Below, piece by piece: positions 1-57,840 of a DNA stretch of 57,840 bases (its first letter is position 1; each line of letters opens with the position of its first letter). The DNA is from Acetobacteraceae bacterium (GTDB lineage: Bacteria > Pseudomonadota > Alphaproteobacteria > Acetobacterales > Acetobacteraceae): contig JANXMB010000136.1 of assembly GCA_025354865.1 (NCBI GenBank), positions 1-57,840 on the forward strand, in the 5' to 3' direction. A program made the position numbers and the translations under genes. The notes beneath the pieces are model-generated. The model was given only the letters and a program-made list of their open reading frames with translations, was not told the DNA's origin and did no database searches.

Positions 1-420
1 AAACCCAATCCGAGCATCGTCGGCCACGATAATAAGGTCGCAGAACCAGGCGAGTTCGGTGCCGATCCCGATGCAGGTGCCGTGGACCTGGGCGATCACC
101 GGCTTGTGCATGTCGAACAACTGGATGCGCAGCCGCTGGCCTTGTTCCAGCCGCCAGATGTCGTCGTCGATTTCCTGCCGGCCGCGATAGTCGGGACCTC
201 GGCCGGAGGAATACTCGTTCAGATCGGCACCGGCGCAGAAATGCGGGCCGGCGCCTTTCAGCACGACACAGTGCACCGGATTGTATTCGTCGGCCTCCAT
301 CAGCGCCGCGTTCAATTCCCGCAGCAGCTTGCCCGACAGGGCGTTGCGCCGTTCCGGCCGGTTCAGGGTGACGATGGCGGTGGTGCCGCGTATTTCGTAG
401 TCGATCAGCTCGAAATCCAT
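1..420 (-). CDS. Enoyl-CoA hydratase/isomerase family protein (3' end outside window)
   Basis: Crotonase-fold enzyme, expected to act on an acyl-CoA thioester in the cytoplasm; the exact substrate cannot be told. The first 140 codons are present and the frame runs off the left edge. The start is ATG at 420 with a strong GGAGGG ribosome site just upstream. Visible family marks are the N-terminal LNRPERRNAL segment (about residues 19-28), the oxyanion-hole motif FCAGADL (61-67), and the second conserved block HGTCIGIGTELAWFCDL followed by ARIGF, which is the typical lead into the catalytic loop. It lies 13 bases behind the MFS carrier gene on the same strand, so the two are probably one transcript, suggesting uptake of an organic acid followed by CoA-dependent breakdown. 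Family assignment is firm; pathway is inference. Confidence 0.9.
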   Translation of the reverse strand, partial: MDFELIDYEIRGTTAIVTLNRPERRNALSGKLLRELNAALMEADEYNPVHCVVLKGAGPHFCAGADLNEYSSGRGPDYRGRQEIDDDIWRLEQGQRLRIQLFDMHKPVIAQVHGTCIGIGTELAWFCDLIIVADDARIGF

Positions 421-433
421 GGTTCCCTCCGGA

Positions 434-1633
434 TCAGGCGAATTGCATGCGGGGGGCGACGGCCGGTGGGCGGAAGGCAAAGGCGATCGCCGCCCCGCCC
501 AGCCCGATCGCGCAGGACCCGATGTAAAGCCAGCCGTAGCCGCCGAAATGGTCGAAGATGTAGCCGCCGGCCCAGGGACCGACCGCCATGCCGATGGTGG
601 AGGTCATCACCGCCGCGCCGAACACCGCCCCCATGATGCGGGCGCCGAAATAGCTGCGGATCAGGATGGCATACAGCGGCATTACTCCGCCGTAGGACAG
701 GCCGAACACCATGCCGATGGCATAGAATGCCTCGGGCGAGCGGACGAAATAATAGACCTGGATCGATGCGGCCTGGAGCAGCAATCCGCCCACCAGCGTC
801 GGTTTGGCACCGAAGCGATCCGCCATCAGGCCGAAGACAATACGCCCGAACAACGATGCCACGCCCGCCGTGCCGAGGACGGTCGCCGCCGTCATTGGCG
901 CCACACCGCAGTCGATCGCGTAGCTGATCATATGGAAAATCGGCCCGGAATGGGCGAAGCAGCAGGCGAAAAACGTGCCGGCGACGGCGGCGAATTGCGG
1001 TGTGCGCAGCGCCTCGGCGACGGTGAAGCCGCGGTCGTCCGATGCCTCCCCCGGGCCGGTGCCGGTTGCGACGGGGGCGTTGCGCACCAGCAGCGACGTC
1101 GGCAACACCACCACCAGGGCCAGCACGCCCAGGTCGAACATCGCCGCGCGCCAGTCCGACACGGTCATGATCGCGCGCGCCATGGGGCCGATGACCATGG
1201 ACCCGAGGCCCATGCCCGACGTGATCAGGGCCACCGCCAGACTGCGGTGGCGCACGAACCAGCGGGATGCGATGGCGGTCAGCGGGGCGAAGAAGGCCCC
1301 CGCCGCGAGGCCGCCGCACAGCCCCCACAGCATCTGAAACTGCCAGAGTTGGGTGACCTGGCTGGCCGCCATCAGGCCGCAGCCCAGCAGCAGGCCGCCG
1401 CAGAGCAGGACCGATCGGGTGCCGAAGCGATCCGATATCGCACCCCAGAAGAACGACCCGGCGCCCATCGAAAGGAAGGTCAGCACGGCGGCCGAGGACA
1501 CCTCGGTCCGGGACCAGCCCATCGCGGTGGCGATCGGTTGCAAGAACACGCCGAGCGACATCGCGGTGCCCAGGCCGATGCAGGTGATGACGAAGCCAGC
1601 GGCAACCACGACCCAGCCGTAGAAGATTTTCAT
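434..1633 (-). CDS. MFS transporter, monocarboxylate/oxalate-formate type
   Basis: A 399-residue inner-membrane carrier with the usual 12 hydrophobic segments. The N-terminus MKIFYGWVVVAAGFVI is typical of the MFS branch that includes oxalate:formate antiporters and MCT-like monocarboxylate carriers. The loop 2-3 signature appears as GAISDRFGTRSVLL and a related copy, GLMADRFGAKPTL, occurs in the second half. ATG at 1633 was chosen because it gives this family-like N-terminus; the frame stays open far upstream but only antisense to the neighbouring dehydratase gene. It is divergent from the enolase-superfamily gene at 1772 and precedes the enoyl-CoA hydratase by 13 bases, so it likely imports an organic acid. 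Substrate unknown. Confidence 0.88.
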   Translation of the reverse strand: MKIFYGWVVVAAGFVITCIGLGTAMSLGVFLQPIATAMGWSRTEVSSAAVLTFLSMGAGSFFWGAISDRFGTRSVLLCGGLLLGCGLMAASQVTQLWQFQMLWGLCGGLAAGAFFAPLTAIASRWFVRHRSLAVALITSGMGLGSMVIGPMARAIMTVSDWRAAMFDLGVLALVVVLPTSLLVRNAPVATGTGPGEASDDRGFTVAEALRTPQFAAVAGTFFACCFAHSGPIFHMISYAIDCGVAPMTAATVLGTAGVASLFGRIVFGLMADRFGAKPTLVGGLLLQAASIQVYYFVRSPEAFYAIGMVFGLSYGGVMPLYAILIRSYFGARIMGAVFGAAVMTSTIGMAVGPWAGGYIFDHFGGYGWLYIGSCAIGLGGAAIAFAFRPPAVAPRMQFA

Positions 1634-1771
1634 TCTTGGAAACCCCGGCCGGTCATCGGCCAGCGTCAGCCTAGCGCTGACGGCAGGAAATGGGAAACGC
1701 GATCGGCACGGTTGCGACCGCCCCAGCCGGGGCGTAGCCTTCCAGCAACGATGCCCCAGGGAAATACGCCC

Positions 1772-2974
1772 ATGAAAATCGCTCGTATAGAAACGTTCCT
1801 GTTCGACCCCGGCACAGCTAAAAACCTGCTGTTCTGCCGCGTCGAAACCGAATCCGGGCTGCATGGATGGGGCGAAGCCTACATCACCCCCGGCAAGGAA
1901 CTCATCACCGAGAAGCTCCTGCAAGCCATGGCGAAATACGTCATCGGCCGCGACGTCTTCAACATCCGTCACACCGCGCAGGTGCTGTTCGAAGACTTCG
2001 CCATGCGCCGCACATCCCTCGACTTGCTCTCGGCCTGGAGCGCGATCGAACTCGCATCCTGGGACATCGTCGCCAAGCATGCGGGGCTGCCGCTGTACAA
2101 TCTGCTGGGCGGCGCATCGCGCGAACGCGTCAAGGTCTACGCCAACGGCTGGTCCAGCGGCACCGAAAGCATCGAGCAAAACCTGGAACGCGCACTCAAG
2201 GTCAAAGAAATGGGCTACACCGCCCTGAAATGGGACCCGTTCCCCGGCCCCTGGCGCAGTTTCATCCATCGGGAGGACGAAGACCACGTCGTCCGCTATG
2301 TGCAACGAATGCGCGAAACTCTGGGGCCGGATTTCGGTCTGTTGGTGGAATGCCACCGCCGCCTGTCGCCGATGCATGCCATCCGCATCGGCCAGCGCCT
2401 GCGCGAATACGATATCGGCTGGTACGAGGAACCCTGCCTCGCCGACAATATCGAACTGGTGGCTGAGGTGCGGCGCGCGCTGCCCGGCATTCCCATCGTG
2501 ACCGGGGAGGCGATCTACTCGAAGGAATCCTTCGCCCAATGCCTGACGGCGCGGGCGGCGGATATTTTGAACCCGGATATCTGCAATTGCGGCGGGTTGT
2601 CGGCGATGCTGGATATCGCCGCGATGGCGCAGCCGCACGCGGTGGCGATCTCCCCGCACAATTACAATTCGACCTTGGTCGGCCTTGCCGCGACGGTGGC
2701 GTTTTCCGCCATGATCCCGAATTTCTGGATCGCGGAGTGTTTCATCAACCTCAAACCCGCATGCGATGCGATCGCCATCGCGCCGCTGGTGGTGAAGGAT
2801 AGTTTCGTCGATCTGCCCACCGTCCCCGGGCACGGGATCGACATCGATGTGGCCCTGCTGAAATCGAAACCCTACCGCGACATGGGCACCAAAGCCGGCA
2901 GCAAATTGCGCAGCCATACCGAGGAATTCCCACGCAAACACTACGTCGTCGCCGATACCAGGACCGGATTCTGA
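1772..2974 (+). CDS. Enolase-superfamily protein (mandelate racemase / muconate lactonizing enzyme family)
   Basis: A 400-residue sugar-acid dehydratase or racemase candidate. The N-terminal capping domain (about 1-125) is followed by the TIM barrel. Candidate catalytic and metal residues are Lys153 (ALKWDP), Glu193 in LVECHRRL, Glu219/Glu220 in WYEEP, Glu246 in TGEAIYS and His296 in ISPHNYNS, the pattern of acid-sugar dehydratases that use a barrel lysine and histidine as bases with Mg2+ bound by three acidic residues. ATG at 1772 has an AGGGA site upstream; an in-frame ATG at 1751 would add seven residues. It overlaps the next gene by one base (TGATG), so it heads an operon with two secreted proteins. 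Family sure, substrate not determinable. Confidence 0.9.
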   Translation: MKIARIETFLFDPGTAKNLLFCRVETESGLHGWGEAYITPGKELITEKLLQAMAKYVIGRDVFNIRHTAQVLFEDFAMRRTSLDLLSAWSAIELASWDIVAKHAGLPLYNLLGGASRERVKVYANGWSSGTESIEQNLERALKVKEMGYTALKWDPFPGPWRSFIHREDEDHVVRYVQRMRETLGPDFGLLVECHRRLSPMHAIRIGQRLREYDIGWYEEPCLADNIELVAEVRRALPGIPIVTGEAIYSKESFAQCLTARAADILNPDICNCGGLSAMLDIAAMAQPHAVAISPHNYNSTLVGLAATVAFSAMIPNFWIAECFINLKPACDAIAIAPLVVKDSFVDLPTVPGHGIDIDVALLKSKPYRDMGTKAGSKLRSHTEEFPRKHYVVADTRTGF

Positions 2975-3480
2975 TGCGCCGCGCCGCCTTGGTCGCGGCG
3001 TTGCTTCTGACCGCCGCGCCGGCCTGCGCGCAAACCCCGGTCTGGCGCCCGGCGCAATGGACCCCGCCGATCGATAATTGGGGCACCGGCCTCGCCTTCG
3101 TCTGCGACAACGCCGCCTGCCCCGGTGGCGCCACCTTGCTTGCTCGTATCAAAGTCGGTTTCTGCAATTGTTTCTCTGGCGTGGCCGACGACGACGAGAT
3201 CGATCGCATCGGCGATGTCGATCTGCACGGCGAATCCTATAAACCCGACGAACCCGGCGTTGCCGCGACAATCGGTCCTTTGAGCGGTCGGAAGCGGGCA
3301 TTTCGCGCCAGCGGGCGTTGGTTCGGCACCAATCATGTCCTGTCGATCGTTGTGGCTGCCGATTGCAAGGCGGTGGTCGCGACCATCGTCTCCGGCCGGC
3401 CGATCGGGCCGGCGATCGAAGCTGCGGGGCTGGCATTGCTGGCCGATAAACCGTTTCAACAATGGGTGGCAGAACAATGA
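2974..3480 (+). CDS. Hypothetical exported protein
   Basis: 168 residues, not recognised. An N-terminal signal peptide (about 1-20: short basic MRR, hydrophobic AALVAALLLTAAP, then a cleavage-like ACAQ) predicts export to the periplasm. The mature part has several cysteines (CDNAAC, FCNCF, ADCK) that could form disulfides, and no membrane segment. Its start codon shares a base with the stop of the enolase-superfamily gene (TGATG), which implies translational coupling. The secreted LVIVD-repeat protein begins 33 bases after it. The tight spacing suggests a shared job with these two neighbours, but nothing in the sequence fixes the function. Confidence 0.75.
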   Translation: MRRAALVAALLLTAAPACAQTPVWRPAQWTPPIDNWGTGLAFVCDNAACPGGATLLARIKVGFCNCFSGVADDDEIDRIGDVDLHGESYKPDEPGVAATIGPLSGRKRAFRASGRWFGTNHVLSIVVAADCKAVVATIVSGRPIGPAIEAAGLALLADKPFQQWVAEQ

Positions 3481-3512
3481 CCGCCCGTCTCGATAACCAA
3501 AAGGAGAGGCGC

Positions 3513-4952
3513 ATGCTCGTAAAAATCCTCGCAGCCGCGATGCTGCTGTCGGCCGCCGCCGCGCAGGCAGAAATTCGGCCAAGCACGCCGAAGATCGGCG
3601 ATCCGCCGGAGGCAATGAATATGCAACTGGCCGGCTACAGCGACCTGCAGGCCCGCTCGGCGTACCAACCGACCATCCACAAGCAGGGCGATCGTTACAT
3701 TGCCTATATCGGCCATCACGGCGGCACCAATACGGTGGTCTCGCCGACCAATCCGATGACCGGGCAGCCGGAAAACAACGGCACCTCGATCGTCGATGCG
3801 ACCGACCCCGCGCATCTGAAATATCTGGCCCATATCCCCGGTGCGCCCGGCTTGTACGAGGACGGCGGCGCCCAAATGGTGCGGGTCTGCGATGGCGCGG
3901 GCCTGGGCAAGGCCGATCCGAAAGCGGTCTACCTGCTGCGCCCCTTCGGCAACGAAGCGCACGAGATCTGGAATGTGACCGATCCCGCCCACCCGAGCTT
4001 GCTGGCGCGGCTGCCCGGCCTGAAAGGCACGCATAAAAACTGGTGGGAATGCGATACCGGCATCGCCTATCTGGTTTCCGGCGCCGAGGGTTGGCGGGTG
4101 CCGCGCATGACCCAGGTCTACGACCTGAGCGACCCCGCGCATCCCCGTTTCATTCGGAATTTCGGCCTCGTGGGGCAGGAACCGGGGTCCACCGGCCCGG
4201 TGCCCACCATGTTGCACGGCGCTATTTCCACCGGACCGAAGGGCAATCGGGTCTATTTCGGATACGGCACAAACGGCGGCGGCATCGTGCAGATCGTGGA
4301 TCGCGACAAGCTGATAAACGGCAAGCCGGAGCCAACGGCAGAAAACCTGCTCTACCCGCAGGTCGGTCGCATGGATCTTTCCCCGCTGATCGGTGCCCAC
4401 ACCGCCTACCCCCTGCTCGGCGTTCCCGTGCCGGCCTTCCTGCACGATAAAATCGGCGCCAAACGCGATTTCCTGATGATCGTGAACGAACAAATCCTCA
4501 ATGAATGTCTCGAAGCGCGGCAAATGGTCTGGTTCGCCGACATCACCGTCGAGGCCAAGGGCATGGTCGTGTCGAATTACACCGCGCCGGAAATGGGCGG
4601 TAAATTCTGCGAACGCGGCGGGCGCTTCGGCTCCCACGCATCGAACGAAAGCTTCGAGGCGGTCTACCGTAATAAAATGGCGTTCGTGTCCTATTTCAAC
4701 GGCGGCGTGCGGGCGCTGGACATTCGCAATCCGTTCCAACCGCGAGAGGTCGGCTATTTCATCCCGTCGATTACCCGCAATACCGACCCGCGCTGCGTGA
4801 AGATCGACGGCAAGGATCGTTGCAAGATCGCGATCCAGACCAATAACGTCGAAACCGACGATCGCGGCTACATCTACATCGTGGACCGCGCCAACACCGG
4901 GATGCATATCCTGCAACTCACCGGGGACGCCCGCAAGGCCGCCGGCCTGTAA
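3513..4952 (+). CDS. Secreted LVIVD-repeat (beta-propeller-like) protein
   Basis: 479 residues. The ATG at 3513 follows an excellent AAGGAGAG site (3501-3508) and gives a clean signal peptide ending near AAAAQA (about residue 18), so the upstream in-frame start at 3462 is less likely. The mature protein contains recurring segments of the type SIVDATDPAHLKYLAHIPG, VYDLSDPAHPRFIRNF and ALDIRNPFQPREVGYF, which are LVIVD-type blades expected to fold as a beta propeller in the periplasm. Catalytic function is not evident. It is the third gene of the operon starting at 1772 and converges on the NUDIX gene 21 bases away. Confidence 0.8.
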   Translation: MLVKILAAAMLLSAAAAQAEIRPSTPKIGDPPEAMNMQLAGYSDLQARSAYQPTIHKQGDRYIAYIGHHGGTNTVVSPTNPMTGQPENNGTSIVDATDPAHLKYLAHIPGAPGLYEDGGAQMVRVCDGAGLGKADPKAVYLLRPFGNEAHEIWNVTDPAHPSLLARLPGLKGTHKNWWECDTGIAYLVSGAEGWRVPRMTQVYDLSDPAHPRFIRNFGLVGQEPGSTGPVPTMLHGAISTGPKGNRVYFGYGTNGGGIVQIVDRDKLINGKPEPTAENLLYPQVGRMDLSPLIGAHTAYPLLGVPVPAFLHDKIGAKRDFLMIVNEQILNECLEARQMVWFADITVEAKGMVVSNYTAPEMGGKFCERGGRFGSHASNESFEAVYRNKMAFVSYFNGGVRALDIRNPFQPREVGYFIPSITRNTDPRCVKIDGKDRCKIAIQTNNVETDDRGYIYIVDRANTGMHILQLTGDARKAAGL

Positions 4953-4973
4953 CCAGTCCGGGGTGGAGATCGT

Positions 4974-5396
4974 TCAACCGAGTCGTAGAATGATCTCCGC
5001 CAGCCCGCCTTCGACCACCAGGCCGGCGGCCTCCGGCACGCCGAACCATTGCGTTTGGCGTTCGTGTTTCTCCGGCCAGTCGTCGTGTTGTTCTTCGACC
5101 CAAAGCAGGTAGACCCGCACCTCGCACAGGAGCGGATCGGAATCGATCTGTTTGGCATAATGAAAGACACCGACCGGCTTCTTGCCAGCCAACCGGCCGC
5201 GCAGCCCGGCTTCTTCGTAGGCCTCGCGCACAGCGACCTCGCGGGGTTTGAGGCCGGCGATCGGCCAGCCTTTGGGGATCACCCAACGCCCGGTGTCGCG
5301 CGAGGTCAGCAGCATGATCTGCCGCGACCCGTCCGCCGCGATACGGCAGGGCAGGGCGGCGAATTGAGTCCGGTCGCGATATTTCTTCCTGGGCAT
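4974..5396 (-). CDS. NUDIX hydrolase, diphosphoinositol-polyphosphate-phosphohydrolase-like
   Basis: 140 residues, a single NUDIX domain. The conserved box is visible as REAYEEAGL, providing the REUxEExGU metal-binding core, preceded by WVIPKGWPIAGLKP. The first glutamate of the strict NUDIX consensus is replaced (Leu), as is common in the DIPP-like branch with the PKGWP lead-in. It should hydrolyse a nucleoside-diphosphate-linked or polyphosphate substrate in the cytoplasm with Mg2+. It is monocistronic, divergent from the ModA-like gene and convergent with the LVIVD gene. Confidence 0.88.
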   Translation of the reverse strand: MPRKKYRDRTQFAALPCRIAADGSRQIMLLTSRDTGRWVIPKGWPIAGLKPREVAVREAYEEAGLRGRLAGKKPVGVFHYAKQIDSDPLLCEVRVYLLWVEEQHDDWPEKHERQTQWFGVPEAAGLVVEGGLAEIILRLG

Positions 5397-5496
5397 GGTA
5401 TCGTCCGGTTAATCCGATTCCTGCCGCTTGTCACGAAACTTCGCGATCCCCGCCGAACGCTGCTACACCGGGGCTGTCCCAACACAGGAACGAACG

Positions 5497-6195
5497 ATGC
5501 CCGCGACCATCCGCTTGCTCTCCACCTTGGCCGTCATGGGCGGTATGCGCGAATTGTGCGAGGCGTATCGCGCGCGCGGCGGTGCAACGATCGACGCCGA
5601 TTTCGCCCCGACCGTTGCTTTGATGGATCGTCTGCGCGCGGGGGAGCACGCGGATATCGCCATCCTGACCGCGCAGGGGATCGACGATTCGATCGGCGCC
5701 GGCATCATGCGCGCAGGCAGCCGTTCGGATATCGCCCGGTCCTTCGTCGGCATCGCGGTGAAGGCCGGCGCGGCGTGGCCGGATATCGCCTCGGTGGATA
5801 GTTTCAAGGCGGCGCTGCTGGCCGCGCGGTCCGTCTGCTATTCCAAGATCGGCGCCAGCGGCTTGTATTTTGCCAAGCTGATCCAGGATCTCGGGATTGC
5901 CGAGGCGGTGAACGCCAAAGCAACGATCGCCGCCACCGGCTTCACCGCCGAACGGCTGATCGACGGGCAGGCCGATCTCGCGGTGCAACAAATCAGCGAA
6001 CTGATGGTGGTGCCGGGGATCGAGGTCGTGGGCGGCTTGCCGGCGCCCTTGCAGACGGTTGCGATTTTCTCCGCCGGCGTGCTCACCGCCTCGACCCAAC
6101 CCGACGCGACCGCCGATTTCGCTCGGTTCCTCGCTTCGGCGGATGCCGAGCCGGTGTTGCGCCGCACCGGTCTGGAACCGGCGCTGGCGTCCTAA
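5497..6195 (+). CDS. ModA-like substrate-binding-domain protein without signal peptide
   Basis: 232 residues with the fold signature of extracellular solute-binding proteins of the molybdate type (SBP_bac_11): LMDRLRAGEHADIAILTA near residues 43-60 and FLASADAEPVLRRTGLEPA at the C-terminus. Molybdate-binding proteins normally carry a cleavable signal peptide; here the N-terminus MPATIRLLSTLAVMGGM runs straight into the first beta strand, so the product may stay in the cytoplasm. An upstream in-frame start at 5428 would add 23 residues (MSRNFAIPAERC...) that do not look like a signal either. No ABC permease or ATPase lies next to it. Its ligand is unknown. Confidence 0.75.
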   Translation: MPATIRLLSTLAVMGGMRELCEAYRARGGATIDADFAPTVALMDRLRAGEHADIAILTAQGIDDSIGAGIMRAGSRSDIARSFVGIAVKAGAAWPDIASVDSFKAALLAARSVCYSKIGASGLYFAKLIQDLGIAEAVNAKATIAATGFTAERLIDGQADLAVQQISELMVVPGIEVVGGLPAPLQTVAIFSAGVLTASTQPDATADFARFLASADAEPVLRRTGLEPALAS

Positions 6196-6201
6196 GGCGG
6201 G

Positions 6202-7683
6202 CTACAGCCGGCGAGTCGGCAGCGTCGCCGCCATCGCGACGATGATGCATGCGAAGCACGCCACGGTCAGGAACACCCCCCGGAACGCCGCCGCGACTTC
6301 CTGTCGGACCAGGGAAGCGTGCTCCGGCGTTAGCGATGCCAGCACGCCGGGGCCGCGTCGCACCATGTCGAAAAACAGCGTGGCGGTGTCGGGATTGGTC
6401 GATTGCAGCAACCCGAACAGCACCGCCCCGGCCGCCGCCGCGCCGAACGCCGATCCGAGGGACCGCGATAGCTGCGCCGATGCCGCCGCCGCGCCCAGAT
6501 TGCGCGGACCCGCCACCGCCTGCACCGTGATCTGTGCCGTCAGCATGGCCGAACCCTGACACAATCCGCCGATCGCCAGCACCCAGGCCAGTTCCACCCG
6601 GGTCAATTGCGGCGCCCACAGCGCCAGTCCGACCAAGGTTGCGGCGGTGATCGACAGGCCCACCATCGGGAACACCGCCGTCCGCCCGGTGCGCGAAATC
6701 GCCCAGCCCGTGGCAACCGAACCGGAACTGACCGCAGCAGTGAGGGGAATGAGCAGCAATCCTGCCTCCCCCGAGGAGGCGCCGGCCACGACCTGGAAGT
6801 AGATCGGCAGGAACGTCATCATCGCTGTCAGGCTGGCGCCGGAGCAGGCGGCCATCAAATCGGCGCGCCAGAAGGCGGGAATGCGCATCAGTTGCAAGGC
6901 CAGCAGCGGCGACGGCGCGCGTTGTTGTTGCCAGATCAACGCGGCCAGCGCCGCCCCCGCACACGCCAACAGCAGCCCCAGCCGAGGCAGAATGCTCGGG
7001 TCCAACCGCTGCAACTGGGAAACCGCCAGCAACAGCGGCAGAATGAACAGCGTCAGCAACCCCATCCCCGGCAGATCGAAGCCGGCCCTTGCGGTGCTCG
7101 GTATGCTCCGGGGCAGGCGCATGACCAGCACGATCGCGATGGCGCCGAGCGGCAGGTAGGCGAGGAAGACGGCGTGCCAGCCCCACATCTGGGTGATGAA
7201 GCCGCCGGCCACCGGCCCGATGGTAGAGCCGGCGACGATGTTGGCGGAAAGATACCCCTGATACGATCCGCGTTCGCGCGGCGGCACCAACTCCCCCAGC
7301 AAGGCTTGCGCCAGGGTCATCAGCCCGCCGCCGCCCAGGCCTTGCAGCACCCGCGCCGCCAGCAGCAGCGGCAAGGTCGGTGCCATCGCGCACAGCAGCG
7401 ACGCGGTCATGAACACGCACAGTGCCACCACCATCATCCGCCGCCGCCCGAACAGATCGGCCAGCCGCCCGTACGCCGGCGCCGCCACGGTGCTGGCGAT
7501 CAGATTGGCGATCACGATCCAGGACAGTTTCTCCACCTCCCCCAACGACGCGGCGATGGCCGGCAGCGCCGTGGCGACCACGGTGCCGTCGGCCGCCGCC
7601 AGGAACACCGGCAGGACGATGGGCGGGACCACCGTCCGGAACAGGTTCCGGGGCGGGGGCGCGGTTGGGGTTTCCTCGGTCAT
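6202..7683 (-). CDS. MFS transporter, DHA2 (14-TM drug:H+ antiporter-2) family
   Basis: 493 residues with about 14 hydrophobic segments, the size of the EmrB/QacA-like DHA2 family. Motifs include the loop signature GRLADLFGRRRMM, the motif-C-like stretch GSTIGPVAGGFITQMWGW (about residues 145-165) and an early membrane acidic residue in FLAAADGTVVATALPAI, the D1 motif. It probably exports toxic organic compounds at the expense of the proton gradient. ATG at 7683 was chosen; a GTG at 7698 is an alternative. It is divergent from a second DHA2 gene, sharing an upstream region with 12-bp tandem repeats. Confidence 0.88.
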   Translation of the reverse strand: MTEETPTAPPPRNLFRTVVPPIVLPVFLAAADGTVVATALPAIAASLGEVEKLSWIVIANLIASTVAAPAYGRLADLFGRRRMMVVALCVFMTASLLCAMAPTLPLLLAARVLQGLGGGGLMTLAQALLGELVPPRERGSYQGYLSANIVAGSTIGPVAGGFITQMWGWHAVFLAYLPLGAIAIVLVMRLPRSIPSTARAGFDLPGMGLLTLFILPLLLAVSQLQRLDPSILPRLGLLLACAGAALAALIWQQQRAPSPLLALQLMRIPAFWRADLMAACSGASLTAMMTFLPIYFQVVAGASSGEAGLLLIPLTAAVSSGSVATGWAISRTGRTAVFPMVGLSITAATLVGLALWAPQLTRVELAWVLAIGGLCQGSAMLTAQITVQAVAGPRNLGAAAASAQLSRSLGSAFGAAAAGAVLFGLLQSTNPDTATLFFDMVRRGPGVLASLTPEHASLVRQEVAAAFRGVFLTVACFACIIVAMAATLPTRRL

Positions 7684-7708
7684 GTTTCTCAGGGGCACGT
7701 TTCCCCAG

Positions 7709-7744
7709 GGGTTATGTGTTGGGTTATGCGATGGGTTATGCGTT
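7709..7744. repeat. Three tandem 12-bp repeats in a divergent promoter region
   Basis: Units 7709-7720, 7721-7732 and 7733-7744 share the core GGGTTATG followed by a variable four-base end (TGTT, CGAT, CGTT). They lie between the two divergent DHA2 transporter genes, about 20-25 bases from either start, where a regulator or the polymerase would bind. A weaker repeat (TTTCTCAGGGG / TTTCCCCAGGGG) adjoins at 7685-7711. Function unproven. Confidence 0.7.
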
Positions 7745-7763
7745 GGCGCGGAGTAGTGGCACG

Positions 7764-9329
7764 ATGGCGGCCAAGAAAGAAGCCCGACCCGAGGAAACGA
7801 CCAACCGCATGCCTGCCAGCCAGACCCAGGGCGGCATCTTCAGCTGTACCGGCCGGCAATGGCTGATTCTGCTGATGGTGCAATTGTCCAACCTGCTTTT
7901 CGGCATGACCATCACGCTGGCGAATGTGGTGCTGCCCGAAGTCCGAGGCACGCTGTCGGCCACGCAGGACGAAATTTCCTGGGTGATCACCCTCAACCTC
8001 GTTGCCACCGCCGTCGCCACTCCGCTGACCGGATGGCTGTCGGCGCGGCTGGGCTGGCGCACGCTGATGTTCGCCACTGTCACCGGGTTTACCGTGTCGT
8101 CCTTCCTGTGCGGCCTCGCCAACAGTCTGGAGGCGCTGATCCTGTTCCGGGTGATGCAGGGGGTGTTCGGCGCGCCGATCATGCCGATGGGCCAAGCGAT
8201 CCTGCTGGCGTCGTTCCCCCGCCATCTGCACGCGACGGCGCTGGTGATCTGGGGCATCGGCGCGGTGTTCGGCCCGGTGCTGGGGCCGGTGCTCGGCGCC
8301 ATGGCGACCGAGGCGTCGAACTGGCGCTCGGCGTTTTTCATGATCGTGCCACCCGGCTTCGCGGCCATGACCTGCGTCTGGTTCGCCCTGTCGGATCGCA
8401 CCGAGCGAACGCGGACCCGATTCGATTGGACGGGGTTCTTGACGTTGTCGGTCGCCATTCTGTCGGCGCAATTGATCATGGATCGGGGCCAGCGGTGGGA
8501 TTGGTTCGATGCGCGGGAGATCGTGCTGCTGACGATCGTCGGCCTTGTGGCGTTATGGATGTTCGTGTGCCATTGCCTGACGGCGGCGCATCCGTTCCTC
8601 AATCCGCGATTGTTACTGGACCGCAATTTCGCCATCGGCATCGCGCTGGCCTTTGTCATGGGCATGCTGAGTTTCACCACCCTGACGCTGTTTCCCAGCC
8701 TGCTGCACGATCTTCGCGGTTATCCCGACAGCGTGATCGGTTCCTTGCTGGCGGCGCGCGGCCTGGGCAACTGGATGGCGTTTCTGGTGATCGTGCCGTT
8801 CACCCGCGTTGCTCCGCGTCTGGCGATCGCCTGCGGGCTGGCGTTGCAGGCGATCGCCGGGCTGACCATGGCGCAGTTCGACATCAACCTGACCTTCTTC
8901 GACGTGTTCTGGACGAACATGCTGCAAGGCTTCGGTCAGAGCATCGCTTTCACCCCGATGACGGTCATGGCCTTCGCCACCCTGCCGCCGCATCTGATCA
9001 CCGAGGGTTCGGCGATCTTCACCTTGCTGCGCAATTTCGGCTCCAGCATGTTCATTTCGTTGTGCGTGATGGTGCTGCTGCGCTCCACCGCCGTGAATTA
9101 CGCCCGGATGACCGAGTTCGTATCGCCCTTCAACAAGACGCTGGTGTTCCCCGCGATCCCCGCGCAGTGGGAGTTGGAGACGCTGACCGGGCTCCAGCGC
9201 ATCTCCGACGAGATCGCTCGGCAGGCGGCGATGATCGGCTATATCAACGCGTTCTATCTGATGGGTTTCGCGGCGTTGGTGGCGGTGCCGCTGTCGGCGA
9301 TGATGCGTCGGCGCCCCGCCGCGGGATGA
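7764..9329 (+). CDS. MFS transporter, DHA2 (EmrB/QacA-like) family
   Basis: 521 residues, about 14 hydrophobic segments. After a hydrophilic 30-residue N-terminus come LLFGMTITLANVVLPEVRG (the D1-type motif, with the usual acidic residue replaced), the loop GWLSARLGWRTLM, and the motif-C region WGIGAVFGPVLGPVLGAM around residues 163-180. The long hydrophilic segment before the last membrane helix (TEFVSPFNKTLVFPAI...) matches EmrB-type exporters, which often work with a membrane-fusion partner; none is present here. ATG 7764 has GGAG about ten bases upstream; ATG 7809 is an alternative start. Divergent from the other DHA2 gene. Confidence 0.86.
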   Translation: MAAKKEARPEETTNRMPASQTQGGIFSCTGRQWLILLMVQLSNLLFGMTITLANVVLPEVRGTLSATQDEISWVITLNLVATAVATPLTGWLSARLGWRTLMFATVTGFTVSSFLCGLANSLEALILFRVMQGVFGAPIMPMGQAILLASFPRHLHATALVIWGIGAVFGPVLGPVLGAMATEASNWRSAFFMIVPPGFAAMTCVWFALSDRTERTRTRFDWTGFLTLSVAILSAQLIMDRGQRWDWFDAREIVLLTIVGLVALWMFVCHCLTAAHPFLNPRLLLDRNFAIGIALAFVMGMLSFTTLTLFPSLLHDLRGYPDSVIGSLLAARGLGNWMAFLVIVPFTRVAPRLAIACGLALQAIAGLTMAQFDINLTFFDVFWTNMLQGFGQSIAFTPMTVMAFATLPPHLITEGSAIFTLLRNFGSSMFISLCVMVLLRSTAVNYARMTEFVSPFNKTLVFPAIPAQWELETLTGLQRISDEIARQAAMIGYINAFYLMGFAALVAVPLSAMMRRRPAAG

Positions 9330-9375
9330 TTGTTTCGCCCCGCCGTGGGGTGATTGTTTCGCCCCGCCGCGGGTT
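9313..9375. repeat. 24-bp tandem repeat across a gene end
   Basis: Two full units (9313-9336, 9337-9360) and a partial third (9361-9375) of the type CGCCCCGCCG(C/T)GGG(A/G)TGATTGTTT. The first unit encodes the last residues and stop of the DHA2 transporter, and the partial third overlaps the end of the convergent sulfotransferase gene. Each unit contains the GC-rich CCCCGCCG(C/T)GGG segment, which can pair with itself only weakly. It probably arose by slippage; a terminator role is possible. Confidence 0.75.
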
Positions 9376-10342
9376 AGGCGTCGCCGATGTCGTCCCAGAA
9401 CTGCCGCAGCGGCGAACCGCGCACGACATCCAGCACCGCCGCGCGGTCCTCCGGCGCCATGGTCGTCCGCCATCGTTCCGCCGCCGCGATGGAATCGCGG
9501 AACACCGCGAAATAACCGGCCGCGCCGCTATGCTGGGTGCTGTCGGCAAGGAACGCCGCCGTCTGCGGGTGCCAATCCAGGCCGCAGAAAGCGAGCAATT
9601 CCTGCGCGGCTTCGGCCGGACGAGCACAGAGATCCTCGTAGACGACGATGCGGGCGTTCGGCAGCCCGTGCAGCCCGCGCAGCGCGGTTTCGTTGAACCG
9701 CACCCAATCCCAGGCATATTTCGCAGCGTCCGGCAGCACCTGGAATCCGGCGTTGTCCACCCCGCGCGCGGCGGCGAAATCCAGGGTCAGCGCCTCATCG
9801 AATGGCATGTCGGTGCCGGCTTCGCGCAACGAAAACCGGCCCTGCCGGTTGCCCCGCATCACCGAGGCCACCTGACCGCAGGGATGGCGTAAGATGACCA
9901 GGGTGCGGCTGTCCGGCAGTGTTCGGGCGAAGGTGGCGGCCCCGTCGCACCAGTCGATCGATTTCAGCACTGGCCGCGCGCCCGCACCCAAGCGCACGAA
10001 ATCGGGGAGCGGCAGCGCACCGATGCGAGGACCGAGCAGCGGAAGGTGCGAGCCGGCGGCTTGTACCCAGGCCAGTGCCGCGCGCAGGTAAAACGCCGGC
10101 TGGGATTGCCAGGATTTGCGGAAAAACGGCCGCTTCCCGGCGGCACGTTGGTCGCGATCGTCGATCCAAGTCGCCAGGGTGGCGCGCAACAGGGGCTCGG
10201 TCAGCGTGTGGCGCGGAACCCGGCCGTGATCGGGTTCGTGCCGGTAGACGGTATCGGGATGGCTGTCGAAAATCTTGCCCAGCCAGGTGGTGCCCGATCG
10301 TTGCGCACCCAGCAGCAGGATTGCATTGTCGGCCGGCATCAT
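9374..10342 (-). CDS. Sulfotransferase family protein
   Basis: 322 residues. The PAPS-binding loop is present near the N-terminus as LLLGAQRSGTTWLGKIF (about residues 9-25, P-loop-like RSGTTWL), and the second PAPS-binding region as TLVILRHPCGQVASV (about 145-160). The enzyme should transfer sulfate from PAPS to a carbohydrate or other acceptor. Its ATG (10342) overlaps the stop of the sugar isomerase gene by four bases (ATGA), so the two are translationally coupled. The pairing suggests modification of a sugar made or shaped by the isomerase; this is inference. Confidence 0.85.
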   Translation of the reverse strand: MMPADNAILLLGAQRSGTTWLGKIFDSHPDTVYRHEPDHGRVPRHTLTEPLLRATLATWIDDRDQRAAGKRPFFRKSWQSQPAFYLRAALAWVQAAGSHLPLLGPRIGALPLPDFVRLGAGARPVLKSIDWCDGAATFARTLPDSRTLVILRHPCGQVASVMRGNRQGRFSLREAGTDMPFDEALTLDFAAARGVDNAGFQVLPDAAKYAWDWVRFNETALRGLHGLPNARIVVYEDLCARPAEAAQELLAFCGLDWHPQTAAFLADSTQHSGAAGYFAVFRDSIAAAERWRTTMAPEDRAAVLDVVRGSPLRQFWDDIGDA

Positions 10343-11163
10343 GCCGCGCGCACCATGCCGGCGAACAGATCGCGCGCGGCCAGCATATCGTCCAGCGATC
10401 CGAACGCATTGGTGTAATGACCGCGATAGCCCCGCGCCTCCAGCGCCTGAAACAAGCCGGGGAAATCGAAATCGCCGCGACCGGGGGGCAGATGCTGTTC
10501 GATGCCGTTGCGGAAACAATCGGCCAGCCGCACCTCCCGCACGCGGTCCAACGGCATGGCTGCCAGGAAACCGTCCACCCCCTCGGGGACCAGATGGGCG
10601 TGGTTGGCGGTGAACGACAGCGCAAACGCCGGGGAGGCGATGCGGTCGTAATAGTACCGCCATTCCTCGATCGTATGCGCGAGGTAGTGCACCTCGGCCT
10701 CGGGCGGTTCCTTGTTCAGATTTTCCAGCAGCACCGTGGCGCCTTTCGCTTCCGCATAAGCTGCGAGGCGTTGCAGACGCGCCAGACCGGTTTGCATCCG
10801 CATCGGAATATCGTCGGTGAAATGGAACCCGGCATGCACCACCACCCAGCCTGCGCCCAGCAGCACGGCGGTATCGACATAGGCTTGCAGGTAGGCATCG
10901 ACCGCTTCCCCGACCATCGGGGCGTATTCCGCCACGTTCACCGCAGACAGCGTATGCAACCCCAACCGTATCCCATGCCGATCGCACGCCGCCCGAACCC
11001 CCCGTGCTCGGCTTGCATCGAAACGGGTGAACGCATTCTCCCCGGTGTCGAGTTGCACATCGACGATCCCCACCCCGTTGGCCGCAGCCCAGGCGATCGC
11101 GTCCTCCAACCGCAATTTGCGGCCGACGTCGATCCCGATCCGGTCGCGGAAGCTGGCGGTCAT
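10339..11163 (-). CDS. Sugar phosphate isomerase/epimerase (xylose-isomerase-like TIM barrel)
   Basis: 274 residues of the AP-endonuclease-2-like TIM barrel family. Likely metal-site segments are VVVHAGFHF (about residue 130), LLENLNKEP (Glu about 168), and the later LSFTANHAHLVPEG and FDFPGLFQALEARGYRGHY. Start ATG 11163 (MTASFRDRIGID) gives the usual short N-terminus; an upstream in-frame ATG at 11223 would add an unlike 20 residues. Coupled by ATGA overlap to the sulfotransferase gene. Divergent from the ABC transporter genes. Substrate unknown. Confidence 0.82.
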   Translation of the reverse strand: MTASFRDRIGIDVGRKLRLEDAIAWAAANGVGIVDVQLDTGENAFTRFDASRARGVRAACDRHGIRLGLHTLSAVNVAEYAPMVGEAVDAYLQAYVDTAVLLGAGWVVVHAGFHFTDDIPMRMQTGLARLQRLAAYAEAKGATVLLENLNKEPPEAEVHYLAHTIEEWRYYYDRIASPAFALSFTANHAHLVPEGVDGFLAAMPLDRVREVRLADCFRNGIEQHLPPGRGDFDFPGLFQALEARGYRGHYTNAFGSLDDMLAARDLFAGMVRAA

Positions 11164-11249
11164 GCGTATGTCCCTCGGTGTTGCGTTGGCAGGGTGACCC
11201 AAATGGCCGCGTCGGGTAAACATGTCCCATAATATAACGGAGGCAGGCC

Positions 11250-12299
11250 ATGCCGATTCTGACCAAACGCCATTTTCTGGCCGGTGCGACAGGCAGCATC
11301 CTGTTGCCGCGCGCGACGCAGGCCGCCGATCTGGCGCCGCACGAGCAAGCGCTCTACGACGCCGCCAAAAAAGAAGGGGAGCTGACCTGGTATTCCGGCC
11401 AATTGCAGGCCGAAACCGGCGAAGCCGTGGGCAAGGCCTTCACCGCGCGGTACCCCGGTATCAAGGTCAACGTGGTGCGCAGTACCTCCCAGGTCGCCTA
11501 TCAACGCCTGTCGCAGGACATGCAGGCCGGGGTCGCGCTGTGCGATATGTTCAGCTCCACCGATTACGGCCACTACAACCTTCTGAAGCGGGAGGGCAAA
11601 CTGCTGCCGTACCGGCCGAAAAACGCCGACGGCATGATCCCCGCCGCCCGCGATCCCGATCCCGACCATATGTTCCAGGTCTTCTACATCGGCCTCTATT
11701 TGCTGGCCTACAACACCAAGCTGGTCGCCGAGGCCGATGCGCCGAAATCGTGGAAAGACCTGCTCGACCCCCGCTGGAAAGGCAAACTCGCGGTCGGGCA
11801 TCCCGGCTACAGCGGCGCCATCGGCGTCATGGGCGTGGTGTTGTCCAAGCTGTACGGCTGGTCGTATTTCGACGCGTTGGAGAAAAACAAACCCCAGATC
11901 GGCCGCTCCGCCGACGATCCCGTCACCCTGATGAACGCCGGGGAACGCGCCGTGGGGATGGGCGTGTCGCTGGCCGCGCCGTTGCTGAGCCAATCGCGCG
12001 GCAACCCGCTGAAAATCGTCTACCCGACCGATGGCACCCTGGCGGTCTATTCGCCCAGCGCCATCCCGAAAAACGCCCCGCATCCGAACGTGGCCAAGCT
12101 GTTCATGGAATTCGCCGCCGGCCCGGGATACGCGGAAGCGACGCGTCCCTTCTTCATCATGCCGCTCCGCCCCGAAGCCTCGCCGCCGGACGGCGCGCGG
12201 CCCTTCGCCGAGGTGAAAACCATCCAAGCCACCCCCGCCGAAATCGAGGATGGCGTGCCGGACATCAAGGAAAAATGGCGCGATACCTTCGGCGTCTGA
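11250..12299 (+). CDS. ABC transporter substrate-binding protein, iron(III)/polyamine/phosphonate type
   Basis: 349 residues. The N-terminus (KRHFLAGATGSILLPRATQAA) is a signal peptide with a twin-arginine-like KR pair. The mature part begins DLAPHEQALYDAAKKEGELTWYSGQ, the characteristic opening of FbpA-like binding proteins, with later conserved blocks YNTKLV, PKSWKDLLDPRWKGKL and GERAVGMGVS. It should capture a ligand such as ferric ion or an organic phosphonate in the periplasm. A GGAGG site precedes ATG 11250. The permease gene starts five bases after its stop. No ATPase gene is nearby. Confidence 0.87.
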   Translation: MPILTKRHFLAGATGSILLPRATQAADLAPHEQALYDAAKKEGELTWYSGQLQAETGEAVGKAFTARYPGIKVNVVRSTSQVAYQRLSQDMQAGVALCDMFSSTDYGHYNLLKREGKLLPYRPKNADGMIPAARDPDPDHMFQVFYIGLYLLAYNTKLVAEADAPKSWKDLLDPRWKGKLAVGHPGYSGAIGVMGVVLSKLYGWSYFDALEKNKPQIGRSADDPVTLMNAGERAVGMGVSLAAPLLSQSRGNPLKIVYPTDGTLAVYSPSAIPKNAPHPNVAKLFMEFAAGPGYAEATRPFFIMPLRPEASPPDGARPFAEVKTIQATPAEIEDGVPDIKEKWRDTFGV

Positions 12300-12303
12300 A
12301 CCC

Positions 12304-13986
12304 ATGCGCCGCCTGAGGAACCTGGATCCGGCCAGCCTCGTATGGATCGCGCTGGTCGCGGTGCTGCTGCTGCTGGTCGCCTTCCCGATGGCAAAGTTGC
12401 TGCTCGTCAGCCTGCACACCCGCTCCGGCGCGTTCACCTTCGGCAACTACCTCGCCGCTTACGGCCGCGCGCGCTACGTCGATTCGCTGGTCAACTCGCT
12501 GCTGCTGGCGAGCGAGACGGCGGCCATTTCGACCGTATTCGCCGTGCCCATGGCCTGGGCCGTGTCGCGCACCGACATCCCCGGCAAAGCGGCGATCTGG
12601 GCCACAGTGCTGGGCGCGTTCATCCTGCCGCCCTACCTCGGCGCCATCGGCTGGATCCTGCTAGCCGGACCGAATTCCGGCGTCATCAACCAGGTCTGGC
12701 GTTTCGCAACCGGCGCGACCGATCCGCTGGTCAACGTCTACACCTTCCACGGCCTCGCCTGCGTCATGGCGTTCCAATCCTTCCCGCTGATCTTCATCTT
12801 CGTGAAATCGGCGCTGGATCTTGTGTCCTCGGAAATGGAGGACGCGGCGAATATCCTTGGCGCCAACACCTGGGTTGCCACCTGGAAAGTCACCCTGCCG
12901 CTGGTCTGGCCGTCGATCGTCGGCGGCGCGATCGTCGTTTTCCTGGAAAGCGTCGCCCTTTTCGGCACCCCCGCCATCATCGGTATTCCCGCGCGTATCA
13001 ACACCGCAACGACCCAGCTCTGGCAGTTCTTCGAATACCCGGTGCGGGTGGAAGTCGCGGCCGCCTATGCCATGCCCCTGCTGCTGATCGCCCTGGTGGC
13101 GATCGGCGCGCAACGGCTGATGCTGCATCGACGGGGCTTCGTGTCTCAGACCGGCAAAGGCGGAGAACGCCGCCCGATTGTGCTGGGCCATTGGCGCTGG
13201 CTGGCGATCGGCTATTGCGGGTTCGTCGCGGCGGTGGCGGTGGCAATGCCGGCGCTGGTGCTGGCCGAGGCATCCTTCGCCCGCGCCTGGGGCCGAGGCC
13301 TCAGCCCGTCGAACCTGACCCTGGCAAATTACCGCTTCCTGTTGTTCGAGCATGAAACCGCACTGGCAACGATCTGGAACACGATCTGGTTTTCTGCCGC
13401 CTCGGCAAGCTTTGCGGTCGTGCTGGCCTTGCTGGTGGCCTACATCGTCGCCCGCAAGCTGGTCCGCTTCGCCGGCGCCCTGGCCTTTCTGGCAACAGCC
13501 CCCTTCGTCATTCCCGGCATCGTCATGGCGATCGGCTTCTATGCCAGCTTCGCCGCCCCGCCGTTTTCCCTGTATGGCACAGCGGCGATCGTCGTGCTGG
13601 CCTTCACCGCCCGGTTCCTGCCGATCGCCTATGCCAACGCCGCCGCCGCCATGGGCACCCTTCACCCGGAGATGGAGGAAGCCGGCCGCATCCTCGGCCT
13701 CAGTCGGCTCGGCACCATCCGCCGCATCACCATTCCCTTGTTGAAACGATCTCTACTCGGCGGCTGGCTGATCGTCTTCATCGTCGCCACCCGCGAATTA
13801 TCCGCCGCCATCTTCCTGGTCGGGCCGAAAACCCGAACCATGGCCGTGCTGCTCTACGACCTCAGCGAGGCCGGCAATTTCGAGGTCCTTGCCGCCCTCG
13901 GCGGTATCCTGCTGCTCGTCACCATGGCGTTGGTGGGGATCGGGATGAAGCTGCTGGGGCGGGATTTCATGTTGCGCCGAGCATGA
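12304..13986 (+). CDS. ABC transporter permease, FbpB-type with two fused permease domains
   Basis: 560 residues with about 12 membrane segments arranged as two homologous halves (about 1-280 and 290-560). Both carry the EAA loop that contacts the ATPase: EMEDAANILGANTWVATWKV in the first half and EMEEAGRILGLSRLGTIRRI in the second. This fused layout is typical of ferric-iron and 2-aminoethylphosphonate-type importers. It follows the binding-protein gene by four bases and overlaps the HAD phosphatase gene by four (ATGA). The cognate ATPase is missing from this locus and must be supplied from elsewhere if the system is active. Confidence 0.9.
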   Translation: MRRLRNLDPASLVWIALVAVLLLLVAFPMAKLLLVSLHTRSGAFTFGNYLAAYGRARYVDSLVNSLLLASETAAISTVFAVPMAWAVSRTDIPGKAAIWATVLGAFILPPYLGAIGWILLAGPNSGVINQVWRFATGATDPLVNVYTFHGLACVMAFQSFPLIFIFVKSALDLVSSEMEDAANILGANTWVATWKVTLPLVWPSIVGGAIVVFLESVALFGTPAIIGIPARINTATTQLWQFFEYPVRVEVAAAYAMPLLLIALVAIGAQRLMLHRRGFVSQTGKGGERRPIVLGHWRWLAIGYCGFVAAVAVAMPALVLAEASFARAWGRGLSPSNLTLANYRFLLFEHETALATIWNTIWFSAASASFAVVLALLVAYIVARKLVRFAGALAFLATAPFVIPGIVMAIGFYASFAAPPFSLYGTAAIVVLAFTARFLPIAYANAAAAMGTLHPEMEEAGRILGLSRLGTIRRITIPLLKRSLLGGWLIVFIVATRELSAAIFLVGPKTRTMAVLLYDLSEAGNFEVLAALGGILLLVTMALVGIGMKLLGRDFMLRRA

Positions 13987-14651
13987 TGTTGCCCCGCGCG
14001 CCCGCTGCTGTGATCTTCGATATGGATGGCCTGCTGTTCGATACTGAGGCACTGTATCGCGATGCCTTCCTGCGCGCGTCGGCGGAAGCCGGGCACGGGT
14101 TCGACGACGCCCTGTTCCGCCAGACCGTCGGCAATACCTGGCCGATGACCCAGGCGTTGCTGTTCCGCCATGCCGGGGCGGATTTTCCGATCGACGCGTT
14201 CCTCGCCGCTTGGCACCGGCATTATGCGGTGGTTGCGGCGGACGGCGTGCCGCTGAAGCCGGGGGTTCTGCCGTTGCTCGATGCGCTCGACGACTTGAGG
14301 CTGCCGCGCGCGATCGCCACATCGTCGCGCCGAGAAACCGCAGACGGGCACCTGCGCGCGCATGCGCTGACCGATCGGTTCCATGCCGTGGTGGCGCAAG
14401 GCGACGCGGCCGCCAGCAAGCCGGCCCCCGACCCCTATTTGCTCGCCGCCGCGCGCCTTGGGGTTGCCGCCGAGCAGTGTCTGGCGCTGGAGGATTCGCA
14501 TAATGGGGTGCGTTCGGCGGCAGCGGCGGGGGCGATGACCGTTATGGTGCCCGATCTGCTGGAGGCAACGGCCGAAATCGCCGCCCTGTGCGCCTTCGTC
14601 GCGACCGATCTGCATGTCGTGCGGGCGGCGTTGTTGCGCGCCCACCGTTGA
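13983..14651 (+). CDS. HAD-superfamily phosphatase, beta-phosphoglucomutase-like
   Basis: 222 residues. HAD motif I is AVIFDMDGLLFDT (nucleophile Asp and acid/base Asp two residues on), motif II is IATSS, motif III the Lys in SKPAPDPYLLAAARLG and motif IV LALEDSHNGVRSAAAAG. The helical cap after motif I is that of subfamily IA. Its start overlaps the permease stop by four bases, so it is co-translated with an ABC importer, which suggests it dephosphorylates (or processes) what the importer brings in. Substrate unknown. Confidence 0.88.
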   Translation: MMLPRAPAAVIFDMDGLLFDTEALYRDAFLRASAEAGHGFDDALFRQTVGNTWPMTQALLFRHAGADFPIDAFLAAWHRHYAVVAADGVPLKPGVLPLLDALDDLRLPRAIATSSRRETADGHLRAHALTDRFHAVVAQGDAAASKPAPDPYLLAAARLGVAAEQCLALEDSHNGVRSAAAAGAMTVMVPDLLEATAEIAALCAFVATDLHVVRAALLRAHR

Positions 14652-14706
14652 CAGTTCACCATTCCGGTTCCCCAATCGCGGGATTGCAGCACGGAACGCC
14701 CTACCC

Positions 14707-15888
14707 ATGAACGACGCCGGTTTTTCGCCCGTTTCTGCCGACCCGGTTTCCCGCGCCCGTGCGCTCGGCCCGGCCATTTTGGCAGGGGCCGACAAGATCG
14801 AACAGACCCAGACAATCCCCGAACCGCTTTGGTCGCAGGTCGTCGATGCCCGCATGCCGCGCATGTTGTTGCCGAAATCGGTCGGCGGCGATCAGGTGGA
14901 ACCCTGGATCTACCTGCGCGCCATCGAGGAAATCTCCCGCTACGACGGTTCGCTGGGTTGGAACCTGTTCGTTGCCAACAGCGCGGCATTGATCGCCCCG
15001 TTCATTCCGCTGGCGTCGGCGCAGACGATCTGGTCCGACCCGCGCGCGGCGATCGCATGGGGACCGCCGAACCAGCACAAGGCGGTCGCGGTGCCCGGCG
15101 GCTATCGCGTCACCGGGGAATGGCATTTTGCCAGCGGCTGTCGGCAGGCGACCTGGATGGGCGCCCATGCGCAGGTGGTCGAACCCGATGGGTCGTTACG
15201 CCTTAATCGTTTCGGTCGACCGACGGTGCGGACGTTGCTCTACCCGGCCGAACACGCCACCCATATCGAGGACTGGAACACCCTCGGCATGCGCGGCACC
15301 GCGTCGGAGGGATATACGCTCGACAATCTGTTCGTGCCGGAAGCATTCTCCGGCACGCGGGAGGACCCGACGTTACGCCGCGACACCGGTCCGCTTTATG
15401 CCTTTACCATGCAGGGTCTTTACGCAGTCGGCGTCGCCGGTGTCGCGTTCGGGATAAGCCGAGCGATGTTGGATGCGCTGAAGTTATTGGCGCCGGAAAA
15501 GGCGCCGCGCGGCTTGGTGCGCATGGCCGACAGCCCCGTCGTCCAAGCCGAGTTCGCCAAACGCGAAGCCAACCTCGGTTCCGCTCGGTATTTCCTAATC
15601 GAAACATTGCGGGATATTTACGATCGTGCGCCAGAGGTCGATGTCGTCAGCACCGACGATCGTGTCGCGCTGCGGCTGGCCTGCGTCCACGCAACCCATA
15701 CCGCGATCGAAATCGCCGATTGGGTCTATAAAGCGGCCGGGACCTCGGCGATTTTCAAGGGCACGCCCTTCGAACGACGGTTCCGCGATATGCATACCCT
15801 GTCGCAACAAATACAATCCCGCGACGCGCATTTCGAGGCGGTGGGAAAGGTCCTGTTCAACGGCGACCCGGAGGGAACGTTCCTGTAG
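14707..15888 (+). CDS. Acyl-CoA-dehydrogenase-fold flavoprotein, group D monooxygenase-like
   Basis: 393 residues. The sequence has the acyl-CoA dehydrogenase layout but resembles flavin-dependent hydroxylases such as HsaA/DszC: LLPKSVGGDQVEPWIYLRA near residue 60, EISRYDGSLGW about 78-88, WHFASGC about 140, and WNTLGMRGTASEGY about 195, where true dehydrogenases carry KMG(W/I)RGS. The catalytic glutamate of acyl-CoA dehydrogenases is not evident. Such enzymes use reduced flavin from a separate reductase. It stands alone between the HAD gene and the GlcG-like gene on the same strand. Confidence 0.8.
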   Translation: MNDAGFSPVSADPVSRARALGPAILAGADKIEQTQTIPEPLWSQVVDARMPRMLLPKSVGGDQVEPWIYLRAIEEISRYDGSLGWNLFVANSAALIAPFIPLASAQTIWSDPRAAIAWGPPNQHKAVAVPGGYRVTGEWHFASGCRQATWMGAHAQVVEPDGSLRLNRFGRPTVRTLLYPAEHATHIEDWNTLGMRGTASEGYTLDNLFVPEAFSGTREDPTLRRDTGPLYAFTMQGLYAVGVAGVAFGISRAMLDALKLLAPEKAPRGLVRMADSPVVQAEFAKREANLGSARYFLIETLRDIYDRAPEVDVVSTDDRVALRLACVHATHTAIEIADWVYKAAGTSAIFKGTPFERRFRDMHTLSQQIQSRDAHFEAVGKVLFNGDPEGTFL

Positions 15889-15993
15889 CGCCCACCCCGT
15901 TCGGTGTCGTATCATGCCCCGGTTCGCCCGCGATCCGGACCCTCGGCGATGCCACCCCGGTCATCGCACAGATTGTTGTTGGAGTGAAAATAG

Positions 15994-16425
15994 ATGACCG
16001 AATTGACGCTGGAAAAAGCCCAAACCGCCGTTGCCGCCGCCTTGGCGTTCAGCCGCGAGCATAAATTCAGTCCGATGGCGGTCTGCGTGCTCGACGCGCG
16101 CGGGGTGCTGAAAGCCTACGCGGCGGAGGACGGCACCGCGCTGCGCCGGGCCGACATCGCGATCGGCAAAGCCTATGGCGCGCTGGCAATGGGCGTGGGA
16201 TCGAAGACCCTCGGCGTGCGCGCGGTGGAGCGGCCGCACTTCATCGGTGCGGTGAACGGCGCGATCGGTGGCGCGATGATTCCGGTGGCCGGCGGTGTGC
16301 TGATCCGCGGCGCCGACAAAAGCATCATTGGTTGCATCGGCACGACGGGCGATTCCTCGGACAACGACGACCTCGCCGCCCGCGCCGGTCTGGCAGCGGC
16401 AGGTTTGACCGCCGACCCGACGTAA
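15994..16425 (+). CDS. GlcG/HbpS family heme-binding-like protein
   Basis: 143 residues. The whole chain matches the GlcG/HbpS family, with LTLEKAQTAVAAALAFSREH at the start, AVCVLDARGVLKAY in the middle and a glycine-rich AVNGAIGGAMIPVAGGVLI stretch before GCIGTTGDSSDND. Members bind heme or are found in glycolate and aromatic catabolic operons; the role here is open. No signal peptide, so cytoplasmic. It follows the flavoprotein gene by 105 bases on the same strand and converges on the enolase-superfamily gene. Confidence 0.82.
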   Translation: MTELTLEKAQTAVAAALAFSREHKFSPMAVCVLDARGVLKAYAAEDGTALRRADIAIGKAYGALAMGVGSKTLGVRAVERPHFIGAVNGAIGGAMIPVAGGVLIRGADKSIIGCIGTTGDSSDNDDLAARAGLAAAGLTADPT

Positions 16426-16430
16426 GGCGC

Positions 16431-16478
16431 GACCGCCGGCCCGCCGGGCGTCGCTGCAACACCCGGGGGCCGGCGGTC
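16431..16478. terminator. Probable bidirectional terminator hairpin
   Basis: Perfect 12-bp inverted repeat, GACCGCCGGCCC at 16431-16442 and its complement at 16467-16478, with an additional inner CCGGG/CCCGG pair. It sits exactly between two convergent genes (GlcG-like and enolase-superfamily). There is no clear T-run on either side, so its strength as an intrinsic terminator is uncertain. Confidence 0.7.
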
Positions 16479-16490
16479 GATCGTCGGCGA

Positions 16491-17588
16491 TCAGGAAACC
16501 GTAAACGCAGCCACGGCTTTTTCGTCGAGCTTCAGGCCGAGACCCGGCTTGTTCGGCATGATCAGCATGCCGTTCTCGATCGCCGGGGTTTCTTCATACA
16601 GCGCCAGCATCCACGGCATGTATTCCACCGTCAGCCCATTCGGGCAGGCGGCGATCATATGGCAGAGAATTTCCGGCATCACGTGGCTGACGATCGGCAA
16701 ATTGAATGCCTCCGCCATGCCGGCGATCTTCATCCATTGCGTGACACCGCCGGCGCGCACGATATCGACCATGACGATATCGACCGATCGCGCTTCGATC
16801 ATCTGCCGGAACGGTTCGATACCATACAAATATTCCCCCCCCGCGATCGGGGTTTTCAGCGCCGCCGTAACCCTGGCAAGCCCCTGGTAGTCGTCGGCGC
16901 GGGTCACGTCTTCGAGCCAGAAAAGACCGACATCTTCGACCCGGCTGCCGATATCGATCGCCTGTTCCGGCCGCCAGCGCTGGTTGATGTCGCACATCAG
17001 TTTAATGTCGGGTCCGATCGCCTCGCGCACCACGCGGACGCGGCGGCATTCCTCGGCCGGGGTGGGATCGCCCGGCAGCGCCATCTGGGTCTTCATTTCC
17101 TTGAAGCCCTTCTGCACCAAAATCTGGGCCGCCCGTTGCGCCTGGTTATCGGTCAGACCCCGCCGCAACGAGCCCGAGGCATAGGTCGGCACCTTATCGC
17201 GATAGCCGCCCAGCAATTTCCACAGCGGTTGATTGAGGAATTTCCCTTTGATGTCCCACAATGCGATGTCGATCGCCGACAGCGCCAGGGTGAAAATGCC
17301 GCCGGGGCCGCAATTGTCGCCGGCCGCAACGCGCAGCTTCTTGACGATGGCTTCGATGCACAACGGGTCCTCGCCGATCGTCAGCGCGCCGAGTTCCTCG
17401 ACCGCCGTCCGCAGGCTGCCGGTCATTTTGCCACCGTAAAAAGTCAGCCCGATGCCTTCCAGCCCGTTGTCGGTACGCAAGCGCAAGATCACGACCGGGC
17501 GGGTGCGGCCTTCTTCCTCCGGCATATTGGCCAGGGGGTCGTCTTCCGGAATGGCCAGGGTGGTGGCGATGGCGGCGGTGATTTTCAT
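16491..17588 (-). CDS. Enolase-superfamily protein (mandelate racemase / muconate lactonizing enzyme family)
   Basis: 365 residues. Candidate barrel residues are Lys166 (EMKTQM), Asp200 and Asn202 in MCDINQRW, Glu226 in WLEDV, Glu252 in IAGGEYLYG and His302 in VSHVMPE. This set, with metal ligands at the ends of three barrel strands and a histidine base, fits a sugar-acid dehydratase or a racemase. The ATG at 17588 follows GGGAGAAC, a good ribosome site; earlier in-frame starts would overlap the regulator gene. It is only 53 bases downstream of the ScfR-type regulator on the same strand. It is not closely similar to the other enolase-superfamily gene in the window. Confidence 0.88.
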   Translation of the reverse strand: MKITAAIATTLAIPEDDPLANMPEEEGRTRPVVILRLRTDNGLEGIGLTFYGGKMTGSLRTAVEELGALTIGEDPLCIEAIVKKLRVAAGDNCGPGGIFTLALSAIDIALWDIKGKFLNQPLWKLLGGYRDKVPTYASGSLRRGLTDNQAQRAAQILVQKGFKEMKTQMALPGDPTPAEECRRVRVVREAIGPDIKLMCDINQRWRPEQAIDIGSRVEDVGLFWLEDVTRADDYQGLARVTAALKTPIAGGEYLYGIEPFRQMIEARSVDIVMVDIVRAGGVTQWMKIAGMAEAFNLPIVSHVMPEILCHMIAACPNGLTVEYMPWMLALYEETPAIENGMLIMPNKPGLGLKLDEKAVAAFTVS

Positions 17589-17641
17589 AACGGTTGTTCT
17601 CCCTTTGGGGTGGCGGGAGCATAGCGCAACCCCGCGCCGCG

Positions 17642-19042
17642 TCACCCCCGCCGCGCCTCGAACCGATACGGTGTTGCGCCGGCGGTGGCCGGGTCCAGCG
17701 CGAGGCGGTGTTCCAACGGGGGAAATGCGCGGGATCGGCAATCCGGCCGATCGCAAAGCCGGCACGACAATCCAATCCCCACCTTGGCTTGTTCCAGATC
17801 GAGGCCGTCGGCGTAGACCACATCCCCGGCATTGGGCAAGGCGCAGCCCATCGCCACCACATGCACCGGCCCAGGTTCGCCCCAGCGGTGCCCCGAGCGC
17901 ACGACGGCCATAGCGAAGCAGAGATAGGCGGCCCCGTCCGGTAGCGCCGCGACCTGGACCCGCACTGTACCGGGGGCGGCGAACGCGGTGTGGACCACCC
18001 AGCGCGGGCAGGACCCGCCGTAGCGGGCGAAGGGGAAGCCGGCGGCGGAGAATCGTTTCGATACATTGCCGGCCGGATCCACCCGCAGAAAAAAGAACGG
18101 CACCCCGCGCGCGCCCGGTCGTTGCAAGGTCGAAAGACGGTGGCAGGCCTGCTCGTACGACACCCCGAAGCGCGAGGCCATTGCTTCCATGTCATGACGC
18201 AAGGCGACGGCGGCGGACGCAAACGCCGCGTACGGCATCAGCAAAGCGCCGGCCACGTAGTTCAGCAAGCCGATACGGATCAGCATCGCTGCCTCGGGCG
18301 AGGACGGGGCGGCGGTCGCCAACACCGTTTCGACCGCGTCCCGCGCCTCCAGCAGGGCCAGTTGAAAAGCCATGTGGAATCCACGGCTTTCGCGGGGCAG
18401 AGACTCCGACAGCACCAGCGAACGAGCGGCCGCGTCGTAGCGGCGCAGGGTGCCATCCAACGGCGCCACGGTCACCCGCACGCCGTGCACCCGGCGCAAT
18501 CGATCCGCAATCGCATGGTTTGTTTCCGCCGGCGTGCCGGGCGCCAAATCCTGTGCCAAACCCTCCGCCGCGTCTTCCAGGCCGGCGAAATAATTGCCGC
18601 GATCGTCGAACAGATCGCGGGCTTCCTCGTGCGGCAGCAGCACCCGCCGGCCCGATGGCAAAGCGATGCCGCCGGCGTCTTCGCGCGCCACTCGCCACGC
18701 TCGATACAATGCCAGAACGGCGCGCGCGGCGTTGGGGCTGCCCCCCGCGAGCGCGGTCAATTCCGCTTCCGGAACGGCATCGGCGCCCAGCAGCGGGTCG
18801 GAAAATGCCTCCCGCAGGCCGGTTTCCAACTGGCGTTCCTGGCTGCCGGACAATTCCCGCAGATCGACCCGCAGGGTTTCCGCCAATTTGATGAGCAGCG
18901 ACGCGGTGACGGCGCGGCGATCGTGCTCGATCAGGTTCAGGTAGCTGGCGGAGATGCCGAGCCGCGTGGCGAGGGCCTGCTGCGACAGCGTCCGTTCGGT
19001 TCGGAGCCGCTTCACCGTATGCCCAATCACCGCTCGGGACAT
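17642..19042 (-). CDS. XRE-family regulator with ImmA/IrrE-like and DUF2083 domains (ScfR/RamB type)
   Basis: 466 residues. An N-terminal helix-turn-helix (about 8-62, LSQQALATRLGISASYLNLIE) is followed by an M78 (IrrE)-like region around 150-260, where the peptidase HExxH is degenerate (FHMAFQLA). The C-terminal part has cysteine pairs, GGSCPRW and LSCRLCDRPDCRSRAFPP, typical of the short-chain acyl-CoA responsive regulators (ScfR, RamB, PrpC-type). These control acetate, propionate or glyoxylate metabolism elsewhere. Start ATG 19042 has an AAAGGA site. The gene is divergent from the glucosidase gene and may co-transcribe the enolase-superfamily gene. Confidence 0.85.
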   Translation of the reverse strand: MSRAVIGHTVKRLRTERTLSQQALATRLGISASYLNLIEHDRRAVTASLLIKLAETLRVDLRELSGSQERQLETGLREAFSDPLLGADAVPEAELTALAGGSPNAARAVLALYRAWRVAREDAGGIALPSGRRVLLPHEEARDLFDDRGNYFAGLEDAAEGLAQDLAPGTPAETNHAIADRLRRVHGVRVTVAPLDGTLRRYDAAARSLVLSESLPRESRGFHMAFQLALLEARDAVETVLATAAPSSPEAAMLIRIGLLNYVAGALLMPYAAFASAAVALRHDMEAMASRFGVSYEQACHRLSTLQRPGARGVPFFFLRVDPAGNVSKRFSAAGFPFARYGGSCPRWVVHTAFAAPGTVRVQVAALPDGAAYLCFAMAVVRSGHRWGEPGPVHVVAMGCALPNAGDVVYADGLDLEQAKVGIGLSCRLCDRPDCRSRAFPPLEHRLALDPATAGATPYRFEARRG

Positions 19043-19043
19043 T

Positions 19044-19059
19044 TTTACATCCTTTACAT
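19044..19059. repeat. Direct repeat TTTACAT in the scfR-like upstream region
   Basis: Two copies of TTTACAT, at 19044-19050 and 19053-19059 (period nine), directly upstream of the regulator start codon. On the gene's own strand they read ATGTAAA and include its AAAGGA ribosome site. Autoregulatory binding is possible but the overlap with the ribosome site is a simpler explanation for conservation. Confidence 0.4.
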
Positions 19060-19328
19060 TCTACGCGCCCATTCGGTCGATATAGCGACAAAATTCGGCG
19101 GTAAACGACAGATTAGGCTTCTCCTTCGCAGAGGCAATGTCAATTATTCACGTCATGCAACCCAAACAAACCACCCGCCAGACGCAACGCGAACACGCCC
19201 CGCCGGCAGCCGAACCGCTATGGCCGGCCGCGCGGGAAACCTGGCTCGCCCCCCGTATTGGCGGACGCTGGCAAGCGCCCTCGCGTCCAACGCAGCGACA
19301 GGGCAAAGTGGCGGTGGGAGAATCCACT

Positions 19329-21440
19329 ATGTCGTTCAAGGTTCAAGTCGGTCCGCCGCGCATCGCCATTCATCGGGCCATGACCCTGCTGGTCGCGGAC
19401 GCCGACGGGCAAATGTCTGGGACCGACCAGAACGGGCTGTTTTACAACGATACCCGCATCGTCAAAACTTGGCTGGCGACGATCGACGGTGCCAAGTGGG
19501 AAAGCCTGTCCGGCGGCGCCATCGGCTACGATGTGGCCCGCGTTTTCCTGACCAATCCGGCGGGTGTCGGCGATATTCCCCGCAGCACCCTGTCGTTCGT
19601 CGTCGGTCGATCGATCGACGGCGGCATGCACGAGGACCTCGACATCGCCAATCACGGTCTGCAAGCCGTACGGTTCGCGTTGCAAATCCGGATCGAAACC
19701 GACTTCTCCGACCTGTTCGATGTCAAAGCCGGACGATCCCCGCCGGCCGGGGAGACCGAGATAACCTGGTCCCGCGATACACAAATCCTGCATGCCGCTT
19801 ACCGCAACGGCGATTTTGCCCGTGGGCTAGTGCTGACGATCGAAGGGGCGCATGCGTCCTACGAACAGAATTGTTTTGTGTTCGAGATATCGCTGCGCCC
19901 CGGCGAGAGTTGGCACGCCTGTGTGCGCTACGATGCAATGGACGGATCGGCAACGTCCAACGCCCCGATCGGCTGCGTGGAGCCTACCGACAATGCCAAG
20001 AAATGGCGGGCCGAGGTCCTGAAAATCGAGGCATCCGATACGAACTTCCATCAATTCTGCGCGCAGGCGACCGACGACCTCGCGGCGTTGCGCCTGCCGC
20101 TCGATATCGATGGCGAAACTGTGGTCATGCCGGCCGCCGGCCTGCCCTGGTTCATGGTGCCATTCGGTCGCGACAGCCTAATCGTTTCGTTGCAATCCAT
20201 CCCCCTCTACCGCGACTTCGCGCTCGGCAGCCTCGCCGTGCTCGGCCATTGGCAAGCCACAGACTACGACGATCGCCGCGATGCCGAACCGGGCAAGATC
20301 ATGCACGAATTGCGCTACGGCGAACTGGCGCATTTCAAACGCGTGCCGCACACCCCGTATTACGGCACCGCCGATGCCACGCCCTTGTTTATCGTCGCCC
20401 TGCACGAGGCCTGGAAAGCAACCGGCGATCGGTCGTTGCTGGATCGATTGCTGCCGAATGCCGAAGCGGCGCTGGCCTGGATCGACAAAGACGGCGATCG
20501 CGACGGCGACGGTTTCCAAGAATATCTGGCCCGCACCCCGTCCGGCTACGAAAACATGGCCTGGAAAGATTCCGGCGATGCCATTTCCTACCCGGACGGA
20601 CGGCTGGTGACCGGCGCCAAAGCATTGTGCGAGTTGCAAGGCTACGTCTACGACGCCTGGATCCGCATGGCGGAGATTTACGACACCCTCGATCGCGCGG
20701 AATCGGCAACCGCCCTGCGCGCCAAAGCCGCCGCGCTGCGGGAAAAATTCGATGCAATCTACTGGAACGAACAGGAAGGCACCTATGCGCTGACGCTGGA
20801 TGGCGACAAAGAACCAGTGTTTTCCGTGGCATCCAATCCGGGACATCTGCTTTGGTCCGGTATCGTACCAAAAACGAAAGCCGCCCGCGTGGTGGATCGG
20901 CTGATGGCGGACGATATGTTCTCCGGCTGGGGTATCCGCACCCTGAGCACCCAACACCACCGATACAATCCCTATTCGTATCAAAACGGCTCGGTTTGGC
21001 CCCACGACAACAGTTTGATTGCGATCGGCATGGCGCGTTACGGCTTCCATGCGCCGGCCGCCGCGATCGCCCGCGCGATTTCGGATGCGGCGAGTTACTT
21101 TCAGGCGTTTCAGATTCCGGAACTCTATGCGGGATTGCAACGGGGGCCGATGGGGTTTCCGGTCCGTTACGCCGGGGCCAACGTGCCGCAGGCCTGGGCT
21201 GCCGGGTCCGCCTTTGCGCTGCTGCAAGCGCTGCTGGGCCTGTCGCCGGACGCGCCGAACGATACGCTATACGTCGATCCGCATTTGCCGGACTGGCTGC
21301 CGGAAATCGTGTTGCGAGACCTGCAATGCGGGGCGCGGACCTACGATATCCGTTTCAGACGTAACGAGGTGCCGACGATCCTGCGCGGCGACCCAACACG
21401 GGTGAAAATCGGTGTCAGGCCCGGATCAGCACCGCGTTGA
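19329..21440 (+). CDS. Amylo-alpha-1,6-glucosidase / glycogen-debranching-type GH enzyme
   Basis: 703 residues. The N-terminal beta-rich domain (about 1-230, starting KVQVGPPRIAIHRAMTLLVADADG with GLFYNDTRIV) is the usual glycogen-debranching N-terminal domain. The C-terminal (alpha/alpha)6 barrel carries WFMVPFGRDSLIVSLQ, NMAWKDSGDAISYPDG (probable acid residue region) and SYQNGSVWPHDNSLIA. Expected role is hydrolysis of alpha-glucosidic links in glycogen or a related polymer or glycoside. ATG 19329 follows GGTGGGAG at good spacing; in-frame ATGs at 19137 and 19155 would add an unlike Gln/Pro-rich 64 or 58 residues. Divergent from the ScfR-type regulator. Confidence 0.85.
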   Translation: MSFKVQVGPPRIAIHRAMTLLVADADGQMSGTDQNGLFYNDTRIVKTWLATIDGAKWESLSGGAIGYDVARVFLTNPAGVGDIPRSTLSFVVGRSIDGGMHEDLDIANHGLQAVRFALQIRIETDFSDLFDVKAGRSPPAGETEITWSRDTQILHAAYRNGDFARGLVLTIEGAHASYEQNCFVFEISLRPGESWHACVRYDAMDGSATSNAPIGCVEPTDNAKKWRAEVLKIEASDTNFHQFCAQATDDLAALRLPLDIDGETVVMPAAGLPWFMVPFGRDSLIVSLQSIPLYRDFALGSLAVLGHWQATDYDDRRDAEPGKIMHELRYGELAHFKRVPHTPYYGTADATPLFIVALHEAWKATGDRSLLDRLLPNAEAALAWIDKDGDRDGDGFQEYLARTPSGYENMAWKDSGDAISYPDGRLVTGAKALCELQGYVYDAWIRMAEIYDTLDRAESATALRAKAAALREKFDAIYWNEQEGTYALTLDGDKEPVFSVASNPGHLLWSGIVPKTKAARVVDRLMADDMFSGWGIRTLSTQHHRYNPYSYQNGSVWPHDNSLIAIGMARYGFHAPAAAIARAISDAASYFQAFQIPELYAGLQRGPMGFPVRYAGANVPQAWAAGSAFALLQALLGLSPDAPNDTLYVDPHLPDWLPEIVLRDLQCGARTYDIRFRRNEVPTILRGDPTRVKIGVRPGSAPR

Positions 21441-21507
21441 TCAGCCGCACCGGTCCTCCGTCCGCGCTTTGGTCTGCAACGCGACGGGCGGCATAACCCC
21501 CAAAAAA

Positions 21508-21921
21508 CTAAAAAGACGCACAGCCCGGCTGCACCGTCATGCCCACCGCCTCCTGCGCAAAACGGGTGCGGTAGGCCTGGCGCACCTGGGCGATTGCGGC
21601 CCAGGACGACGGGACGGCGGGCAGCGCCACGATCAGCATCTTGGTCGGTTCGGCCAATGTGCGCCGCCCGTCCGGCGCGGCCCAGGCGCCCTCTGCGTCC
21701 AGGACGGTAAAACCCCCCGGCAGCGCCGCCGTCAGCACATCGTCGCGGAAGCCCCGCCAATCGGCGTCGCTCACGAAGCCGCCGCCGTGGATCGTCCGGC
21801 CGAAATACAGCGAAAACACCTGCATGGGCGCCCCCGACTCGGTCGTGCAGCCAAATTCTCGACCGGTCGAGCAGCCCGCAACGAGCAAAGCAACGACAAG
21901 CACCAGCAGCCTTCGTTTCAT
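21508..21921 (-). CDS. DUF3574 lipoprotein
   Basis: 137 residues. A lipoprotein signal peptide (MKRRLLVLVVALLVAGCS) ends in the lipobox LVAGC, so the product is predicted to be lipid-anchored. The body matches DUF3574: LYFGRTIHGGGFVSDADWRG, then FTVLDAEGAW and RFAQEAVGMTVQPGC at the end. Function of the family is unknown. ATG 21921 chosen; a GTG at 21927 is possible. It converges on the glucosidase gene and is divergent from the histidine kinase gene. Confidence 0.85.
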   Translation of the reverse strand: MKRRLLVLVVALLVAGCSTGREFGCTTESGAPMQVFSLYFGRTIHGGGFVSDADWRGFRDDVLTAALPGGFTVLDAEGAWAAPDGRRTLAEPTKMLIVALPAVPSSWAAIAQVRQAYRTRFAQEAVGMTVQPGCASF

Positions 21922-22014
21922 CGGCACCCCGTTTCAGACGATATCGACCGGCGATAAAATCGTTTATATCATGCGACTATGCGATTCCGCCTCATCGGAG
22001 GTATAGTGCTCGGC

Positions 22015-24180
22015 ATGGTCGCACGCCGCAGTATTTTCAGCTTCGATCGTAAGCTCTGGATCGCCTGTGCTGTCGTGGTGCTGGTTATTTTCGCGCGCGC
22101 GGGTAGCCTGGTTTGGGAACTCCGCCGCGACGCGCTGACCGAGCTGGAAAAAGACACCAGCATCGTCGGTGAGGTACTGGCGGCGCAGACGTCGCGCTAT
22201 CTGCAATTGGTGGATAACGGTTTGCGCCGGATCCAAACCGGCAGTGCTCTTGCACCCGGTGCCGACCAGGACGCCTTCCATGCTCGATTTGTCAATGACG
22301 AGACCGCCCAGTTGCTCGTTGCGCTGACCGACAACCTCCCGCAGGCGAACGGGTTCCTGGTGGCGGACGCGCGCGGTTTTGTCATCGCCAGCAGCCGCCA
22401 GCGGGTGGAACTGCCGATCAATATCTCCGATCGCGATTATTTCCGAGCGCTGCGGCAGCCGGGCCCGGGGGATATATATATCGGGGCGCCGACGACGGGG
22501 CGCGTGTCGAAGGCGCCGGTTATTTTCATGGCGCGCCGCATCGTCGGGTCCGACGGGGTGGTCGGCGGGATCGCGGTCGCAGTGCTGGACGCCGCGCATA
22601 TGCGCCGTTTCTTCGAATCCCTGCATGCCGGGGACCGCCGCGGCATGGCGCTGCTGCGCACCGACGGCACCATGCTGGTGGGCTACCCCCAAACGGTGGC
22701 GGACGGCGGCGAGCCGTTTCCCGATCACAAGGCCTGGATCCAGGCGCTGTCCGACGGCGGCCGGTTCGTTACCGACAAGTTGATTGCCGGCATGACAGCG
22801 GTCGTTTCGCTGCATCCGGTGCCCGACTTTCCGCTGGTGGTGAACGTGTCCCTGCGCCAAGACGATGCCCTGGCGCCGTGGCAGTCGTTGGTGCACCTGA
22901 TCGAATTTCAGGCCGCGATCGCAGCGGCTTGTGTCGTGCTGGCATTCGCCGCGATCATCTACCAGTTCAAGCGGCAAACCGCCCAGACCGAGGTTCTGGC
23001 AACCACCGCCACCGCCTTGCGCGAGAGCGAGCAGCGGCTGCGTGCCTACGCCGAAATGGCGTCGGACTGGTTGTGGGAACAGGATGCGTCCTTCCGGTTT
23101 CTGTGGACCTCGGCCACCGCGCCGCTGCATCGTGTCGGTAGCGATTCGGACGGGCGCACCCGATGGGATGTGATGGGCGCCTCCCTCGACGATCCTTACT
23201 GGGCCGCCCATTATCGCGACCTGCTGGCGCATCGGTCGTTCCGCGATTTCCGCTATGAACGGCCCGGCGACGCCGGCGACATCCGTCATGTCAGCATCGG
23301 CGGCGCCCCGGTGTTCGATAACAATGGCAATTTCGCCGGCTATCGCGGTACCGGCCGCGATGTCACCGCCGAGGTCGAGGCCGAACGCCAATTGCGCGAT
23401 GCCCGCGATCGGGCGGAGGCGGCGAACAAAGCCAAGTCGGAATTCCTGGCGAACATGAGCCACGAGTTGCGCACGCCGCTGAATGCGATCATCGGGTTCT
23501 CGGAACTGATCGCCGCGCAGCCATTCGGTAAGATCGAGTCTCGCTATATTGAATTCGTCGGCGATATCCTGAGCAGCGGTCGGCATCTGCTCGACCTTAT
23601 CAACGATCTGCTGGATATGTCGAAGATCGAAGCCGGGCAGTTCGAGTTGCTGGACGAAGACGTCGAACTGGCCCCACTGCTGCAATCTTGCCTGACGATG
23701 CTGGGGCCTCGGGCGGCGGAAGGCCGGGTCGCGCTGTCGCACGATCGGCCAGCCGCGCCCATCGCGATCCGCGCCGACCAGCGGGCAGTCCGGCAAATCG
23801 TGATCAATTTGCTGTCCAATGCGGTGAAATTCACCCCGGCAGACGGTGCGGTGTCGCTGCGGATCGAACCGGCGGAGGGCGGGGTGGCGATCGTCGTCGC
23901 CGACACCGGTATCGGCATCGCAAAAGACGCGCTGGACCGGCTGTGCGAACCCTTCCAACAGGTCGATGCATCCATCGCGCGCCGGTTCGGCGGCACCGGC
24001 CTGGGCCTTGCCATCACCCGCAAGCTGCTCGGTTTGCACGGCGGGCAGTTGCGCTTCGACAGCGAGCCGGGGCACGGGACCACGGTCTGGGCAGTGTTCC
24101 CGCCGGAACGGATCCTGCGACCGGACTCCCGCACGTTGCACTTGCAAAGCGCCGGAATGCCGGTCGCCGGCAAGGGTTGA
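22015..24180 (+). CDS. Sensor histidine kinase with dCache and PAS domains
   Basis: 721 residues. TM1 (about 12-30) is followed by a periplasmic double-Cache sensor (about 35-280, with ISDRDYFRAL, a dCache signature). TM2 lies at about 298-318, then a PAS fold (about 345-455), a HisKA dimerisation helix with MSHELRTPLNAIIGFSEL (phospho-acceptor His about 483) and a HATPase_c domain with NLLSNAVKFTP (N box), VADTGIGIAKDALDRL (G1) and FGGTGLGLAITRKL (G2). It should respond to a small external ligand. No response regulator gene is adjacent. GGAGG sits at 21997-22001; possible starts are ATG 21979, GTG 22006 (closest to that site) and ATG 22015. Confidence 0.9.
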   Translation: MVARRSIFSFDRKLWIACAVVVLVIFARAGSLVWELRRDALTELEKDTSIVGEVLAAQTSRYLQLVDNGLRRIQTGSALAPGADQDAFHARFVNDETAQLLVALTDNLPQANGFLVADARGFVIASSRQRVELPINISDRDYFRALRQPGPGDIYIGAPTTGRVSKAPVIFMARRIVGSDGVVGGIAVAVLDAAHMRRFFESLHAGDRRGMALLRTDGTMLVGYPQTVADGGEPFPDHKAWIQALSDGGRFVTDKLIAGMTAVVSLHPVPDFPLVVNVSLRQDDALAPWQSLVHLIEFQAAIAAACVVLAFAAIIYQFKRQTAQTEVLATTATALRESEQRLRAYAEMASDWLWEQDASFRFLWTSATAPLHRVGSDSDGRTRWDVMGASLDDPYWAAHYRDLLAHRSFRDFRYERPGDAGDIRHVSIGGAPVFDNNGNFAGYRGTGRDVTAEVEAERQLRDARDRAEAANKAKSEFLANMSHELRTPLNAIIGFSELIAAQPFGKIESRYIEFVGDILSSGRHLLDLINDLLDMSKIEAGQFELLDEDVELAPLLQSCLTMLGPRAAEGRVALSHDRPAAPIAIRADQRAVRQIVINLLSNAVKFTPADGAVSLRIEPAEGGVAIVVADTGIGIAKDALDRLCEPFQQVDASIARRFGGTGLGLAITRKLLGLHGGQLRFDSEPGHGTTVWAVFPPERILRPDSRTLHLQSAGMPVAGKG

Positions 24181-24189
24181 GCCTGCCTG

Positions 24190-25830
24190 TTAAACCACGT
24201 CCGTCGCGTCGTCCTGGGCGTCGGTTCCGAGCGGCGTGTCGCTGATCCATTCTTCCAGCAATGTTAGCTCCTCGTCCGATAATTCGAGTCGCGCGCCCTC
24301 GCACAGGGCTTCGAGGTTATCGAGGAACGTGTCGGTCAGCATGTCCGGCGTATGGTCACCCGGCCCAGCGTGCCAGTTGTAGCCGGCATTTTCCAGGCTG
24401 GTCAGCACATACGACACGGCATCGCGGGTGATCCGCGCCCCCTGTTCGGCGCAGCGCTCGTAGATCGCCGACGCCAGATACCATTGCGTCCAGGGCACCT
24501 GCGCTGCGCCATTCAGGTGTTGCAACTCCGCCGCCATCTGTTCGAATAGCAGGCGGAATTCGTCGGGCCGCAAGGCCGGGCAGCCGGAGACCCGGGTGAC
24601 CTTCGCCACCAGCGCGCGCATTTCGTCCCCCGGTTCGATCGCGCCCTGCGGCCTGCCGTCCTGGCGCGGGTGCAGGATGGGATCGTGGGCGAAGCCGGGG
24701 GGATCGGGGATGACGGCGACATGGGGATCGTTCGCCTCCCGCAGCAGATCGCCGAACCGCGCGCCGCCCGGCCAATTCGTATCGGCATCCATTTGCAGGC
24801 GATTGCGAACGATCTGGCCAAGCCGAGCGAGCGGGATCGGATCGGTTTCGTTGGAAAGGATTTCTTTGACGCAGGCGACGATCGTTTCGATCGCTTGTTC
24901 GTCTTCTTCCCCCGGCGGCAGATCGGCGGCTGGCGCGCAGGACAGCACCCAGAAGCTGGGATCGGATTTGTCGATCTGCAACGCCGCTTCTCGGCTGGCC
25001 ATTTCGTCGACAAGGCGGGTGAGGGACCCGTAGCCGAACCATTTCAGCCCGTCGGCCGGGTAGACGAATTCCGGGAAGCCGTTGAACACGGGGATCAGGT
25101 GGTTGATCGGCCGCGGCCCGCCCTGGCGCAGATAGGTCGCGACGGCTTGGGTAACATTATCGATCAGCAACGGCCGCCCATTGTCCGACCGATCGTCCCC
25201 GTCGCGGGCGATCGGGGCTGCGGCGGAAAGCCCCATGGCTTGCTCGATGAAATCCTGCTGGCGCACCTGATTGTCGCAAGCGGCGCGGTAGGCGGCCGCG
25301 ACCAGGGTGTCGCCCAGAATGGTGGTGGCGCGATCGTGTTCCCGCAGCCGTAGCAGCACCGGGGTGAAGTCGGCATCGCCCGACAGGATGATAAATTCTT
25401 CGAAATGGGTTTTATGGGCGAGCGCGTCGATGATATCCATCGCCATCACGATATCGGCCGAGTTCTTGCCCCGGCTTGTCAGCGGCGGACAATCGACGAC
25501 CGAGAACGCCGCTCGGGTGAAATACGCCCGGTATTTACTGAAATTATCCTGCGAATCCCGGCTCGGCGGTCCCGCCCGATAGGCGCTCGGCATGGCATTG
25601 CGGACGGAACCGACGGGATTGAGGTAGCATTTCCGCACCAGGATGACCCGCTGAGTCGGTTCATCCCCCTCGCCAAGCCCTTGAACATGCTGGCCTTCCT
25701 CGAAAAACCGCAGCCATTTGTCAGGCTGGGTCGCGAAGCGTTCGGCGGCTTCCGGGCGGATGCGGTAAAGGCCCCCGTAAACTTGATCGAAATCGACGAA
25801 GAGCGCGGTGCGGATCGGAGCTTCGGCCAA
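24190..25830 (-). CDS. NYN-domain (LabA/DUF88-like PIN nuclease) protein with C-terminal LOTUS-like region
   Basis: 546 residues from a TTG start at 25830, which has an AAGGAAA site seven bases upstream; no ATG is available between there and Asp13. The N-terminal PIN/NYN domain (about 5-170) has TALFVDFDQVYGG (Asp13, Asp15), TSRGKNSADIVMAMDIIDAL (Asp126, Asp132) and FIILSGDADFTPVLLRLR (Asp152, Asp154), the acidic metal site of predicted ribonucleases. After about residue 180, segments such as INHLIPVFNGFPEF...LKWFGYGSLTRLV resemble an OST-HTH/LOTUS RNA-binding winged helix, and a similar block lies at about 300-350. It ends nine bases from the convergent histidine kinase. Likely RNA processing; target unknown. 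Confidence 0.82.
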   Translation of the reverse strand: MAEAPIRTALFVDFDQVYGGLYRIRPEAAERFATQPDKWLRFFEEGQHVQGLGEGDEPTQRVILVRKCYLNPVGSVRNAMPSAYRAGPPSRDSQDNFSKYRAYFTRAAFSVVDCPPLTSRGKNSADIVMAMDIIDALAHKTHFEEFIILSGDADFTPVLLRLREHDRATTILGDTLVAAAYRAACDNQVRQQDFIEQAMGLSAAAPIARDGDDRSDNGRPLLIDNVTQAVATYLRQGGPRPINHLIPVFNGFPEFVYPADGLKWFGYGSLTRLVDEMASREAALQIDKSDPSFWVLSCAPAADLPPGEEDEQAIETIVACVKEILSNETDPIPLARLGQIVRNRLQMDADTNWPGGARFGDLLREANDPHVAVIPDPPGFAHDPILHPRQDGRPQGAIEPGDEMRALVAKVTRVSGCPALRPDEFRLLFEQMAAELQHLNGAAQVPWTQWYLASAIYERCAEQGARITRDAVSYVLTSLENAGYNWHAGPGDHTPDMLTDTFLDNLEALCEGARLELSDEELTLLEEWISDTPLGTDAQDDATDVV

Positions 25831-26058
25831 TGGTAATTTCCTTTTTTCAATAGGCGGCAAAGATAAGTCGCTGTTGACGCAATCTGTAGCACCGCCAGCG
25901 CCCACCGAACACCCTTGATTCTGCCGATCGAATACGCGCGGATTGCATGCAGCCGCGATCGATGGGGTAATGAGCAGGTCAATTTCGGAGTTTAACGAAA
26001 TGCAATCGAACGTCGATCGACGCCGCTCGCCGTGCCGGTCAGGTCGGATCGCGGGCCG

Positions 26059-27411
26059 ATGACGGCGCGCACCATTCGCCTGAATGCGTTCGATATGGCC
26101 TGCGTCGGCCATATTCAGCACGGCATGTGGACCCATCCGCGTGACCGCTCATCCGATTACAATACGCTCGATCGCTGGGTTTCCCTCGCGCAGTTGCTGG
26201 AAAAAGGCCTGTTCGACGGGTTGTTCCTGGCCGACATCCTGGGTGTCTACGATGTGTTCGAGGATAGCCCCGCCCCATCCCTGCGCCGTGCGGTGCAGAT
26301 CCCGCTGATCGACCCGTTGGCCCTGGTGCCGGCGATGGCGCATGCCACCACCCATCTGGGCTTCGGCGTGACCTGCAATCTGGCCTACGAAACCCCGTTT
26401 CTGTTCGCCCGCCGCATGGCAACGCTGGATCATCTGACGCAGGGTCGTATCGGATGGAACATTGTCACCGGCTACCTCGACAGTGCGGCACGCGCGATGG
26501 GGTTCGCCGGGCAGATGGCGCACGACGATCGTTACGACCTCGCCGATGAATACATGGCCGCGGTTTATGCCCTGTGGGAGGGCGGGTGGCAGGACGATGC
26601 CGTGGTCCGCGACCGTGCCGGCGGCATTTACACCGATCCCGCCAAGGTCCGATCGGTGCATCACCACGGCAAGCAATTCCATATCGATGCGGTTCCGTTA
26701 TGGGAACCCTCGCCCCAACGCACCCCGGTGTTGTATCAGGCCGGTGCGTCCGATCGCGGCCGGGTTTTCGCTGCGAGCCATGCGGAATGCGTGTTCGTCA
26801 ACGGCAGTACTCGCGCGAATGTGCGGCGCATCGTTGCGGATTTGCGGGCGCGCTCGGCGCCTCGGCCGATGCTGGCATTTGTCGGCTGTGCGGTGGTGAC
26901 CGGCCGGTCGGAGAAGGACGCGCGCGACCTGCTCGAAGATTATCGCCGCCATGCCAGTGTGGAGGGCGCTTTGGCGCATGCCGGGTCGTCTTTGGGCATC
27001 GATTTTGCCCGTTTCGATATGGATGCGCCGATCGAGGCCGGCAACAGCCAAGCGATCCAGTCGAATATCGAGGCCATCGCGGCGGCGCTGGGGCAGGGGT
27101 GGACCAAGCGTCAGTTGATTGATCGTTTCATCCTCGGCAGTCGCGTTCCGCCGATCGTCGGGTCGGCCGAGCAGGTGGCCGATTCGATGATGCAATGGCA
27201 GCGGGAGGGCGATGTCGATGGTTTCAACCTGTCCCGCACTGTAACCCCCGAATGTCTGGAGAGTTTTATCGATCTGGTGGTGCCGGTGTTGCAGGAACGC
27301 GGCGTGTATAAAACCGCCTATGCGCCGGGAACGTACCGACAGAAACTATTCGGCGCGGGCGATCGGCTGCCGGCCCGGCACCCGGCGGCGGCGATGCGCT
27401 GGTCGGGGTAG
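26059..27411 (+). CDS. LLM-class flavin-dependent monooxygenase (NtaA/SnaA/DszA type)
   Basis: 450 residues of the luciferase-like TIM-barrel family. Family marks are HIQHGMWTHPRDRSSDYNTLDRW at the start, LFDGLFLADILGVYDVF, RIGWNIVTGYLDSAARAMG around residue 140 and PVLYQAGASDRGRVFAASHAE around 245. Members such as nitrilotriacetate monooxygenase, pristinamycin synthase component and dibenzothiophene sulfone monooxygenase use FMNH2 from a partner reductase. No reductase lies next door. ATG 26059 (MTARTIRLNAF) matches the family N-terminus better than the ATG at 26032. Convergent with hisC. Confidence 0.9.
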   Translation: MTARTIRLNAFDMACVGHIQHGMWTHPRDRSSDYNTLDRWVSLAQLLEKGLFDGLFLADILGVYDVFEDSPAPSLRRAVQIPLIDPLALVPAMAHATTHLGFGVTCNLAYETPFLFARRMATLDHLTQGRIGWNIVTGYLDSAARAMGFAGQMAHDDRYDLADEYMAAVYALWEGGWQDDAVVRDRAGGIYTDPAKVRSVHHHGKQFHIDAVPLWEPSPQRTPVLYQAGASDRGRVFAASHAECVFVNGSTRANVRRIVADLRARSAPRPMLAFVGCAVVTGRSEKDARDLLEDYRRHASVEGALAHAGSSLGIDFARFDMDAPIEAGNSQAIQSNIEAIAAALGQGWTKRQLIDRFILGSRVPPIVGSAEQVADSMMQWQREGDVDGFNLSRTVTPECLESFIDLVVPVLQERGVYKTAYAPGTYRQKLFGAGDRLPARHPAAAMRWSG

Positions 27412-27432
27412 TGCTCCGACAGGCGGGCGGCA

Positions 27433-28506
27433 TTAATTCCCAGTGTAGCGCGCTAGGATTTCCGCCAGGGTTTCCAACAGCCGATCCGTTTGCGCATCGG
27501 TCCCGACGGTGATCCGCATATGGTCGGCGATCCGCGGTTTGTTCCAGTGCCGCACCAGAATCGCCTTGTCGCGCAGTGCCTGCGCGATCGCGGCGCCGGA
27601 CCGATCCGCATGCCGGGCAAAGACGAAATTGGCCGACGACGGCGGCACCGCAAAACCCAGCCGGATCAACCCGGCGGTCATGCGTTCCCGTGTCGCGATG
27701 ACGGTTCGGCGGGAGGATTGGAACCACGCCTCGTCTTCCAGCGACGCGATGGCCCCGGCCTGCGCGGGGCGGCCCAGCGGGTAGCTGTTGAAACTATCTT
27801 TTACTCGTGTCAGCCCGTCGATCAGATCGGCATGCCCGATCGCATATCCCACCCGCAGCCCCGCCAGTGCGCGGGATTTCGACATGGTGTGCACGACAAG
27901 CAAATTCGGATGCGCCGCCACCAGCGGGATGGCAGTTTCGGCGCCGAAATCGACATAGGCTTCGTCGATTATCACCGGGATGTCCGGGTGGTCGGCCAGC
28001 AGCCCGGCGATTTGGGCGCGGGTCAGCGCGATGCCGGTGGGCGCGTTCGGGTTGGCCAGGACGATCGCGCCGGCCTCGCGGCGATAATCGGCGGGGCGGA
28101 TGCGCAGGGCGTCGTCGAGCGGCACGGGGTCGAAGGCAATATCGAACAGGCCGCACCAGACCGGATAAAAACTATAGGAGATATCGGGAAACAGCAGCGG
28201 TTTGTCCTGCTTCAGCAGGGCGGCGAAGGCATGGCCCAGAACCTCGTCGGAGCCGTTGCCGACGAATATTTGTTCCGGTTGCACATTGTGATAGTGCGCA
28301 AGGACCTCGCGCAACCGCGTCGCTTCCGGATCGGGATATAGGCGCAACGAATCCCCGGACTCGGCGGCAATCGCAGCGGCCACGCGCGGGGACGGGCCGA
28401 TCGGACTTTCGTTGGTGTTGAGTTTCAAGAGATCGGCGATACGCGGCTGTTCGCCCGGCACATAGGGGTGCAGATCGTGGACGACGCGGCTCCAGAAACG
28501 GCTCAT
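27433..28506 (-). CDS. hisC: Histidinol-phosphate aminotransferase
   Basis: 357 residues, the normal size for HisC. Class I/II PLP fold with LLKLNTNESPIGPSP at 27-41, ANPNAPTGIALT about 151-162, IIDEAYVDFG about 179-188 and the PLP lysine Lys210 in HTMSKSRALAGLRVG, followed by R in the phosphate-binding RVGYAIGH. The enzyme converts imidazole-acetol phosphate to histidinol phosphate; several such paralogues also act on aromatic acids, so the substrate is probable rather than certain. ATG 28506 chosen; a TTG at 28518 would add four residues. Downstream of rne, separated by a strong hairpin. Confidence 0.88.
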   Translation of the reverse strand: MSRFWSRVVHDLHPYVPGEQPRIADLLKLNTNESPIGPSPRVAAAIAAESGDSLRLYPDPEATRLREVLAHYHNVQPEQIFVGNGSDEVLGHAFAALLKQDKPLLFPDISYSFYPVWCGLFDIAFDPVPLDDALRIRPADYRREAGAIVLANPNAPTGIALTRAQIAGLLADHPDIPVIIDEAYVDFGAETAIPLVAAHPNLLVVHTMSKSRALAGLRVGYAIGHADLIDGLTRVKDSFNSYPLGRPAQAGAIASLEDEAWFQSSRRTVIATRERMTAGLIRLGFAVPPSSANFVFARHADRSGAAIAQALRDKAILVRHWNKPRIADHMRITVGTDAQTDRLLETLAEILARYTGN

Positions 28507-28548
28507 GTTCGGTCCCAAATACGCACGAGAATGACGTCGGCGCAGCGT

Positions 28549-28580
28549 CCGGGGCGCGACGCATTCGTATCGCGCCCCGG
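28549..28580. terminator. Strong hairpin between rne and hisC
   Basis: Perfect 11-bp stem, CCGGGGCGCGA at 28549-28559 and its complement at 28570-28580, with a ten-base loop. It lies in the 131-base spacer between rne (ends 28638) and hisC (starts 28506), both on the minus strand. No T-run follows on that strand, so it may be a terminator, a processing/stability structure or an attenuator-like element for hisC. Confidence 0.65.
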
Positions 28581-28637
28581 TTGTTCGTTCGAAAACGGTT
28601 CCGGACCGATGGCAAATAGGCCGTCAGTCGGAACGAT

Positions 28638-31600
28638 CTAGCGCCGCCACCACCCCCGTTTTTTCTCCGCCGGGGGCGCTTCCCCGATCAGGATCGGCTG
28701 AATAGCCGGCCCCACGATCGGTTCTTCCCGCACCGGTTCGGCTGTCGGCACTGGGGCGGGTTCGGGCGCCGGTTCGGCGGCGACAACCGCGACCGGCTCG
28801 ACCACCGGTTCGGCGACGGGTTCCGCAACCGGTTCGACAACGGGTTCCGGTTCCGCAACGGATTCCGGTTCGACAACGACTTCCGGCGCAGCAACCGCAA
28901 CCGGTTCGACAACCGCAACGGCTTCCGCTTCCGCAACGGCTTCCGGTTCAGCAACGACTTCCGGCGCGACAACCGCAACCGCTTCCGCAACGGGTTCCGC
29001 CGCGGCGGCCGGCGCTACGACGATCGGCGTATCCACCGTGTGTACCGCCGCCGCCGCACGCTGTTCGGCCTGTTCGAGAACGTCGAAAATATCGAACACC
29101 TCGCCGCCGAACGGATTGGCCGGCGTCGGGCCAGCATAGATCGGGCTTGTGTATGTCGGGTTGGCATAAGCTGGCACAGGCGCAACTTCGGGCTGCTCCG
29201 CGTTGGATTCGGCAACCGCGAGCAGGTCGCCCTCGGCCCCATCGCGCCGCTTGCGCCGGCCACCCCGGCGACCGCGACGGCGCGCTTTGCCATCCTCGTC
29301 GCCTTCCGCCGATTCGGGTGCTGCCTCGCCGGCAGCTTCGGCCCCAGCCGGCGCGCCGGCATCGGATTCCGCCGCGACAGAACCACCGATTTCCGCCGCG
29401 ATCGCCTCTTCCAGCGCCGGGCCGTCCTCGCTATCGGCGCCATCGCTGGCTTCCCCGTCGCCGGTTTCGCCATCGCCCGCTTCACCGTCCCGCCGTCCCC
29501 CGCGCCGCCGCCGCCGCCGCCGCCGCGGACCGTGTTCGTCGGTTTCCTCGGCGGTTTCGGGCGTTTCGCCGGTCGGTGCGCCGACGGTTTCCGGGGCTTC
29601 GTCGTCGTCCTCGATCATCGCGATCGGCTCGTCCTCATCGGCTTCCATGTGGGCGGAGGCAGATAGCGGCGGCAATCCGGCCGGTGTCGGGGCGGGCACA
29701 TATTCGCCCTCGGCACGGGCACGCACTCGGTCGATGCGGAAATCGGACCCGGTCTGCGCATCGTCGGCCGCGACGATGACCCGCATGCCGAAGCGTTGGT
29801 CGATCTCTTGCAGGCGTTCCCGCTTATGGTTCAGCAAATACAGCGCAATCGCGGTGGCGACATGCACCACGATCTCGGCCGCGCGGCGCTTGCTGCCCTC
29901 TTCCTCGATCCCACGGAGAACGTGGATCGCGGCATTCTCGGTGCTGCGGACATGGCCGGTGCCGCCGCAATGCGGGCAGGCGATGAAGCTGGCTTCGGCC
30001 AGCGACGGGCGCAGGCGCTGGCGGCTCATTTCCAAAAGGCCGAAATGGCTGATATGGCCGATCTGGATGCGCGCGCGGTCGTTCTTCAGCGCGTCCTTGA
30101 TCCGCCGTTCGACCATCGCGTTGTGGCGCTTCGACTCCATGTCGATGAAGTCGATGACGATCAGCCCGGCCAGATCGCGCAGCCGCAACTGGCGGGCCGC
30201 TTCGTCGGCGGCTTCCAGGTTGGTGCGCAGGGCGGTTTCTTCGATGTTGCGTTCCCGGGTCGAACGGCCGGAGTTCACGTCGATCGCAACCAAAGCCTCG
30301 GTCTGGTCGATGACCAGATACCCGCCGGAGCGAAGCTGCACGATCGGTTGCAGCATGGCATCGAGCTGGGCTTCCACCTGCCCGCGCGCGAACAGCGGCT
30401 GCGGATCGCGCCACAACTGCACCTTCTTGGCATGCGTCGGCATCAACATGCGCATGAAGTCGTGCGCGGCGCGCCAGCCGTCTTCCCCATCCACCAGGAT
30501 TTCGTCGATGTCGCGGGAATAGACGTCGCGAATCGCCCGCTTGATCAGGCTGGCTTCCTCGTAAATCAACGCCGGCGCCACGGATTTCATCGTGAGGTCG
30601 CGGATATCGTCCCACAGGCGCAACAGATACTCGCAGTCGCGCTTGATCTCCGGCTTCGGCCGCTGCGCCCCCGCCGTCCGCACGATCATCCCCATGCCGC
30701 GCGGAATATCCAGCTCAGTCATCACCTCTTTCAGGCGACGGCGATCGGCGGCGGAGGTGATCTTGCGGGAAATCCCGCCCCCGCGCGGGGAGTTCGGCAT
30801 CAACACGCTGAACCGACCGGCAAGCGACAGATACGTCGTCAACGCCGCGCCCTTGGTGCCGCGTTCTTCCTTCACCACCTGGATCAGCAGTATCTGCCGG
30901 CGATGGATGACTTCCTGGATCTTGTAATTGCGCATGAAGCGCGGCTGCGCCCGGCGTTCGGCGCGTTCTTCCCCGGTGTCGCTGTCGCCGCCGCCAACGA
31001 TTTCCGGCGGCGGAGCGTCGGGTTCGCCAACATCGATATCGTCGCGATCATAAGACTGATCGTCGTCGGCGGGGCGGAACACTTCCTCGGCGCTGTCGTT
31101 AAAGGGCGCGGGGGCATCGAAGGGGTCGCTCGCCGGGTCGCCGAAGGATGCGGGGGAGTCGAACGTTTCGTTCGCGGGAGATTCCGACGTTTCGTTCGCG
31201 GGAGATTCCAACGTATCGTTCGCGGGAGAGTCGAACGTATCGTTCGCGGGAGAGTCGAAAATATCGGTCGCGGGAGCGTCGAAAATATCGGTCGCCGAGC
31301 TCGCCGCGTCGGCGGCTTCCGCAGCCTGGGCCGCCGGTTGCTCGGTCGGCTGTTCGTCGGTCGAAGCCGCTGCCGGTGCATCCTCGACGGCGATCACTTC
31401 GGCAACCGCAGCGTCCGGCGCCTCGGCCGTGCTGTCGTCGGCCTCAACCTCGGCATGGATCGCATCCACAGCGATGGCGAGGGGACGAGCGGCGGGCGCT
31501 TCGTCGCTGTCGGCGGCGGAGGCTTCCAGCGCCATTTCCAGTTCGGCCTGCTCTTCTTCCAGCCGAGCCTGTTCTAGCTCCATCGCGATCAACCGCTGGC

Positions 31601-31856
31601 GGTCGGCGACGGGGATTTGATAATAGTCGGGGTGGATTTCGGCGAAAGCGAGGAACCCGTGCCGGTTGCCGCCGTATTCCACGAAAGCCGCCTGGAGACT
31701 CGGCTCCACCCGGACGACCTTGGCGAGGTAGATGTTGCCTTTGAGCTGCCGCTTCGTGGCAGTCTCGACGTCGAAATCTTCTAGTCGGCTACCATCCAGC
31801 ACCACGACGCGGGTTTCTTCCGCGTGGGTGGCATCGATCAACATACGCTTCGTCAT
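28638..31856 (-). CDS. rne: Ribonuclease E
   Basis: 1072 residues. The catalytic half is complete: S1-type start MLIDATHAEETRVVVLDG with KGNIYLAKVVRVEPSLQAAFVEYG, RNase-E catalytic core with TALRTNLEAADEAARQLRLRDL and LIVIDFIDMES, and the zinc-link CPHCGGTGH. A long acidic Ala/Glu/Asp-rich insert (about residues 95-300), including eight-residue repeats, splits the S1 domain, as in other alphaproteobacterial RNase E proteins. The C-terminal half is a low-complexity scaffold with Arg-rich stretches (RRRRRRRR, KARRRGRRGGRRKRR) for RNA binding and Val-Ala-Glu-Pro repeats, where degradosome partners would dock. It sits beside amidase, PBP1A and prfB, the usual alphaproteobacterial order. A 562-base leader region lies upstream. 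Confidence 0.95.
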   Translation of the reverse strand: MTKRMLIDATHAEETRVVVLDGSRLEDFDVETATKRQLKGNIYLAKVVRVEPSLQAAFVEYGGNRHGFLAFAEIHPDYYQIPVADRQRLIAMELEQARLEEEQAELEMALEASAADSDEAPAARPLAIAVDAIHAEVEADDSTAEAPDAAVAEVIAVEDAPAAASTDEQPTEQPAAQAAEAADAASSATDIFDAPATDIFDSPANDTFDSPANDTLESPANETSESPANETFDSPASFGDPASDPFDAPAPFNDSAEEVFRPADDDQSYDRDDIDVGEPDAPPPEIVGGGDSDTGEERAERRAQPRFMRNYKIQEVIHRRQILLIQVVKEERGTKGAALTTYLSLAGRFSVLMPNSPRGGGISRKITSAADRRRLKEVMTELDIPRGMGMIVRTAGAQRPKPEIKRDCEYLLRLWDDIRDLTMKSVAPALIYEEASLIKRAIRDVYSRDIDEILVDGEDGWRAAHDFMRMLMPTHAKKVQLWRDPQPLFARGQVEAQLDAMLQPIVQLRSGGYLVIDQTEALVAIDVNSGRSTRERNIEETALRTNLEAADEAARQLRLRDLAGLIVIDFIDMESKRHNAMVERRIKDALKNDRARIQIGHISHFGLLEMSRQRLRPSLAEASFIACPHCGGTGHVRSTENAAIHVLRGIEEEGSKRRAAEIVVHVATAIALYLLNHKRERLQEIDQRFGMRVIVAADDAQTGSDFRIDRVRARAEGEYVPAPTPAGLPPLSASAHMEADEDEPIAMIEDDDEAPETVGAPTGETPETAEETDEHGPRRRRRRRRGGRRDGEAGDGETGDGEASDGADSEDGPALEEAIAAEIGGSVAAESDAGAPAGAEAAGEAAPESAEGDEDGKARRRGRRGGRRKRRDGAEGDLLAVAESNAEQPEVAPVPAYANPTYTSPIYAGPTPANPFGGEVFDIFDVLEQAEQRAAAAVHTVDTPIVVAPAAAAEPVAEAVAVVAPEVVAEPEAVAEAEAVAVVEPVAVAAPEVVVEPESVAEPEPVVEPVAEPVAEPVVEPVAVVAAEPAPEPAPVPTAEPVREEPIVGPAIQPILIGEAPPAEKKRGWWRR
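31150..31293 (-). repeat. Six in-frame 24-bp repeats inside rne
   Basis: Six contiguous 24-base units starting at 31150, 31174, 31198, 31222, 31246 and 31270. On the rne strand they encode eight-residue units of the form (D/E)SPA(N/T)(D/E)(T/I)(F/L/S), within the acidic insert of the S1 domain. Sequence drift between units shows selection on the peptide or age of the expansion. Confidence 0.85.
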
Positions 31857-32418
31857 AGAGACCTGAACTCCGGTACGGCGCTCGGCTGCGTGGCGTTACC
31901 TTTGTCGCGATGGGCGGCAAAGCACGCGCCGTGGAGCGCCTGAATTGGTTTGCGGGATGGGGCCCGTCGGACAGGATTGGGAAAAACCCAAGATGCGCGC
32001 GCAGGCTCATGACACCTTCCGCCGAAAGCGGCGGCGGTGCTGTCATAAGCGGAAAGGCAGCGGCGTGGCTCATCGGTCCCTGACGTTCGGTCGGCGCGTT
32101 CGCTCGCGGAACGCAGCCCCGTGTGAAACAAATACCGTCTTCCCCGAGGGAAAGGCCCGGCGCGCCACAAATCCGAATTGGGGGCGCGACACGGCCGGTA
32201 AGGCGCTTCGGCGATGCGGACCCACCCCCATCCGCTGTCCGAAACCAGGTCCGGTCGGCGGGAGGATCACGCGTTCGCCGAATCTGGCCAGGGGTTCGCG
32301 GTCGGACCGCGTCCCCCGGTTGCGATACCGGAGCGGCGCGGACCATGAAGCAAACCGACCGCCCCCGCAAGCTTATTGCGCGGCAGTGTAGCAAGCGGCC
32401 TCGGCCGGCCGGTTCCGG
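31857..32418. other. Long intergenic region upstream of rne
   Basis: 562 bases between the rne start and the end of the NAT gene. I find no convincing gene on either strand; the open frames here lack family signatures and start sites. RNase E genes often have long, autoregulatory 5' leaders, and this region would fit that role. A possible -10 (TACACT, minus strand, 32385-32390) has no good -35. Sequence is GC-rich with several short inverted repeats. Confidence 0.5.
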
Positions 32419-33270
32419 CTAAAACGACGGGTGGCCGGCGCCGGCTTCGGCCAACCGGTCGCCGGCCTCGGCTAGGCGGTGCAACTCGTCCTCGGTCGGT
32501 GTCAGGCCGAACGTGTCGCGCAGTGTCGCGCGGTAGTCGGCGGGGCCGCGCAGATCGCGGCGATCCTCCAGGCTGCCGTCGGCGGCGCGCAACGTCAGCC
32601 TTCCGTCGAACAGCGTTGCGCGGCGGCCGTTCCAGGGCCGGGACACGATCAGATGGCTGGTGAACAGCCCGCCGGGCTTGGTGGAGGTGAACCAGTTGCC
32701 CATATCCAGATCGCTCGCGAACGGCGGTTCCGGGTGCAGCCGGTAGCACGGGACCCACGCCGCACCGACGCGGACCGACAGCAGTGTTTCGTGGCCGCGT
32801 GGCTCCAGCCGGTATGTCTCCATCTCGGTCGTCTGCGGGGCGTCGCTGTCCAGCCGCAGCGGTGCGAGCGGGGCCAGCCGGCCGAAGCCGACATCGGCCA
32901 GGAATATCCCCTCCGGCAGGCTCACTTGCAGGGCGACATGGCTGCGCGGGGTGCCGGCGTCCGCAGCACCCCCCAGCACCACCCGCGCGATCGCGAAATC
33001 GACCGCGAAGCCGATTGCCTCCAGCGCGGCTTTCAGCAGGGTATTCTGCTCGAAACAGTAGCCGCCGCGCCGATCCGCGATCAGTTTCCGTTGGACGGTC
33101 GGCAGATCGAGGGCAATCGGCCGGCCCAGCACGATATCGAGGTTTTCGAACGGCACCGTCGCGATGTGCTGCGCGACCAGCCCTTGCAAGGTTGCCAGAT
33201 CGGGCCGCAGCGCCCCGGTCCAGCCGATGCGGGCGCAGTAGGCGGGAAGGTCGAGGATCGGTCCGTTCAT
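32419..33270 (-). CDS. Arylamine N-acetyltransferase (NAT)
   Basis: 283 residues, the normal NAT length. The full catalytic triad is visible: Cys72 in RRGGYCFEQN, His111 in PRSHVALQV and Asp126 in LADVGFG. VPFENLDIVLGRPI (about 39-52) is the characteristic family motif. The enzyme transfers acyl groups from acyl-CoA to arylamines or hydrazines in the cytoplasm. ATG 33270 gives the usual start. It lies between rne and the amidase gene, a position where other alphaproteobacteria have none, and is divergent from the amidase. Confidence 0.92.
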   Translation of the reverse strand: MNGPILDLPAYCARIGWTGALRPDLATLQGLVAQHIATVPFENLDIVLGRPIALDLPTVQRKLIADRRGGYCFEQNTLLKAALEAIGFAVDFAIARVVLGGAADAGTPRSHVALQVSLPEGIFLADVGFGRLAPLAPLRLDSDAPQTTEMETYRLEPRGHETLLSVRVGAAWVPCYRLHPEPPFASDLDMGNWFTSTKPGGLFTSHLIVSRPWNGRRATLFDGRLTLRAADGSLEDRRDLRGPADYRATLRDTFGLTPTEDELHRLAEAGDRLAEAGAGHPSF

Positions 33271-33463
33271 ACACCATACTCCTTAGCTTCGACGTCGAAT
33301 CCTGCCCACCCGCTTTGCCATAAAACGGCCGCGATCAACGTATTGGATGATTTTTCCGAGTCGCTATGTTAAAAGCCCGATATACGCCGTCGAGCCATCG
33401 TCCCAAAGCGGGGGCGGGGCGTCGTCGCGAAGCCGGCGCAGTCGTGTGTTGAGGGATCGAGCC

Positions 33464-34342
33464 ATGCCCACCGAGGAGATCGACGCGCTGCTGCCGGGCT
33501 TGCTCGCCCGTCGCGTGCTGCTGGGCCGTTTCGCCGCCGCCGGTGCCGTGGCCGGCACCTTTCTGCTGACGCCGACCGCCTGGGCCGCCGCGTCCCGCCA
33601 ACGGGAGACAACCCGTCAGGGCGCTCGCCCGCCGCCGCCGCTGGTGATGCTCGATCCCGGCCATGGCGGGAAGGACCCCGGCGCGATCGGGTTCTCCGGC
33701 ACCTACGAAAAGCACGTCGCTCTGGCCACCGCGCGGGCGTTGAAGCAGCAGCTGGAGCAAGGCGGCCACTACCGGGTCGAACTGACCCGATCGCGGGATG
33801 TGTTCATCCCGTTGGACGATCGGGTCGGGCGGGCGCGCCAGCGCGGCGCGGCGCTGTTCGTGTCGATGCATGCGGACGCATTGCCGGACCATAGCGTGCG
33901 CGGCGCCTCGGTTTACACTTTGGCCAATGCGGCATCCGATGCGCAGACGGCGGCGCTGGCGCGGCGGGAGAACAGCGCCGATCGCTACCTCGGCTCCGGA
34001 TTCCACGACACGCCGCCGGATGTGGCCCGCATTCTCGCCAGTTTGGTGCGGCAGGAAACCCGCACCGACTCCGCCCGCATCGCCCATTCGCTGGTCGGCT
34101 CCCTGGATCGCGACCTGCCGATGCTGCCGAATCCGTCCCGCCATGCCGGGTTTCAGGTGCTGAAAGCCGCCGACATCCCCAGCGTGCTGGTGGAGATGGG
34201 GTTCATGTCGAATCCCGCCGATGAGGCCGCTTTGCGCAAGCCGGAGCACCGCAAACGGGTGGCGGCGGCGATGAAGCGGGCGGTGGATGGGTGGTTCGTC
34301 GCGACCGGCCGAACCATGACGGCGGACGGCAAGCCGGGCTGA
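33464..34342 (+). CDS. amiC: N-acetylmuramoyl-L-alanine amidase (Amidase_3)
   Basis: 292 residues. The N-terminus has a twin-arginine type signal (ARRVLLGRFAAAGAVAGTFL, cleavage near AWAAA about residue 43), so it is exported to the periplasm. The zinc amidase domain has LDPGHGGKDPGA (His67), a Glu in GTYEKHVAL (Glu82), FVSMHADA and the C-terminal catalytic VLVEMGFMSNPAD. It cleaves the amide bond between MurNAc and the stem peptide during cell separation. ATG 33464 has a GAGGGA site; the frame extends upstream to 33347 without support. Followed by PBP1A, 73 bases on. Compared with E. coli AmiC it lacks an AMIN domain. Confidence 0.88.
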   Translation: MPTEEIDALLPGLLARRVLLGRFAAAGAVAGTFLLTPTAWAAASRQRETTRQGARPPPPLVMLDPGHGGKDPGAIGFSGTYEKHVALATARALKQQLEQGGHYRVELTRSRDVFIPLDDRVGRARQRGAALFVSMHADALPDHSVRGASVYTLANAASDAQTAALARRENSADRYLGSGFHDTPPDVARILASLVRQETRTDSARIAHSLVGSLDRDLPMLPNPSRHAGFQVLKAADIPSVLVEMGFMSNPADEAALRKPEHRKRVAAAMKRAVDGWFVATGRTMTADGKPG

Positions 34343-34415
34343 CTCACGGCCTCGTGCAATCGAATTTAACCATAAAGGGCTGGTTCTCTGGGCGGGAAAC
34401 CGCCATATCGCCGCC

Positions 34416-37070
34416 ATGACCGGACCTTTGACTGCGGGCGAGCGGCTGGCCCCCCCCATCGCCGAACGGCACCCCCAACCCGGGACGCGGCCGAACCCCG
34501 ACCGGGGCAAGACGCCGGCGCAACCGAAGCGGCGCGGCGGCTTCCTGCGCGTGGTGCGCGGGATCGTCGGGCTGTTCTTCGGCCTGATCGTGCTGGGCGG
34601 CGTCCTCGGCGCCGCCGTCGTCTGGGTCGCGTTCGAACGCTTCAGCGCCAATCTGCCCAGCCTCGAACGGGTGCAGCAGTACCAACCCCCGGTCATGAGC
34701 CGGGTTTATGCCGGCGACGCCCGCCTGTTGTCCGAACTCGCAACCGAACGGCGCATCTTCGTGCCGGTGGCCGCCATCCCGCCCGTGGTGCGCCAGGCCT
34801 TCATCTCGGCCGAGGATCAGAACTTCGTCCACCATCACGGCGTGGACCCCTTGGCGATTGCCCGAGCGGCGTTTTTCGATGTGACGCATATGGGGCAGGG
34901 GCGGCGGCCGATCGGGGCCTCGACCATCACCCAGCAGGTCGCCAAGACCATGTTGCTGGATAACGAGGTGTCGATCGCCCGCAAGGTGCGCGAAGCCATC
35001 CTCGCCGTCCGGATCGAGGAGACCTTGCCGAAGGACCGTATCCTCGAACTCTATCTGAACGAGATCTATCTCGGCCTCGGCGCATACGGGGTGGCAGCGG
35101 CGGGGCAGATCTATTTCGACAAGGCGCTGGACGAATTGACGGTGCCGGAGGCGGCTTTCCTCGCAGCCCTGCCGAAAGCGCCGAACAACTACAACCCGTT
35201 CAAATTCCCCGATGCGGCCAAGGCAAGGCGCGACTGGGTGATCGATCGCATGGCGGAGGATAAGGCCATCGGCCCGGCGGAGGCCGCTGCCGCCAAGGCC
35301 GCGCCGATCGCCCCCAGCGCCTTCCGCCGCCCGCCGCCGATCCCGGCGTCCGATTGGTTCGCCGAGGAAGTGCGCCGCCAACTGGTCGCGCAATACGGCG
35401 CGGACAAAGCCACTCAGGGCGGTTTCGTGGTGCGCACCAGCCTTGACCCCGTGCTGCAACTGGCGGCGGAAACCGCGTTGCGCGACGGGCTGATGGCCTA
35501 CGATCGTAAGCAGGGCGGCTATCGCGGCCCGGTGGCGCGGCTGGAAAGCACCGCCCTCGACCGCGAGTGGCCGGCGTTGCTGGAGCCGCTCAAGCGCCTG
35601 CCCGGCATGCTGCCGACCTGGAAACTCGCCGTCGTCCTCGCCGCCACCGACGCCGACGCTCGGCTTGGTTGGCTCGAACCGGCAGCCGGCGGGGGCACCA
35701 TGGCGTTGCCGCGCACCGGCCCGATGCTGCTGGCGGACATGGCCTGGGCCCGCTTGGTCAAGGACGGCAAACTCGGCCCGGCCCCGCGCAAAGTCTCCGA
35801 CGCGCTGAAGCCCGGCGATGTCGTGATGACCGAGGTCGGGCCGGACTCGCTGCCGGCCCCGGTGCTGAAAGGCCACCCGGCGCAGCCGCCGTCGAACCGG
35901 CTGGTGTTGCGCCAGATCCCGCTGGTGCAGGGCGCGCTGGTTTCCCTCGAACCCGGGACCGGGCGGGTGCTGGCAATGGTCGGCGGCTGGAGTTCCGAAC
36001 AGAGCCAGTTCAACCGCGTGACCCAGGCGCAGCGCCAGCCGGGATCGAGCTTCAAGCCGATCGTGTATCTGACCGCGATGGAGCGCGGCATTTCGCCCAG
36101 TCAGCGCTTTCTCGATGCGCCCTTCGTGGTCGAAACCGGGGCCGGCCGTTGGCGTCCCGGCAACTTCGAGGGCACGTTCGGCGGCCCCACCCCGCTGCGT
36201 CTGGCGCTGGAACAATCGCTCAATCTGGTGACGATCCGGGTTGCCAAGCAGGTCGGCATGGAAGCGGTGGCGGCGACGGCGGCGGCGTTCCATATGAACG
36301 AGACGATGCCGCATGTGCTGCCCGCCGCGTTGGGAGCGGTGGATACCACCGTGATGCACGAAGCCCAGGCCTACGCCTCGATCGCGGCCGGCGGCAAAGA
36401 AGTCATCCCGACCCTGATCGATAGCGTCCAGGATCGCACGGGGAAGATCGTGTCGCAGGCCATGCCGCTGGCGTGCGAGCAATGTGCCGACCCCGGTCGG
36501 GTGCCGACGCTGACCGATACCCGGAAGCAGATCGCCGACCCCGCCAGCGTGTTCCAGTTGGTGACCATGATGCAGGGCGTGGTGCGGCGCGGCACCGGGT
36601 TCGCGGCAGGCAAAGGGCTGAACCGAGCGATCGCCGGCAAGACGGGCACAAGCCAGGATTTCACCGATGCGTGGTTTTCGGGCTTCACCCCCGATCTGGC
36701 GACCACCGTCTGGATCGGCTTCGACAATCCGGCAACCCTGGGTAACAACCAGACCGGCGGCGGGCTGGCAGCCCCGATCTGGCACGATTTCATGGCCGTT
36801 GCGCTGAAGGACCGCCCGAACCTGACATTCCCGGTGCCGCCGGGCGTCACCCTGGTCAGTTGGGACAATGGCGTCACCGACGCGTTCAAACCGGGGCAGA
36901 TCCCCGGCGCGTCGAACGCCACCATGACCGGGTCCGCCGACCCCATCCCGACCGGTGGCGTCACGGGGATCGATGGCGTCACGGGGATCGGTGGCGTCAC
37001 GGGGATCGGCGCCGCAGCCGAGGGGCCGGTGCACGGCGGAGTCGACAGCAGCCTGGGCGGCCTGTATTGA
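34416..37070 (+). CDS. mrcA: Penicillin-binding protein 1A (bifunctional transglycosylase/transpeptidase)
   Basis: 884 residues. A cytoplasmic Pro-rich N-terminus is followed by one membrane helix (about 46-72). The GT51 domain has SAEDQNFVHHHGVD (catalytic Glu133), GASTITQQVAK and the lipid-II contact RKVREA...ELYLNEIYLG. An OB-type region (about 300-480) precedes the transpeptidase domain with SxxK at Ser544-Lys547 (GSSFKPIVY), SxN in EQSLNLVTIR and KTG at Lys742 (AGKTGTSQDF). It polymerises and cross-links peptidoglycan. The C-terminus ends in three GVTGI repeats. Position between amidase and prfB is the normal alphaproteobacterial order. Confidence 0.95.
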   Translation: MTGPLTAGERLAPPIAERHPQPGTRPNPDRGKTPAQPKRRGGFLRVVRGIVGLFFGLIVLGGVLGAAVVWVAFERFSANLPSLERVQQYQPPVMSRVYAGDARLLSELATERRIFVPVAAIPPVVRQAFISAEDQNFVHHHGVDPLAIARAAFFDVTHMGQGRRPIGASTITQQVAKTMLLDNEVSIARKVREAILAVRIEETLPKDRILELYLNEIYLGLGAYGVAAAGQIYFDKALDELTVPEAAFLAALPKAPNNYNPFKFPDAAKARRDWVIDRMAEDKAIGPAEAAAAKAAPIAPSAFRRPPPIPASDWFAEEVRRQLVAQYGADKATQGGFVVRTSLDPVLQLAAETALRDGLMAYDRKQGGYRGPVARLESTALDREWPALLEPLKRLPGMLPTWKLAVVLAATDADARLGWLEPAAGGGTMALPRTGPMLLADMAWARLVKDGKLGPAPRKVSDALKPGDVVMTEVGPDSLPAPVLKGHPAQPPSNRLVLRQIPLVQGALVSLEPGTGRVLAMVGGWSSEQSQFNRVTQAQRQPGSSFKPIVYLTAMERGISPSQRFLDAPFVVETGAGRWRPGNFEGTFGGPTPLRLALEQSLNLVTIRVAKQVGMEAVAATAAAFHMNETMPHVLPAALGAVDTTVMHEAQAYASIAAGGKEVIPTLIDSVQDRTGKIVSQAMPLACEQCADPGRVPTLTDTRKQIADPASVFQLVTMMQGVVRRGTGFAAGKGLNRAIAGKTGTSQDFTDAWFSGFTPDLATTVWIGFDNPATLGNNQTGGGLAAPIWHDFMAVALKDRPNLTFPVPPGVTLVSWDNGVTDAFKPGQIPGASNATMTGSADPIPTGGVTGIDGVTGIGGVTGIGAAAEGPVHGGVDSSLGGLY
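36954..37007 (+). repeat. Three 18-bp tandem repeats at the 3' end of the PBP1A gene
   Basis: Units 36954-36971, 36972-36989 and 36990-37007 of the form G(G/A)TGGCGTCACGGGGATC, encoding Gly-(Gly/Asp/Ile)-Val-Thr-Gly-Ile. They extend the disordered C-terminal tail; the number of units is likely to vary between strains. Confidence 0.85.
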
Positions 37071-37101
37071 CCTGCTCCCCTTTTAACCCGGTGTTTTGAC
37101 G

Positions 37102-38233
37102 ATGGCCGCCGAATCCGAAGCCCTCAACGATCAGATCAAGCAGTCGATTGCGCTGCTGAGGAGGCATCTTTGACTGGGATGTCGCCGAAGCCCGCCTCGC
37201 GGAACTGAACAACAAAGCCGAAGACCCGACGCTGTGGAACGACGCCGCAGCGGCGCAGAAACTGATGCGCGAACGTAACCAGCTAGCGGCCGGCATGGAA
37301 GCGGTCACCCGGCTGGAAAGCGACGTCGCCGACGCGCTGGAACTGATCGAACTGGCCGAGGCCGAGGGCGACAACGCAATGGTGGCGGAAGGTCTGGCTG
37401 CCCTGCGCGCCGCCGCCGAGGATGCCAAGCAGCGCGAAATCGAAAGCCTGCTGTCCGGGGAGGCCGATGCCAACGACTGTTTCCTGGAACTGAACGCCGG
37501 GGCCGGTGGGACGGAAGCGCAAGACTGGGCGCAAATGCTCCTGCGGATGTATTCCAGATGGGCGGAAAAGCATGGCTACAAGGCCGCGCTGATGGAAGAA
37601 TCCGAAGGCGAGCAGGCCGGCATCAAATCTGCCACCCTGCAAATCACCGGGCCCAACGCCTATGGCTGGCTGAAGACCGAGGCCGGGGTCCACCGCCTTG
37701 TTCGCATCAGCCCCTTCGATGCCAACGCGCGGCGGCAGACGTCGTTTGCCAGCGTCTGGGTCTACCCGGTGATCGACGACACCATCGAAATCGACATCAA
37801 TCCGTCCGACCTGAAGGTCGATACCTATCGCGCATCCGGCGCCGGCGGGCAGCACGTCAACAAAACCGACAGCGCCATCCGCATCACCCATATCCCGACC
37901 GGCATCGTCGTCGCCTGCCAGACCGATCGATCCCAGCACCGCAACCGCGCCAATGCGATGGAGATGCTCCGCGCCCGCATGTACGAGGCGGAGTTGCGCA
38001 AACGCGAAGCCGTGTCCGCCGCGCAGGAGGATGCCAAGACCGACATCGGCTGGGGCCACCAGATCCGCAACTACGTGTTGGCGCCGTATCAGTTGGTCAA
38101 GGATCTGCGCACCGGGGTGGAAAAGGGCAACCCCGATGCGGTGCTCGACGGCGATCTCGACGCGTTCATGGCCGCCGCCCTGGCAGCCCGCTCCGGCGCA
38201 ACCCGCAGCGAGGCCAGCGCCCAGGCGCGGTAG
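37102..38233 (+). CDS. prfB: Peptide chain release factor 2 (with programmed +1 frameshift)
   Basis: 376 residues when the frameshift is included. The zero frame starts at ATG 37102 and stops at an in-frame TGA (37171-37173) after codon 23; the rest is in the +1 frame from GAC at 37172. The product has the RF2 stop-recognition tripeptide SPF in [16 protein letters not shown] and the catalytic GGQ in [20 protein letters not shown]2 reads UGA and UAA and triggers peptide release at the ribosome. The gene follows PBP1A by 31 bases and probably shares its transcript. Annotation pipelines that ignore the frameshift call it a truncated or pseudo prfB starting near 37265. Confidence 0.95.
37159..37174 (+). 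promoter_or_regulatory. RF2 programmed +1 frameshift signal
   Basis: AGGAGG (37159-37164), a ribosome-pairing sequence, lies three bases before the slippery CTT (37168-37170), followed by TGA and C (37171-37174), i.e. the classical CUU UGA C. When RF2 is scarce the UGA is decoded slowly, the ribosome slips +1 and reads GAC. This is the known autoregulatory element of prfB. Confidence 0.95.
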
Positions 38234-38405
38234 ACCGATAACAGGCCGCCGAAGACCGGCGCCCCGACGACGCCGCGTATCGCATCGACGCCGTGCCCGC
38301 CCGGCACGGAGTGTGCGCGAACCCGACGCATGCCACGATCGCCGATGCGGTTCGCCCGTAGGTGGGATCTCAAAGAGGGGCTGGGCTATCCGACCCTTCC
38401 AAATG

Positions 38406-38471
38406 GCGGTCCCCTGATTTCCAATTAGCGGTTCCATAACTTCCAATCAGCGGACCATTGATTCCCAATTG
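38406..38471. repeat. Three imperfect 22-bp tandem repeats
   Basis: Units 38406-38427, 38428-38449 and 38450-38471 share a GCGG start, TTCC-type centre and CCAAT end. A decayed fourth unit may lie just before (38384-38405). The array sits between prfB and the DUF4143 ATPase gene, ending 42 bases before its ATG, a location suited to an operator or iteron-like array. Such arrays before this ATPase may be part of a mobile unit. Confidence 0.75.
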
Positions 38472-38512
38472 GTTGGCGCCGATAGTGCCATTCCTTCCGC
38501 TTTGGAGATGGC

Positions 38513-39769
38513 ATGTTCGAGCGATTTGTGGAGCATCGAACCGAGGAAGCCCTGTCCGATACGCCAGTGGTCCTGATCGTAGGCCCGCGCCGTGCCGGCA
38601 AGACGACGCTTGTCCGAAAATTGGGAGGGGCTGCGCGACCATACATCACGCTCGACGATCGAACGGTGCTCGAAGCCGCCCAGTCCGACCCCGTCGGCTT
38701 CATTCGTGGCCTCGACCGAGCGATTGTCGACGAAATCCAGCGCGCGCCCGACCTGTTGCTGGCCATCAAGAAGTCGATCGATGAGGATTATCGCCCGGGC
38801 CGTTTCCTGCTCACCGGATCGGCAAACATCCTGACATTGCCGCGGGTCGCCGACAGCCTCGCCGGTCGGATGGAGACCATCCAGATGCTGCCGCTCGCAA
38901 GGGCCGAGATCGAAGGTCGAACGCCGACGTTCCTGGAACAACTCTTCGCAGGAACCCTTCGGCGCAAGCAGGACGCCATTCTGGGCAACGATCTTGTCCG
39001 CATTGTCCTGCTCGGCGGATTCCCCGAAGCGATCGGTCGCGACAGCGAGCGTCGACGGCAGGATTGGTCGAGGTCCTATCTCAGGTCGATCCTCACGCGC
39101 GATCTGCGGGAAATCGCCGACGTCGAGAAGCTGACGGAGCTGCCAAAATTCGTAAGGCTGCTGGCCGAGTATTCCGGCCAGTTAATCAACTATTCGCAGT
39201 TAGGCGCGGGCATCGCCGTCAGCCATAAGACGGGGCAGCGGTATGTCGGGCTGCTCGAACAGGTATTCCTGATCGCGACACTGCAACCATGGTTCACCAA
39301 TGCGCTGAAGCGCATCGTCAAGACACCGAAGCTGCATTTCCTCGATTCCGGACTGTTAGCGACGGTGCGCGGTCTTTCTTTTGCCAGGCTGGACGCGGAC
39401 CGGGGCGCGTTCGGCGCGCTGCTCGAAAGCTTCGTGTTCGCCGAGGTTCTGAAGCTGATGACGGCCTCCGACATGCGGCTGACCCCTTATCATTTTCGCG
39501 ATCGGGACGGGCGCGAGGTGGATATTGTGCTGGAACGCGACGACGGGACGATCGCAGGCATCGAGGTCAAGGCAAGCGCAACGGTCAAAGCCAGCGACTT
39601 CGCGGGGCTACGTGCGCTGGCCGAGACCTGCGGCGATCGCTTTGCCTTCGGCGTCGTCCTCTACGACAGCGCGGATGTCGTCCCGTTCGGAGAGCGGCTG
39701 GCTGCGGCACCGTTGTCGAGCCTTTGGAACGGTGAGATGCGGACGAACAAGGACGTCCGATCGGCGTAG
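38513..39769 (+). CDS. AAA ATPase with DUF4143 domain
   Basis: 418 residues. An N-terminal AAA_14-type ATPase has Walker A GPRRAGKTT (24-32), Walker B AIVDEIQR (Asp73, Glu74) and the sensor LLTGSAN (about 98-104). The C-terminal DUF4143 domain (about 190-400) contains GREVDIVLERDDGT and GIEVKASATV, a PD-(D/E)xK nuclease-like core with acidic and lysine residues. The family is scattered, common in accessory regions, and its function is not established; a link to mobile or defence-like functions has been suggested by its distribution. It interrupts the housekeeping order after prfB and its slightly lower GC than neighbours fits acquisition. Confidence 0.85.
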   Translation: MFERFVEHRTEEALSDTPVVLIVGPRRAGKTTLVRKLGGAARPYITLDDRTVLEAAQSDPVGFIRGLDRAIVDEIQRAPDLLLAIKKSIDEDYRPGRFLLTGSANILTLPRVADSLAGRMETIQMLPLARAEIEGRTPTFLEQLFAGTLRRKQDAILGNDLVRIVLLGGFPEAIGRDSERRRQDWSRSYLRSILTRDLREIADVEKLTELPKFVRLLAEYSGQLINYSQLGAGIAVSHKTGQRYVGLLEQVFLIATLQPWFTNALKRIVKTPKLHFLDSGLLATVRGLSFARLDADRGAFGALLESFVFAEVLKLMTASDMRLTPYHFRDRDGREVDIVLERDDGTIAGIEVKASATVKASDFAGLRALAETCGDRFAFGVVLYDSADVVPFGERLAAAPLSSLWNGEMRTNKDVRSA

Positions 39770-39953
39770 GTTCCCGAGCGCGATGACTGCGGGTTGGCTG
39801 GCGGCGGTGGGTCAGGAACGCCTCGCCACGAACCGGTGTCGAACCTTGGGTCGCTCCAACCTGCCATCTTACCAGCCTATTTTCCTATTTAACTTGACAT
39901 AATTCCTTTTCCATGCCATAGCGCCCAGCGAATTTCAGCCAGGGCCAAATCCC

Positions 39954-40571
39954 ATGCACCCCGATACCACCGTCGCGTTCGATGCGTTCATGGCAACGCC
40001 GCTCGGTGTTGCCACCATCGAAAGTCTGTTGCAGGCCATGCCGCCGGGCACCGAGCCCGAGGCTGCTTTTGCGGCGATCGAAGCGTTCGGGCCGAGCGAT
40101 GCGGTGGATCGGATGTTGGCCGCGCAGGCCGTCGCGGCGCATTTTGCGGCGATGGCGTCGTTCGGCTGCGCCATGCAGCAGGGCATCGAACCCAGGACCG
40201 CCGATCGCGCCCGTGGCCGCGCAACCGCGTTGGCGCGGACGATGCGCGACGCCATGCGCACCATCGCCCAACGCGGCAAAACGGCCGAGGCTACGGCGGA
40301 ACCGATCGCGGACGCGACCCCGACCCCATTCGAACGCCCGCAGGAGGTTTCGGCCACCGGCAATCCCGCCACCTCGGGCTCGGTGTGCCCGGCGGTGCGC
40401 GCCAATTTGCAGGCCAAGGTGTTGAACGGCGATCCGGTGCGCGATTGGATGTCCCGCCGGTTCGCCCCCGAGGACGACATCGCAGCCGCCTACGCCGATG
40501 CCACGCTCCGTTCGGCGGCGCTCGCAGCCGCAGAAAACGCAGAAAATTCGACGGCCAACCCGCTGGCATAA
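39954..40571 (+). CDS. Hypothetical protein, alanine-rich
   Basis: 205 residues, not recognised. Ala-rich and mostly helical in appearance, no signal peptide or membrane helix. The first half (to about residue 115) is charged and contains ATALARTMRDAMRTIAQRG; a Pro/Thr-rich linker (about 115-135) leads to a short C-terminal part with CPAVRANLQAKVLNGDPVRDWMSRRFAPEDD. The ATG at 39954 has AGGGCCAAA upstream. It precedes the TPR/glycosyltransferase-like gene by 36 bases on the same strand, which suggests an operon. Confidence 0.65.
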   Translation: MHPDTTVAFDAFMATPLGVATIESLLQAMPPGTEPEAAFAAIEAFGPSDAVDRMLAAQAVAAHFAAMASFGCAMQQGIEPRTADRARGRATALARTMRDAMRTIAQRGKTAEATAEPIADATPTPFERPQEVSATGNPATSGSVCPAVRANLQAKVLNGDPVRDWMSRRFAPEDDIAAAYADATLRSAALAAAENAENSTANPLA

Positions 40572-40607
40572 ACCAATTGTTAACCAGTCCCGGCGCATAA
40601 CCGGGAT

Positions 40608-41975
40608 ATGGAAACGCTCTTATCCCCCTCGGCTTGGCGCACCCCGTCCGTCCGCGCGATCCAGGGCCTGCTGGCCGGCGGGCAATTCGCGGCGGTGCTG
40701 GATCGGATCGCCGCCGCCCTGGCCTCCGATCCCGCCGATGCCGAACTGCATTTCGCTCGGGGTACGGCGCTGCTCGGGTTGGCTCGCCCTTTGGCGGCCC
40801 GCGACGCGCTGACCCGATCGGTGGCGCTGCGGCCGGGTTCGGCGGCGGCATGGCTCAATCTGGGCAATGCCTGCATCGACCTCGATGAGTGGGAGGAAGC
40901 CGAACGCCATATCCGTTCGGCACTGCGCCTGGATCCCGGATTGGCGGCGGCGCATGCGAGTTTGGGCCATTTGCTGCACGCCGACGGCAGGCTACCGGCG
41001 GCGATCGCGGCGTTGGATGACGCCATCCGGCTCGAACCCGCGATGGCGCAGGCGCATTGGAACCTCGCGACGGCCCTGCTGCTGACCGGCGCGATGGCGC
41101 GGGGCTGGAAGGAATTCGAGTGGCGGAAGCGCCATCCGGCTTTTCGGGCGGATTTTCCGATCTTGCCCGGCCCGGCCTGGGCCGGTGGTTCGGTGGCCGG
41201 CAAGATCGTGCTGGTGCGGGCGGAACAGGGGCTGGGCGATACGATCCAGTTTGCCCGATTCCTGCCGGCGATCGTCGCGCGCGGCGGTATTCCGGTGCTG
41301 CAATGCGACCCCGCTGCGGTGCGCCTGCTGTCCGCCATGCCCGGTCTCGTCGTGCTGCCTCGCTCTGCTCGGTTCGAGGGTTACGACACCTGGATCGACC
41401 TCATGAGCCTGCCCCATGTGCTGCACGAGACCCCCGATCCCACCCTCTATCTGCGTCCCGATCCCGCGCTTGTGGCGGCGTGGGACGCGGCGCTGCCGGC
41501 GGGATTTCGGGTGGGCATCGCCTGGGCCGGCAATCCCGCGCAGCCCAACGATCGGCGCCGTTCGATGGCGGGGGCAGCGCTGGCGCCATTGCTGGCGACC
41601 CCTGGCGCGACTTTCGTGAACCTGCAAATCGGCCCCCGCGCGACCGAGGCCGGCTTGCCCGACCCGACCCCGCGGCTGCCGGACCTCGCCGAGACCGCCG
41701 CGCTGATCGCGACCTTGGATTTGGTGGTGACGGTCGATACCGCGATCGCGCATCTGGCGGGGGCGCTGGGTCGCCCGGTCTGGGTCATGCTGGCGCATGT
41801 GCCGGATTGGCGCTGGCTGCTCGATCGCAACGACAGCCCCTGGTACGCCTCGGCGCGCTTATTCCGGCAGGACCGAGCCGGGGATTGGGGCGGAACGGTG
41901 CGGCGGGTCGCGGCGGCCTTGGCTCAGAATCTTTCCGCGCCCGACTGCCGCTCGGCGTCGGGAAAATCGCGATAG
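40608..41975 (+). CDS. TPR protein with C-terminal glycosyltransferase-like domain
   Basis: 455 residues. About four TPR-like helix pairs fill residues 13-160 (for example AAAWLNLGNACIDLDEWEEAERHI and AAAHASLGHLLHADGRLPAAI). The C-terminal part (about 185-445) resembles glycosyltransferase family 9/41-type folds, with ILVLVRAEQGLGDTIQFARFL-like KIVLVRAEQGLGDTIQFARF, VGIAWAGNP and the nucleotide-sugar segment TVDTAIAHLAGALGRPVWVML. TPR-GT fusions of this type are seen in many proteobacteria, with unknown acceptor. The 3' end overlaps the convergent DUF6614 remnant by 52 bases. Confidence 0.78.
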   Translation: METLLSPSAWRTPSVRAIQGLLAGGQFAAVLDRIAAALASDPADAELHFARGTALLGLARPLAARDALTRSVALRPGSAAAWLNLGNACIDLDEWEEAERHIRSALRLDPGLAAAHASLGHLLHADGRLPAAIAALDDAIRLEPAMAQAHWNLATALLLTGAMARGWKEFEWRKRHPAFRADFPILPGPAWAGGSVAGKIVLVRAEQGLGDTIQFARFLPAIVARGGIPVLQCDPAAVRLLSAMPGLVVLPRSARFEGYDTWIDLMSLPHVLHETPDPTLYLRPDPALVAAWDAALPAGFRVGIAWAGNPAQPNDRRRSMAGAALAPLLATPGATFVNLQIGPRATEAGLPDPTPRLPDLAETAALIATLDLVVTVDTAIAHLAGALGRPVWVMLAHVPDWRWLLDRNDSPWYASARLFRQDRAGDWGGTVRRVAAALAQNLSAPDCRSASGKSR

Positions 41976-42178
41976 AGGGCGAATGTCGCATTCTGCACCA
42001 GGGCATTGACGCCGAAATGATAGGACTCAACCGGATCGGCCCGGCTGGCCACGACGCCGAAGGCCGCATCGAGCTGCGCGAGATCGCGGAGATGGCCCAG
42101 ATAGGCGCCGACTTTCTCCGCAAACACGAGATCGCCGACGCCCGGTTTGAGATCGCACCAGATATGATAGAGGTTCAT
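41924..42178 (-). CDS. DUF6614-like protein, internally shortened
   Basis: 84 residues from ATG 42178. It starts MNLYHIWCDLKPGVGDLVFA and ends YHFGVNALVQNATFALYRDF, both strongly like DUF6614 (normally about 115-120 residues). Between AYLGHL and RDLAQLD about 30-35 residues of the family, including a conserved RRKLG...EFH block, are missing without a frame change. This points to an in-frame deletion, so the gene is probably non-functional. Its frame is also continuous upstream with an alcohol dehydrogenase start. Overlaps the TPR gene end by 52 bases. Confidence 0.65.
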   Translation of the reverse strand: MNLYHIWCDLKPGVGDLVFAEKVGAYLGHLRDLAQLDAAFGVVASRADPVESYHFGVNALVQNATFALYRDFPDAERQSGAERF

Positions 42179-42304
42179 CAATCGAACATCAGCACGGATC
42201 GCGCCACTTCGCCGGCCTTCCCGCCCCCAGGGCTTGTCGATATCGACCTGCTCGATGGTCAGTGGCTGGTGCACTTCGCGAAACACGGCGGCGGCGATGG
42301 ACAT
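42179..42304 (-). pseudogene. N-terminal remnant of a zinc-type alcohol dehydrogenase
   Basis: From ATG 42304, preceded by a strong AGGAGGAA ribosome site. The first 29 residues (AAAVFREVHQPLTIEQVDID and a few more) match the start of zinc-dependent alcohol dehydrogenases; the next residues are unrelated and run in frame into the DUF6614 sequence. The rest of the dehydrogenase is missing, so a deletion has joined the two. Translation from this start would give a 126-residue fused polypeptide. Confidence 0.7.
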
Positions 42305-42385
42305 GGCGGCTTCCTCCTGTGCGGGGACGCTACCGCGCGGGGTGGAATTCTGTATAGTCCGGCGCATCGAACAGGGAGGCCGACC

Positions 42386-43438
<1,053 letters not shown>

Positions 43439-43462
43439 TCGGGTAGGGCGCAATCGACCAAA

Positions 43463-43495
43463 GGCCCGGTAGCGCGCGCGACGCGTTGCCGGGCC
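43463..43495. terminator. Hairpin between cysK and lpd
   Basis: Nine-base stem, GGCCCGGTA at 43463-43471 pairing with TGCCGGGCC at 43487-43495 (one G-T pair), in the spacer of two convergent genes. An AT-rich tract (ATTATTCG...TTATTATATATTAATTG, from about 43505) follows on the plus strand, which is unusual in this GC-rich region and supports termination of cysK. Confidence 0.65.
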
Positions 43496-43558
43496 GTTCG
43501 GTCGGATTATTCGATATCTATTCGTTATTATATATTAATTGTAACAAACCCAACCTTA

Positions 43559-44950
43559 TCAGATATGCAACGCCCGCCCAGCCACCGCCAAAGCAGCCTC
43601 CTTCACCGCCTCGTTCAGGGTCGGGTGTGCGTGGCAGGTGCGGGCCACATCCTCGGCCGAGGCCCCGAATTCCATCGCCAAGGCCAGCTCTGCGATCAAA
43701 GTGCCAGCGTCGGGACCCAGGATGTGGGCGCCGAGCAGACGGTCGGTCGCCTTGTCCGAGAGGATTTTGACGAAGCCGTCGGTGGCGCCCATCGCGCGCG
43801 CCCGACCATTGGCCAGGAATGGGAACTTGCCAACGTTGTAGGCAATCCCTGCGGCTTTGAGTTCCTCTTCGGTTTGCCCGACCGAGGCAACCTCCGGCCA
43901 AGTGTAAATCACCCCGGGAATGACCGCGTAGTTGACATGCCCGGCTTGCCCCGCAAGGCGTTCGGCCAGCGCCACGCCCTCGTCTTCCGCCTTATGCGCC
44001 AGCATCGGTCCGGCAACGACGTCGCCGATGGCATGGATGCCGGGAACGTTGGTGGCGAAATGGGCGTCGGTGCGGACCCGGCCGCGCTCGTCCAACGCCA
44101 CCCCGGCTTCGGCCAGACCCAGCCCATCGGTATAGGGGATGCGGCCGATCGCCAGCAGCACGACATCGGCCTCGATGGTGGTGGCGGCGCCGCCCTTGGC
44201 GGGTTCGACGCTCAGGCTCACGCCGGTATCGGATACCGTGGCGCCGGTCACTTTGGTGCCAAGCTGGAACTTCAGCCCCTGCTTCGCCAGGATGCGCTGG
44301 AACGCCGTCGCGACTTCGCTATCGACGCCGGGCACGATCCGGTCGAGGTATTCGATCACCGTCACCGCCGCGCCGAGCCGGCGCCAGACGCTGCCCAGTT
44401 CCAACCCGATCACCCCGGCCCCGATCACCGCCAGATGCTTCGGCACCGTATCGAGTTCCAGCGCCCCGGTGGAGGTCACGATCCGCTTCCCATCGACGGT
44501 CACGCCGCGCAGCGGGGTCGAATCGCTGCCGGTGGCGATGGCAATGTGTTTCGTGGTGTAAACGGTCCCATCGACGTCCACCTGCCCGGCAGCGACGACG
44601 CGGCCGCTGCCCTTGAGCCATTCGACCTTGTTCTTGCGGAACAGGAACTCCACACCCTTGGTGTTGGCGCCGACGACCTCGCTTTTGCGGGCCTGCATCC
44701 GAGCAAGGTCCAACGACACGCTGCCGACGACGACACCGTGATCGGCCAGCCCGTGTACGGCGTGGTCGAAGTCTTCCGAGGATTGCAACAACGCCTTGGA
44801 CGGGATGCACCCGACATTGAGGCAGGTGCCCCCCAGCGTGGCCCGCTTCTCCACGCAAGCCACCTTCATGCCGAGTTGCGCCGCTCGTATTGCGCAAACA
44901 TAGCCGCCGGGGCCGGCGCCGATGACGATTAGGTCGAACGAAGTGGTCAT
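43559..44950 (-). CDS. lpd: Dihydrolipoyl dehydrogenase (E3)
   Basis: 463 residues. FAD-binding [14 protein letters not shown] near the start, redox-active disulfide Cys43/Cys48 in [16 protein letters not shown]-binding [18 protein letters not shown] and the C-terminal catalytic [13 protein letters not shown] are all present. It reoxidises the dihydrolipoyl arm of 2-oxoglutarate dehydrogenase (and possibly pyruvate dehydrogenase). It lies 82 bases downstream of sucB, on the same strand, completing the E1-E2-E3 set. Confidence 0.95.
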
Positions 44951-45032
44951 GGGAGCCTCATTGGTAGTGCGACGTCGATCCGGACGGGCCGGACCATGTC
45001 GGTCGGGGAATGGATTGATCGCCGGTTCGGTT

Positions 45033-46331
45033 TCACAAATCCAGCAAAAGGCGGCCGGGATCCTCCACCCCTTCCTTGACCCGCACCAGGAAGGAGACGG
45101 CTTCCTTGCCATCGACGATCCGATGGTCGTACGACAGCGCCAAGTACATCATCGGGCGGATTTCGATCTTGCCGCCGATGGCCATTGGGCGTTCCTGGAT
45201 CTTGTGCATGCCCAGAATGGCCGATTGCGGCGGGTTCAGGATCGGGGTGGACATCAGCGACCCATAGATCCCGCCGTTGGTGATGCTGAAGGTGCCGCCG
45301 GTCAACTCGTCGATCTTGATCGCACCGTCGCGGGCGCGCTTGCCGAAATCGGCGATCGCTGCCTCGATCCCGGCGAAACCCAGGCGGTCGGCATGGCGGA
45401 TCGTCGGCACCACCAGACCGTTGGCGCCGCCGACGGCGATCCCCATATGGACATGGTGCTTGTAGACGATGTCGTCGCCGTCGATCTCGGCGTTCACCGC
45501 CGGGAATTCCTTCAGCGCGACGCAGCAGGCGCGGACAAAAACGCTCATGAAACCAAGCCGCACGCCGCTGTGCTTCTTTTCGAACGCGTCGCGATAGCGG
45601 TTGCGCAACGCCATGATCGCCGACATGTCCACCTCGTTGAAGGTGGTGAGCATCGCCGCGTTGTTCTGCGCTTCTTTCAGACGCAGGGCGATGGTGCGGC
45701 GTAGCCGGGTCATCTTCACCCGTTCCTCGCCCTCCCCGGCGACGCGGGGCGACGCTTGCACGGCGGCAACCGGGGCAGCAACGGCGGCAGCAACCGGGAG
45801 CGACGGCGACGCCGCAGGCCGAGCGGCAGGTTGGGCGGCGCGGGCCAGGAACGCCAGCACGTCGCCCTTGGTGATGCGCCCGTCCTTGCCGGTGCCCGCA
45901 CCCAAGGTGGCCGGGGACAGGTTCTGTTCCTCGATCATCCTGGCGGCGGCGGGCAGCGGCGCGTGGATCGGGGGTGTTGGCGAAGCGGGGGTTGGCGAAG
46001 CGGGGGCAGGGCGGGCGACCGGACCCAGCGGGCGCGGCGGCGGGCGCACCCCGGCGACCGGGTTCGCGGCAGGTCCGGCGATCGTCGGGGCCACGCCGGC
46101 GTCGATGATGCCAAGCAGCGCGCCGACCTCGACCTCGCTGCCTTCGGGGGCGGCGATGGCGGTCAGCACCCCGGCGGAGGGGGCGTTCACCTCCACCGTC
46201 ACCTTGTCGGTTTCCAACTCGACCAGCGGTTCGTCGGCGGCAACGGCCTCCCCAGGTTGTTTCATCCAGCGGGCGATCGTTGCGGTGGTCACGCTTTCGC
46301 CCAGGGTCGGTACCGTGATTTCAGTCGACAT
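45033..46331 (-). CDS. sucB: Dihydrolipoyllysine-residue succinyltransferase, E2 of 2-oxoglutarate dehydrogenase
   Basis: 432 residues. One lipoyl domain (about 1-75, lipoyl-lysine Lys43 in ETDKVTVEV), Pro/Ala linkers, a peripheral subunit-binding domain (about 135-170, [20 protein letters not shown]) and the catalytic core with active-site His403 and Asp407 in [13 protein letters not shown]. The E2 core takes a succinyl group from E1 to CoA. It starts 13 bases after sucA. The pyruvate-dehydrogenase alternative is unlikely because of the neighbouring sucA. Confidence 0.95.
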
Positions 46332-46344
46332 GCCGGGAAAATCC

Positions 46345-49191
46345 TTAACCGAGGGCGGCGGCGACCAAGGCCGCCTGCTGGGCGTTGTGGGTACGGGCGA
46401 GGCCGGTTGCCGGGCTGGCGGCGGCGTCGCGGCCGATATAGCGCGGACGCTTGGCGGCGATATCCATATCTTTCAGGACATTTTCGATACGCCGGTCGAC
46501 GAACGACCAGCCGCCCATATTCTCCGGCTCCTCCTGGCACCAGACGACCTCGGCATTGCGGTACGGTGCCAGGGCGGCGGTCAGGGAGTTAATCGGGAAG
46601 GGGTAGAACTGTTCCAGCCGCACGATCGCGACGTCGTCGATGCCCTTCTCCCGCCGGGACTGGAGCAGATCGTAGTAGACTTTGCCGGAGCAGATCGTCA
46701 CCCGCTTCACTTTCTCCGGCGGCGCGATGGCGTCGATTTCCGGGATGACGAAACGGAACGTCGATTCCTCGGCGAAATCGGCCAGCGGGGAGACCGCAAG
46801 CCGGTGCCGCAGCAGCGATTTCGGGGTGAAGATCACCAGCGGCTTGCGGAAATTGCGATGCATCTGCCGGCGCAGCGCGTGGAAATAATTCGCCGGGGTG
46901 GTCAGATTGCACACCGCCATGTTGCGTTCGGCGCAAAGCTGCAAATACCGCTCCGGCCGGGCCGACGAATGTTCCGGGCCCTGGCCCTCGTAGCCATGCG
47001 GCAGCAGCAGCGTCAGGCCGGACATGCGCAGCCACTTGGTTTCCCCGCTGACGAGGAACTGGTCGACGATCGGCTGCGCCCCGTTGGCGAAGTCGCCGAA
47101 TTGCGCTTCCCACAGCACCAAAGTGCGGGGATCGGCCAGAGAGTAGCCGTATTCGAAGCCGAGCACCCCGACCTCGGACAGGAGGGAGTTGTAGATTTCG
47201 ATCTTGGTTTGATCGGGGGCGATGTTGTTGAGCGGCACGTATTCGTTCTGATTGGTCTGATCGATCAGCACGGCGTGGCGCTGGCTGAAGGTGCCGCGTT
47301 GGCAATCCTCCCCGGATAGGCGCACGCGATGGCCTTCCAGCAGCAGGGTGCCGAAGGCCAAAGCTTCCCCGGTGGACCAATCGATGCCCTGGCCGCTGTC
47401 GATCATCGCCCGCTTGGCATCGAGTTGGCGCAGGATCTTGCTGTTGGCGGCGAACCCGTCCGGCACCTGCGCGAGGGTGTAGCCGACCTGTTTCAGGGTT
47501 TCGGTGGGGACGGCGGTGGAGTCTTCCTGCCGCTCGACCTCTTGATCCGATTGCTTCAGGCCGGACCAATGACCTTCCAGCCAATCGGCTTTATTGACTT
47601 TGTAGGACTGCGCTGCCTGATACGCATCCTCCAGCGTCTTCGCAAAATCCTCCACCATCCCGCGGGCATCCGCCGCCGAGACCATGTCTTCCTGCGCCAG
47701 GCGGTCGGCATACAGTTTGCGGGTGGTCGATTGCAGCCCGATGGCTTTGTACATCATCGGCTGGGTGAACGCGGGTTCGTCGGTTTCGTTGTGGCCGTGG
47801 CGGCGGTAGCAGACGATATCCAGCACGATGTCGGCGGCGAAGCGCATGCGGAATTCGGCGGCCATGCGGGCGCAGAAGATCACGGCTTCGGGGTCGTCGC
47901 CGTTGACGTGCAGCACCGGGGCCTGGATGGATTTGGCGACGTCGGTGCAATAGAGGCCGGAGTAGGCGTGCGCCGGCATCGTTGTGAAGCCGATTTGATT
48001 ATTGACGATCAGGTGCACCGTCCCGCCGGTGCGGTAGCCGATCAGTTGGCTCATGGCCAAGGTCTCGTAAACCATGCCCTGCCCGGCGAAGGCGGCATCG
48101 CCATGCATCAGGATCGCCATGACCGACCCGCGCTTCTGGGTGTCGCCGGCCTGATCCTGTCGCGCTCGGACCTTGCCGGCAACGACGGGGTTGACCGCTT
48201 CCAGGTGCGAGGGGTTGGGCTGCAATGACAAATGCACCATCCGTCCGGCGATCTCCTGATCGGTGGAGGTGCCGAGGTGGTATTTCACGTCCCCCGAACC
48301 CTGGACGTCGTCGGGCTTGAAGCTCTCGCCGCCGAATTCGGAGAAGACGGCGGTGAAGGGTTTTTTGACGATATTCACCAGGGTGTTCAGGCGCCCGCGG
48401 TGCGGCATGCCGATGGCGACTTCCTTCACCCCGGCGGCGACGGCGGTTTCGATGATGGCATGCAGCGCGGGGATGGTGACCTCCCCGCCTTCGAGGCCGA
48501 AGCGCTTGGTGGTGACGTAGCGCTTCTGACAGAACATTTCGAAGCCCTCGGCTTCGGTCAATTGCCGCAAAATTGTGCGTTTCGCGGTGCGATCGAAGGC
48601 GTGTTTCCACGGCGCGCCTTCGATCCGGCGCTGGAGCCAGGATTTCTGGTCGGGGTCCTGGATGTGCATGAACTCGACGCCGATGGACCCGCAATAGGTT
48701 TCCCGCAGGATGGTGACGATCTCCCGCAGGGTGGCGCTTTCCCGGCCCAGCACGTTGTCGATGAAGATACCGCGATCCCAGTCGCCGTCGCCGAACCCGT
48801 AGCTGCGCGGATCGAGTTCGGGGTGCGGCGTCGGTGTTTGCAACCCGAGCGGGTCGAGATGCGCTTCGAGATGCCCGCGCACCCGATACGATCGGATCAG
48901 CATCAAAGCCCGTAGGCTCGCGATCGTTTCCGCTCGGGATGCCTGCGCCGCAGCTGTGCCGGCACCGGTCGGTTGGCGGGCCGGGTTCGGGGCGCTTGCC
49001 GGGCGCGGCGCCCAGGATGCATCGCCGGCTTCGGCCAGCACGGCGCGGGCGTCGTCGTCCATGGCGTCGAAGATGGCGGCGTATGCTGGGTCGATCGATC
49101 CTGGGTCTGCCGACCAAGCGGCATACTGCTGCATGAGGAATGCGCTGTTCGTGCCTTCGAAGGCCGAAGCGAGCAGATCGGCACCGTCCAT
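46345..49191 (-). CDS. sucA: 2-oxoglutarate dehydrogenase E1 component
   Basis: 948 residues, normal length. The thiamine-diphosphate enzyme shows the E1o N-terminal [20 protein letters not shown] tag that contacts the partner, [32 protein letters not shown] with substrate histidines and arginines, and [20 protein letters not shown]. It decarboxylates 2-oxoglutarate and passes the succinyl group to the lipoyl arm of SucB. It heads the sucA-sucB-lpd operon on the minus strand; a 124-base spacer separates it from the TetR remnant upstream. Confidence 0.96.
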
Positions 49192-49287
49192 GTGTCGTGG
49201 TCCCTGAGAATGCGTTGCGCGGATGCGTTGCGCGTGTGCGTCTTGCCGGCGTCCGCCGAGCGGCGTTCCCGGGTGTCTAGCAAAGCG

Positions 49288-49315
49288 CGCGCCAGGAACC
49301 GGGGTCCCTGGCGCG
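49288..49315. terminator. Hairpin between TetR remnant and sucA
   Basis: Nine-base perfect stem, CGCGCCAGG at 49288-49296 and its complement at 49307-49315, ending at the stop of the TetR remnant (49316). On the minus strand it is followed by CTTTGC, a weak T-rich run. Probably the old terminator of the broken regulator gene, or part of the sucA leader. Confidence 0.55.
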
Positions 49316-49564
49316 TCATATGTACTCTACCGGATTAAAGGTTAAGGCCCGGTTAAATATTCCGGGTGTTTTTATGGATTCGGGCGGTTCTCCGGGTAGG
49401 GCGGCGGGGCTGACCCCGGCGAGGCGCGCGGCCTCGGCGATTGCCAGCCCGGCCGGGCCTTTGGCGGCGATCAGTTCCAGCGCGGCATCCAGCAATGCCT
49501 CCCGCAGGTTGCCGTGGTGATAGCCGCGTCGTTCGAATCCGCTGCCCTTCTGGTTCCAGCTCAT
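49316..49564 (-). pseudogene. TetR-family regulator, N-terminal remnant
   Basis: From ATG 49564, 82 residues. YHHGNLREALLDAALELIA followed by AGLAIAEAARLAGVSPAA is a good match to the TetR DNA-binding domain start. After SPAA the sequence switches to LPGEPPESIKTPGIFNRALT, unlike the expected (A/P)YRHF helix, and stops: the rest of the DNA-binding and the ligand-binding domain are missing. Lower-GC sequence at the join suggests deletion or replacement. Most likely inactive. Confidence 0.7.
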
Positions 49565-49715
49565 GACGGGGAGTCTTATGTTCACCGTGGTGCCGCGCGC
49601 CAGTACCATCGCGGCCAAAGAGCGATCTATCCGATCGGGCGCTGCCGCCCGGCCCGATATGACAGGCCGCCGCAAGCCGTGCGATAGTCGCGGCATAAAA
49701 ACGGGATGACACAGA

Positions 49716-50708
49716 ATGCGCCACATCGTCGGGCTGGTCATGCTGCTGCTGGCCGCCATCCCCGCGCGGGCCGAGGTCGCGGAAATCCGCATCGCGCAAC
49801 AAACCAGCATCGCGTTCCTGCAATTCAACGTCATGAAACACCGGGGCCTGATCGAGAAACACGCCAAGGCACTGGGTCTGCCGGAGGTGAAAGTCACCTT
49901 CGCCACCTTCAACGGCTCCGACGCGATGAACGATGCGCTGCTGTCCGGCGCGGTCGATATCGTGTCCGGCGGGCCGCCCGGCCTGCTGGTGGTGTGGTCG
50001 AAAACCTGGGGCAGCACGCAGGAGGTGCGCGGCGTTGCGGCGCTGTCGCAGCTCTATTGGCTGCTGAACACCCGCAATCCCGCCGTCAAACACATCCGCG
50101 ATTTCACCGCGACCGATCGTATCGCCATGCCGGCGGTGAAGGTCGCCGCGCAATCGGTGCTGTTGGAAATGGCGGCCGCGAAGGAGTGGGGCGATGCGGC
50201 GTACGAACGGCTCGACCCGCTGACCCTGTCGATGTCGCCGTCCGACGCCACCGCCGGGCTGCTGTCGGGCGGCGGCAATTTCAACAGCGCCTTCACCGTC
50301 CCGCCGTTCCAGGAAATGCAGTTGAAGGACCCGGCGATCCACACCGTGCTGGATTCCCGCGAGATCCTCGGTGCCTCCTCCACGTCGTTCGCCTGGGCCA
50401 CGAAGAAATTCCACGACGCCAACCCGAAAGTGTTTCTGGCGGTGGTGAACGCGATGAAGGAAGCATCGGACTTCATCATGGCGAACAAGAAGGAGGCGGT
50501 GGCGTTCTATCTGGAAGACACCCGGGCCAAGGTGGATCCCGACCTGATCCTGCGGGTGCTGGAGGACCCGGGCAACGTCTACAGCGCAACGCCGTTGGGC
50601 GCGATGAAATGGGCCGATTTCATGCACCGTGTCGGCCGCAACAAGGTCGCCGCGAAGTCCTGGCAGGATCTGTTCTGGCCGGAGATCTGGGACCTGCCGG
50701 GCAACTGA
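49716..50708 (+). CDS. ABC transporter substrate-binding protein, nitrate/sulfonate/thiamine-precursor type
   Basis: 330 residues. Signal peptide MRHIVGLVMLLLAAIPARAE (cleavage about residue 19-20), then EIRIAQQTSIAFLQFNVMKHRGLIEK, the start of SsuA/TauA/NrtA-like binding proteins, with LLSGAVDIVSGGPPGLLVVW and KKFHDANPKVFLAVVNAMKEA further on. It should bind a small organic or anionic ligand in the periplasm. No permease or ATPase is nearby; the hyf-like operon begins 78 bases after it on the same strand. It may be part of another transporter encoded elsewhere or a sensor partner. Confidence 0.82.
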   Translation: MRHIVGLVMLLLAAIPARAEVAEIRIAQQTSIAFLQFNVMKHRGLIEKHAKALGLPEVKVTFATFNGSDAMNDALLSGAVDIVSGGPPGLLVVWSKTWGSTQEVRGVAALSQLYWLLNTRNPAVKHIRDFTATDRIAMPAVKVAAQSVLLEMAAAKEWGDAAYERLDPLTLSMSPSDATAGLLSGGGNFNSAFTVPPFQEMQLKDPAIHTVLDSREILGASSTSFAWATKKFHDANPKVFLAVVNAMKEASDFIMANKKEAVAFYLEDTRAKVDPDLILRVLEDPGNVYSATPLGAMKWADFMHRVGRNKVAAKSWQDLFWPEIWDLPGN

Positions 50709-50786
50709 CGCAGCCACCGATGCCCCGGCCGGGTCGGGCTGCGATGCCCCAAGCCGACTCCGGCGGGACTCTGCTACGCTAGCGGC

Positions 50787-52565
50787 GTGAGCGACCCTCT
50801 TTTGCCGCTGCTTGTTGGGATCGTGGCTGCCCTGTCGGTGCTGGGGGCGGTGGCCGGTTTCGTTGCGCGTGCCGCTCGGCAGGCCATCGGCTTTGCCGGC
50901 GCCGGCCTCGGCGGCCTCGGCTGCCTGCTCGCGCTGCTGGCCCTGTTGCTCGACGCCGCCCCGGCTTCGCTCGATTTTCCCATCGGGCTTCCGGGCTATC
51001 CGTTGCGCCTGACCCTCGATCCGCTCGCCGCGTTCTTCCTGCTGCCGGCGTTCCTGACCGGCACCGCCGGCATCGCGTTCGCGGCAGAGGTCGGTGCCAG
51101 CGCACCGCGTGCCAGCCTCGCCGGGCTGTGCTGGTGCCTCGCCGGCACGGTCCTGACCTTGCTGGCCGAGGATGGCGCGACCCAGGCGATCGGCCTGTGC
51201 CTCGCGGGCGGGGCGATCTGGGCAAGCGGGGAGGCCGGGCGCCCGCGCGCCCTGCAACTGGGGGCGACCGTTCTGGCGGCGCTCTGCGTGCTGGCCGCCA
51301 AAGCGGTGCCGGACCGGCCGATCGCGGTATTCGGGCTGGCGGCGATCGCGGCGGGGGCCTTGGCCGGCCTGCCGCCGTTCCACCGCTGGTCCATCCAGGC
51401 CCATCGCGCCGCGCCATCCCGAGCGGCGGCGCTGCTGTCGGGGGCGATGCAGCCGTTGGCGGTTTATTTGGCGATCCGGATGGTGTTGGGCCGATCCGAC
51501 CAGCCGCTCGCCTGGTATTGGGCAATGCCGCTGTTGGTTGCGGGGGCAGTCGCGATGTTCCAGGGCGCCTGGCGTGCGGCGCAGGAGACCGATGTCGATG
51601 CTTGCCTCGCGGCGCTGGCCGAACGGCAGGGCGGGCTGGTGGCGACCGGCATCGGTCTGGTTCTAATCGGGCGGGCGGTGGACCTGCCGGGAATGACGGT
51701 GCTGGCGGAGGAAGCGGTTTTCCTCCTGGTCCTGACGCAGGCGGTTTGCGGCACTTTGGGGCAACTGGCGGCCGGCGCGGTGCGCGATGGCGCGGGTAGC
51801 GGCCGGTTGCAGGCGCTCGGCGGGCTGATCCACACGATGCCGACGGTCGCGATCGGCATGGCCGCGACGCTGTTCGCGCTGTCCGCCGCGCCGGCCGGTG
51901 CCGGTTTCGCCGCCCTGTGGCTGCTGTTTCAGGCCCTGCTGGCGGCACCCCGAGCGCTGGCGTTTGCGCCGGTTGCGGTTGTTTTGGCGGTGTCGGCGGG
52001 GTTGTCCGGCGCGGCGGCGCTGCGATTGTTCGGCGTCGCCTTCCTCGGCCGGCCCCGCATCCCCCGCTCGGCTGGCGCCACCGACGTTGCCAAACCCGCG
52101 CGACCGGCACTGCTGGTGCTGGCCGGGTTTGCCGTGCTGCTGGGGCTGTTCCCCGGCCTCGCCGCGCTGCTGGCCGGCGGTGCGATCCGCCAACTCGACG
52201 CGATCGACCTCGGTGATCGCGTCGGCGTCCTCGGGCTGGAGGGGTACCCGGTCCTGCCGCAAGTCCTGCTGACGGTGGTGCTTGCCGGCTTGGTATGGCT
52301 GGCCTTGCGCCGAGGCAACGGGCCGGCGCCGCGTTTTGGCTCCGCCTGGAACGACGGTTTCGCGCCCGCACCGCCGTGGTTGCCGTTTGGCGACCCGCTG
52401 ACCCAATGGTCCGGCGCGGGCCTGTTACCGCGCCTTCCCCGCCTGCCGGTGCGATGGCTGAGGCACTGGCCCAAAAGCTGGAGCACCCAGCATGCCGCAA
52501 TGCAGGCGCTGCTGGGTGCATTGGCGGCGTTCCTGGCGACCCTGCTTTGGCTGGGCGCGGCATGA
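50787..52565 (+). CDS. HyfB-like / NuoL-type antiporter-like membrane subunit of an Ehr-like complex
   Basis: 592 residues from a GTG start, about 14-16 membrane helices. The best recognised block is LAGLPPFHRWSIQAHRAAPSRAAALLSG (about 193-219), the conserved PPFH.W...A...APS.V.ALLSG of HyfB, HycC and NuoL/M. The transmembrane glutamate block of helix 5 (usually WELMSL-like) is not visible; the corresponding segment is AEDGATQAIGLCLAGG (about 127-142). A second half ending in a hydrophilic loop and a final helix (LLGALAAFLATLLWLG) follows. First gene of the 50,787-56,963 operon; its stop overlaps the next start (ATGA). Proton translocation is expected from family but may be impaired. Confidence 0.8.
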   Translation: MSDPLLPLLVGIVAALSVLGAVAGFVARAARQAIGFAGAGLGGLGCLLALLALLLDAAPASLDFPIGLPGYPLRLTLDPLAAFFLLPAFLTGTAGIAFAAEVGASAPRASLAGLCWCLAGTVLTLLAEDGATQAIGLCLAGGAIWASGEAGRPRALQLGATVLAALCVLAAKAVPDRPIAVFGLAAIAAGALAGLPPFHRWSIQAHRAAPSRAAALLSGAMQPLAVYLAIRMVLGRSDQPLAWYWAMPLLVAGAVAMFQGAWRAAQETDVDACLAALAERQGGLVATGIGLVLIGRAVDLPGMTVLAEEAVFLLVLTQAVCGTLGQLAAGAVRDGAGSGRLQALGGLIHTMPTVAIGMAATLFALSAAPAGAGFAALWLLFQALLAAPRALAFAPVAVVLAVSAGLSGAAALRLFGVAFLGRPRIPRSAGATDVAKPARPALLVLAGFAVLLGLFPGLAALLAGGAIRQLDAIDLGDRVGVLGLEGYPVLPQVLLTVVLAGLVWLALRRGNGPAPRFGSAWNDGFAPAPPWLPFGDPLTQWSGAGLLPRLPRLPVRWLRHWPKSWSTQHAAMQALLGALAAFLATLLWLGAA

Positions 52566-53461
52566 CCCTGCTGCTCGGCATCGTTGCGCAACTGTTGCAC
52601 ATCGGGCTGGTCCTGCTGGCCGCGCCGTTGCTGGCCGGTGCTTTGTCCGTGGCGCCAGCCTGGCTTGCCGGGCGCACCCCGCCGCCCTTCGCCCAGCCCT
52701 GGCGCGACCTGCTCCGGCAGCTCCGCAAACAGGCGATCCGGAACGAGGCCGCGTCGATCGTCGGGCGCATGGCGCCGACGGTATCGGTGGCGCTGGCGGG
52801 GGTGGCGGTCTGCCTGATCCCGTCCTTCGCGCTCGGCATGGTCTCCGCCCCCATGACGGACCTACTGAGCCTTCTGGCGGTGCTCGGTTTGGGCCGCACG
52901 ATGCGGGTGCTCGCGGTGTTGGATACGGGCAACGGGGCAGGCGGGGCCGCCGCCGCCGCGTCCGGCCGGCTGGCGGTATTGGCCGAGCCGGCGGTGTGGC
53001 TGGCGGTGTTTGCGCTGGCGCTGCTGGCCGGGGGCGGCACGCTCGATCGCATCGTCGCCGCCCGGCTCGACGGTGGCATGGCGCCCGGTGCGGCGGCGCT
53101 GGCTGGGGCCGGTTTGGCGCTGCTGGCCTGGGCCGCCTGCGCCGCGCCGCCGATGGACACGGCACGCAGCGGGTCCGATCTCGTGTTATCCCAGATCGCC
53201 GATGCGCTGAACCGTCTGGCATGGTGCGACCTGATCGGGGCGCTGGTGCTGCCGTACGGCATGGCAACCGCCGAGGCCGGGCCGCTCGCCTGGGCGGTCG
53301 GTCTGCTGGCCTGGGTCGGCCGACTGCTGCTGGCGGTGGGGTTGCTGTCCGCCGGTCTGTCTGTTGCCTCGGCCCCGCGTGTGCGATCGGCGGTCGTTCT
53401 GGCGCTGGTTCTCGCCGTCCTCGGGGCGGTGCTGGCTTTGGCCGGCAAGGGGGGCGCGTGA
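52562..53461 (+). CDS. HyfC-like / NuoH-type membrane subunit
   Basis: 299 residues with about eight hydrophobic segments. QPWRDLLRQLRKQAIRNEAA (about 43-62) matches the cytoplasmic loop of HyfC/HycD/NuoH that contacts the peripheral arm. The later loop reads PPMDTARSGSDLVLSQIADALNRL where the family has P(V/F)D...HLELTMIHEA..LEYSG, so the acidic E-channel residues are mostly lost. It overlaps the HyfB-like gene by four bases and its stop overlaps the next small reading frame by one (TGATG). Confidence 0.78.
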   Translation: MTLLLGIVAQLLHIGLVLLAAPLLAGALSVAPAWLAGRTPPPFAQPWRDLLRQLRKQAIRNEAASIVGRMAPTVSVALAGVAVCLIPSFALGMVSAPMTDLLSLLAVLGLGRTMRVLAVLDTGNGAGGAAAAASGRLAVLAEPAVWLAVFALALLAGGGTLDRIVAARLDGGMAPGAAALAGAGLALLAWAACAAPPMDTARSGSDLVLSQIADALNRLAWCDLIGALVLPYGMATAEAGPLAWAVGLLAWVGRLLLAVGLLSAGLSVASAPRVRSAVVLALVLAVLGAVLALAGKGGA

Positions 53462-53529
53462 TGGCCGAGCGGCGGGGTTTGCCGGGGGATCGGCCTCATG
53501 CGAGCGACCGCCGGGGGCGCCGGGCATGA
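53461..53529 (+). CDS. 22-codon coupled reading frame inside the operon
   Basis: Reads MAERRGLPGDRPHASDRRGR followed by one more residue and stop. Its ATG shares a base with the stop of the HyfC-like gene (TGATG), and its stop shares four bases with the ATG of the HyfE/F-like gene (ATGA), so it would be perfectly coupled on both sides. Very basic and hydrophilic. It could be a leader that relays ribosomes or the debris of a lost subunit gene; translation is not proven. Confidence 0.35.
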   Translation: MAERRGLPGDRPHASDRRGRRA

Positions 53530-55055
53530 GCGGTTGGGTTTTGGCGCTGTCGTTCGGCATGCTCGCGACCGGGCGGCGGATGCCGGTGCTCGGGATGGCG
53601 GGCGGGCAAATCGCGATCCTGACAGCAGCGGCGATCGCCCGAGGCGCCTATCTGCCGGCCGCGATCCTGGCACTCTCGAACGCGGCGGTGCTGGTCGGGT
53701 TGTTCTGGGCGATGCCGGGGGTGCGCGCGGCCGCGCCTCGGTTGGGTGGGGTGGCGGCGCTGGGCAGCGGCGGGGTTCTGGCGATGCTGGCAGCCCCGTT
53801 CGGGGTGCCGTTGGCGGTGGTGGCGACGGGGATTCTGCTGGTCGCGATCGCGCGCGACCGGATCGTGCAGGCGGCTGGATTGCTGACGCTGCAAGCGGGG
53901 CTTGTCGCGGCTGCATTGGACGGGGCGGTTGTCCAGCCGAGTGCCGCGCTGCTGCCGATTCTGCCGGGCTTGGCGTTGGCCGCGCTCCGCTGGCGCGGCC
54001 GATTGGTGGTGTCGGCGCCCCCTCGTTGGACCGCATGGGCTGGTGCGTGCGCCGGCATCGGGCTGGCGTTGGCGCTGCCGATCCTGTCGTTGGACGCCAT
54101 TCCGAACGTGCGGCAGGACCGAGCGGGGGTGTTGGCGGCGGTGTTGGTGGCGCTGGCGGCGGCGGTGCCGACGCGGGAACAGGCGCCTCTGCCGCGCTGG
54201 TGCGCGATCGCCGGCGGGTTGGTGGCGGCTTTGGCGGACGACCCCATCGCGGTTTGGGCAGGGCTGCTGCTGGCCACCGCCGCAGCCCTGCTGCCCTACG
54301 CAAGCACTCGACGCGGGCGCCTGCCGCTGGCCGCCGTTGCGCTCGGACTGACTGCCTGCGGCTGGTTGCAGCCGGCGTCCCCGGTTGCCGCCGGCTGCGT
54401 GCTGGTCGGCGCGGCGGCTTTGGCGGTTGCGGTGCCCGATCTGCTGGCGGTCCTGCCGTTCGTCGCGTTGCGCGCGGCCGGGCCGGAACTGGTGGCACTC
54501 GGCATCGCCGCGGTGCTGGCGTGCGGGGCGGCGGCGGTGTGGGTGGCAAACGAGCGGACCCGTCCGGCGTGGCTGGCGTTTGGGCAAACGGGGGTGGTTG
54601 CGATGCTGTTCGGGTTGCATACGGCGGATACCGTCTTCGCGGGGGCAGTGTTGGCGGTATTGCTGGTCCTCGCGCAGGCCGTCGGCACGGTGTCGCGCTG
54701 GCAGGGTGCGGAGGCAGCGGGGCGGTCCCCGTCGCAGGGGTTGGTGCCGCTGCTGGCTGCGGCAGGCCTTGTCGGATTGCCGCCGTTCGGGGTGTTTCCC
54801 GGTCTGGCGCTGGCGATCCTGGCGATCGGCCGGCATGCGCCCGGGCTGCTGTTGGGGCTGCTGCCGGGCTTGGCGGCGCTCGGCTGGGCGGCGATCGTCC
54901 ATCTGCCGGCGCCCGGTTCGGCTGCCCGCGTTTGGCCACCGCGCGTCTTCCCGTGGGCCTGGATACCCTTGGTCGCCGCGCCGATCCTGGGCTTCTGCAT
55001 GCCCGACACGATCGCGGCTTGGCTGCACGCTTTGGCGCAGGAGGTCGCTCGATGA
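53526..55055 (+). CDS. HyfE/HyfF-like fused membrane subunit
   Basis: 509 residues, almost wholly hydrophobic (about 14-16 helices). The first third (to about residue 165) resembles HyfE, with RDRIVQAAGLLTLQAGLVAA (NuoK-like). The last third contains WLAFGQTGVVAMLFGLH and GLVGLPPFGVFPGLALAIL, the C-terminal GxPPFG.F motif of HyfF/NuoN-type subunits. So it appears to be a HyfE joined to a shortened HyfF. Start ATG 53526, overlap with both neighbours (ATGA at 55052). It would form part of the membrane arm. Confidence 0.65.
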   Translation: MSGWVLALSFGMLATGRRMPVLGMAGGQIAILTAAAIARGAYLPAAILALSNAAVLVGLFWAMPGVRAAAPRLGGVAALGSGGVLAMLAAPFGVPLAVVATGILLVAIARDRIVQAAGLLTLQAGLVAAALDGAVVQPSAALLPILPGLALAALRWRGRLVVSAPPRWTAWAGACAGIGLALALPILSLDAIPNVRQDRAGVLAAVLVALAAAVPTREQAPLPRWCAIAGGLVAALADDPIAVWAGLLLATAAALLPYASTRRGRLPLAAVALGLTACGWLQPASPVAAGCVLVGAAALAVAVPDLLAVLPFVALRAAGPELVALGIAAVLACGAAAVWVANERTRPAWLAFGQTGVVAMLFGLHTADTVFAGAVLAVLLVLAQAVGTVSRWQGAEAAGRSPSQGLVPLLAAAGLVGLPPFGVFPGLALAILAIGRHAPGLLLGLLPGLAALGWAAIVHLPAPGSAARVWPPRVFPWAWIPLVAAPILGFCMPDTIAAWLHALAQEVAR

Positions 55056-56434
55056 CTCGGATTGCCGCCATTCTGCACGGCACGCCGCAGCAACCGTCTC
55101 GCCCCTGGCCCCGGTTCGTCGTCTCCCGCGCGCAATGGTCGGCCCTGCTGCGGGAGAACCTGACGCTGCTGGGCGCCTGGGCCGATACCACGCATGTGCA
55201 TGCCCTGTTCGCCAACAACGCGACACCGGACCCGCCAACGGACCCACTCGCATGCCTGATCGTCTCGATCGAGGTCGAGGTCGGATTCTATCCCGCTTTG
55301 TCCCCCGTCCATCCGGGTGCCGCGTGGTTCGAGCGGGCCATTCACGATCTTTGGGGCCATAAGGCTGCCGATGGGGAGGATCGGCCCTGGCTCGATCACG
55401 GCCACTGGCCGCAGACCCACCCGCTGGCCGCCCGTCCCGGGCCGCGTCCGCCCGCCGCCGATCCGCCCGAATTCGTCGAGGTCGCGGGCAGCGCGCTCAT
55501 GCAATGGCCGATCGGCCCGATCGGTTCCGGCATCGCCGAAGCCGCGCATCTGCGCCTGACCCTGGACGGCACCGCCATCGTGCGGGCGGAGGCGCGGCTG
55601 GGCTACACCCATAAAGGCGTCCTGACCCTGATGCGCGGCAAATCCCCCCGCGTCGCTGCTCGGTTTGCCGCTCGATTGGCCGGGGATGCCACCGTCGCAC
55701 ACGCTATTGCGTTCGCCCGAGCGACCGAGGCCGCGCTGGACATCGCGCCGCCGCCGCGCGCGATCGCCCTGCGTGCGGTCATGGCGGCGCTGGAACGGAC
55801 GACGACCCGGCTGGACGACCTTGGCACCCTCGCCGCGCTGCTGGGGGCGACGCATCTGCATGGGCAATGCGGGCTGTGGCAGGAATATCTGCGGCGCGGG
55901 CTGGCGGCGGCCTTCGGACACCGTATGTGTATGGATTGCGTGGTGCCCGGCGGCGTGGCCGGCGACGCCGATCCCATGGGATTGTCTGCCCTGCGTCCGA
56001 TCCTGGAGGCGCTGCTGGACGACCTCCCCTCCATCCGCGCCGGTTTCGCCCGCGACAGCCTCGCCGCTCGGCTGACCGGCCTGGGGCGCTGCGCGACCGA
56101 GGGCGATGCCGCCGACCGCTGCGCCCGCCGGCTGGATGCCATCGCCGCCGACGTGGCGCTGGTCGTGCCGCTGCTGTCCGACCTGCCGGAAGGACCGGCG
56201 AACGTCGCGCTGCCGTCGCACAGCGGGGAGGGGTTGGGCCTATCGTCCTCGGCGCGCGGCGATATCCGGCACTGGATTCGGATCGATAACGGACAGATTG
56301 CGGCGGCGTTTCCGATCGATCCCGGCTGGCACCGCTGGCCGCTGGCGGAAGCCGGGCTGGTCGGGGCGGAAGCGGCGGACGCCGAAGCCATCTGCGTGTC
56401 GTTCGGCCTGCCGGTCTCGGGGATGGATTTATGA
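55052..56434 (+). CDS. HyfG-like (NuoC-NuoD fusion type) large subunit lacking nickel ligands
   Basis: 460 residues. N-terminal NuoC-like part (about 1-130) with FYPALSPVHPGAAWFERAIH, then NuoD/hydrogenase-large-like part with GPIGSGIAEAAHLRL (about 155-169) and RLGYTHKGV (about 182-190). Where [NiFe] enzymes have the first CxxC (RVCGICG), this protein has AARLAGDATV (about 206-215); the C-terminal DPCxxC is also absent, the chain ending SFGLPVSGMDL. One CxxC (CMDC, 293-296) lies in an unrelated position before VVPGGV. Thus no nickel site, as in complex I NuoD and Ehr proteins. Four-base overlap with the preceding gene. Confidence 0.82.
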   Translation: MTRIAAILHGTPQQPSRPWPRFVVSRAQWSALLRENLTLLGAWADTTHVHALFANNATPDPPTDPLACLIVSIEVEVGFYPALSPVHPGAAWFERAIHDLWGHKAADGEDRPWLDHGHWPQTHPLAARPGPRPPAADPPEFVEVAGSALMQWPIGPIGSGIAEAAHLRLTLDGTAIVRAEARLGYTHKGVLTLMRGKSPRVAARFAARLAGDATVAHAIAFARATEAALDIAPPPRAIALRAVMAALERTTTRLDDLGTLAALLGATHLHGQCGLWQEYLRRGLAAAFGHRMCMDCVVPGGVAGDADPMGLSALRPILEALLDDLPSIRAGFARDSLAARLTGLGRCATEGDAADRCARRLDAIAADVALVVPLLSDLPEGPANVALPSHSGEGLGLSSSARGDIRHWIRIDNGQIAAAFPIDPGWHRWPLAEAGLVGAEAADAEAICVSFGLPVSGMDL

Positions 56435-56447
56435 AGAGGGCGATCCG

Positions 56448-56963
56448 ATGATGCGCTGGCCCTTGCCGCCCCGTTTACCGGCGGCCGAACCGGCCGGTCC
56501 GGTGGATCGCGAAACCGTTGCGTCGCTGGTGGCGCGGATGGACGCGGCAGCGCAGCGGCGGCTGGGGCGCGGTCTGGCGATTCGCCATGTGAACACTGGC
56601 AGTTGCAATGGCTGCGAGCTGGAAACGCGGGCGCTGACCGGGGTGCTGTACGAGCTGTCGCGCTTCGGGCTGCGCTTCGTCGATAGCCCCGCCCATGCCG
56701 ATGTGCTGCTGGTCACCGGCCCGCTGACCCAGAACCTGCGCCGCGCGCTGGAGCAGGCATGGGACGCAGTGCCGGACCCGAAATGGGTTGTGGCGCTGGG
56801 CGATTGCGCGGTGGATGGGGGGGTGTTCAAGGGCAGCTATGCGACGCTGGGCGGCACCGGCAACGCGGTGCCGGTGGACCTGACGATCGGCGGCTGCCCG
56901 CCATCGCCGTCGCGCATCCTAGCCGGGCTGCGGGCCTTGCTGGAGGCGAATAGCGCCCGTTAG
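56448..56963 (+). CDS. HyfI/NuoB-like Fe-S small subunit
   Basis: 171 residues. Four cysteines in the order expected for the proximal [4Fe-4S] cluster: Cys53 and Cys56 in GSCNGCELE, Cys120 in LGDCAVDGG and Cys150 in IGGCPPSPSRIL. The CxxCE form follows hydrogenase small subunits (GSCNGC) rather than NuoB (CC). The N-terminal 40 residues are extra. It would sit at the junction between peripheral and membrane arms next to the HyfG-like subunit. ATG 56448 (or 56451) follows AGAGGG; 13 bases after the HyfG-like gene. Last gene of the operon; no ferredoxin-type subunit is present. Confidence 0.88.
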   Translation: MMRWPLPPRLPAAEPAGPVDRETVASLVARMDAAAQRRLGRGLAIRHVNTGSCNGCELETRALTGVLYELSRFGLRFVDSPAHADVLLVTGPLTQNLRRALEQAWDAVPDPKWVVALGDCAVDGGVFKGSYATLGGTGNAVPVDLTIGGCPPSPSRILAGLRALLEANSAR

Positions 56964-56965
56964 AT

Positions 56966-57073
56966 CGCGATGACCGAAGGTGGAATCACCGGAGGTCTGA
57001 ATCGCGCGAACAAACAACGAGCGCGATGACCGAAGGTGGAATCACCGGAGGTCTGAATCGCGCGAACAAACAA
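56966..57073. repeat. Two-copy 52-bp tandem repeat
   Basis: Identical 52-base units at 56966-57017 and 57022-57073 (period 56), starting three bases after the HyfI-like stop. Each unit contains GGTGGAATCACC, an inverted repeat with four-base arms, and ends in CGCGAACAAACAA. The interval to the Asr-like gene end is 205 bases; I see no gene in it. Possibly a dispersed repeat element or terminator cassette. Confidence 0.9.
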
Positions 57074-57168
57074 TGCTCTAGATTGCACGCATCGCGATCT
57101 GGCGGCCGTCGAAGGTTCGGATCGAGGCGTGCCCCGGCAGGGCCGCCCCGATCGTGTCGCGCGTGGGT

Positions 57169-57354
57169 TCAGTGCACTGCGGCGTGGGTGGCTTTCGCCT
57201 TGTGCTTCGCCGGCGCCTTGTGGGCGCTGACCTTCTTCACGGGATGGTGGGTTTTCGCCTTGTGTGGCTTCGCCATGGCGGGGGTGGCGACGAGGCCCGC
57301 GATCGGCAAAGCGAAAGCGAGCGCGACGAACAGGGGAAAGCGCTTCAGGGTCAC
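57169..57354 (-). CDS. Small exported His/Lys/Ala-rich protein (Asr-like)
   Basis: 61 residues from a GTG start at 57354, with GGAG about nine bases before it. A signal peptide (TLKRFPLFVALAFALPIAGL..., cleavage near AMA, about residue 24) leads to a short tail, KPHKAKTHHPVKKVSAHKAP and more, made almost only of Lys, His, Ala and Pro. This resembles the acid-shock RNA protein Asr and similar basic periplasmic proteins. An in-frame ATG at 57411 would add 19 residues without RBS support. Converges on the hyf-like operon. Confidence 0.65.
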   Translation of the reverse strand: MTLKRFPLFVALAFALPIAGLVATPAMAKPHKAKTHHPVKKVSAHKAPAKHKAKATHAAVH

Positions 57355-57541
57355 GACGTTTGCTCCGGAATTGAACTGATTGCGGGGACGGCTGTGTCGC
57401 CGATGGCACATTCAGTGGAGAGTCGAGGAACGCGCCATAATCGACTGACATCGTTATGCATCGTTGCGCCGAGATCGGCAAGCGAATTCGGAACTGCGGC
57501 CGGCGCGCGGCAGCCTCCCGCTGGACGGGACGGGGCCATTC

Positions 57542-57570
57542 TTGCCGAGGCGGGGATCGGGCGGTAAACT
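57542..57570 (+). promoter_or_regulatory. Sigma-70-type promoter for the last gene
   Basis: TTGCCG (57542-57547) and TAAACT (57565-57570) are separated by exactly 17 bases, close to the -35/-10 consensus. The transcript would start near 57577, just before a palindrome and about 40 bases from the ATG at 57617. Confidence 0.55.
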
Positions 57571-57581
57571 GCCTTATCAGA

Positions 57582-57596
57582 TGCGAATCATTCGCA
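57582..57596. promoter_or_regulatory. 7-1-7 palindrome resembling a Fur-family operator
   Basis: TGCGAAT-C-ATTCGCA is a perfect inverted repeat of seven bases around one central base, flanked by A and A. Its form and its core GAAT.ATTC are like Fur-type boxes (7-1-7). It lies just after the candidate promoter and 20 bases before ATG 57617, so a bound repressor would block transcription. This suggests iron-dependent control of the gene downstream. Confidence 0.55.
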
Positions 57597-57616
57597 AATA
57601 AGGGACGTCTCAGGTC

Positions 57617-57835
57617 ATGCGGCAAACAACCGACATCGCCCGCCGTTGCGAGCGGGCTGTGGTAACGGCATACCGCGAATTGCGGCAAGTCGGGTCCGAC
57701 GACCTGTCGGCGTTCCAGGCATGCACTGCACTTTATCGCATTCACCACCCGGAAGCGACGGTCCACGAAGCGCGCCGTTTAGTCGCCGAATGGATCGATT
57801 GCCACGTCGTCCAGGCCGGCATCGCCGCGCAATAG
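57617..57835 (+). CDS. Small conserved-looking hypothetical protein
   Basis: 72 residues, not recognised. Helical, with a C-terminal segment containing ALYRIHHPEATVHEARRLVA, and two cysteines. No signal peptide or membrane helix, so cytoplasmic. It is preceded by a good promoter and a Fur-like palindrome; an AGGG sequence lies about 13 bases before ATG 57617. It may be the first gene of an iron-related operon that continues beyond the window. Function unknown. Confidence 0.6.
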   Translation: MRQTTDIARRCERAVVTAYRELRQVGSDDLSAFQACTALYRIHHPEATVHEARRLVAEWIDCHVVQAGIAAQ

Positions 57836-57840
57836 GTCCC

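What the first reader, a model, noticed from the sequence alone, without database searches (positions are those of the whole stretch)
50787..56963. Reduced Ehr-like (Hyf-type) complex without nickel ligands
Five overlapping genes encode HyfB-, HyfC-, HyfE/F-, HyfG- and HyfI-like subunits. The large subunit lacks both CxxC pairs that bind the NiFe centre (AARLAGDATV replaces RVCGICG), while the small subunit keeps Cys53, 56, 120 and 150. Known Ehr complexes have this loss but an unassigned partner. Here the set is further reduced: no ferredoxin-type subunit, no quinone or NADH module, and key membrane Glu motifs in HyfB- and HyfC-like subunits are eroded. What electron donor or ligand it uses, and whether it pumps ions at all, is open.
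Basis: partly seen in the sequence, partly recalled or inferred. Interest (0 to 1): 0.78.

Follow-up and report, generated by a model that had tools for sequence, protein, structure and literature searches.

The report
Hydrogenase-like complex with dismantled ion pump
A set of bacterial genes related to hydrogenases and respiratory complex I has lost its metal site and the known residues for moving ions across the membrane, yet evolution still preserves it, which suggests that an energy-converting machine was rebuilt for a new, unknown job.

Summary
The operon is real: five intact genes (HyfB, HyfC, a HyfE–HyfF fusion, HyfG, HyfI types; 50787–56963). Its nearest known kin is the Hyq/Ehr complex (Azorhizobium hyqBCEFGI), which also lacks nickel ligands and a ferredoxin subunit, so those points are not special. 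The membrane part is. In 23 of 23 congeneric operons whose HyfB could be read, all eight conserved charged residues are gone and the HyfC loop aligned with E-channel acids is deleted; 27 of 28 other loci keep all eight. HyfE+HyfF shrank from about 700 to about 525 residues. The four cysteines of the [4Fe-4S] cluster remain in 19 of 19. The group is one clade; outside the genus there is a half-eroded relative. dN/dS is 0.06–0.46, so this is not pseudogene decay. Twenty-six of 33 congeneric genomes carry it, seven with no intact Hyq copy found. No hypD was found in the window's genome, so a NiFe site is unlikely. Best reading: a nickel-free complex with a dismantled pump, kept for its membrane-docked iron–sulfur module (electron transfer or redox sensing). 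The partner is unknown. No structure could be predicted.

The parts
50787..52565 (+). HyfB/HyqB-like antiporter-type membrane subunit, 592 aa (GTG start); all 8 conserved charged residues lost (window residues 138 C, 192 L, 223 P, 271 D, 280 R, 318 Q, 322 G, 377 L)
52562..53461 (+). HyfC/HyqC-like membrane anchor (NuoH type), 299 aa; 16-residue conserved loop deleted, junction near 53158/53159
53526..55055 (+). Fused and shortened HyfE–HyfF, 509 aa; no Pfam or NCBIfam hit
55052..56434 (+). HyfG/HyqG-like large subunit (NuoC + NuoD type), 460 aa; no CxxC; lacks a segment near residue 345 that 12 of 19 eroded rows keep
55673..55693 (+). RLAGDAT, in the place of RVCGICG (first nickel-ligand pair)
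56390..56431 (+). C-terminal ICVSFGLPVSGMDL, in the place of the second CxxC and of Hyq CNKSFNCSYSGHDL
56448..56963 (+). HyfI/HyqI-like small subunit (NuoB type), 171 aa; Cys53, 56, 120 and 150 kept

Best explanation
It is a paralogue of the alphaproteobacterial Hyq (Ehr) complex that lost, step by step within Acetobacteraceae, the known ion path of its membrane arm. Shown by sequence: the protonatable axis of HyfB is gone, the HyfC loop aligned with the E-channel is deleted, HyfE+HyfF are cut by about a quarter, there are no nickel ligands, the [4Fe-4S] ligands and much of the HyfG–HyfI module remain, and the genes are under purifying selection. Inferred: the product is still a membrane-anchored complex whose membrane subunits serve only as a dock. 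The cytoplasmic HyfG–HyfI pair carries one [4Fe-4S] cluster beside a pocket that keeps two Hyq-type acids. It passes electrons between an unknown soluble partner and a small molecule (possibly quinone) without pumping ions, or it senses redox state through the cluster. Identity as a pump-dead Hyq derivative: about 0.9. Uncoupled electron transfer as the actual job: about 0.4.
For: HyfB: 0 of 8 conserved charged residues kept in 19 of 19 plus 4 of 4 further congeneric operons; all 8 kept in 27 of 28 other loci (the 28th, L061, has a broken HyfB) and in E. coli, and in L062. HyfC loop deleted in the same 19 and 4. Columns at least 95% identical in intact Hyq that at least 90% of eroded rows keep: I 30 of 45, G 64 of 141, B 29 of 123, C 14 of 89. 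Four cluster cysteines in 19 of 19. Pocket acids: the position of E. coli HyfG E195 is Glu/Asp in 19 of 19, and the Hyq Asp at position 245 is Asp/Glu in 19 of 19. Eroded operons form one clade (quick trees, SH-aLRT only) with a half-eroded relative L101, which keeps the TM5 Glu of HyfB and of HyfF but has lost most of the others. dN/dS (NG86, 7 pairs): I 0.06–0.18 (5 pairs), G 0.12–0.28, B 0.21–0.43, C 0.20–0.46, E/F 0.27–0.37. 26 of 33 congeneric genomes carry it, 7 of them with no second Hyq-type large subunit found. No hypD hit in the own genome. PMC9474812 (passages) places HycD glutamates in the E-channel and reports that substitutions along it strongly affect H2 production.
Against: No partner gene, expression data or structure. 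In E. coli HycC the Lys of the Glu/Lys pair is already Leu208, and single mutants E135A, K239A and K336A do not significantly lower H2 production (PMC9474812, passages), so a missing charge does not by itself prove that nothing moves. The eroded HyfB has gained charges of its own: Arg at the E310 position in 18 of 19 and Asp at K301 in 13 of 19. Large-subunit changes (canopy position Asn in Hyq, Gly/Ala here; loss of the β1–β2 His; loss of a further segment in the window's subclade) may also have removed any substrate pocket, which would favour a sensor or scaffold. The operon is dispensable: 7 of 33 genomes lack it, with an empty site in G017.
Confidence: 0.55

Rival explanations
1. Redox or gas sensor / scaffold: the cluster is read out through protein contacts and there is no catalysis; the large-subunit pocket is vestigial.
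For: Canopy position Asn in 27 of 27 canonical but Gly/Ala in 19 of 19 eroded; both C-terminal Hyq cysteines lost in 19 of 19. The Asp four places before the first cluster cysteine of HyfI is Asn in 19 of 19 eroded against Asp in 26 of 26 canonical. No donor or acceptor gene recognised in the operon.
Against: HyfG stays under clear constraint (dN/dS 0.12–0.28) and keeps the β1–β2 acid and Asp245, which a mere scaffold need not. No regulator or kinase gene that recurs beside the operon was noticed in the gene clusters, though most neighbours were not annotated.
Confidence: 0.3
2. A Hyq/Ehr complex that still pumps ions, by residues not recognised here.
For: Same gene order B-C-E-F-G-I; FHL works with a partly broken axis (PMC9474812 passages); a new Arg at the HyfB E310 position in 18 of 19 and Asp at K301 in 13 of 19.
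Against: All eight HyfB residues and the HyfC loop are gone together in 23 of 23 and HyfF is barely recognisable; residues newly fixed in at least 95% of eroded rows and absent from intact ones are Pro, Leu, Ala, Gly, Asn and Gln, none charged.
Confidence: 0.05
3. Hybrid or inhibitor: the eroded subunits join, and modulate or block, the intact Hyq complex of the same cell.
For: 19 of 26 carriers also hold a second Hyq-type large subunit.
Against: In 7 of 26 carriers no second copy was found, four of them 97–100% complete (G028, G015, G011, G021); the block has its own small and large subunits.
Confidence: 0.07
4. Non-functional operon in decay.
For: Fast-evolving membrane subunits; the block is absent in 7 of 33 genomes.
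Against: Open frames for B, C, G and I in 19 of 19 loci, dN/dS 0.06–0.46, cluster cysteines invariant.
Confidence: 0.03

Closest known systems
Hyq 'endo-hydrogenase', hyqRBCEFGI of Azorhizobium caulinodans (PMC2650096, PMC3357923)
   Same: Same six-subunit plan and order B-C-E-F-G-I, no ferredoxin subunit, no CxxC pair in the large subunit, four cysteines in the small subunit. (Compared through the papers and through Mesorhizobium, Azospirillum and other relatives; the Azorhizobium sequence itself was not fetched.)
   Different: Here E and F are fused and shortened, the ion-path residues are lost, the HyqG Cys491 and Cys497 equivalents are lost (0 of 19), the small helix-turn-helix gene seen upstream of several intact operons was not seen, and the own genome has no nifH hit.
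Ehr complexes (energy-converting hydrogenase related; Geobacter EhrA, C, L, S; comammox Nitrospira; Margulisbacteria)
   Same: Relatives of group 4 hydrogenases; lack of the metal ligands is stated in PMC10284858 and PMC6349859, unknown or uninvestigated role in PMC10284858 and PMC7894505 (passages).
   Different: PMC6349859 describes antiporter-like subunits and suspected charge translocation; here the charged residues are lost.
E. coli hydrogenase-4 / FHL (Hyf; Hyc)
   Same: Homologous B, C, E, F, G and I subunits.
   Different: E. coli Hyf has the nickel ligands, HyfA, HyfD, HyfH and all eight HyfB charges.
Respiratory complex I (NuoB/CD/H/J/L/M)
   Same: NuoB-like cluster subunit, NuoC–NuoD type large subunit, NuoH-like anchor.
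   Different: No NADH module and no NuoI in the operon; the ion-path residues are lost.

Membership tests
Hyq/Ehr complex (nickel-free group 4 relatives) | Gene set B-C-E-F-G-I in this order | tested here: met
   19 of 19 eroded loci, the window among them; E–F fused in 9 of 19
Hyq/Ehr complex (nickel-free group 4 relatives) | Large subunit lacks both CxxC pairs | tested here: met
Hyq/Ehr complex (nickel-free group 4 relatives) | Four small-subunit cysteines | tested here: met
   19 of 19
Hyq/Ehr complex (nickel-free group 4 relatives) | Family-wide HyqG cysteines at the C terminus (Azorhizobium Cys491, Cys497; PMC3357923) | tested here: not met
   canonical 27 of 27 and 26 of 27, eroded 0 of 19 and 0 of 19; columns matched by position from the C terminus; the third, Cys258, could not be placed with certainty
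Hyq/Ehr complex (nickel-free group 4 relatives) | Antiporter-type subunits with a charged axis; conserved HyfC loop | tested here: not met
   0 of 8 residues in 23 of 23; loop deleted in 23 of 23
Hyq/Ehr complex (nickel-free group 4 relatives) | Descent: nested inside the tree of Hyq-type complexes | tested here: met
   (quick trees)
[NiFe] hydrogenase group 4 | Two CxxC pairs binding Ni-Fe | tested here: not met
[NiFe] hydrogenase group 4 | Hyp maturation (hypD) in the genome | tested here: not met
   no hit in the own genome (99.25% complete); 9 of 33 congeneric genomes, 6 of 26 carriers
Respiratory complex I | NADH module, NuoI, three antiporter-type subunits | tested here: not met
   five genes only in the operon
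Proton or sodium pump | Measured ion transport | not testable with these tools
   needs vesicle assays

The most novel reading that the evidence does not exclude
A complex-I-superfamily machine in which evolution removed the known ion-translocating path (HyfB axis, HyfC E-channel loop, most of recognisable HyfF) but preserved the membrane-docked [4Fe-4S] electron module by selection, giving a new, non-pumping redox or sensor complex. A living intermediate (L101) suggests the order of dismantling: Lys and His residues of TM7, 8 and 11 and the TM12 Glu before the TM5 Glu.
Probability: 0.6. Interest if true: 0.78.

Novelty: new variant of a known kind. Interest (0 to 1): 0.66.

Why it matters
Which residues of complex-I-like machines pump, and whether the redox half can live without the pump half, are open questions. 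Here nature seems to have made the experiment: one clade keeps the redox half under selection and discards the known pump residues, with a half-way form (L101) and an intact relative (L083). Knocking out or purifying this complex next to the intact Hyq copy would show what the HyfG–HyfI module does on its own, and so help with the unknown function of Ehr/Hyq complexes in general.

Tried and rejected
Nickel site in another reading: rejected; no CxxC in the large subunit, and related loci align through the same place. Link to nitrogen fixation, as for Azorhizobium hyq: not supported; nifH over the cut-off in 5 of 33 congeneric genomes, no hit in the own. Link to a formate dehydrogenase or other donor: none recognised; only the recurring neighbours (hopanoid genes, a small secreted protein) and a few others were annotated, most flanking genes were not. 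Association with the small secreted protein (57169–57354, −): first looked strict (24 of 26 eroded loci, no canonical locus), but 3 of 7 genomes without the operon keep the gene, so it is mostly shared position. A HyfE or HyfF profile built from intact relatives does not find the window protein; profile–profile comparison does. Hydropathy counts of transmembrane helices gave little contrast for B and C (whose last part failed and was repeated). Structure prediction of the EF protein and once of the large subunit: every attempt was answered 'busy, 100 jobs waiting', so there is no fold evidence.

Rows set aside before counts: L044, L047, L060, L062 and L070 (partial loci) were not in the alignments; read later where possible, L062 keeps all eight HyfB charges, L047 the three that its fragment covers, and L047, L060 and L062 the HyfC loop acids. 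L061 (broken HyfB), L038 and L063 (truncated) were left out. In one search, L113 is the same genome as L066, and L114 and L116 were not cleanly readable. Left out of the tree: L038, L050, L057, L061 and rows lacking HyfG or HyfI; 15 named loci (truncated, duplicate or thinned distant ones) and rows lacking either subunit. The count of 26 carriers rests on HyfB and HyfC for 23 and on the large subunit alone for 3 (G031, G016, G020). Outside the genus, of 18 family genomes with an EF-profile match I fetched 11: one half-eroded (G139), one with no HyfB charge left (G163), six with all eight (one of them the same genome as L040), three not readable; seven were not looked at, so erosion outside the genus may be commoner than I know.
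Full report
What is there. The window is one whole contig (G000:C150) of a genome of 4.76 Mb, 99.25% complete. The nearest relatives found by the large subunit are titled Acetobacteraceae, one of them Rhodopila sp.. At 50787–56963 (+) lie five open genes: HyfB-like (592 aa), HyfC-like (299 aa), one protein of 509 aa in the place of HyfE and HyfF, HyfG-like (460 aa) and HyfI-like (171 aa from ATG 56448). Pfam supports B, C, G and I. NCBIfam gives hydrogenase-4 subunit B and complex I subunits H, D and B as best hits, all below the curated cut-offs, and nothing for EF. Profile comparison against intact relatives maps EF residues 1–135 on HyfE (probability 94%, E 1.2e-7) and 167–505 on HyfF (98%, E 5.3e-13), with long gaps in the HyfF part. 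So it is a fused and shortened HyfE–HyfF.

The nearest known system. The intact relatives (Mesorhizobium, Azospirillum, Rhodovulum, Magnetospirillum and others) have the order B-C-E-F-G-I. The gene calls show no further gene inside the block except in L061 (one 243-aa ORF) and L038 (one 92-aa ORF on the other strand). This is the plan of Azorhizobium hyqRBCEFGI. PMC2650096 (passages) reports a growth defect of a hyq deletion under diazotrophy and control by NifA. [quoted passage not shown] it also reports H2 uptake and evolution by the complex in vivo. Such nickel-free relatives are elsewhere called Ehr (PMC10284858, PMC6349859; passages), with unknown function; Geobacter Ehr is uninvestigated (PMC7894505, passages). 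Marreiros 2013 was seen only in reference lists. Hence absence of nickel ligands, ferredoxin subunit and NADH module is normal for this family. The own genome holds two further Hyq-type copies: L071 with all eight HyfB charges and a small helix-turn-helix gene upstream, and L070, cut by a contig end.

What is unusual: the known ion path is gone. I aligned HyfB, HyfC, HyfG and HyfI of 19 loci like the window and of up to 29 others with E. coli Hyf. At the eight charged positions conserved in HyfB (E. coli E142, K221, K252, K301, E310, H348, K352, E407) the 19 keep none; 27 of 28 others and E. coli keep all eight (the exception, L061, has a broken HyfB). Four more congeneric operons keep none (L107, L109, L110, L112); L062 keeps all. 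New charges have appeared: Arg at the E310 position in 18 of 19 and Asp at K301 in 13 of 19. In HyfC, 16 residues (NPATHLELTMVHEAMV in intact relatives) are deleted in the same 19 and 4. They align with the loop where, by my reading, FHL HycD carries E-channel glutamates (E-channel residues from PMC9474812, passages). HyfE+HyfF together have a median of 525 residues in 18 eroded loci against 702 in 24 intact pairs. HyfC still keeps Lys60, Asp104, Arg116 and Asp125 positions in 19 of 19, which fits a role as anchor.

What is kept. Of columns at least 95% identical in intact Hyq (27 loci; 26 for I), at least 90% of the eroded rows keep the residue in 30 of 45 in I, 64 of 141 in G, 29 of 123 in B and 14 of 89 in C. 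The four cysteines of HyfI are present in 19 of 19. In HyfG the acid at E195 of E. coli HyfG (taken as the β1–β2 loop acid, HycE E193) is Glu or Asp in 19 of 19, and the Asp that all 27 intact Hyq have at position 245, between the places of the lost cysteines, is Asp in 18 and Glu in 1. Lost or changed in all 19: both C-terminal Hyq cysteines, the His of the β1–β2 loop, the position taken as canopy Asp529 of HycE (Asn in 27 of 27 intact, Gly or Ala here), and in HyfI the residue four places before the first cluster cysteine (Asp in 26 of 26 intact, Asn in 19 of 19). The window's subclade (7 of 19 rows) also lost a segment of the large subunit near residue 345.

Origin and selection. A quick tree of HyfG+HyfI puts 20 eroded rows in one clade (SH-aLRT 100), nested among Acetobacteraceae. 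With family members added, 23 eroded rows form one clade (99), and two outsiders join it (99): L101 and L106. L101 is half-eroded: its HyfB keeps the TM5 Glu and the Glu at E310, has Arg at K301 and has lost the other five; its HyfF keeps the TM5 Glu, has Arg at K307 (as intact L039 and L115 do) and has lost the other seven of nine listed charges; the HyfC loop is present but altered. L106 has lost all eight HyfB charges and has a shortened loop. The C–G distance falls from 2089–2260 nt (26 of 28 intact loci; outliers L061 and L081) through 2005 (L101) and 1798 (L106) to 1399–1904 (19 eroded loci) and 1619–1947 (four more). Pairwise dN/dS (NG86, seven close pairs, dS 0.47–1.46) is 0.06–0.46, lowest in I and G. 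This speaks against decay.

Distribution. All 33 held genomes of the genus have a Hyq-type large subunit at E ≤ 1e-40. By score and motif, 26 carry the eroded type (23 confirmed on HyfB and HyfC, three on the large subunit alone), 19 of these with a second copy of the intact type by score, and 7 without; 7 genomes have only the intact type (assignment of the named loci L031–L035 and L063 to G handles rests on equal contig lengths). In G017 and G019 the neighbours are in place and the operon is missing, with no remnant found; no genome with only part of the block was seen apart from those cut by contig ends. Of 299 genomes drawn from the family, 24 match the EF profile at E ≤ 1e-6, 18 of them outside the genus; the best of these (4e-17, G198) has an intact pump. 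I fetched 11 of the 18: G139 (L101) is half-eroded, G163 (L106) has no HyfB charge left, six are intact and three could not be read. Of 289 genomes drawn from the class only two weak matches besides the own were found. A far-eroded EF could escape this profile. HypD, taken as needed for NiFe maturation (recalled), is found in 9 of 33 genomes, 6 of the 26 carriers, and not in the own genome.

Mechanism. Shown: loss of nickel ligands, loss of the known protonatable path, retention of the cluster ligands, purifying selection, inheritance as a block. Inferred: a membrane complex in which B, C and EF are only an anchor, and HyfG–HyfI carry out electron transfer with an unknown partner, or report redox state, without pumping. 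Against a firm conclusion: FHL HycC tolerates loss of several of the same charges for H2 production (PMC9474812, passages); new charges in HyfB could serve an unknown path; no structure could be predicted because the queue was full at every try; no partner gene is linked.

Novelty. No paper in the held library was found to describe this erosion: searches (listings). That covers open-licence PubMed Central only. I rate it a new variant of a known kind (Hyq/Ehr), with a plausible change of function.

Noticed in passing
57169-57354 (−): Small Lys/His/Ala-rich protein with a signal-like start (61 aa, no Pfam or NCBIfam hit), convergent with the operon. One match per genome; found in 25 of 26 genomes with the eroded operon and in 3 of 7 without.
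   Followed up: partly
L033, L034, L035, L063, L068, L069, L074-L079, L082, downstream of the operon: Hopanoid genes hpnD, hpnC, hpnB, hpnA lie next to the operon, on the other strand, in 13 of 20 eroded loci (representatives over NCBIfam cut-offs); genes of the hpnA cluster also lie near the intact loci L036, L037, L040 and L059.
   Followed up: partly
49716-50708 (+): SsuA/NMT1-like substrate-binding protein gene, 78 nt upstream of hyfB, with no ABC partner genes beside it; not seen beside the operon in relatives.
   Followed up: no
49316-49609 (−): Short ORF with a partial TetR_N match just under the gathering score, possibly a truncated regulator.
   Followed up: no
L071:3172-3417 (+): Small helix-turn-helix gene upstream of intact Hyq operons in the own genome and in several others (cluster 10); a possible hyqR, not seen beside eroded operons.
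   Followed up: partly
L061:2814-4971: HyfB of an otherwise intact Hyq operon (Siccirubricoccus) is split into two frames.
   Followed up: no
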